From Astropecten irregularis (Eukaryota > Echinodermata > Asteroidea > Paxillosida > Astropectinidae), in the NCBI GenBank assembly GCA_963971285.1, contig OZ020244.1:22196001-22260000 (forward strand): 64,000 nt of DNA. The letters are read 5' to 3'. This document shows positions 1-64,000 of this stretch, in pieces; the stretch's first letter is position 1, and every line of letters starts with the position of its first letter. The notes under the pieces were generated by a model that did no database searches, was not told the DNA's origin, and worked only from the letters and a program-made list of their open reading frames with translations. The position numbers and the translations under genes are program-made.

Positions 1-29
1 GGGTTGGGAATTCCGCTGGTCACTCGGCC

Positions 30-360
30 GTGGAGGAATGTGGGTGCGAGCATCTCGCGAAGAAAAGAGTTCCGCTTGGCATTCATTTGGTAATACATGT
101 ACTGCTATATACAGGAAAGCGTCGTGCATAACTGCACATGCTGCCTGAAGCGACATATTCCTCCAAATAACACGGTATCGTGCTGCAACCTCTGCCTCTT
201 CTACAGACCACCCGATATCCATTTTGTTGATGTCTCTCTGGATGACCTCTCGTCATGATGTCCAAGGGCGACCAGGTTTTCGTTTATCGTGAATTGGTTT
301 CAGTTGCCTTGGGAATCGGTCCATCATGTCCATGCATCGAAGAATGACCAGGGGTCGATT
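30..360 (-). mobile_element. 3' end of a non-LTR retrotransposon (LINE), degenerate
   Basis: The minus strand, read in more than one frame, gives text like the C-terminal tail of LINE reverse-transcriptase ORFs. A KRKPGRPWTS segment (about 260-300) is followed by a segment with RDINKMDIGWSVEEAEVAA and then WRNMSLQAACAVMHDA. The arrangement Lys/Arg-Pro-Gly-Arg-Pro, an acidic stretch, then a Trp-Arg is typical of the region downstream of the RT domain in RTE/CR1-like elements. A stop codon interrupts it, so this is a dead fragment. Family is not resolved. Confidence 0.5.
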
Positions 361-492
361 TCACGAAGCCCTACGATCGATCGTAACTCGAGTTACGAAT
401 GATAACCCATCGTATCCTACATAGGGCTGCAATGCATCATAAGTCCTACGATTGATAGTGAGTTACGAAGAGTTGGGTGAAATCGACCCCTG
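352..492. repeat. Short palindromic MITE-like repeat, family C copy 1
   Basis: It starts GGGGTCGATTTCACGAAG and ends TGAAATCGACCCC, so the ends are inverted repeats. The middle holds the near-palindrome ATCGATCGTAACTCGAGTTA. Related copies are at 21037-21174, 23512-23642 and 52379-52523. No coding capacity. From 493 to 970 I see no recognisable feature. Confidence 0.75.
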
Positions 493-970
493 GGCATTTC
501 CTGATGACTGCAGTGAGTTGGGGGCTGCTTTGTTTTGAACCTAAATGGTGTTGTTTGATTTGTGTTGTGGCCACGGACCACCTGTGTATAATCTTACGCT
601 GACAACGCATGTTAATATAGGTCTAATTTACATATAACTAACTTTACGATTTCTTAACAGTGAGGATGCCTGCATAGAAAACAGATTTCGATTATTACAA
701 TGATTGGTGACATTCTAATGTCCATGAATGGTTATTTTACAATCAGGATTGCAATATGGGACAATCCAACGATAATTTATTCACGATTTTAGCCCGTTCA
801 TTCTAATTATCCGCCAAGTCTTGACTAACCTTGTTGATATTTGAGTATCCAGCAGTATAAGAAGTTATTTTTTTTCTCCTTCGAAAATTTCAACCCACAC
901 GTCTGTACTAAGTCGTATATTGTGTAGGAGGCCAATAAATATTACGTCACTGTACTTGCAAAGCAGTATA

Positions 971-1061
971 TTAGTCTGGTTTCCTGCCCAAAGATTCCCT
1001 GACGACTCTTATTAATGACAGACGATAGTCGGGAGCTTTTTTGGGTCCGGGAACCAGACTA
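971..1061. mobile_element. 91-bp hairpin MITE with 9-bp target duplication (hAT-like)
   Basis: The ends are TTAGTCTGGT and ACCAGACTA as inverted repeats. The flanks are the direct repeat AGCAGTATA at 962-970 and 1062-1070. An 8-9 bp duplication with short inverted ends is typical of hAT-derived MITEs. A related sequence in the opposite sense lies at about 1985-2037, in the next intron of the ABC transporter gene. Confidence 0.65.
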
Positions 1062-1076
1062 AGCAGTATATGTGGC

Positions 1077-1425
1077 TTTAAACGTATTTTTGGTAGCATA
1101 ATAGCACACCGAAACAGAAATATTCACAGATTTACCCATAACTTATATTACAGGGTATGGAGATGGTGGTAGTAGAAAAAAAAATTGTTCTGCCTGAAAT
1201 GCTGCATTTATCAAGAAAAGAGTCCAAAAACTGTTTTGATCTCGGGGTGACAAAACTCCTGCAAATAGATTTGAAAATATTGTTTGCGTTTGTAAATGTT
1301 TTCTCAAAAAATGGGAACCGTATAGACTGGAGATCACACAGATTGTTACTGTATCTTTCTTGATATTTTTGCCGATGAATCTGCATTTCCTTGGCAAAAC
1401 AAAATTAACAAATTTTCCTTTAAGG
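1077..1425 (+). repeat. Family A MITE (TTAAAGGTA ends), copy 1
   Basis: Member of the commonest repeat in the window. The consensus begins TTAAAGGTA(A/G)TATCATACTTTGGTAGCAT and contains CTGCCTGAAATGCTGTATTTATCCAGAAA. It ends CCAAAGTATGATATTACCTTTAA, giving inverted ends of about 22 bp. This copy is diverged at both ends. Confidence 0.75.
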
Positions 1426-1536
1426 ATAATCTTCTTCGACTAATGTTAGTTCGATTTGCAAGTTAGCAGGATTGTTCGCCAAGACCAGAACTCCGCCAAT
1501 AATGCTTTGTATTGAAATGTGTCTGTTCACATACAG

Positions 1537-24259
<22,723 letters not shown>

Positions 24260-25044
24260 ACCTTCTGCAGACTAGAAACCACTTCATAATCGATACATAA
24301 GTGGTCTCACTGGAGATTGCAGTTAACGTAATGATTCTCATTACTATAGATGCTATGGATACAAGGAAGAGGAAAATTGCTAGACCATGTACAACTACAC
24401 TTGATATTACTAGTGTAATCTAAATGTAATATTATTAAATTGTGAATTTCGAAAATAACTTTCGGTTGATACATTTTACAAATAGTATCTATAAATCTAT
24501 CTGTCTATCTATCTTAAACCCTAACTCTGTGGGCTTTAGCATCATGATTCATAAGCTATCATTTATTTCATTTTTGTTGAATAATTAGCTCTTGTTTGTT
24601 CTTATAAGAACTAAACAAAAAAGATGCATGTGGAGTACAACTTTATCTCAGTGCATTTGTATAGGTTTTCCAGGTCATTTTCGGCAAATGAGCAGCAATT
24701 TTCATGCATTCGTGTTGACGTGATTTTGTCTCCTCGGTTAAAACCGTCACTCGATTTCACTTTGATGCATCCATATTTATATAGCATTGCATTCAATTAA
24801 ATTCAACAGTCGTTCAATTTAGGCATGCAAACTCGGCATTCAATTTAGCTCGCTGCCAAAAGCCGTTGCGAATTTGAATGTTGTTCTAATGGAATTTTAA
24901 ATTGAAAGGAGATTCTATTTAATCTCCTGACGCTTGTGAACACTAATTGGTTGCACATGAAATGAAATCGATTGACTATTTTGAGGTGCGTTGCTGTTTC
25001 ACGCGAAATGGAATGACGGAGCATTTAAATTGTAAATTTAAAAT

Positions 25045-25257
25045 GATCGGGAAAACCTATATATTATGATCTTTTAAAGATCCCAAAAAAAAAAAAGACT
25101 TAAGAAATACTGTGCCCGTTGTCACTGTTTTCTCACAAAGTGGGCACTGTATGAGACTGACATTTTCACAGATGTCTTTTATTTTATCTGTCTTGATATT
25201 TTGTGCTCATGAATCTTGTTTTCCTTGATAAAAACCGAAGTATGATATTACCATTAA
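25045..25257 (+). repeat. Family A MITE, copy 6 (right half)
   Basis: Only the part from GATCTTTTAAAGATC to AAGTATGATATTACCATTAA is left. Confidence 0.7.
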
Positions 25258-25259
25258 AT

Positions 25260-25590
25260 AAGCATCATCATGAATGCTTGGTTTGATAGTCAATAAGTTG
25301 CCATGTATAATGGTGAACGTATAATGACGAGGACAATAGACCTCGGCCTACTCTCATATCGATTTTCCTACATTGCCATGGGAACCGCACAAATACTAAT
25401 CGTCCACGCTTAATGAAAAGCATGGCACCTCTTTCATCGCTATTGAAATGATACAAACCTGTCATAATTGGCCTGGCGATTACTAACTGTATGAAAATAA
25501 TCATAACGTATCTAATGCATGGACAGTGATATACATTAGGATTCATCACTTATATTCATTCTGGATGTTGGTGCGATTCATAGCAGGGTT
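25260..25590. repeat. About 330-bp repeat, duplicated at 26937-27265 and 56360-56650
   Basis: Starts CATCATCATGAATGCTTGGT and contains GTTGCCATGTATAATGGT and GACCTCGGCC. The same block follows another truncated family A copy at 26797-26930, so the pair (MITE end plus block) was duplicated together within this region. Confidence 0.7.
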
Positions 25591-25856
25591 ATGATTTTCA
25601 TTCTTCGGATTTTACTTCACCTTCTTCTTCTTCTTGACGTTGAGTTACTATTGACTTTTTGTCGGAGCCACTGTGGCCACATTTAAACTGCCGATTTTAA
25701 CCAAACTTGGTCAAAACAAAGTCCCTGTAGTGTAGTTGTTTGCCGAACATTTACGCCATCATGACATTATCAGGTGTCAAAATACAAGCCATTTGAATTT
25801 AATAATCAAATTATTAAGACAAGAAAACAAATCAACGTTTTGAGATATTAAGTTGA

Positions 25857-26170
25857 TTCTTTCACCAAAAGTGATTGTTAGGCAAGATCATTTGTGACAC
25901 ATTGCAGTGACCTTTGTGACCTCTACTTCCGGTCAAACAGGAAGTAGCTTCTCATTTAAAAGAGGTAAGAGCTATGATCATGATTCTTTTACCAAAAGTC
26001 AATGTTAGACAAGGTCTTTCTTTGTGACACATTGCTTGACCTCTGTGACCTCTACTTCCGGTCAAACAGGAAGAGGTTCTTTATTCAAAAATGGTAAGCG
26101 CTAGGATCGACGGTTATTCTTTCGCCAAAAGACAATGTTAGGCAATGCCTTTCTTTGTGACACAAACTTG
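25857..26170 (+). repeat. Three tandem units of about 126-133 bp
   Basis: The units begin near AAAAGTGATTGTTAGGC (25867), AAAAGTCAATGTTAGAC (25993) and AAAAGACAATGTTAGGC (26126). They share TCTACTTCCGGTCAAACAGG. The third unit is truncated. No coding signal. Confidence 0.7.
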
Positions 26171-26329
26171 TCCAACTGAAGTCACGTGACTTCAGATTAA
26201 AGATGCACTCTTCAAAAGTATAAAGCTTAACTATCTTAATCAAATGTCTCTGTGTGTATAAAGGTTGTGACAATTTTCTTTATATCATAAAACAGAAAAG
26301 CCTTGTGTTCTGTTTTCAACAGACACAAC

Positions 26330-26796
26330 CTCTAGTTATACTTGCTATGGATACAATGAAGATGGAGATGGCTAGACCATCTCCACTTGATATTACTAGC
26401 CTATTAAGAAGCCTCGGTCTGTCCTCTTTTAAAGAAGGACAACCTTGACTTGATTCTGGAAAACTATCGTCCGATCAGTTATTTACAATTCATATCTAAA
26501 CTAACTGAGCGTGCCGCATGTGACCAACTTTATTGTTGGTGTCAAAATTCTCCCTCTTATCGGCTTTTCAATCATGTACCGAAAGATTCACAGTACCGAG
26601 ACTGCTCTATTAAATGTAAACAATTATATACTATTGAAGATGAACTCTAAGCATATTACTCTGCTTGTTCTTTTATACCTTAGTGCGCCTTCGATACTGT
26701 AGATCATAGTATTTTGCTTAAACGCCTGCAGTCTAAAGTTGGAATCTCTGACAAGGCCTTGGACTGGTTTCAATCTTATCTGTCAGATGGAAGCCA
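26330..26796 (+). pseudogene. Relic LINE reverse transcriptase (CR1/jockey-like), frameshifted
   Basis: Several frames together read like a non-LTR RT. ILENYRPISYLQFISKLTER (26450) is the RT0/RT1 NYRPIS motif. RKIHSTETALLNVNNYILLK (about 26577) follows, then TLLVLLYLSAPS and DTVDHSILLKRLQ, then DKALDWFQSYLSDGSQ. The catalytic FADD region is absent, since a truncated family A MITE abuts at 26797. This is a dead 5'- and 3'-truncated insertion. Confidence 0.8.
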
Positions 26797-26930
26797 ATGT
26801 TTAAAGATCAAAAATAAAGAGAAAAAAATTAAGAAATACTGTGCCCGTTGTCACTGTTTTCTCAAAAAGTGGGCACTGTATGGGACTGAAATTTTCACAG
26901 ATAAAAACCAAAGTATGATATTACCTTTAA
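26797..26930 (+). repeat. Family A MITE, copy 7 (right half)
   Basis: TTTAAAGATCAAAAATAAAG to AAGTATGATATTACCTTTAA. It abuts the LINE relic. Confidence 0.7.
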
Positions 26931-26936
26931 ATGAGC

Positions 26937-27265
26937 ATCATCATGAATGCTTGGTTTGATAGTCAATAAGTTGCCATGTATAATGGTAAACGTATAATGA
27001 CGAGCACAATAGACCTCGGCCCACTCTCATATCGATTTACCTATACAGTGCCATGGGAACCGGACAAAATATGATCGTCTACGCTTAATGAAAAGCACGG
27101 GGCCTCTTTCATCGCTATTGAATTGATGCAAACATGTCTTAATTGGTCTGGCGATTACTATCTGTATAAAAATAATCATAACGTATCTAATGCATGGACA
27201 GTAATATACATTAGGTTATCACTTATATTCATTCTGGATGTGGGTGCGATTCATAGCAGGGTTAT
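26937..27265. repeat. Second copy of the 25260-25590 block
   Basis: GCATCATCATGAATGCTTGG to ATTCTGGATGTGGGTGCG, about 90% similar to the first block by eye. Confidence 0.7.
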
Positions 27266-27684
27266 GAAATACTGATTGCCTCGGCGAGAATTTAGCATCG
27301 TTACCACAGAGAGAGATAAAAACTGTAAGTCAAATTCAGTATTTCTGTTGTCTATTTAAACAATCTTCCACGAATGTCTAGTGATATAGCGTAGACAGGT
27401 CCAGACCTGAGACCTAGGGGATGTTCCTCTAGTTGAGTCGTACTTTCATAGTTTTATACACTACCGTATGTATTATACGTTTTCCCGGTCATGATTTTCG
27501 CCAAAGAGCAGCCAATTTAATTTTCACGCATTCGTGTTGAATTGATTTTGCCTCCTCAGTTGAAACCGTCACTCGACTTTGACGCGTCAGTATTGCATTC
27601 AATTAAATTCAACTGTCGTTCAATGTAGCCATGCAACATCGGCATTCATGTACCTCCTATCCCGTGGCTTTGGGTAGAGTGGTT

Positions 27685-28043
27685 AAAGGTGCAGGATTGG
27701 TAACATGCCCAAAGAGAAATGCTCACAGATTTTTATAACTTATAGGGTATGAAGATGAAACTGCGATAGAAACATACCATTAAAGTATTTCCGCCTGAAA
27801 TGCTTTATTAATCCAGAAATTACAAAAACAAAGACCGGAAACAATTTTGATCTCGGGGTAAGATCATGTTTTTTTAAGAAAGATTGAGTCCGTTTTCGCT
27901 ATTCTTATTCTCGCGACTCGGACTGATGTCCGATTGAGCTCAAATGTTCACAGGTGTGTTATTTTATGTATACATAATTATTATATTAGACAAAGCGTGA
28001 GTGTTGTTCTGTGACCTTTACCAATCATGTATTATACCTTTAA
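27685..28043 (+). repeat. Family B MITE, copy 2 (complete)
   Basis: Left end TTAAAGGTGCAGGATTGGTA and right end CCAATCATGTATTATACCTT. It shares the TTAAAGGT terminus and the CCGCCTGAAATGC core with family A but has different subterminal sequence. Confidence 0.75.
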
Positions 28044-28463
28044 GCGACACATGGAGTTAGTTGTAATTAAATGTTATCAACGCTTCTCCATTGCAAATAC
28101 AAAGTAAACGGAAATGTATGGTGGAACTCTGAATAATAACTATCATTGAATGTTTGACGGCGCGAGAACAGTTGTTTCTTTTAACTGCATGTAATTGACT
28201 AGATGGAAGTATCTTACGTTTGCTCATTGTAAATTTCACTACTATTATTATTCATGTTTTTTCAACTGGCATTTCTGGCATTGTTTTGCTTTCCCCAATT
28301 AAAATTATCTCCATTAGATTGTTGTGGATGCATCCCCAACCCCACACTGTAATACGCCCCACCAATTTCACATTCACTAAGATTGATCTTAAGTAGTTGC
28401 TAGGCAAAGTGTGATGTCACAATACAAAATCACTGTGGAGATTCTGGAAACTCATCTTAAGAT

Positions 28464-28803
28464 TAAAGGTAGAATCATACTTTGGTAAGAAAGCAAAACA
28501 GAAATGTTCACAGATTTACGTTTAACTTAAAGGGTATGAAGAATGGTGGTGGCGGAAGAAACATACCGGTAACATTTTTCCGCCTGAAATGGTGTATTTA
28601 TCCAGAAATTAGTAAAACATAGACCGAAAATCTTTTTGATCTTTTAAAAGATCAAATATAAAAGAGAAAAGACTTAAGAAATACTTCTCAAAAAGTGGCC
28701 ACCACTGCAATTTTCACAACTGTTGCTGTATCTGTCTTGATATTTATGCCCATGAATCTGTATTTCTTGGATAAAAACCAAAGTATGATATAACCTTTAA
28801 TCT
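28464..28803 (+). repeat. Family A MITE, copy 8
   Basis: Left TTAAAGGTAGAATCATACTT, right AAGTATGATATAACCTTTAA. The palindrome extends a few bases into the flanks (AAGAT...ATCTT), so the insertion site may itself have been palindromic. Confidence 0.8.
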
Positions 28804-29781
28804 TAGAGCTTCGTGTAATCCAGCCCTGTATAGTCTTATGATGATTGAATTAAGTGAATGAATGAATGTTAGCCCACAGTTTCAATCAATTAGCCCTGTA
28901 GAATGTATAAGAGCTTGATTTTAATTCCTGAGTCATTTATTGGCAATGCTACGGATATCCATGTACATGTTTATAAGCTTTACAGTTTACTCGTGAATAG
29001 TTTCTATGATGAAGAAATCGTAGACAAAAGTCGAATCTACATTTTAAATAATTAAACTAAGTACATTTCCATTCCATTGAAAAATAATTCATGTGATGAC
29101 ATTTTATGAAACGCTTGGAGATTTCACCTTTGTTCTCGGTATACTGCTAGGTCTAGTCTTAGTTTGAAGCAACCATTATTTGAATTTTCAGATATCAATC
29201 TAAAGATTAAATTTGTATTAAAATGATCATTTTTTGGTATAACGCAAACCGTTTCGGTAATTATAAAACTCGAATGAAGCTTATTGTTGGGCAATGACAA
29301 TACATTACAGTCCATATGCATTAATCAAGAGTTTGTTGTGCGTCATAATTCGTTAACCGTAAAATGCATGATTGTCATATACGTCAAGCCAACGGGGGAA
29401 CCTCTCGGAGGTAACAATCAAGTCGGCACGGTATTCCCGACCGTGCAAGCGCGTCTCACACACTGGCTGTCCCCGGCTATAACGCGTCTCTCGTACCGGT
29501 GCGCCGTCGTGGAAACACGGCAGCATCGCCCTGTGTTTCTTCCACATTAGCACGGGTGTACATTGAAAGAACTTATGTATGGCACTAAGTTTTGTAGTTG
29601 AAGTTTAAGTCGTAAAATTGTGCGCCGCGGGTCATAGATAATAATTAGTTTAACGAAAAGTCCGGCTTGGTCGAAAGTTATACCTTTAAAAAAAGGTCTT
29701 CCTATGATTTCCTTACCACCAAAATTTCAAAAGAAAAACACTCTTCGTTGCTGTAAATGAGACTTAATCGATTGAAATCTT

Positions 29782-29870
29782 AAAGGTAAGTCCATGATTG
29801 GTAACATACCCAAAGAGAAATGTTCACAGATTTACATAATACGTTCACGATATGAAGATGGTGCTGGTTT
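29782..29870 (+). repeat. Family B MITE fragment (left end)
   Basis: CTTAAAGGTAAGTCCATGAT then GGTAACATACCCAAAGAGAA. Broken off after about 90 bp. The paired fragment in the right duplicate is at 59808-59850. Confidence 0.6.
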
Positions 29871-29942
29871 GTTTGTTTGTTTTCGTTTTGTCGAATCTAT
29901 GAAGATCTCTGTTTCGGTATGCTGCCAAAGTTTGACACTACC

Positions 29943-30285
29943 TTAAAGGTAGTATCATACATTGGTAGCATATCGAAATATAAATCTTCACATAGGCCTA
30001 TTTATCTGTAACTTACAGGGTATAAAGATGGTGATTGTACAGACAAACCATTAAAGTTTTTCTGCCTGAAAAGCTGTATGTATTCAGAAAAGAGTAAAAC
30101 CAATGACCCAAATTATTTTTGATCTTTTTAAAGATCAAAAATAAAAGAGAAATGACTTAAAAAAAAAATACTGCGGCCGTTTTTCACTATTTTCACAGAT
30201 GACTGCCACTGTATCTTCCTTGATATTTTTGCCTATGAATCTGTATTTCTTTGACAAAAACCAAAGTATGATATTACCTTTAAAC
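29943..30285 (+). repeat. Family A MITE, copy 9
   Basis: Left TTAAAGGTAGTATCATACAT, right AAGTATGATATTACCTTTAA. Confidence 0.8.
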
Positions 30286-30841
30286 GTCTGTATCGACTGA
30301 ATGTAAAGTGTTGGCCGAAAACATTATTGAAGAATCATATAGAAAATGCTGACTTAAAGTGAGCCTACAAACGGGACTGAACGATAATACAAACAATGGC
30401 TGACATTTAAAGGAAATATTAGGACGGTATTTTGTCAATAGTCATTGACCTATTGCTCAAACGCAGCGTAGTGGGCTTTGTGGATCACATTGATTTCTCT
30501 TAAGCTTTTTTTTTAGTTTTAAGTTTTCTTGTTAAGTTTTTACCCTTGTCATGTTTTATTCTCGTCATAAGAAGGAGCGTGATTTTACTTGGTTGTACTT
30601 CATTTCTGTGCTTTTAATTTTCGGCTCGTGTTTGCGCTTTGTATGATTATGTTTTAATTTTTATTGTTGGTCTGTTCAGTTAATTTCATTGGATTTTATT
30701 TAATTTTATCTCTTTTCCTACATATTCCTATATATCTGTTTTCTTATCGTCTTTATTCCTACCCGGGGAGTGAATTTTATAATGGACGTTGATGTCTTTG
30801 TCACAACCCTAAACTTTGTTTGAAATAAATAAATAAAAAAA

Positions 30842-31745
30842 AGTTAAAGGTACTGTCATGCATACTTTGGTAGCATACCAACACAGAAATCTTCACAGAT
30901 TTACCTATAACTTACAGGGTATATAAAGATGGTGATCTTTCTAAAATCTTTCTACCTGAAATGCTTTATTTATCCAGAAAAGAGTAAGACCAATGGGAGA
31001 CTTTTGACTAAGCATTGTTAACCTCAAGAGTGCGCGCTTCACCGTTCTTGATTTTGTTGTCATTGCTTGTGTGCACGAATATCCATCGTAAACACAAGCG
31101 GCGTCATAATTATAATAAGCACATGAAAATGCCTGGTACATACTGTGCAGTGTCCTGTTATGGTTGTAGGGGAGGACTGTAGTTCCTATAAGAACAAGCA
31201 AATACAGGATCAGTGGAGATTGGCCATCAAAAGGGCGACTTACAAACGATCATGGTGGCCGACGGCAAACAGCATATTTTGTGCACAAAGTTTTTACTTT
31301 GGCAAGCGAGACATAGCACATTATTCCTCACCAAACATAAGAATTTCACCTCACTTTGTATTTTCTAGCATTAAAATTGGAGTGGGCGGCAATGTGAAGC
31401 TAAAAATTAATTTTAAATCGCCTGAATTTAATTTTCACAGCATTTTCCTGCGTCTTTTGGAGAGTTTTTGGACAATCGCCGAACTTAAAGCGTGTTCAAA
31501 TGTTTTCAGGCGAACGGTAGTTTGCTGCCCTCTATCGACAGCCCGCTCTAAAAGTCTCCCATTGGCTGACAGTTTTTTCTCAGGGAGATACTCCTGTCAA
31601 TAGATTCAAAAATACCCTTTGTCACTGAGCGTTTGTCACTGAGCGTTTGTCACTGAGCGTTTATCACTGTTTTCTCACAACGTGCATGGGCGCCGTATGG
31701 GACTGGGAATTTCACAGAAGACAGTTACTGTAACTATATTGTTGC
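30842..31745 (+). repeat. Family A MITE, copy 10, interrupted by a nested element
   Basis: The left part 30842-30993 starts TTAAAGGTACTGTCATGCAT. Family A sequence resumes at about 31650 (CACTGTTTTCTCACAACGTG), with a 14-bp unit GTCACTGAGCGTTT repeated just before. The 30994-31565 interval is a different element. Confidence 0.7.
30994..31565 (+). mobile_element. Nested element with GGGAGACTTTT ends and a decayed THAP-domain ORF
   Basis: Ends TGGGAGACTTTTGAC and TCTAAAAGTCTCCCA are inverted. Inside, from the ATG at 31130, MPGTYCAVSCYGCRGG stops at TAG. A +1 shift continues YKNKQIQDQWRLAIKRATYK then SIFCAQSFYFGKRDI. This looks like a C2CH THAP zinc finger (CAVxGC..., WRLAIKR, C-x-x-H) in which the final His is Ser. 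THAP domains are known at the N-terminus of P-element and related transposases. The frame break and lost His make it non-functional. Confidence 0.55.
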
Positions 31746-32261
31746 GCATTAATGCACGTTATGCTTGCACCCACATGACATTATACAATGTAGCATATAC
31801 ATGAATGTACATGTATTATACTAAATGGCCCATCGTGTATTTGTACATCGCAAGCGCACATTTATCGAAGGCTTGTTCACACTACCAAAAAATACTCTCC
31901 TGGTTATACACGTTGCTCGACCCAAGACCTGTTCACACGGCGAGAGTTTATTTCATGAAGCCATGCACCCAAAAATGCATACTAAAAAAAAACTTTATTT
32001 TTCATTTCTTTTATGGTACAATTATGATTTAATATTACATGTATTATTGTTTCTACCGATCCTAGGGCTACAATGTGATAATTTGATAACCATTTCTTCC
32101 TCACTCTCCACAAGTAGGCCTACAAGTTTTCTTGTGTTCAAACTGACTTTAGACTCAGAGGCTGCTGATCCGGTGTAAATTTATTTTCTTTGATGATTGC
32201 TAAAATAATCTCCAACCCTGCTGCTATTGAAGGAATCATTTCTCAGAGATATTTTCATAAT

Positions 32262-32612
32262 TTTACTTTTTTGGGTATAGCATACCAACACAAAATTCTC
32301 CGCAGATTTGCCTATAACTTCCAGCGTATACAAATGTTGATAATAAATCGAAACCTAACGTTAGAATATTATTTTCTGCCTGAATTCTTTATCCTGAAAA
32401 GAGTCTATAAAGCCAAAGACCACAGTTTTGATCTCTGGATGAAATCAAAACTACTGTAAATATATTTTGTGGTTTTCATTGTTTTCTCAAAAGGTTGGCA
32501 CCGCATGGGACTGGGAATTTCACAAATGGCTGTTTATTGTATCTTTCTTGATTTGTTGGCCCATTAATCTGCTTTTTTTTTTTTTACAAAAACCAAAAGT
32601 TGAAGGATCTTT
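32262..32612 (+). repeat. Family A MITE, copy 11 (diverged)
   Basis: GGGTATAGCATACCAACACA on the left, then the family core with several indels, ending near ACAAAAACCAAAAGTTGAAG. Confidence 0.65.
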
Positions 32613-32902
32613 CAAGTTGAGTGTATTCTAGTTCAAGGATTCATACAATACCGTACCACGCAGTGTACTTACAACCAGCCATAGTGCGGTGGGCCGTAAT
32701 GCATTGGCCGTTTACTCGCAAAACTGATGGATGCATGATGAATTTATCCAAACCTTTGGGATATATTACTTTAAGTGGATATAGACACGACATCATCATG
32801 AGGTCGGTGAAGAACACCGTTGGCAGTGTAGAAAACTAATAAGACAGCGTGAACACATTACGTTGTAGAGTTACTGACTAAAGTCGGTTTCTTCTCTTTC
32901 AG

Positions 32903-32984
32903 AGTTCCCGGATGAACCTTGATCGCAACATGGAATCGTGCCGTGTTTCATGTGTGATAGCTGCAGTGTTTCTACTTGCTCAAG
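32903..32984 (+). CDS. FReD exon 1 (signal peptide)
   Basis: Acceptor CTCTTTCAG. The ATG is at 32912; a second in-frame ATG at 32930 gives a shorter, more typical signal peptide start. Ends CTTGCTCAAG with donor GTATGA. A near-identical exon is at 61998-62079. Confidence 0.85.
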
Positions 32985-35900
32985 GTATGAGATGAGATTC
33001 ACGTATGAATACAGTAGCTGAGAGACCTGGTGTTACCATTGGTTAGGGCGCCCTCGTATGACCATTATTGGTCATGTTTGTACTCCTGTATACAAACATG
33101 CTGGATCCCCATATTGTCGAGGCAGGCTTGTGGAGTCAAATCGGCCTAAATTCATAAAGGAGGATGGGGGGGGCCGTACACGGGGTACGCGAACGATTTG
33201 CGAAAGACGCGAATTTGGAAAAATAGGAACGCCCAGCAATCGCATTTTATGCTGCAAAAGGTCGCGGGGGTTCGTAAGTGTCGTCAATATGTTTCCGGGC
33301 GTCGTTTTATGTTCTTTCGAAGGTTTCCCGCATCCCGGTTCATATTTATTAGTCGTGATCATTTTTTTATCAAGAATGTCTCTAAAGCTTCGTCGATATG
33401 CGCAGGACCTACTCAAGACGTGCGAGATATGTTCGCAAAATCCTCGTAACGGTAAATCTCACTTGAACCAAACAGTAGTTACTATGGTTTACACGATATT
33501 TGCACATACGTTGCTAGAACTTCGCACAAACTGCGCAGAAATAGTTTGCGACTTCATTGCCGCGAGATCGACCCTTGGAGAAAAACTGCAATTTTGGACA
33601 TTCTACATTCGCGTCCCTCTTTCGCGTGTGTTCGCGTGCCCCGTGTGAACCCCCTCAATTCTGTGTCTGCTCTGAACATTCGTTAATGACATTGCTCTTC
33701 TCTTCGCAGTTGTCATTCCAGTCTCTGCTCGAGTCTGTGTGCTGGGTACGGAACCGGACTCATCAGCTGGTGGCATGATTCGAGCCGTCATGTCACCGGG
33801 AGACCCATGTACCTGCACTGTGATCGTTCCTGGTGGTCACAACATGTACGCTCCACCGAGACCTGACCCACCAACTTACATCGACGTACGCCATCTGATA
33901 GCCGCGGATGCTGGGGAAATCAGGCGACTTTTCAACTGTGTGGCCGGGAATACACCAAACGACGAGCCTTTGGCCACTGAGATTGCTCAAGGTACATACA
34001 GGGTGTCCCAGAAAAAAACGAAACAGAGATTTGTCAATGTATAATCCTATTTTAATTTCACTTTTGAATAATAACTGACACATATATCTGAAAAGCTTAG
34101 TTTCTCAGCTTTCATTTGATACCATTCATTATGATACATAGTGAAAGATCGGTCAGGTGTTTCAAAATGATGAAAATTCGATCAACATTAAAAGGCAGAT
34201 ATCTCTGTCATCCCTCTGTCATGAATGGTATCAAATGAAAGCTGAGGATCTAAGCTTTTCAGATTATGTGTCTATCATTTATTATTCAAAAAAAAGAAAT
34301 TAAAATAGGATTAAACATTGACAAATCTCGGTTTCGTTTTTTCTGGAACACCCTGTATACATCACACTCACAACAAAATGCAATTGAAAAAAAAAACACA
34401 TGCTGGAAAAAACTGGATTTTTTCAGCTATTACGCGCCAAATACTTGGAAAAACAAAGAAAAAAAGGATGCCTTTTCTACCCCTAATAAGACATAACAGA
34501 AGAAGATTTCAGAATATGGCGTCACGTCGAATTGAAGGTCTAGACCTCTCCCATCAAAAAAAGAAAAGAAAAAAATGGAAAAAGAAAAAGGTTTTCTAGC
34601 CCCCGGAATATTGGCGCGAGAACCGCACCCGGGTCGTAGGTCACATCCGATGTAGATGAGCACTGCGTACTCAGTGCTTGTTGAGTGCACATGAAAATAT
34701 CATGCGCTGGCTCAGGTGGGATTCGAACCCACAACCTCCTGCTTAATACCGGCAGTGCAGATGCAATAATATACATGGTTACTGTACCACTTTCATAACG
34801 TTACGGGCTTCAAATGAAAATTAATGTTGTATTCCTTTTATTAAAGATAATCATAAAAAAAAACTTACTGAATAAAAAAAAATCAGTCAGTTTCCCTTGT
34901 GATTATTTGATGATTATATTAATTAAAAAGCCGTATCCTCTTTGAGTGATCCCCGTGTACCGTTCCCAGGTTGCAGCATTACTGCGTGTATCATTGAAGC
35001 GATCCTTGGGGTATGGTGGTATGTACGTGGTTTCATGGCTTCTGACTACCAAACGAACACAAATAATTGACTATTGGGGTCACCGCAATCGTAGGGCTGG
35101 ATGGCTCAGTTGGTAGAGCGCCCGTACGGTATTCAGGAGGTCGCCGGTTCGAATCCCGCTCCAGTAAATGTTTCTTTGTTCACTTTTCAATTTTATTAAA
35201 GATGTGACATCGCCAGGTGACATCAACCTTCAAGAGTCCACACTAATTGATGCGACTGCATATGAGTCAACATCTTTGGCCGCTACCACCGCAAACAAAT
35301 CTACTCTGGGCACAACTAGCCAGGTGTTTGCTGATACCACTCATCAGGAGTCAACAGCTGTAGTCGATACAACCACCCATGAGGAGTCTACAACCCTGGC
35401 CGATACCCACGAATCTACTCTGGACACAACTAGCCAGGTGTTTGCTGATACCACTCATCAGGAGTCAACAGCTGAAGTTGATACAACCACCCATGAGGAG
35501 TCTACAACCCTAGCCGATACCCACGAATCTACTCTGGACACAACTAGCCAGGTGTTTGCTGATACCACTCATCAGGAGTCAACAGCTGTAGTCGATACAA
35601 CCACCCATGAGGAATCTACAACCCTAGCCGATACCCACGAATCTACTCTGGACACAACTAGCCAGGTGTTTGCTGATACCACTCATCAGGAGTCAACAGC
35701 TGTAGTCGATACCACCACCCATGAGGAGTCTACACTCCTGGCCACTACCTATGCTGACTGCCAGGAGATCCGGAATGCAGGGCACACGACCAGTGGGGTG
35801 TACACCATCCTCCTTAATACTGAGCACATCAATGTTTACTGTAAAATGGAGGGTAGTCTGGGATACATTGTAAGTACCGGTTATTGTTCCGTCATAGTAC

Positions 35901-38900
35901 TATACAGCAAATGACAATTCAGACAAATTCCCTTACGGCTAATTGATGATTATATTTATTTAAAAAGCGGCATCCTCTTTGAGTGATCCCCCATGTACAT
36001 GTACTGTTTCTCAGATTGCAGTATTTCTGCGCGTATCGATGATCCTTGGGATATGGCAGCATCTTTATGGTTTCATGGCTTCTGACTGCCAAAAGAACTC
36101 AGATAATAGACTAAACGTCACCATGGCTGGGTAGTGCAGTTGATAAGAGCGCCGGTACAGTGTTCCGGGTGTCGATAGATCGAAACCCGTTCCAGTCAAT
36201 TTTTAATAAAGCGTTTTCCTGGTTTTTCTCCGTTGTCTTACAGGCGTACATCAGTAACGCACCAATTGCATCGACCACTTTCGGACTTATTCGAGACTTG
36301 TTTTTTCTTGTTCCAGATGTTTCAAAGGCGCATCGACGGCTCCGTGAGTTTTAACCGGAACTGGCAGGAATATGCCGATGGTTTCGGGGATGTGGCAGGG
36401 GAATTCTGGCTGGGGAATGAGAAGCTGAAGAAATTGACAGCAGCGGGATCATGGGAGCTGCACATCACCGTGCAAAACTTCGCTGATGAAGAGGCTGTTG
36501 TCAAGTATGGGCAATTCAGTATAACAGATCCTAACTACAAGTTGTACGTCCACTCATTCACCGAAGTTACTTTAAGTCCAGGTACATACGGTGTTCAGTT
36601 TCATTAAATATTTGACAATAAGTATAATTGTGTTCCCCATCACTTAATGTAGTTGTTTTAGGTGATGTGCATAGCCATTGCTCAAAACCTCGCGCTGCTT
36701 ACGCACAAAAATGGGTAGAGGTAACCTACGACTTTCGACACAAATCGACACGAAAGCAATTGTTAGATTATTGCGATTGGAATGGTCAGTTAATATTCTC
36801 ACGATCTCGATGGAAGTGCGCAGTCTCTGTAGTCACTTAACTACGAAAGCCCAATCGTGCCACTGACAAAAATAATTCTGTCTGAAACTAATTCGTTTTA
36901 ACGGATTACTAATTCGTTTTAACGGATTACTAATTCGTTTTAACGGATTACTAATTCGTTTTAACGGATTACTAATTCGTTTTAACGGATTACTAATTCG
37001 TTTTAACGGATTACTTATTCGTTTTAACGGATTACTAATTCGTTTTAACGGATTACTAATTCGTTTTAACGGATTACTAATTCGTTTTAACGGATTACTA
37101 ATTCGTTTTAACGGATTACTAATTCGTTTTAACGGATTACTAATTCGTTTTTTCGAATTACTAATTCGTTTTTACGGATTATTTTTTTACACGGCTATGG
37201 CTTGGAAATACACAAGAGCCTATACAAAGTGGCTGCAGCCGGTGGGGCGTGCTCGTGTGTAATTTCAAGCTGTAGCCATGTAATTCGGACATGGCTTCGC
37301 TGGTTCGAGGTATTTTAGACATCATTCGAAAACTGCATGCAAAAGCAAAGGAACCAGCGTAACATATGGCCGAGCCCCCGTCACGTCACTAGCACTGTGT
37401 TTGTACATTGCATAATACGCACGCTGCGACTTACGCTACTGACAACAACCATCATCAACCAACTTTCTGCCTTTTACAGTTTTATTTTCTGTAACAGTGA
37501 TGGTCACGGCCGGTTGCTCAGCCATGGAACCCCAGGTACGGTATAGGCTTAGTGTTTTTGGGTATTCATTATGCTAGACAACCCTATTTTTCATCATTGA
37601 GTCATTTTGTTGTAGTAGGCCCATGGGTAGTCAGGCACAGTACCACGCTCGTAGTCGAATTGTATCATGAGTTCAGCAATGGTTACTTGTGTCCTCTGTA
37701 AATGCATACCTAAAGTGCATCATTGATTGTTCTTCTTAGGATTATGTAGAGCTGCAAGCTTTCCTCCCAATCCTTTGGCACCTGCATCCCTTCTTCTTCC
37801 ATGATGATGGTGCACAAGTCAAATACATCTTTATCACATGGGTATTGTCCTTTAAAGGTGCATTCACTTTTGCAGACTTCTATTTCATCCAGTGGAACAG
37901 GCAGCAGAAAGTTCTCGACGGCATACAACTGCGGCAAGGTGTGCATCACAACAGGGCGGCCAAATGGGCCGAGACGATTCCTCGATGGTTTGATGTTGTG
38001 GTTGTTCCATTCTTGTTGTACGGAGTCCAGTTCTTCCTGTAATTTCAAGAAAGAAAGAGAAATGCCTGAAACTACATGCTCATGCAGTGACACAAGCACA
38101 ATGATAATAGGGCAGAACTTTGAATCACTAAAGGGAGGGATCATCACCTGTTTGCATTTTCTTGTTTACCTTTTTTTCTTTCATCATGATCCGTGCAAAA
38201 TAATGCATAGATTTTAATTAGGGTGAAAACCGTCATAATCTTAAACTATTACCTGAATGATGTTTAAGAAACAGAATTGTGTGAGTGACTTGTCAAGCCG
38301 ATCCCCGAAGAGCCCTTCCTCCTTGAGATGTTTGAAGACGTCCATCCAAAACTGGGCACAATGCTTCCGAAGAATGCTCCACCAACATTCTATCCTCGGA
38401 TTGTTTTGACTGGTTCCTTGTGTGAAACTCTTTCTATGAGCAAACGAGTCGTTGTGATTTCGTCTCAGAAACTGCTGCATTTGACGAATATGGGCGTTTT
38501 TTTGTTCCATGGTCGGCCCTGATGACCCTTGGGCAACCGTTTTCTCTGGAAACTGTTTCCATCAAATATCCGGCAATGACTGACGGATCACTGTTTGTTG
38601 AGTACGCCTCAAGCCACAACACACGTCTTGAGAACCCATCTATACACCCACTAATACAAATTCCATACGGAGTTAATTTGTCGTACGAATCGGTATGCCA
38701 CATGAAATTCGGCCCTCTCACACGATACAGGCGCCTTTGCAATCTCTTTCTTCTTCTCAGTTCTACGCCTTCTTCATCCAGAAGTTTTAGCATTAAGCGT
38801 ACTGTTTCTCTATCCGTGTTCAGCCCATTTTGGATGCACTTTAAATGCATCCAGCGGTAGCCATGCAAAATCCCTGAACGCTGAAGCTCCGACTGAATAA

Positions 38901-41900
38901 AAAGAGCAATGTCAAAAATATCGGAGTGGTTTTTGCGGCGATACAAACCCAGAGAACGCAGTCTTCTTTGCAGGGTCCGCTTACTTATCAAAATGTTGTG
39001 ATTAAGAAGCAGCGATCCAAGTATTTCATCGTAACTCCAGCCAAGGTTGAAGTATTGCCGAATGAACATGTATGGTAACGGTGCCATCATCAGGTGTGAA
39101 TAACGAGTAACTACATGTGTAATTTGTAATAGTAATCCGAAATAACGAATTAGTAATTCGAAAAAACGAATTAGTAATTCGTTAAAACGAATTAGTAATT
39201 CGTTAAAACGAATTAGTTATTCGAAAAAACGATTTAGTAATTCGTTAAAACGAATTAGTAATCCGTTAAAACGAATTAGTAATCCGTTAAAACGAATTAG
39301 TAATCCGTTAAAACGAATTAGTAATCCGTTAAAACGAATTAGTTTCAGACAGAATTATTTTTGTCAGTGGCACGATTGGGCTTTCGTACTAATTCGTTTT
39401 AACGGATTACTAATTCGTTTTAACGGATTACTATTTCGTTTTAACGGATTACTAATTCGTTTTAACGGATTACTAATTCGTTTTTTCGAATTACTAATTC
39501 GTTTTTTCGAATTACTAATTCGTTTTTACGGATTATTTTTTTACACGGCTATGGCTTGGAAATACACAAGAGCCTATACAAAGTGGCTGCAGCCGGTGGG
39601 GCGTGCTCGTGTGTAATTTCAAGCTGTAGCCATGTAATTCGGACATGGCTTCGCTGGTTCGAGGTATTTTAGACATCATTCGAAAACTGCATGCAAAAGC
39701 AAAGGAACCAGCGTAACATATGGCCGAGCCCCCGTCACGTCACTAGCACTGTGTTTGTACATTGCATAATACGCACGCTGCGACTTACGCTACTGACAAC
39801 AACCATCATCAACCAACTTTCTGCCTTTTACAGTTTTATTTTCTGTAACAGTGATTGTCACGGCCGGTTGCTCAGCCATGGAACCCCAGGTACGGTATAG
39901 GCTTAGTGATTTTGGGTATTCATTATGCTAGACAACCCTATTTTTCATCATTGAGTCATTTTGTTGTAGTAGGCCCATGGGTAGTCAGGCACAGTACCAC
40001 GCTCGTAGTCGTACGTGGTACATCATCCATGGTAGTAGTACAGTACATGTTTGACGGCGAGGGGTTGGCATCACCGGGGGGGGGGGGGGGGGGGGGGTTG
40101 AGTGAACTTGTTATATTAGTCCGTGGGCCGTGGCCTTTTATTCGCTCGTTTCGTGACCATCATCACCGAATTTGTTCCCATTCGGCATGGATGTAGATGT
40201 GACATTACTGAACAAGAATTGATTTGTTTCCACGTCCAATTTGTGTTCCCTGAAGAGAAATTTGCGACAGAAAATCGTCAAATTTTACGTACAGAAAAAA
40301 CATATCAATAAACAGCGCCCTCAATCGGAAGAAGGTAATTATCTACAATAAAACTATACGAACTGCATGTAAAACCCTTTACATGATTGGAAACTGATCA
40401 AACTTCAACCTAATTTAATGTGTCGTTTTAATTACGGGAGTCCCCAGATAAAGGTGCCTTATAAAAATGCTGTATTATTATTATTATTATTATTATCATT
40501 GGGATTAAATATGTGAAATGACCTTGGCCTGTAATTGTGTACATATGTATCTCTTTTAAATACTGACTCTGTTCTCTCCTTTCCATTTCTCAACCAGGGG
40601 GAAGCTTCTGTGCAAGATTTGTACTTGTTTATGGAACTGAGAGGGATTTCGGGAGAAATAATCGAAAACATGAAAAAGGAAAAGGTGAGATACAAATTGC
40701 ATAATAATCTTAATAGTGTATGTTATATGAACAGTAATGCAGAAAGGGAATTGTTGTGTCTTTGGACAGACTTGTTAAAGAGTGTTCTAATTAACAGCCT
40801 TGTTGGCCACACCATGTTGAAGCTATATCGCACAACAATCGAGAGGCAGTTACCCGGACAACCGCACACATATATAAGGGGTGTGAGAATTCAACTTTTT
40901 AGCTGATTCAGTTTTTTTGGTTCATGATTTTACTCTGAATTTCAGCTTTTTTGTACACCTGCTGTGTACAAAAGTATGGTAACTGATTAAATTTCAGCTT
41001 TTTCGGAGCAGTTTCAAGCTTTTGTTGCATGTGGCCACTCACACCCCTGATGGATGCGCAGTACTCAGTACATGTATACATGTAGTGTATAGTCTTAGCT
41101 CCAGTTGCTACACAACAGGAATGCAACAGGAATGTACCTAATCGAATCAAACCTGTTAAATTGTGCCCAAAAAATCTAATACATGTGTATTAAAAGTTCT
41201 AATTGTAACGCAACGGTTAACTTCAAGAATACCAAGAACAGTTGTGGAATTTCCTGTATCACCAAATCCTAACATGACAGCCACATCCAGTTGGCCAATG
41301 AGTAAAGCACTGAGTGAAGACAGCATGCATGATTGACTTACTTTTAATGAAACTGTTTCTTTTTTTAACGTTCAGATTGATGCAGCTGTCCTTGCAATGA
41401 TGGATGACTCGTCGCTCCAAGATTTTGTGCCATTATTGGGAGACAGGATAGCCCTACGGAATTTTTGCACCAAAGCACCAAGTCTTGTTGAAAGTAGCAA
41501 TGGCACATCCTCAAGAAGAGACACACTCCTACAAAAGCTCAGAGTCAAGCTAGGGATGAGACAGGCAGGGACAAGTGATGAGGAGTCAAGTGCTTGCAAC
41601 AGATCCGAGCGATTGAAAGGAAACCAGAATGCATCTAAAGATAGCAGAAAGATTGATTTCGGCTGGATTGACTTCAGTTATGATACCAACGGTTACAAGC
41701 AAGTCAGAAAAAATACAGGAGGTGGCACTAGGCAACTGACTGTGTCCAAATCAATGGGTTATGCTGACCTTCTTGGACTTGCCAAAGGTTTGTTTTTGAA
41801 AGACGGTATTTCTTCCAGAGGGAAAGAATGTGACTTTGAGCATGACCTCTGTGATTTCAGACAGCAGCCTCTACCGGAGTCTGTAACTGTTGGCCAGCTC

Positions 41901-44900
41901 TACAGCGAGACTAAAATGTCAATATTGAGATTTTACCTCAGAACCAAAGGAAAACATAATGCCAAGAAAGAGGAGAAGAGAAAGCAGAAGCGTAAGTTGA
42001 TTTCCTTGGACTCAGATTCTTCAGAGGAGGACTTTTAAGATCCTTGGGCTTTCGAAATTCCAGGGAATGAAGTCGAAATTCAGGAGAGTTCATCACCACA
42101 GCCTCATGAGGGGGAGGTTGAGGAATGCCTTGCCAGTACAGAGCAGCTCCCTGAGAGTTCACCAAGAGAACCAGTTCAACCAGACACACCAACAGTCTCA
42201 TTTGGGCCGAGAAGCTCACCAGATCACCAGAACCTACTCAATGACACCATTCCTTCTTGTTCCACATCACCTGACCAAGGCTCATCACACAGCACTTCCC
42301 AGTCCCAAGCATTTGAGGTAGTTATCATCCGAAGAGTGGCAATAGTGGAAGACATGATCGCTGCTTTTTCATCTCCAGAAATCATGGAAGCAAAGGTGTC
42401 ATTGCACATGGTTTTGCCAAATGGAGATATTGAAGCAGGGCAAGGCAGTGGTGTGTTTCGAGATGCCCTAACACAATTTTGGGAGGAATTCTTTGCAAAA
42501 TGTGCTGTAGGCGACATTCAGAAAGTTCCTACCGTCCGCCATGACTACAAGGAGACCGAGTGGCAAGCAATTGGAAGAATATTGGCAAAAGGGTGGGTGG
42601 ATCAAAGATATTTCCCTCTGTCGCTCTCACCAATTTTTGCGGAAACTGCACTGTATGGATCGCAACCAAGTGACGAAGATTGCAGATCTGCATTTTTGGC
42701 ATTTGTGCCAAAAAATGAAAGAAGAGTGCTAAGCAGTGCACAGGAAGAATTCCCCAGTGATCCAGAGGAGCTGCTTGAGATTCTTGGTGACTATGACTGT
42801 CGTACAGTTGTGAATCAAACAAATCTGTCAAGGGTGATATCTGAGTTAGGATTTCAGGAACTGTTCCAAAAACCGAAGTGCATGGCGGACTTCATGCAGC
42901 CAGTGTTGGAACCTCTTCGACAGGCCTTCACAAAGAATACCCTACTGAATCTCTATGAGGAGTTGCAGCCGACATCTAGAAAGGTACTATCTAAACTGAA
43001 ATTTCCTCCTGATTGCAATGCCGTCGAGTCAACAGTAGCAACGTACCTAAAGAGATATGTGAGGTCCTTGGATGAGCGCATGCTCAAACGCTTTCTGCGA
43101 TATTGCACTGGTTCAGATGTACTTTCCGCGAAGGCAATCACAATTATGTTCACACAAATGGAGGGCTTTCAAAGAAGACCAGTTGGCCATACCTGTGGTA
43201 GTGTTCTTCAACTTCCAGCAACTTATGAAAGTTTTGTTGACTTGCGCCAGGAATTTAATGCAATTCTTGAAAGTGGAGTCTGGGTTATGGATGTAATTTA
43301 AAGAAATCATGCTTGTTAAACAGCACCTGTTAGTGTACGTGTATCTTACACAGAAGTTGTGGCCTGTCATTAACAAAGTGTTGTAATTTTTGTAAATGGC
43401 AGTGTTTTTATAATGTCATTGCAATCAAGTAGTTGTCTTGTTGACTTGTTAAAATTCTTGGAAACATTATAACGCAAATGTAGTGAGATATTTTAAAGTT
43501 ACTCTCTTCTGCCGTTAAAATAAATATTGTGTACCAAACGAATAATTCATAACCATTTGTCACAGAGCTTGCCATTGGGTGTTTTTGACATATCTTTAAC
43601 CATGAAGAAAAGGACGTTATTGATTTTTTTTATTAGGTTTTAATGAGGTTGTGATTCCTGATCTTGGTCTCCAAACTTTGCCCATATTTGACATTTATAA
43701 TATAAATTAATATAAAAAGAGCCTATTCAAGATACACTCATGCTGACAATTCATCTACAGTGCTTAAAAGTAAACTTTAAGAGCCTTTTTTCTGCCTGTT
43801 TTTTATAATAATTAAAAAATCTGTGTACGTGTATTTGGGAACCAAGATTTTAAACACAAGGATTTTTCTCTCGATCATTCATTAATCACAGTCTGAGAAA
43901 CCTTAATAGGGATCCACATGTACATGTAGTACTTTATGACAATCATTAATTGTTTCTTGTTTACTCGATTTTTACATGAATGAGTGCTTCCTTTTGATTA
44001 TGTAAAGTAATAGAAAATGCCAAAAGAGTGTTTGCGTATTTCCTTTATACAATGTAGATAACTTTCTTTGTTGTTGGTTGGTTTCCCTAATACTGATTAA
44101 AATGGGAGACTTTCATCAAGACACTTGTGCCAGCAGCCATCGACCCCCTTTCTTCCACAGTACTGTAAAAATGAGCGGTAACACGTACCACCAGTCTCAA
44201 AGTCTTCCTTAGGCTTAGATTTCAAGTTACTATGAAGTTGATCTTTCTTTCAGTGTGTACTATGCAGACAAGAATATTTTTGTTGTTGTTTTTTTGTACC
44301 TAAACATGATATAATTTAAAATCCATAAGAACATTTTCATTGTTTATGTGTTAAAGAGAGTTCCTGCAACTTTTTTACTTGAAGTGCTTCTAATCTATTA
44401 AAGAATTCACTTCTTAGGCTAATTAAAGTTGGTTTCATTTTTATTTGCAAATCATATCAGGCATTTTTTGTGCTTTTATCCCTCTTTGCTTCCAAATGTA
44501 AACCACACAAATAATGAGGTTTTCTTGTTGTAACAACTCTTATTGATATTTGCATGTCATTAACTTTCCATTTGAATTTAGCTTGGCCATGGGAAAATAG
44601 CTGTGGTGATCAATAAACTATTCCAACCGACCATGTTGAATGAAATCAGCAGTTTTCTTTGTAAACTAAATAAAGACCAAGGGAGTGCACATATAGTTCG
44701 AAGGTGAATCAATTTTGCACATGTAAACGAATTATGTCTTCACATCTCTAGTTTATTGAATGATGTCCAGATTTATTAAAGTAGTAAAGCATAAAAAGCA
44801 GCAAGAGACATGGAGGAAACAGAAACATCTTAAACATAAAAGACAAATCAAAAGAAAACGGTCTTATATGTCATTGAAGTAAGGAAGGAACTAGAAAAAT

Positions 44901-47395
44901 GATGGAAAAATGCACAAATGAAAACCGAATAACATGAGGTTAATAAGTAGACAAGTTAATATTGGATTAATTCAAATCAATTAAATCCAATCAAATTTGA
45001 TTAAGATTAATAAATATAAATTATATCAAATTAATCAACTTAAAGTAAATCAAACTTCACTTTAAATTGAATTAGACTCTGACCAGGCCTGAATTACAGA
45101 ATCAAAGGACGCTAAAAGAAGGCATAACCGCCAGGGAATAGCAATGTAGTCGTGACTTTTAGTTAATTGGTCTCGAATTGTATCATGAGTTCAGCAATGG
45201 TTACTTGTGTCCTCTGTAAATGCATACCTAAAGTGCATCATTGATTGTTCTTCTTAGGATTATGTAGAGCTGCAAGCTTTCCTCCCAATCCTTTGGCACC
45301 TGCATCCCTTCTTCTTCCATGATGATGGTGCACAAGTCAAATACATCTTTATCACATGGGTATTGTCCTTTAAAGGTGCATTCACTTTTGCAGACTTCTA
45401 TTTCATCCAGTGGAACAGGCAGCAGAAAGTTCTCGACGGCATACAACTGCGGCAAGGTGTGCATCACAACAGGGCGGCCAAATGGGCCGAGACGATTCCT
45501 CGATGGTTTGATGTTGTGGTTGTTCCATTCTTGTTGTACGGAGTCCAGTTCTTCCTGTAATTTCAAGAAAGAAAGAGAAATGCCAGAAACTACATGCTCA
45601 TGCAGTGACACAAGCACAATGATAATAGGGCAGAACCTTGAATCACTAAAGGGAGGGATCATCACCTGTTTGCATTTTCTTGTTTACCTTTTTTTCTTTC
45701 ATCATGATCCGTGCAAAATAATGCATAGATTTTAATTAGGGTGAAAACCGTCATAATCTTAAACTATTACCTGAATGATGTTTAAGAAACAGAATTGTGT
45801 GAGTGACTTGTCAAGCCGATCCCCGTTGAAGAGCCCTTCCTCCTTGAGATGTTTGAAGACGTCCATCCAAAACTGGGCACAATGCTTCCGAAGGATGCTC
45901 CACCAACATTCTATCCTCTGATTGTTTTGGCTGGTTCCTTGTGTGAAACTCTTTCTATGAGCAAACGAGTCGTTGTGATTTCGTCTCAGAAACTGCTGCA
46001 TTTGACGAATATGGGCGTTTTCTGTTCCATGGTCGGCCCTGATGACCCTTGGGCAACCGTTTTCTCTGGAAACTGTTTCCATCAAATATCCGGCAATGAC
46101 TGACGGATCACTGTTTGTTGAGTACGCCTCAAGCCACAACACACGTCTTGAGAACCCATCTATACACCCACTAATACAAATTCCATACGGAGTTAATTTG
46201 TCGTACGAATCGGTATGCCACATGAAATTCGGCCCTCTCACACGATACAGGCGCCTTTGCAATCTCTTTCTTCTTCTCAGTTCTACGCCTTCTTCATCCA
46301 GAAGTTTTAGCATTAAGCGTACTGTTTCTCTATCCGTGTTCAGCCCATTTTGGATGCACTTTAAATGCATCCAGCGGTAGCCATGCAAAATCCCTGAACG
46401 CTGAAGCTCCGACTGAATAAAAAGAGCAATGTCAAAAATATCGGAGTGGTTTTTGCGGCGATACAAACCCAGAGAACGCAGTCTTCTTTGCAGGGTCCGC
46501 TTTCTTATCAAAATGTTGTGATTAAGAAGCAGCGATCCAAGTATTTCATCGTAACTCCAGCCAAGGTTGAAGTATTGCCGAATAAACATGTATGGTAACG
46601 GTGCCATCATCAGGTGTGAATAACGAGTAACTACATGTGTAATTTGTAATAGTAATCCGAAATAACGAATTAGTAATTCGAAAAAACGAATTAGTAATTC
46701 GTTAAAACGAATTAGTAATTCGTTAAAACGAATTAGTAATTCGAAAAAACGAATTAGCAATTCGTTAAAACGAATTAGCAATTCGAAAAAACGGATTACT
46801 AATCCGTTAAAACGAATTAGTAATCCGTTAAAACGAATTAGTAATCCGTTAAAACGAATTAGTAATCCGTTAAAACGAATTAGTAATCCGTTAAAACGAA
46901 TTAGTAATCCGTTAAAACGAATTAGTAATCCGTTAAAACGAATTAGTAATCCGTTAAAACGAATTAGTAATCCGTTAAAACGAATTAGTAATCCGTTAAA
47001 ACGAATTAGTAATCCGTTAAAACGAATTAGTAATCCGTTAAAACGAATTAGTTTCAGACAGAATTATTTTTGTCAGTGGCACGATTGGGCTTTCGTAGCT
47101 TTCGTACTTAACCAATCATTTTCCTTGTTATCTTTCAGGTGAAAGTCTTGAGGAATATTCGGGCTGGCAATTCTCAACTGCTGACGCCGACCACGACGAC
47201 AGAAGCGGGGAAAACTGCGCGGCAGTTTTTCAATCTGGTTGGTGGTTCAAATCTTGCCAACCCAGGAGCAACCTTAACGGTCCGTACTCGCATACTGAAG
47301 CCGTGGCCGATCATGGAGGGATTCAGTGGCAGACGTGGATGTCGAGGACGAAGTCCCTTAAAGAATGTGAAATGAAGATACGGCGCACTGCATAG
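32903..47395 (+). CDS. Secreted fibrinogen-related protein (FReD), 5 exons, 514 aa
   Basis: CDS exons 32912-32984, 33710-33991, 35202-35869, 36317-36581 and 47139-47395 join in phase to 1545 nt. All introns are GT-AG. Residues 1-24 look like a signal peptide (MNLDRNMESCRVSCVIAAVF LLAQ). Residues 25-118 are an N-terminal region I do not recognise, with a CTC motif. Residues about 120-300 are Thr/Ser/Glu/His-rich with 37-residue repeats. The fibrinogen C-terminal domain starts at about 303 with YADCQEIRNAG. It contains FQRRIDGSVSFNRNW, YADGFGDVAGEFWLGNE, the calcium-site-like FSTADADHDD, then WWFKSC, NLNGPY and a C-terminal MKIRR. Such proteins in invertebrates are usually secreted lectins of innate immunity or matrix; which applies here is unknown. 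The last intron is 10.56 kb because of a composite transposon. The exon ends still join as SPG|ESLEEYSGW, so splicing can remain normal. An upstream non-coding exon is likely, since exon 1 has an acceptor at 32901-32902. Confidence 0.88.
33157..33655. repeat. Family G inverted-repeat element, copy 1
   Basis: About 500 bp. Left segment CGCGAACGATTTGCGAAAGA and right segment TTCGCGTGTGTTCGCGTGCC are roughly inverse, with CCCCCT at the outer ends. Other copies are at 47969-48464 and 62932-63405. The 196-codon ORF crossing it is not supported in the other copies and I do not consider it a gene. Confidence 0.65.
33710..33991 (+). CDS. FReD exon 2 (N-terminal region)
   Basis: 282 nt. Acceptor TCTTCGCAG, donor GTACATA. 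Encodes VVIPVSARVCVLGTEPDSSA, then DPCTCTVIVPGGHNMYAPPR, then the segment DAGEIRRLFNCV. I recognise no domain. A mariner-type MITE begins 5 bp into the following intron. Confidence 0.85.
33997..34357. mobile_element. Tc1/mariner-type MITE (TA-flanked, CAGGGTGTCCC ends)
   Basis: Left TACAGGGTGTCCCAGAAAAA and right TTTTTTCTGGAACACCCTGT followed by TA. The arms are long (about 165 bp), including CTTTCATTTGATACCATTCA and its inverse TGAATGGTATCAAATGAAAG. Flanking TA and CAGGG(T)G ends fit Tc1/mariner. It sits 5 bp inside intron 2. Confidence 0.8.
34350..34635. repeat. Degraded relative of the 11621-11954 MITE
   Basis: Shares GGATTTTTTCAGCTATTACG with the 11.7-kb copy, also CCCCTAATAAGACATAACAG and the end GAACCGCACCCGGG. 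The poly-C tracts are replaced by A-rich sequence. Confidence 0.55.
34706..34790 (-). repeat. tRNA-like sequence, minus strand (SINE or tRNA pseudogene)
   Basis: The minus strand reads GTGGGTTCGAATCCCACCTG then AGCCAG, a well-formed T-arm and 3' stem. The 5' half is long and has no standard D-arm spacing, so it is not a functional tRNA. Confidence 0.5.
34880..35166 (+). repeat. About 285-bp intronic repeat ending in a tRNA-derived SINE head (upstream of FReD exon 3)
   Basis: Contains CAGTTTCCCTTGTGATTATT, then CATCCTCTTTGAGTGATCC-like sequence and GGTTTCATGGCTTCTGACTA. It ends with A box TGGCTCAGTTGGTAGAGC and B box GGTTCGAATCCCGCTCCAGT at 35094-35166. A second copy precedes exon 4. Confidence 0.7.
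35202..35869 (+). CDS. FReD exon 3 (Thr/Ser repeats and start of fibrinogen domain)
   Basis: 668 nt. Acceptor ATTAAAG, donor GTAAGT. After VTSPGDINLQESTLIDATAY come nearly identical 111-nt (37-aa) units built from THEESTTLADTHESTLDTTS and QVFADTTHQESTAVVD. There are three complete and two partial units. The exon ends with YADCQEIRNAGHTTSGVYTI and YCKMEGSLGYI, the start of the fibrinogen domain. Confidence 0.88.
35300..35745 (+). repeat. 111-bp coding minisatellite in FReD exon 3
   Basis: The units share ACAACTAGCCAGGTGTTTGC and CACTCATCAGGAGTCAACAG at a 111-bp period, near 35325, 35421, 35544 and 35655. Very few substitutions separate them, which suggests recent expansion or homogenisation. 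The first interval is 15 nt shorter. Confidence 0.85.
35915..36205 (+). repeat. Second copy of the 285-bp intronic repeat with tRNA-like head (upstream of FReD exon 4)
   Basis: Shares GCATCCTCTTTGAGTGATCC and GGTTTCATGGCTTCTGACTG with 34880-35166. Its tRNA-like part (36126-36200) is more decayed, with B box ATCGAAACCC. Both copies sit shortly before the next exon's acceptor. Confidence 0.65.
36317..36581 (+). CDS. FReD exon 4 (central fibrinogen domain)
   Basis: 265 nt. Acceptor CTTGTTCCAG, donor GTACAT. Starts MFQRRIDGSVSFNRNWQEYA and continues GFGDVAGEFWLGNEKL and WELHITVQNFADEEAVVKYG. Ends with one base over (SP-G). Confidence 0.92.
36886..37190 (+). repeat. Left terminal array of 21-bp units (copy 1)
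   Basis: About 14 units of ACTAATTCGTTTTAACGGAT+T. The last two are variants with TTTTTTCGAATT or TTTTTACGGATT. Arrays with the inverse unit end copies 1 and 2. 21 nt is 7 codons, and the frame CTA-ATT-CGT-TTT-AAC-GGA-TTA has no stop. Confidence 0.9.
37190..37290. promoter_or_regulatory. Imperfect hairpin upstream of the SAM-HECT first exon
   Basis: ACACGGCTATGGCTTGGAAA and TTTCAAGCTGTAGCCATGT are imperfect inverse repeats between the terminal array and the first exon. The same sequence is in copy 2 at about 39543-39640. It could be promoter or transposase-binding sequence; this is inference from position only. Confidence 0.4.
37710..39090 (-). pseudogene. Frameshifted transposase (integrase core), copy 1
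   Basis: Same two-exon layout as the intact gene at 45228-46610 (exon 1 39090 to about 38253, exon 2 38036 to 37710). At about 38500 the plus strand has seven Ts (CGTTTTTTTGTTCC) where the intact copy reads CGTTTTCTGTTCC. This shifts the frame just after RADHGT, so the catalytic Glu and C-terminus are lost. A 3-nt deletion removes one Asn in LFNGDRL, and QRIECWW is PRIECWW. Confidence 0.85.
39120..39345 (-). repeat. Right terminal array of 21-bp units (copy 1)
   Basis: About 10 units in the orientation AATCCGTTAAAACGAATTAG+T. The inner units are variants with TTCGAAAAAACG or TTCGTTAAAACG, and the outer ones are uniform. Confidence 0.88.
39878..39889 (+). CDS. SAM-HECT exon 1 coding part (MEPQ)
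   Basis: ATG GAA CCC CAG then donor GTACGG. The 4-codon coding end is joined in phase 0 to exon 2 (GEASVQDLYLF). The same exon survives in copy 1 at 37524-37535. Confidence 0.75.
39878..43301 (+). CDS. Transposon-borne SAM-like plus HECT-domain protein, 4 exons, 650 aa
   Basis: Exons 39878-39889 (MEPQ), 40598-40684, 41376-41991 and 42064-43301 join in phase, all GT-AG. Residues 5-65 resemble a SAM domain: QDLYLFMELRGISGEIIENM, then KKEKIDAAVLAMMDDSSLQD and PLLGDRIALRNFC. Residues 100-240 are basic and Ser-rich with KRKQKR at the end. Residues 245-330 are a Ser/Pro/Glu-rich linker. Residues 335-650 resemble a HECT E3 ubiquitin ligase: LPNGDIEAGQGSGVFRDALT in the N-lobe, then EWQAIGRILAKGW. 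The C-terminal RPVGHTCGSVLQLPATYESF carries the expected catalytic Cys in the T-C-x-x-x-L-x-L-P motif. HECT enzymes pass ubiquitin from that Cys to a substrate. In the element it could act on the transposase or on host chromatin proteins; that is inference. A host origin by capture is possible. Copy 1 keeps only exon 1. Confidence 0.82.
40598..40684 (+). CDS. SAM-HECT exon 2
   Basis: 29 codons, phase 0. Acceptor TCAACCAG, donor GTGAGA. Encodes GEASVQDLYLFMELRGISGE then IIENMKKEK, the first half of the SAM-like domain. Confidence 0.85.
41376..41991 (+). CDS. SAM-HECT exon 3
   Basis: 616 nt, leaving phase 1. Acceptor CGTTCAG, donor GTAAGT. Reading through the donor meets a stop after 16 codons, so the intron to 42063 must be spliced to reach the HECT region. 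Encodes the second SAM half and the basic linker. Confidence 0.85.
42064..43301 (+). CDS. SAM-HECT exon 4 (HECT-like domain)
   Basis: Acceptor AATTCCAG. The shared codon gives KR-NEVEIQESSS. Ends VMDVI-TAA. A polyadenylation signal AATAAA lies at 43519-43524, about 220 bp past the stop. Confidence 0.88.
43519..43524 (+). terminator. AATAAA polyadenylation signal for the SAM-HECT gene
   Basis: First AATAAA downstream of the stop codon, in TTAAAATAAATATTG. From here to 45175 the element is AT-rich non-coding spacer with no ORF I trust. Confidence 0.5.
45228..46610 (-). CDS. Transposase with integrase (DDE/rve-like) core, 2 exons, 388 aa
   Basis: Exon 1 46610-45771 and exon 2 45554-45228 on the minus strand join in phase 0 (donor CAG|GTAATA, acceptor ATTACAG). 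The N-terminus has a helix-turn-helix-like part: YFNLGWSYDEILGSLLLNHN then KRTLQRRLRSLGLYRRK. The core holds the first Asp in FMWHTDSYDKL, the second in RVIRADHGTENAHIRQM and the Glu in NNQRIECWWSILRK, the three metal ligands of RNase-H-fold integrases. The fold is shared by retroviral integrases, Ginger and IS3-type transposases. The C-terminal exon (EELDSVQQEWNNHNIKPSRN, RPVVMHTLPQLY) would help bind DNA. The start is the ATG at 46610. The frame is open upstream into the terminal array but without an ATG. Function: cutting and joining the element's ends in the nucleus. Confidence 0.87.
46660..47050 (-). repeat. Right terminal array of 21-bp units (copy 2)
   Basis: About 18 units. The outer twelve or so are the uniform type AATCCGTTAAAACGAATTAG+T. 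The inner ones mix TTCGTTAAAACG and TTCGAAAAAACG variants. Confidence 0.9.
47139..47395 (+). CDS. FReD exon 5 (end of fibrinogen domain and stop)
   Basis: 257 nt. Acceptor ATCTTTCAG, 32 bp after the transposon's flanking CTTAAC. Encodes ESLEEYSGWQFSTADADHDD, RSGENCAAVFQSGWWFKSC and NLNGPYSHTEA, with stop TAG at 47393. An AATAAA follows at 47724. Confidence 0.92.
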
Positions 47396-47723
47396 ATTCC
47401 CTCGGGCAGTTGCCGAGGGTGTCAAGTTTTGGACAGGCAAACTTATCACAAGTATATTATTCTGAAAACACTGTTTCTGCCGGCACGATATTATGAACTC
47501 CATTCACATAATTTGGTTCATTATCAGAATGCATCGGTTTATGTGTTATTCTGAAAATTGAAATGTAATCGATATTATTTTGCACCTTCAAGTGCAACAT
47601 ACACCAGTGTGCATTGGTAATTGTGAAGCACTATAGATTTATACAAGTCTGCTGATGTAACACGCCGGACATCGTTTTCTAGGGAGATTCACCCAAAACT
47701 ATATATGTTTGAGGTGTCAATCC

Positions 47724-47729
47724 AATAAA
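47724..47729 (+). terminator. AATAAA polyadenylation signal of the FReD gene
   Basis: In CCAATAAACTAG, 329 bp after the stop. The intervening 3' region has a recognisable counterpart after the truncated paralogue at 63840-64000. Confidence 0.5.
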
Positions 47730-47968
47730 CTAGTATGTACACGTGCTCGGCTATAAGTTGAGAAAGTAAAGTCAATTTTTTGTTGTTCACAGAAAAATAG
47801 AAAACAAACAGAATCAATTCGTGCGTATTATTTCCCCCTCTTCATTTCTGAATTCATGTTCCTTTGTAAATGGATTGTCTCGTGACATTCAGAAAGTGAT
47901 TTTATTTCTTACACGGGAAAAATAGGAGGGTATACACTGTGTAAATCTCCCCACTGATGCAGCGTGCC

Positions 47969-48464
47969 AAAGGGGATTTTCACGGGGCACGAGAACGATT
48001 TGCAAAGGACACGATTGGCGAAATTTTTTTTTGGCAAAATCCAACAGTCGCATTTTATGCCGCAGAAGATAGTCAAACTATCGCATGGGTTCGAAGCGTC
48101 GTCAATCGCTCACAGGCGTAGTTGTGTGTTCGGTGGAAGTTTCAAACAAGTTTGAAACTTCTTTGGAACGTTTCACGTATCCCGGGTCGTGTTTTGTTCT
48201 CAATTATGTCTTGAAAGCTTCGTCATATTCGCAAGGAGGCTCTAAACGTGCGCCATGATTCTTGGAACATCTGTATTCGTATTTAAGCCTGTTCTCTATG
48301 TATGTTGCCGGGCGTATAGTTCAGCCACTGTATAACTGGGCTATAATGGTTTACGACTCTATTGTCACGAGAAAATTCAGATAAAAACTTCTCAGAATTT
48401 TGGACTTTCCCATTTTTTTTTTCGATATTCGCGTCCTTCGCAAATCGTTCGCACATCCCCCTTT
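47969..48464. repeat. Family G inverted-repeat element, copy 2
   Basis: AAGGGGATTTTCACGGGGCA to TTCGCACATCCCCCTTT. Shares ATTTGCAAAGGACACGATTG and TCGCATTTTATGCCGCAGAA with copies at 33157 and 62932. 48465-49626 is AT-rich and I see no gene or clear repeat in it. Confidence 0.65.
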
Positions 48465-49626
48465 CGAATTACTGACTCATTGATGAGTAGTTACGGTTTC
48501 ATGCAATCGGAACGAGAACGGTCTATTTCGTAAATTTGGTTGTTCACCCCCGACACCGGAAAAATATATATCTATATCCGTTGCCCATTAGATATAAGAG
48601 CACTGCTTCTTAGTTATGTTACAAAGACGGCTGTAATATTAAATTAAAATAAACAATTTAAACAAAAATCAAAAACCCCTTTTAATTTTTTTCCCAGCAC
48701 GGATTTACCAAGAGAATTTGATAAACATTTGAAGTGGTTTCCTTGTAAAAGTCAGTAACATTTCTCTCTCTATCAAAATCAGATAGACTAAAAAAGTTTT
48801 TCGGGCCTTTTCTGGCGCGAATTAGCAATGTTTATTCTGCATTCATCTGATTTGAGTGTCCAAACGATAAGCACTCACATGACATCATTTTTTGTGAACA
48901 CGTGTTAAGTATCAGCAAAACAAGGATACTGATCAATTTTGAATGATTGGCGCTCTTCGAAACATTCATGACTTTTTCAGTTTAAAATTAAATGGATTTG
49001 TGCACTGATTCCTACTTTAACACGAACTCTGCTGTTTACTGTAGTTTAAACAGTTTCACCATTACAACTATACAAAAAGTGTAGCAGTATAAAACTAAAA
49101 TGAAGAATAATATACAAGAAATACAAATTATGAAATCAATGTGACAAAAAAAAGCAAAGCAATCCTCTCAGCATCAGTAGCAATTATAGAAAGTGCTAAG
49201 GAAAACAGTATGGAGACCAACGTTAGCAACAATTGTAGGCCCTAATTGTAATATTTAATATACTTATATGTGACTAGAAACGAAAGCATTTTACAATAAC
49301 ACGAACAAAAAAGGTATCAATTATTACAAACTTCGTTCCCAGTTTACCTTCAGTCCACTGTTGGGCAAAAACGGTTGTCATTTTTTACAGTGACAGTGTA
49401 CACATAGCAAAATGAGTTGGGTAACATGTCACACCAATATCTCGGTAAAATCTTGGCTAAAATAATGTTGCTAGTGTACCACAGGGCCCAAAGTCGAGTT
49501 GCCCAGGTGTGTTGCCCTATAAACTGTGCATAATGTTACCGAATTGCTGTTTTGTTATAAAACTCAACATGTCTATATCATTTTCTGTGCTAAAAAGTAT
49601 TTTGCATGTATATAGAAAAAGGAGGT

Positions 49627-51890
49627 ACACTCTAAAAAATAAGTGTAAAATATTGTTGTGTAAAGGGGTTGGGTAAAGATGTTGAGTAAATTATGACTCA
49701 ATATTGAGTAAAGTCCCATTTTCGTCCTTACACTTCACTTGTGTCAACGCCAAATATCAGCTTACTCTTCCATGGTGTTAAAAAAATGATCAACAAAAGA
49801 CTAAAACACGACTTTGACTCAAGTGTTGTTTCAGTATTAAGCAACGCGGTTTAAACTTGACGCCGCGCAGTTTAAGGTTTACTTCAACCTGGGTAATATG
49901 GACACATGAATGTACCACTCGCCTCATTGCAATATGGACACCGTCAATGCAACGTTGGAAAGCTGGAGCCTGCATGAATTAATTCCACTGTTTGAAGGTA
50001 ATTTCTTGTGACTTTGTATCTCATTTGTCAGTAGTTTTCTGTTAAATGTTGCAAGATGTTGAATTTGATCGGAAATTTGAAAAATAATTTGTTCAGCACC
50101 ATGCATGATGCTCGCCATCCCCACTGTGTACAATGTACATATAATTATGTATACATGCGCATAGGCTGTAAAGCAGTGTGATATGGGGATATGAATCTGT
50201 AGATTTAAAATCTATTTGTCGAAAGTGAGATGAAGTTAGATTTAAGAACATAAGTGACAACCATCAATTTGTTTTAGCAGCAGCAAATGTTCATTTTTGT
50301 TTTCTCAGGAGGGCACCATGCAGCCTTCAGTACTTCATGAAGACAATAGATGCTGCAACCCGCAGTCAACGGTTCATCTCAGTAGCTCCTGGAGGTGAAG
50401 TTTTTCTCATCTGAGTCAGCCCTTCGTTATTCTGAAGAGGGAAGCTTTACCGGTCAAAACAATCATCGCCGCAGTGGACCTTTGAACAAAACACACCAAG
50501 TTCTGGACCTGAAATATGCCCCCATCCTGCAGCAGTGTTTTTCTGGACATTTCTGTATACTCTATGAAGATCACAAACAAGCCTGGATCTGTAAGAACAT
50601 TTCATTGCATTATCATTTCAAGTTCAAGTGGCACTTAATATACTATAATATACTCATGTTTGCCACTGTTTTGCCATAAACTTTCCATTGGTTTTTCTTT
50701 TATATTTTATGTGCCCTTGTATTTAACCTTTAAACAAGTCAAAGTGTGCAGAGGTTTTATTCAAGTCAGATTCCAGATATTTTAACTCTTTTAGGTTTTT
50801 TAGAGGTTTCAAAGGAAAGGTTTTTCTGTTCGGCAAGTATAAATTGAAGCATTTAGTGTGTTTATTATTTTTATTTATTGATGTGTATGTTGTTTTGTGG
50901 TCGGGATGTGACACGTTTTTGTATGTATCAAAGTGTTTATATAATTTTTCAATTTAAATTTGTGTTCCCATTTTTTTTTGCTGCTCTGTCAGTGCACTAT
51001 ACAATGTTAAGTCTTATGTTTGATCAGTCAAGTTAGACAAAGATGAAGAATCATATAACCCTTAACCCTTTATAATAAACATCTGGAGGATTTTAACTGC
51101 AGTTCATTGATTTAGAATCACTTTTACAGTAAAGTAAAACGTTTTAAAGCAAACTTCTTGGGTCAATTTTTTTTTTCAAAAATAGTTGTTGAGGCCTTTA
51201 CTACCCTTTTTGTGAGTGAACTAGACTGCAAATTGAGTCTATTCAAATCTGTCTTACAAAGACGGGAAATCCTATAACCACTTTTTAAAAGATACTTTAA
51301 AGGATTGTAACAGTTAACTCCGTGTATTCAAACCACTTTGGAAGTCATATAAGGAAAAACTTCTTTGTTATGTTTGCATTGTTGTTATCTTTATATATCA
51401 ATGATTCCAATCCAGATGGCCGTTGTTATGTTAAGTGCTAAATTTACATGGTTGAGAGAGGTTTTGTATACAGGGATGCCTGGTGAAATTGACGAAATAA
51501 AAATGTACTTTATTCAGAAATTATATTGCTTTTAGTCGAGTTCATTGTCCGTCGACATGAAACAGCCGTTATATTTTTCCCATAATCGAACACAACCTTG
51601 GGTTAAACTGACACAAGTGCTGTGTCAAATAGTACTCAATATTTATTACACAGCGGGTTGGGTAATATTGCATTTGACCTCTTTAATGGGTAAAGAATTT
51701 GACACATCTTAAGAGTAAGAAGTTTTACGTCTTTTTCGGGGTAAAATCCTTACCCAACTGCTGAGTAAAACTTGACACAACCCCTGTTGTGTCACGTTTT
51801 ACCCCGCAAACGTATCTGTTCCCTACTTACTACCCTAAAGTGTAAGATTTTACGCAATATTGAGCACTTTTTTCTTAGAGTGTATTTTAG
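49627..51890. mobile_element. 2.26-kb inverted-repeat element with possible SAM-like exon
   Basis: Left end TACACTCTAAAAAATAAGTG and right end GCACTTTTTTCTTAGAGTGT are inverse. Both ends are rich in reiterated TTGAGTAAA/GGGTAAA-type words. Inside, an ATG at 49934 opens MDTVNATLESWSLHELIPLF, followed by donor GAAG|GTAATT. This resembles the start of a SAM domain. Later parts (50395-50679, RIKFFSSES... then KTHQVLDLKYAPILQQCF) do not join into one convincing frame. Either a decayed gene or a captured fragment. The rest of the interior is AT-rich. Confidence 0.55.
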
Positions 51891-52378
51891 ACCAATAATT
51901 AAGATCCCCACTTTTCGCGACGAAAATCCTTGTTTACGTCACCTACAGAACGCCACACACTATACTGTGGTGCGAGCATATACTTATTCTGTATGTAATG
52001 TCTCACGCTATTGTTGCGTGGATCGGTTCCCAAAGGGTAATTTGTTTTTGTTGGGGGGGGGGGGGGTTCTAACATGTACTGATTTTGACACTTGTTGGTC
52101 AAAATTAAAAACTTATGTAAAAACATAAATTTATATAGTCGTTAATAATGTATTAAGCAATCATTGTCAAGCTCTTTCACCCTTTTTATATAAGTTTGAT
52201 TACAGTAAACCTTTAAGTTTTACCACGTGTATAGGATATACTTTTTCCGTAATGATTTTGTTACGTTTCCTGAATAGTTTATTTTCGTTGTTTAGAAGTA
52301 ATTACACGCTTAATAGTAATGATACAAAATTAGTTGTGACCAGACAAAAAACAAACTGATACAAATAATACGCGTCCT

Positions 52379-52523
52379 GGGGTCGATTTTACCAAACCCA
52401 TCGTAACTTACTATCAATCGTAGGACTTGTGATGTATTGCAGCCATACTAGAGGATATACGATATGTTATCTTTCGTAACTCAAGTTACGATCGATCGTA
52501 GGGCTTCGTTAAATCGACTCCAG
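52379..52523. repeat. Family C palindromic repeat, copy 4
   Basis: GGGGTCGATTTTACCAAACC to CTTCGTTAAATCGACTCC, containing TAACTCAAGTTACGATCGAT. Confidence 0.7.
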
Positions 52524-52737
52524 ATGTGAAATACCCCCCCTTCACCTCCTCATTGAAATGCCTTCATCATACGGAAACGACGTCTGAGATTTCATCAATT
52601 AAACACAAAATAATGTGCTACACCAATCCACAAAGTAAATTAACTCTCGCGGCTGTCTCAACGAAAACCTGAAAATCCGATTCTGATGGCCTTTTCGCCA
52701 TTCAGAGTAATGATATAATGGGTCTCCCAATGATAAC

Positions 52738-52855
52738 TAAAGCTGCAGGCTTGTCGAAACATTGAGACCTTACGAGAAGTTAAGTGCGATCGAAATATAG
52801 TGCGAAGGTACGAACGGTTCTTATACATTGTGTTTCCGCAAACCGATCCATTATG
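52738..52855 (-). repeat. Relative of the 21309-21465 hairpin
   Basis: Contains CATTGAGACCTTACGAGAAG and GTGTTTCCGCAAACCGATCC, the inverse of sequence in the 21.3-kb copy. Beyond this, 52856-53916 shows no gene or recognised repeat. Confidence 0.5.
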
Positions 52856-53916
52856 ATATAAACCATGTTGACAGAAAGGTACATGCTTACAATCAATATA
52901 TTTCAGTAAAATAAAAATATACAAATAAAAACATTTAGCTTGTCCAAATGATGCACTATAGCCCTATGCATAATTATAAATATTAGTGTACATTGTGTTT
53001 GATAATTATAATTGCTTTAAAAACTGGTATCTATAATATACAGCCTTTTTATTGTAAATTGTGGATAATTTATTATTCTAAATATCAATTGCTTTTACGT
53101 TTAGGATTTATTTCCATTTGAAAACAAATGATACAACGGCGATTTTTCAAAGCTCAAAGCTACAATTAAGGAAGTCTGTCCAATTTTTAATGACTTTCAA
53201 TTATGTCTAAGTTCAGCCAGGATTCAATAAATGGCAGGGGAAATCTTAACTCCGTTAAAGGTTTACTGTAATAAAAACTCATATGAAGTTAAATACATCT
53301 GTATTGTTATAAAACTCAACCTGTCTAACATTGTTTGTTCTAAAAGATATTGTATATAGAAAAAGGAGGTATTTTAGTCCCATTTTTTAGCACCCAACAA
53401 ACAAAGAATTACATGTATTTCGTTCCTTCGAAAGGGAGCGAAATAGTTTGTATTTCGCTACCTCGAAGTACAATTCCGAGGGATGGAATTATTTAGAAGG
53501 AACGAAGTAGTACTTAGTATCGGGGGAATGAAATTGTATTTCGAGGGAAGAAAATAATCATTTCCTTTTCCCCCTTCTCTATCCAACCTTTTTTGTCAGT
53601 CCCCTTATATTGGGCCTGGGGCTCCGCACTAAGGGATTCGTAATTTCGACTGAATTTCAACAACACAGGAATTATCAATCTAAACATAATAATTGTAAAC
53701 ACTATAATATTGTAGTACTGTATATTTTTAATATAAACAGATCTAACGATGTGTAATGTATTTAATATTGCTGTAAATGTGATGCGTATGTGATAATGCT
53801 TAATCGTGCACAAGTTTATAGAGTCTTTGATTTAAAGAAATGTTTACCGATTAATGTTGAGAGCCTCTACGCGTAAATCTACAAAACGTAAAAACAAACG
53901 TTAGGTGACTCTATGT

Positions 53917-54275
53917 GTACTATCATACTTTGGTAGCATACCGAAGCAAAAATCTTCACAGATACCAATAACTTACTGGGTATAAAGATGGTGATGGTAC
54001 AAACATAATCCTATTAACATTTTATTTCTGCCTGAAATGCTGTATTTATCAAGAAAAGGGTAAAACCAATGATCAAAACAGTTTTGATCTTTTTAACGAT
54101 GAAATAATTATAACGATGAAAGGAATAAAATAATCTGTGGGTGTTTTTCACCGTTTTCTTAAAAAGTGGGCACCGTATGGGACTGAAACGTTCACAGATG
54201 ACTGTTACTGTATCTGTCTTGATATTTTTGCCCATGAATCTGCATTTCTTTGATAAAATAGTATGCTATTATAAG
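53917..54275 (+). repeat. Family A MITE, copy 12
   Basis: Starts TACTATCATACTTTGGTAGC. The core is well preserved; the right end is diverged. 54276-55050 is AT-rich without recognisable features. Confidence 0.75.
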
Positions 54276-55051
54276 GGTTAAAGGCCATGGTACATGAGGC
54301 AAATTTTGCAGGCAACTTGGAGGCAACCTACTGTACCGCATACAAACTGAAAAACTCCGCCTGCACAAAAGTCATTTTCCAGGCAGTTTCTCGCAATCCC
54401 CTTTAAAATGAAACACAGACCTAAAGATGATTGTTATTTCTTACTAGAAATTGCCTAGAAGTGAATGTCTGTAAAATAATAATAATTATAAACTTAGTTG
54501 TAACTGCATGTAATTGACTTTATGGAAAATCTAATTTAATCATGTTTCTTACTGTTTCTCATAGTACATGTAATCATAATTATAATAAAATAATAATAAC
54601 AACAAAAGCTCAGAGTTATACACTTCTCACATGAAAATGAAATAAAATGTATAATTTCCAGGAAGGTCTAAAAGTAGTGATTCCATCAACCTCCAGGTAC
54701 TTCAAATTACTTGTTCTTGAGTGCTGCGCATGTAAGCTTAAGAATATCAATTTGGTAAATGACATTAATACGAAAATACAGATTTAATACGTACATAAAT
54801 ACATAATAAATACATAAATACTTTTATAGCTTAACTGTATCAACTTTTTGCAAGATTGTCGTATACGCTTGTGTCGGACAATAAAGGAATTAAGCAATGC
54901 TTTACAATAATGTTTGATTTTTTTTTATCAAAATAATTTATGTCTGTCAATTTAAATATTCTGCACACTGCAATAATTATACTGGAATATGGACGATTTG
55001 TATTCGCTTTTCAGCATGCATTTATTGCCATGTTTACCATTCTTACACATT

Positions 55052-55548
55052 AAAGCCCTTTTCACACGACGCCAAAAAAACTCTCAACCATTGAGACATT
55101 TTCTCATGGTTGCGAAATCTTACAAATGTGTCATCGTGTGAAAGGACACCAATGCTTGAGAGTGACCGACGTCCCTGGTGAATCCCTGAGAGATTTTGAC
55201 CGAGGTCCAGACCTACGACAACATTTCTCAAGGGACCCTTGCGAAGTGCTTTGCACTGCGCATGCTTGTGTTTTCTATGTGCTACATGGCCTTTGCCGAC
55301 CGCGCGCACGCCCGCGTGCTTTACGCGCAACCTCAGCGCCGTGATGGTACTAGCAGCATTTTACATTCATAAATGCATACTTTATCGATTACCCGCGTTC
55401 CGTCTCAAGGGAGGCTTGCGAAATGTTACACTGTGCCGTGTGAAAGGACGCAAAAACGGCCAGCGTAAAACCGTTTTGAAAGATTTCGCAGCCATGAGAA
55501 AATGTCTCAATGGTTGAGAGTTTTTTTGGCGTCGTGTGAAAAGGGCTT
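55052..55548. mobile_element. Family E MITE, long copy with TTAA flanks
   Basis: Ends AAGCCCTTTTCACACGACGC and GCGTCGTGTGAAAAGGGCTT are near-perfect inverses, flanked by TTAA on both sides. A second inverted layer, TCAACCATTGAGACATTTTC and GAAAATGTCTCAATGGTTGA, lies inside. TTAA is the target of piggyBac-type elements. Related short copy at 12676-12904. Confidence 0.8.
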
Positions 55549-57144
55549 AATTTGAAAGAAAAAATAGAAACTTTTGAGCTGGGTATTGAAAGCGCCCGCG
55601 CACACGCACGCACGCGCACGCCCACAAAAACGCGCGCATGCTCACAATTGCACGCGCATGCTCGGAGCTACCAATAAAGGAAATTCCGTCTGCTGCATGC
55701 TGCTGCCAATGTCTCAAAAGTTTCCCATCGACCCGCAAGACAAATTTACATTCAGACTGGATTGCAATCTATGAATAATTATAAAATGTTAAAAAGTCTA
55801 AAATTCTTCAACTGCTCGGTTTTCGACTTCTTTTTTGTTAACTTAAAAAGGTAAATTGAGTAATAATATATCACAGTCCACTTGAATGGTTTTTCTTCAA
55901 TTTCCGCTTAATGGGAGACTTTTGACTGACCATTATTGTTGTATTTTGAAACTGTCCATTTCGACAATAACATTCGTTTGTTACATGGTAACTTGAAAAG
56001 TATCTTAAACCTTAACTCTACGGACTTAACTACATTTTGATTTACAAGATTTCATTTTGTTGAATAATGACTACATCTTGTTTGTTCGTATAAGAACTAA
56101 ACAACAAGAGCCGACTTTATCTCAGTGCATTTTTATTTAGAAAAACAATCTGGTTATTGATTGTAGAGCTCATTTGCAGTATTTTAAGATATGTACGAAT
56201 GTTTGTAAGAAATTATTATTTTTCTTTCAAGAGAAATGCGATCTAAACGTAATGGGAGTTATAAGACACACATTTCAGAGAATTTGTCAAATGAGCACCA
56301 GCATATACATCCTTTGAAAAACAAAAGGAATAGGCCTACACTTAGTTAGAGACAGAGTCGACATGTATGATGGTTATAAACGTATAATGACAAACACAAC
56401 AGACCCCGGCCCATTCTCGTATCGATTTACCTATACATTGCCATGGGAACCGGACAAAATATGATCGTCTACGCTTAATGAAAAGCACGGGGCCTCTTTC
56501 ATCGCTATTGCATTGATGCAAACCTGTCCTAATTGGCCTCGATTGCTAACTATATCAAAATAATTATAATGTATCTAGTGCATGGACAGTGGTAGAGGAT
56601 ATATCACGTATATTCATTCTGGATGTTGGTGCGATTCATAGCAGGGTTATGAGATACTGATTGCCTCAGCGAGAATTTAGCATCGTTACCACAGAGAAAG
56701 AGATAAAAACTGTAAGTCAAATTCAGTATTTTCTTTTGTCTATTAACCATCTTCCATGAATGTCTATTGAAATAGCGTATAGACATGTCCTCAGACCTGC
56801 GGGATGATCTTCTAGTTCAGTCTTACTTTCATAATTCTCGGTTGAAACGATCACTCGATTTCACTTTGATTCGTATTTATATAGCAGTAGTGTAAACACG
56901 TCTTCAGACCTGGGGGTTGATCTTGTAGCTGGGTCGTACTTCCATTTACGTTTGTGCACAAAATAATTTATAAAAAGTGAAAACCTGGGGGGGGGGGGGT
57001 TGCAACCCCCTAGCACCCTCCACGTGATCTACGCCCATGTTATATAACATTGCATTCAATTAATTTCAACTGTCGTTCAATTTAGCCATGCAACATCGGC
57101 ATTCATATAGGCCTACCTCCTATCCCGTGCTTTGGGTAGAGTGG

Positions 57145-57488
57145 TTAAAGGTGCAGGATTGGTAACATGCCCAGATAGAAATTCTCACAGATTTACCTAT
57201 AAACTTCAGGATATATGAAGATGGTGCTGGTAGAAACATATCGATATTTCAGCCTGAAATGCTGTATTTATCCAGAAATTAGTAAAACAAAGCCAGAAAA
57301 CAGTTTTGATCTCGGGGTAAGATCAAAACCATAATTTAAATCTGGTTTTCGCTATTGTTTCCTCGTGACTCGGACTGATGTTCGATTGAGCTCAAATTTT
57401 CAAACGTGTGTTATTTTATGTACATGCTGGATCAGACAAAGTGTGAGTGCTGTTCTCTGACCATAACCAATCATGTATTATACCTTAA
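57145..57488 (+). repeat. Family B MITE, copy 3 (paired with 27685-28043)
   Basis: TTAAAGGTGCAGGATTGGTA to AACCAATCATGTATTATACC. It sits at the same place in both halves of the duplication, so it predates it. Confidence 0.75.
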
Positions 57489-60040
57489 AGCGACACATGG
57501 ATTTGTTTTTAAAAATCTGAAATATTATGAACGAATCTCCATTGGAAATACAATATAATTATTCGCAAAGGTGTGATGAAAGTCATAAAACTCTTAATAA
57601 TGATCATGGAATGTTTCACGATGCGCAACAGTTGTTACTTCTAAAACCTTAGGCCCGGTTCAGACGTCGTTAGTATTCACAATTTTTTGTAAACTGGCAT
57701 TTTTGGCTTCATTGTTTTGCTTTCCCCCATACCTTGAAACCATCCCCACTTACAATTCTGAGGATGCGTCCCCACCCCGCCTTAGCCTGCATGATGTACG
57801 CGTAATGCTGTGTACCGTATCGTAATGTATGGTAGGATGCGTGATCATGAGTGTTCTCCAAAATGAAATTTAGATATGAGGCTATGCATGGTAGAAGTAC
57901 AGTCTTTTTTGGTAACATCATGTGACACTCTTGTGTGAGTATGGGGTGGGTCTGAAAAGAGCCGGTCAACTCGATGTTCCTGCCAGTGTGCTGTAAAGTT
58001 ACGGCGTGGGGTCCGGGGCCCGCTTAAGGGCCCCGGGAAAATTTTGATTGTAGATGCTCTGTAGTGTATTCTAAGGCAATTCCTGGCGACTTTCCTCAGC
58101 CTTTTTTTTTTAAGAGCATAATAACTGGATGTTCTGGCCAGTATGCTCTGGCCGGTCGCAAACATATGACTTTTGTAAGCCAAGTAAAGTTACGGCGTGG
58201 GGCCACTTTCCTCAGACTTTTTTAGCGAAAGTTTTTGAAAGATTTTAATCAGACTTCCATTTATTAAGCACATAATTACTAAACAGATTAGTACCACTAC
58301 GTACTCCTATAATTCCTAATTTTTCCAAACTTCTATTTTTCAGTTATTGATCTGGGTGGTTTAAGAACTTGGGTGAACCAGTTAAGTTTTTAATTGAAGA
58401 CACTGTATTTTATGAAATGTAGTTTGAATAAAGCAACCTCATTCAAAACGCAGTATCATGTGAAGAATAAGTGAAGAGGTTTCGCGAAACTCTGACGACG
58501 AACGAGATTAAATCCGTCATGAGTCAGTGCAAAATCGTGGTGCTCTAGGAAAACAACGGTTTTTAATGGATCAAGTGGAACGGAAGACGCGTAACCAGAT
58601 GCAGACTGTATGCGGTTATAGTCGATTGCAGTACAGAAAACGTTACGTGTATGCATGCGGGCCGGCCACGCAGGGGCATCTCAACTACACGTCGTCGATT
58701 TGAGTTGCATGGCAAACATGACAAAATTCGCCCATGAAAATGAGCAAGCGGTCAGTGCGCAGTCGACAAAAAGAGTTGCTCATGGTAAAGGGTTAAAACA
58801 TGGAGGGGACAATCGACATTATGTCCCACCGTTCCAAAATCAGGGGGGGGGGGGACGTGTCCCCCCTGTCTCCCCCCGGGATTTCCGCCCATGGTTTCAA
58901 TCAATGTATTAACTTCATATTAACTCCTTATTGGTCAGCTATCATTTCGCAATGCTACGGAATGTATCCTTGTACATCCATGTTTATAAGATTTTGAGTT
59001 TACTCTCAATAAACGTGAATAGGTTAATGATGAAGAAATCGTTACCAAAAGTTGAATCTTTTCATTTGAATAATTAACTACATGTACACGTATATATATT
59101 TCCATCCCATTAAAAATTCAGGTAATCAAATTTTATGAAACTTTTGGAGATTTCACTTTTGTTCTTGATATTCTCTGCTAGGTCCAATCTCAGTTTGAAG
59201 CAACCATTTATATTTGAATTTTCAAATATTAATATATAGATTATTAAGGAAATTTGCAAATTTTCATTTTTGGTATAACGCAAACTGTTTCGGTAATGAT
59301 GATACAAGTTACAGTCCATATGCATTATTCATGAAAACAAGTTTGTTTTGCGTCATAATTCGTTAACCGAAAAATGCATGAAAGTTAATGTATAATTGTC
59401 AAATATACGTCAAGCCAACGGGGGAACCTCTCGGTAGCAATCAAGTCGGCTCGGTATACCCGATCGTGTCAGCGCGTCTCGCACGCTGGCCGTCCCCGGC
59501 TAATGCATCTCTAGTACCGGAGCACTGTCGTGGAAACACGGCAGCACCGCCCTGTGTTTCTTCCACATTAGCACGGGTGTACATTGAAAGAACTTATGCA
59601 TGCACTTATAGTTGCAATTGAAGTCATAAAATTGTGCGTCGCGGGTTATAGATTATTAGTAGTTTAAAGAAAAGTCCGGCTTGTCGAAAAGCAATATATT
59701 TTTATTAAAAAGTCTTCCTATGATTTCCTAACCACTCAAATTTCAAAAGAAAAATACTCTTCGTTGCTAGAAATGAAACTTGATCAATTTAAATTAAGGC
59801 GTATCTTAAAGGTAAGTACAGGATTGGTAACACACTCAAAGAGAAATATAGCCATGCATATTGCTTCAAGTCTTATTTAGAAAATACGGACCTAATTGGG
59901 CCTACACACGGGTATAATGAACGATAATAACGAAAATGGTTGACATTTAAAAGAAAGGCCTGTATTTTGTCGATAATTATTGACCTTCATTGCTCAAACT
60001 CGTAAGCGTTGTGGGCACTGTGGATCATATTAATTTATCT

Positions 60041-60363
60041 TTAAAGGTACTCATGCATACTTTGGTAGCATACTAAAACTAAAATCTTCACAGATTTACC
60101 TATAACGTACAGGGTATAAAGATGATGGTAGAAACATATTGTTAAAATGTTTCTGCCTGAAATGCTGTTATTCAGTGACCAACAGTTTTAATCTAAGGGA
60201 GATCAACACTCCTGAGATTTGAAAATATACCGTGAGCGTTGTCACTGTTTTTTTTTTTTTCAAAAAGTGCGCGCCGTATATGGGACTGGGAATTTCACAG
60301 ATTGTTATTGTTGCCCATTAATCTGCATTTCTTTAGCAAACTAGAGTTTCAAATTACCTTTAA
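60041..60363 (+). repeat. Family A MITE, copy 13
   Basis: TTTAAAGGTACTCATGCATA to TTTCAAATTACCTTTAA. Apparent partner of the interrupted copy at 30842-31745, but without the nested THAP element. Confidence 0.75.
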
Positions 60364-60605
60364 TGCCAGGTTTTCTACGCTGAGTGTATTTTCAGAGAGA
60401 AAAATAATTGGCAATGATGAAAAACCGTTACGCGAATACCTTGAGTCGGGTCATAAATATCAATGCAGGCCCGTAATGAAACGTCAAGGGTAGACCACAA
60501 GGTATTATATTATACATGACAAGACAATGCACGTTATGCTTGGACCCATTATGGCATTACGGTATACATATGTACATGTATTATACTAAATTGGGCCTCG
60601 TGTAT

Positions 60606-60712
60606 CGCACGTTCACACACACCAAAAAGCGCGACTATTTGCGTCGCAATTCAAATCACGCTCCAAATCGCGATTATCGCGCTTTTTGGGTGTGTGTGTG
60701 AACGTGCATAAT
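60606..60712. repeat. 107-bp hairpin repeat
   Basis: GCACGTTCACACACACCAAA and TTTGGGTGTGTGTGTGAACG are inverse, then AAGCGCGA and TCGCGCTT. No coding content. Confidence 0.65.
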
Positions 60713-61133
60713 ATCGAAGGCTTGTTCACACTACCAAAAAAAATAATAATATAGTAAATTCCTTTGTTGACACAAAAAATGCGGGCGGGGACACCGCAGT
60801 AATGACGGATGGTATATCGTGCCGTCGGATCGGTGTATACGTCATCGGCACATGCGCACCGTCAGAGAGCGCGTGGTCATGGGAATACACGTCATGTACA
60901 ATTCCTCTATTGCCATGGCAATAACAAGAAGCCAATGGTGGAGTTTATCAACGCAGATGAATCATCTCAAGGCTGTACTAAATGGAACAATAGGGCAGTG
61001 TGTGTTTGGAGAGAAATAACAATTAAACTAGGAATGGCAAAGTGCTGCTTCATATTGACATAGCCAACCGTCACTCATGCGCAGTACTCGTATTTGCTGC
61101 ACGAAACCGGAAGTCCCGTATATTTTTTATATA

Positions 61134-61450
61134 AGGCCAAAAAAACCACTTTTGTGTTGCCCTCAAGTGGAAAAATTAAAATTTGTGGTCGGTTGGTCTA
61201 TTTTGTTTTGCCGACTTTCAAACATTTAAGAATAAATACAGAATGCATGGTCACCAAGGCTTATAAATCAACGGTCCTGGGTCGTTTTGAGGAGACACGC
61301 TTTTTTACTGCTAAATCATATATTTTCTGTCAAAAATGGTGAGTTTTTATACTTTAGGACTCGTAGGAAAAAATAAATCCCGACCCAAGGTTTTGTCATT
61401 TTACGGTCGGTCGCTGAGGGCGACACAACAAATTTGTTTTGGCCTAAGGT
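61134..61450. repeat. MITE with GGCCAAAA ends
   Basis: AAGGCCAAAAAAACCACTTT and GTTGCCCTCAAGTGG on the left; AGGGCGACACAACAAATTTG and TTTTGGCCTAAG on the right, in inverse order. Confidence 0.6.
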
Positions 61451-62931
61451 TGAAGCCTTCGAGGAGCTCTCGTCGGTAGGCCTTACCTTTTGGCGGCGTT
61501 TTTTTAAAACATACATAGGAAATAGCGGAACATTTTTTCTTCTTCTCTGACTTTATTGACATTATTTCCTTTAGAGATAAGCTTCAATTTGGGATTTCCC
61601 ATCCTCGTTGGACTAGGGCTTTAAACCGAAGCAGCCTGAAATTTTTTTTACATATATAATGTGCTACTACTTGCTTCCGGAATTTTTTTGCAAATCACTC
61701 TGAAATGCATAATAAAAATACTGCCTTATTTTTCATTTGTTTTAGATTAAGGCATTAAGGCAATTATGATATAGTATTATAATCATTTCTACAGATCCTA
61801 GGGCTACAAAGTGAGAATTTGAAAACCATTCCTTTCTCTCCACAAGTAATTTATCCAAATCTTTGGGAAATCTTAATTCAAGTGGAGAGCATAATGGTCT
61901 GGGGTATCGTCTCCACAGCGCGAACACTTAATTGTCCGACTAATCACATGGATCATGTGCTAGAGTTACTGGCTAAAGTCTTTTTCTTCTCTTTCAGAGT
62001 TCCCGGATGAACCTTGATCGCAACATGGAATCGTGCCGTGTTTCATGTGTCATAGCTGCAGTGTTTCTACTTGCTCAAGGTATGAGATGAGATTCACGTA
62101 TGAATACAGTAGCTGAGAGACCTGGTGTTACCATTGGTTAGGGCGCACTCGTATGACCGTTATTGACCATTGAGCTAAAGCTCAAAATGAGATGACAGCT
62201 ATTAGTTCATTGTGTTTGTGGTAAACGTTCGAGATAAAATACACAACTTTCCTAAGATGGCGACGTCTAATATGATTTGTACATTACTGCCCTTATTACG
62301 CAAAAGTGTTTGGCTGTAATAACTCAATAAGTTTACTGGATGAGCCCTAATGAAAATGTTTCATTTCATTCTCTATTGTGGAACCCCCTTTTGGTGCTAC
62401 GATCCGGAAGATGTGAAGGACCTCCGCAAGAAAGAAAGGACCGTACGGTTACCCAGTTCCCAAGTTCTCCAGCCATATTTTTTCATAACTTCAAGTTTAC
62501 TGTTTTACGTAACTTAACTGTGCCTAGATCAGACGCGTCGGTATCATCCCAATTTGTCCTGTTGGCCTTTCTCTCCACCTTTCCTCCTCCCCCTTTCTTT
62601 CTTTCCTTTCAATTTTTTCGTGTACTAATTTGTTTTCCACTCCTTCGCCATTTTTTTTTCGTGAGCGGGGTTTGGGGGGGGGGGGGCAGTCTGCCTCACC
62701 TGTCCCCCCTCCAGTTACTTTGCTATAGCACTGACAGACGGCAGATTTTCAACCCCTGATTTTATTTTCCCTATAGTATTACTTCTTCCGACTTGTATTT
62801 ATGCCGACCTATAGTATCTCGAATTCGGAATTTGCTCACGGAGTTTGTCCGTTCTTGTACAAACATGCTCAATTGACCCCAGATATTGTCGAGGCCCCTT
62901 GTGGATTGTGTCAAATCGGCCTATATTCATA

Positions 62932-63405
62932 AAGGGGGATTCACATGCGAATGCACGTGAACGATTTGTGAAGGATGCGAATGTCAAAAAACAAATGGCA
63001 ACGTCTAGCAGTTGAATTTTGCGCTGGAAAAGTGTGTCGCGGGGGTTCGGAAACGTCGTCAATTGTTCCCGGGCGTCGTTTTCTGTTCGGCGATAATTTC
63101 AAGTAAATTTCTTGCGAAGGTTGTCCGCATCCCCAGTCATGCTTTAAGTCGTGATTTTTTTTCTCAAAAATGTCTTCAAAACTTCGTCATTATGGGCAGG
63201 ACATGGTGACTCAAGATGTAATGCGCGATGTTCGCAAAATCCTCGTAATTAATCACAACTGGAATCCGACAGTATGCACATACGTTGTGAGAACGTCACA
63301 AAAACTGCGCAAAAGTGGTTTGCGACTTCATTGCCGCGAGAACTACAATTTTGGACATTCTACATTCGCGTCCCTTGTTCGCGTGCGTTCGTGTGAACCC
63401 CCTTA
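62932..63405. repeat. Family G inverted-repeat element, copy 3
   Basis: AAGGGGGATTCACATGCGAA to TTCGTGTGAACCCCCTT, in intron 1 of the truncated paralogue, at the same position as copy 1 in the intact gene. Confidence 0.7.
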
Positions 63406-63750
63406 ATTCTTTGTCTGCTCTGAACATTCGTTATTATGACATTGCTCTTCTCTTCGCAGTTGTCATTCCAGCGGATGCTGGGGAAATCAGGCGACTTTTC
63501 AACTGTGTGGAGCCATTGTCCACTGAGACTGACCAAGGTATATATTAAAGAGGATCTTCAACACTCAACAAACCTCGCTTTATTTGTTAGAACTATAATC
63601 ATTAAATTACTTGACATGAGAAAAAAAAATTTATCTCACACTGAACACAGAAAGAGAGTCTTTTTGATGATTTTTCTCTCCACATGCTCAACCCGCAAGC
63701 TAACCCAAAATTGAAACTGTCTGAATTTCGTCAATGGGGGCAGCAGACAT

Positions 63751-63837
63751 TTCATGAAAAGGCTCCGTAATATGACGTCATGAGCTTTTCATTAAATGAA
63801 TAGCTCATGACGTCATATTACGGAGCCTTTTCATGAA
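63751..63837. repeat. Near-perfect 36-bp-arm palindrome
   Basis: Left arm TTCATGAAAAGGCTCCGTAA then TATGACGTCATGAGCT. The right arm is its inverse, ending TTACGGAGCCTTTTCATGAA. The loop TTTCATTAAATGAAT is itself partly palindromic. It lies exactly where the paralogue changes from intron-like to 3'-flank-like sequence. Confidence 0.85.
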
Positions 63838-64000
63838 TTAAACTTATTACGAGTATATTATTCTGAAAACATTTTTTTTTCTTCTGCCGGCTCGATTTTA
63901 TGAACTTGATCAGCTCACATTTACATAACTTGGTTCATCAGAATGCATCGGTTTATGTATTATTCTAAAAATTAAATTGTTTTTCACCTTCAATTACAAA

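Follow-up and report, generated by a model that had tools for sequence, protein, structure and literature searches.

The window analysed here is a 64,000-nucleotide stretch of chromosome 1 of the sea star Astropecten irregularis. It contains a DNA transposon with two genes. One encodes a DDE transposase, and the other, convergent with it, encodes a protein with a HECT fold and the conserved cysteine of HECT ubiquitin ligases. Ubiquitin ligases attach ubiquitin to other proteins, which in many cases marks these for degradation. The tail-to-tail pair is found again in elements of this genome that are only distantly related, so the ligase appears to have been retained over a long time as a working component and not as a passenger. 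The second protein is predicted to be active as a ligase, on a target whose modification would benefit the element.

Structure of the insertion in the window

The insertion spans positions 36842–47106 and is flanked on both sides by a 6-bp target-site duplication (TSD), CTTAAC. Its termini are TACGAAAG.. at the left and ..CTTTCGTA at the right. It consists of two copies of one transposon arranged head-to-tail, unit A followed by unit B. The sequences flanking the element (36300–36600 and 47100–47400) are exon-like and are presumably parts of a fibrinogen-like gene. The features of the insertion are as follows.

36836..36841, no strand: left TSD CTTAAC, same as 47107–47112, adjoins the TACGAAAG terminus
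36842..39388, no strand: unit A, internal-deletion derivative, termini at 36842 and 39388, split transposase open reading frames
36887..37181, plus strand: 21-bp array, unit A left, 14 copies
39130..39343, minus strand: 21-bp array, unit A right, 10.2 copies
39387..39535, plus strand: 21-bp array, unit B left, 7.1 copies
39389..47106, no strand: unit B, near-full-length, SAM-HECT and transposase genes
46650..47052, minus strand: 21-bp array, unit B right, 19.2 copies
47107..47112, no strand: right TSD CTTAAC

Unit A has both termini and a deletion of about 5.2 kb, which leaves only exon 1 of the SAM-HECT gene. The deletion joins the equivalents of unit B positions ~40011 and 45176, with TCG common to both, and the unit A transposase is frameshifted. 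Unit B is 98.7%–99.3% identical to three TSD-flanked copies found elsewhere in the genome (L009, L010 and L011). It is without its own left outer ~45 bp and begins in the 21-bp array directly after the unit A terminus; at its right end there is an additional 9-bp copy of the terminus (47098–47106).

A first-pass annotation of this DNA, made from the letters alone, had placed the element at 39389–47106. This corresponds to unit B, which is real, but the TSD-bounded insertion is larger (36842–47106) and includes unit A. The inverted ends and two convergent spliced genes described there are found, and both genes sit between inverted 21-bp arrays. As a whole, that observation is partly confirmed.

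The 21-bp unit gives 40 matches in the window as against none in 100 shuffles. Subterminal arrays with a period of 21 or 22 recur among the loci with differing unit sequences, including ACTAATTCGTTTTAACGGATT in the window element, CCGCCACTTAGTATCTCGCGG in family F4, TAAGTCGAAATTACGAGATAA at L016 and AAGTCGTTCGAACGAGATAAT at L023. At L024, L025 and L026 the repeat finder called no arrays in the stretches read. The arrays may represent transposase sites set two helical turns apart, which would change along with the enzyme.

The transposase gene and its superfamily

45771..46610, minus strand: transposase exon 1, DDE integrase core (PF24764, 2.3e-27)
45228..45554, minus strand: transposase exon 2, C-terminal part including the stop, splice motif at 45560

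The splice model gives a transposase of 388 residues from these two exons, and in paralogues the matches break at the same residue. The sequence matches the Pfam integrase core rva_4 (PF24764) at 2.3e-27; the match to rve (5.6e-4) is below the cut-off. The catalytic triad is D134, D193 and E234, with spacings of 58 and 40 residues, and these positions fall in the motifs initially read as D, D and E (HTDSYD, RADHGTEN and QRIECWW). Two relatives (P0030 and P0054) match NCBIfam models of IS3 and IS481 at scores well short of the curated cut-offs.

TSDs of 6 bp are present in seven of the nine elements with candidate ends located on both sides, and six of the seven are gene-bearing. The duplications are CTTAAC, TATTAA, AGTTTG, ACTCAG, GGTTTC, CTTAAG and AAACTA. 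Among the nine, L013 and L014 show no direct TSD, the left end of L014 being uncertain. The termini are of the TA..TA type: TACGAAAG..CTTTCGTA in the window family, TATGAAGC..GCTTCATA in family F4, and TATGG..CCATA in a miniature element (MITE) described below. The IS3EU superfamily is characterized in the text of PMC10045372 by TA..TA termini, usually 6-bp TSDs and an IS3/IS481-like DDE transposase. Since the termini, the 6-bp duplications and the IS3/IS481-like integrase-fold transposase fit this description, the element appears, on sequence features, to belong with IS3EU.

The SAM-HECT gene and its protein

39878..39889, plus strand: SAM-HECT exon 1 (MEPQ), splice model, identical model in L009 and L010
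40598..40684, plus strand: SAM-HECT exon 2, first half of the SAM-like domain, splice model
41376..43301, plus strand: SAM-HECT exon 3, rest of the SAM-like domain, ubiquitin-like domain and HECT domain
43194..43196, plus strand: predicted catalytic Cys codon (HTCGSVLQLP)

The SAM-HECT frame has 674 codons in three exons and is convergent with the transposase gene. In unit B an in-frame TAA at 42036–42038 interrupts the frame, thus the gene is broken in the window copy. The frame is open throughout in L009 and has one stop in L010.

The window protein matches the Pfam HECT domain (PF00632) with an E-value of 9e-10 and 39.1 bits, against a cut-off of 23.9. For the HECT protein, 29 relatives were found, from fish, molluscs, a brachiopod, a beetle and a sea star. 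Of these, 24 were aligned, and every one of them retains the C-terminal Cys, which corresponds to C616 of the Patiria miniata relative P0001; it is also present in all eight family representatives used for the distance comparison below. In an AlphaFold model of the relative from Patiria (pLDDT 78.7, 24 sequences), a module of five helices at the N-terminus is followed by a beta domain and then a HECT domain, and the last of these matches the folds of HUWE1, UBR5 and NEDD4. The two-lobed HECT fold and the C-terminal Cys are thus common to the transposon protein and these ligases, with an identity of 11%–18% among the 50 Foldseek matches listed. Unlike HUWE1, UBR5 and NEDD4, the transposon protein has SAM-like and ubiquitin-like domains ahead of the HECT domain. 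The beta domain of the middle region has a ubiquitin-like (beta-grasp) fold, as obtained from the window's own exon folded with 17 relatives.

The five helices of the N-terminal module are at residues 6–59 of the Patiria relative model. A Pfam search of the module gave no SAM match, and its best hit, Ish1 (2.3e-4), is below the cut-off and found with one of three pieces. Profile searches of the PDB yielded weak, sub-threshold matches to SAM chains (ANKS4B, 0.15; USH1G, 0.22; SAMHD1, 0.71), the best match being 8fje (molecule E8, 0.0013), with ribosomal protein L19 also present (0.17). Because the best PDB match is another protein and Pfam gives no SAM, SAM is a likely rather than an established label for the module, much weaker than HECT.

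The first-pass annotation had proposed a spliced gene for a 650-codon protein, SAM-like at its N-terminus and HECT-like at its C-terminus. The gene is indeed spliced, but its frame is 674 codons long and carries the TAA here. The HECT-like region has both the Pfam match and the HECT fold and does not belong to an unrelated fold. As to the SAM-like region, the helix pattern and the weak PDB matches agree with the proposal, whereas the Pfam result and the best PDB match do not.

Other copies in the genome

A DNA search with the transposase yielded 15 matches, two in the window and 13 at 12 other places, and all 12 were read. L009, L010 and L011 are single-unit copies of 7712, 7834 and 7041 bp, flanked by the TSDs TATTAA, AGTTTG and ACTCAG, respectively. 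Together with unit B they show 98.4%–99.3% pairwise identity. Both genes are present and convergent in each of the three. L011 is damaged: the segment that would hold exon 1 of the ligase is absent and this exon was not found, the HECT part has a TAG, and the transposase is in pieces. The first-pass annotation had allowed that other copies might always lack the SAM-HECT gene; this is not so, as these three copies carry both genes.

At L012 a single terminus is present and 9.9 kb contain no HECT sequence, and L015 is a fragment of the transposase. L013 and L014 form a second family, with the pair present. The outermost termini found at L014 are flanked by ATGTAA and TTACAT, which are inverted rather than direct. 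At the right end of L013 and at window positions 47098–47106, part of the right terminus (GGCTTTCGTA or GCTTTCGTA) is repeated once more outside the element; these repeats may have been left by the joining step.

A distant family is represented by L017, L018 and L019, with identities of 56%–58% for the transposase and 35% for HECT. When more flank was read, two of them proved to be elements of 12,630 and 11,463 bp with ends TATGAAGCCC../..GGGCTTCATA, TSDs GGTTTC and CTTAAG, and both genes. For the remaining copy, 13.9 kb of sequence did not reveal the end on the ligase side. L016 and L020 also carry the convergent pair, which is partly decayed in L016.

The window contains in addition a 440-bp MITE (7937–8376) with TA..TA ends, terminal inverted repeats identical at 60 of 60 positions, the TSD AAACTA and inverted 21-bp arrays. 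It is a gene-less element of an IS3EU-like family other than that of the window element.

Genome-wide pairing of ligase and transposase

A search with the window HECT protein gave 39 matches, which represent 30 loci. Transposase loci number 70, and 23 of the 30 HECT loci have one at 13 kb or less; 22 of the 23 are convergent with the nearest transposase. When the Pfam HECT search is combined with this, there are 63 HECT loci, and 34 have a related transposase no more than 13 kb away; the counts for large families are lower bounds. The chance expectation is that about 0.4% of loci are near a transposase. All 34 paired loci have a tail-to-tail transposase. One of them, on C22, was counted as convergent via a second transposase piece, the nearest piece overlapping the HECT sequence on the same strand. 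In the pair at C1:11.8M the genes are 11.5 kb apart.

The 29 unpaired HECT loci comprise 19 with two or more Pfam-only matches, five fragments on C11 and another five. None of the 19 is near a transposase, and these look like ordinary multi-exon host genes.

Seen from the transposase side, 26 loci have 190 or more aligned residues, and 17 of these have a HECT sequence on the window-HECT search. One of the other nine (C21:3.32M) gained a HECT by the Pfam search, three (unit A, C19/L012 and C15:18.17M) carry deletions or are truncated, and the remaining five are diverged (35%–44% identity). One of these five, at C1:14.17M, is a single-exon transposase frame of 444 residues, and the 6.5 kb examined there contain neither HECT nor 21-bp arrays.

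The proposal that the element carries its own E3 ligase gene is therefore supported by the recurrent convergent pair and by the HECT fold, with activity presumed from these. Outside the Astropecten irregularis genome, the pairing is barely shown.

Co-inheritance and constraint

Eight representatives, from seven Astropecten families plus a Haliotis pair, were used to compare HECT and transposase distances. The two matrices correlate (r = 0.62, Mantel p = 0.001). The F2 ligase frame is damaged and F2 distances are thus inflated; without F2 the correlation is 0.68 (p = 0.002). The sister pairs F1-F2, F5-F6 and F7-F8 appear in both trees, while the deeper branches disagree, Haliotis and F4 being placed differently.

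Identity between families is 27%–50% for HECT and 41%–70% for the transposases. Synonymous differences (pS) between families are saturated (0.76–0.79). The lower pN values, 0.33–0.37 for the ligase (four family pairs) and 0.17–0.18 for the transposase (F1 vs F2), show that both genes are constrained and that the ligase evolves faster.

Relation to known elements

The window element resembles IS3EU of PMC10045372 in its TA..TA termini, 6-bp TSDs and IS3/IS481-like DDE transposase. The fuller Astropecten elements differ in having a second gene, for the HECT ligase, and 21–22-bp arrays, in several families. The terms HECT and ubiquitin do not occur in the main text of that paper.

In rust fungi, TET-bearing IS3EU elements are described with 6-bp TSDs, terminal inverted repeats of more than 30 bp ending TAYGG..CCRTA, and accessory genes, namely a TET/JBP dioxygenase and an alpha-kinase; the TET/JBP genes are thought to counter silencing (text of PMC12730594). 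The sea-star element shares with these the superfamily features, the 6-bp TSDs and the possession of accessory genes, but has a HECT ligase in place of TET/JBP and alpha-kinase. Again, neither HECT nor ubiquitin is mentioned in the main text of PMC12730594.

In Ginger1, the transposases contain protease domains of the OTU or Ulp1 type, and a role for the ubiquitin pathway in transposition was suggested by the authors (text of PMC2836005). Ginger1 and the sea-star element are alike in combining an integrase-like transposon with ubiquitin- or SUMO-pathway domains. In Ginger1, however, a tag-removing protease is fused to the transposase, whereas in the sea-star element a predicted tag-adding enzyme is encoded by a separate gene; HECT does not occur in the main text of PMC2836005. 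No description of a ligase-transposase pair was found among the titles and abstract openings searched or in the papers examined for HECT, and a prior description elsewhere is possible.

Proposed role of the ligase

We favour, with modest confidence, a two-gene DNA transposon whose E3 ligase works in trans, most likely on a host protein that limits transposition. The DDE transposase would cut at the TA..TA ends and integrate with a 6-bp stagger. It would bind the subterminal arrays, probably as a multimer, with the 21-bp period corresponding to two helical turns. The second gene would provide the SAM-like/ubiquitin-like/HECT protein, most likely an E3 ligase, whose HECT domain would receive ubiquitin from a host E2 on its Cys. 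The substrate may be chosen by the N-terminal SAM-like and ubiquitin-like domains, and would be a silencing, chromatin or repair factor of the host rather than the transposase. Action in trans is suggested by the existence of gene-less elements, such as the 440-bp MITE, although this belongs to another family. In our judgement a host restraint factor ranks above the transposase as the probable target because the ligase evolves faster and because fungal IS3EU elements carry TET/JBP.

Alternatively, the ligase could target its own transposase on the ends, either limiting its level or dismantling the strand-transfer complex and thereby letting host repair complete the process. We regard this as possible but less probable. 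Co-inheritance and the tail-to-tail arrangement of all 34 pairs are what a dedicated pair would show, and there is a precedent in phage Mu, where a protein-remodelling enzyme takes apart the transpososome. A ligase tied to its transposase might however be expected to evolve in step with it, and the HECT sequences are less conserved between families than the transposases.

A wider form of the host-factor reading is offered as a speculation that we consider rather doubtful. Animal IS3EU elements would include an old class of transposon that encodes a dedicated E3 ligase for removing a host chromatin or silencing factor, and the spread of this class would have made more than half of the detected sea-star HECT loci transposon-borne. 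The SAM-like fold and the RAWUL-like/ubiquitin-like fold are reminiscent of Polycomb subunits. If true, transposon-borne HECT loci would be a reservoir of new E3 ligases for hosts.

The HECT gene might instead be neutral cargo, captured from a host and carried along. Captured genes can travel in transposons, the window copy is broken and deletion derivatives exist. This explanation is disfavoured, and we think it improbable, in view of the between-family constraint, the Cys invariant in every aligned relative, and the recurrence of the gene in seven divergent Astropecten families with three congruent sister pairs.

Chance or an assembly artefact, with a host HECT gene beside a transposase remnant, has a negligible probability: the window copy is broken and a two-unit composite could in principle be a mis-join, but chance pairing is refuted by 34 of 63 loci as against 0.4% expected and by the TSD-bounded copies elsewhere that contain both genes, and the assembly is HiFi-based with a QV of 56.8 (as given in the text of PMC11480709).

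With a transposon-encoded tag-adding enzyme, it is testable whether a transposon steers host protein turnover in order to move. The element may account for HECT proteins labelled “uncharacterized” in fish, a sea star, molluscs, a brachiopod and an insect. Transposons can also inflate HECT gene counts in such genomes (34 of the 63 loci in Astropecten irregularis).

Additional observations

Positions 3863–5717 of L014 were compared with Patiria miniata P0001. A 249-residue SAM-HECT part shows 95.6% protein identity, and other pieces show 64%–96%. The mitochondrial ND5 is 68% identical to that of Aquilonastra batheri, an asterinid like Patiria. The high SAM-HECT identity relative to that of ND5 suggests a possible horizontal transfer of the L014 sequence.

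A COX1 frame of 552 residues is present on contig C131 (32162–33484) and has no stops in the standard code. C131 is probably a bacterial contig within the assembly.
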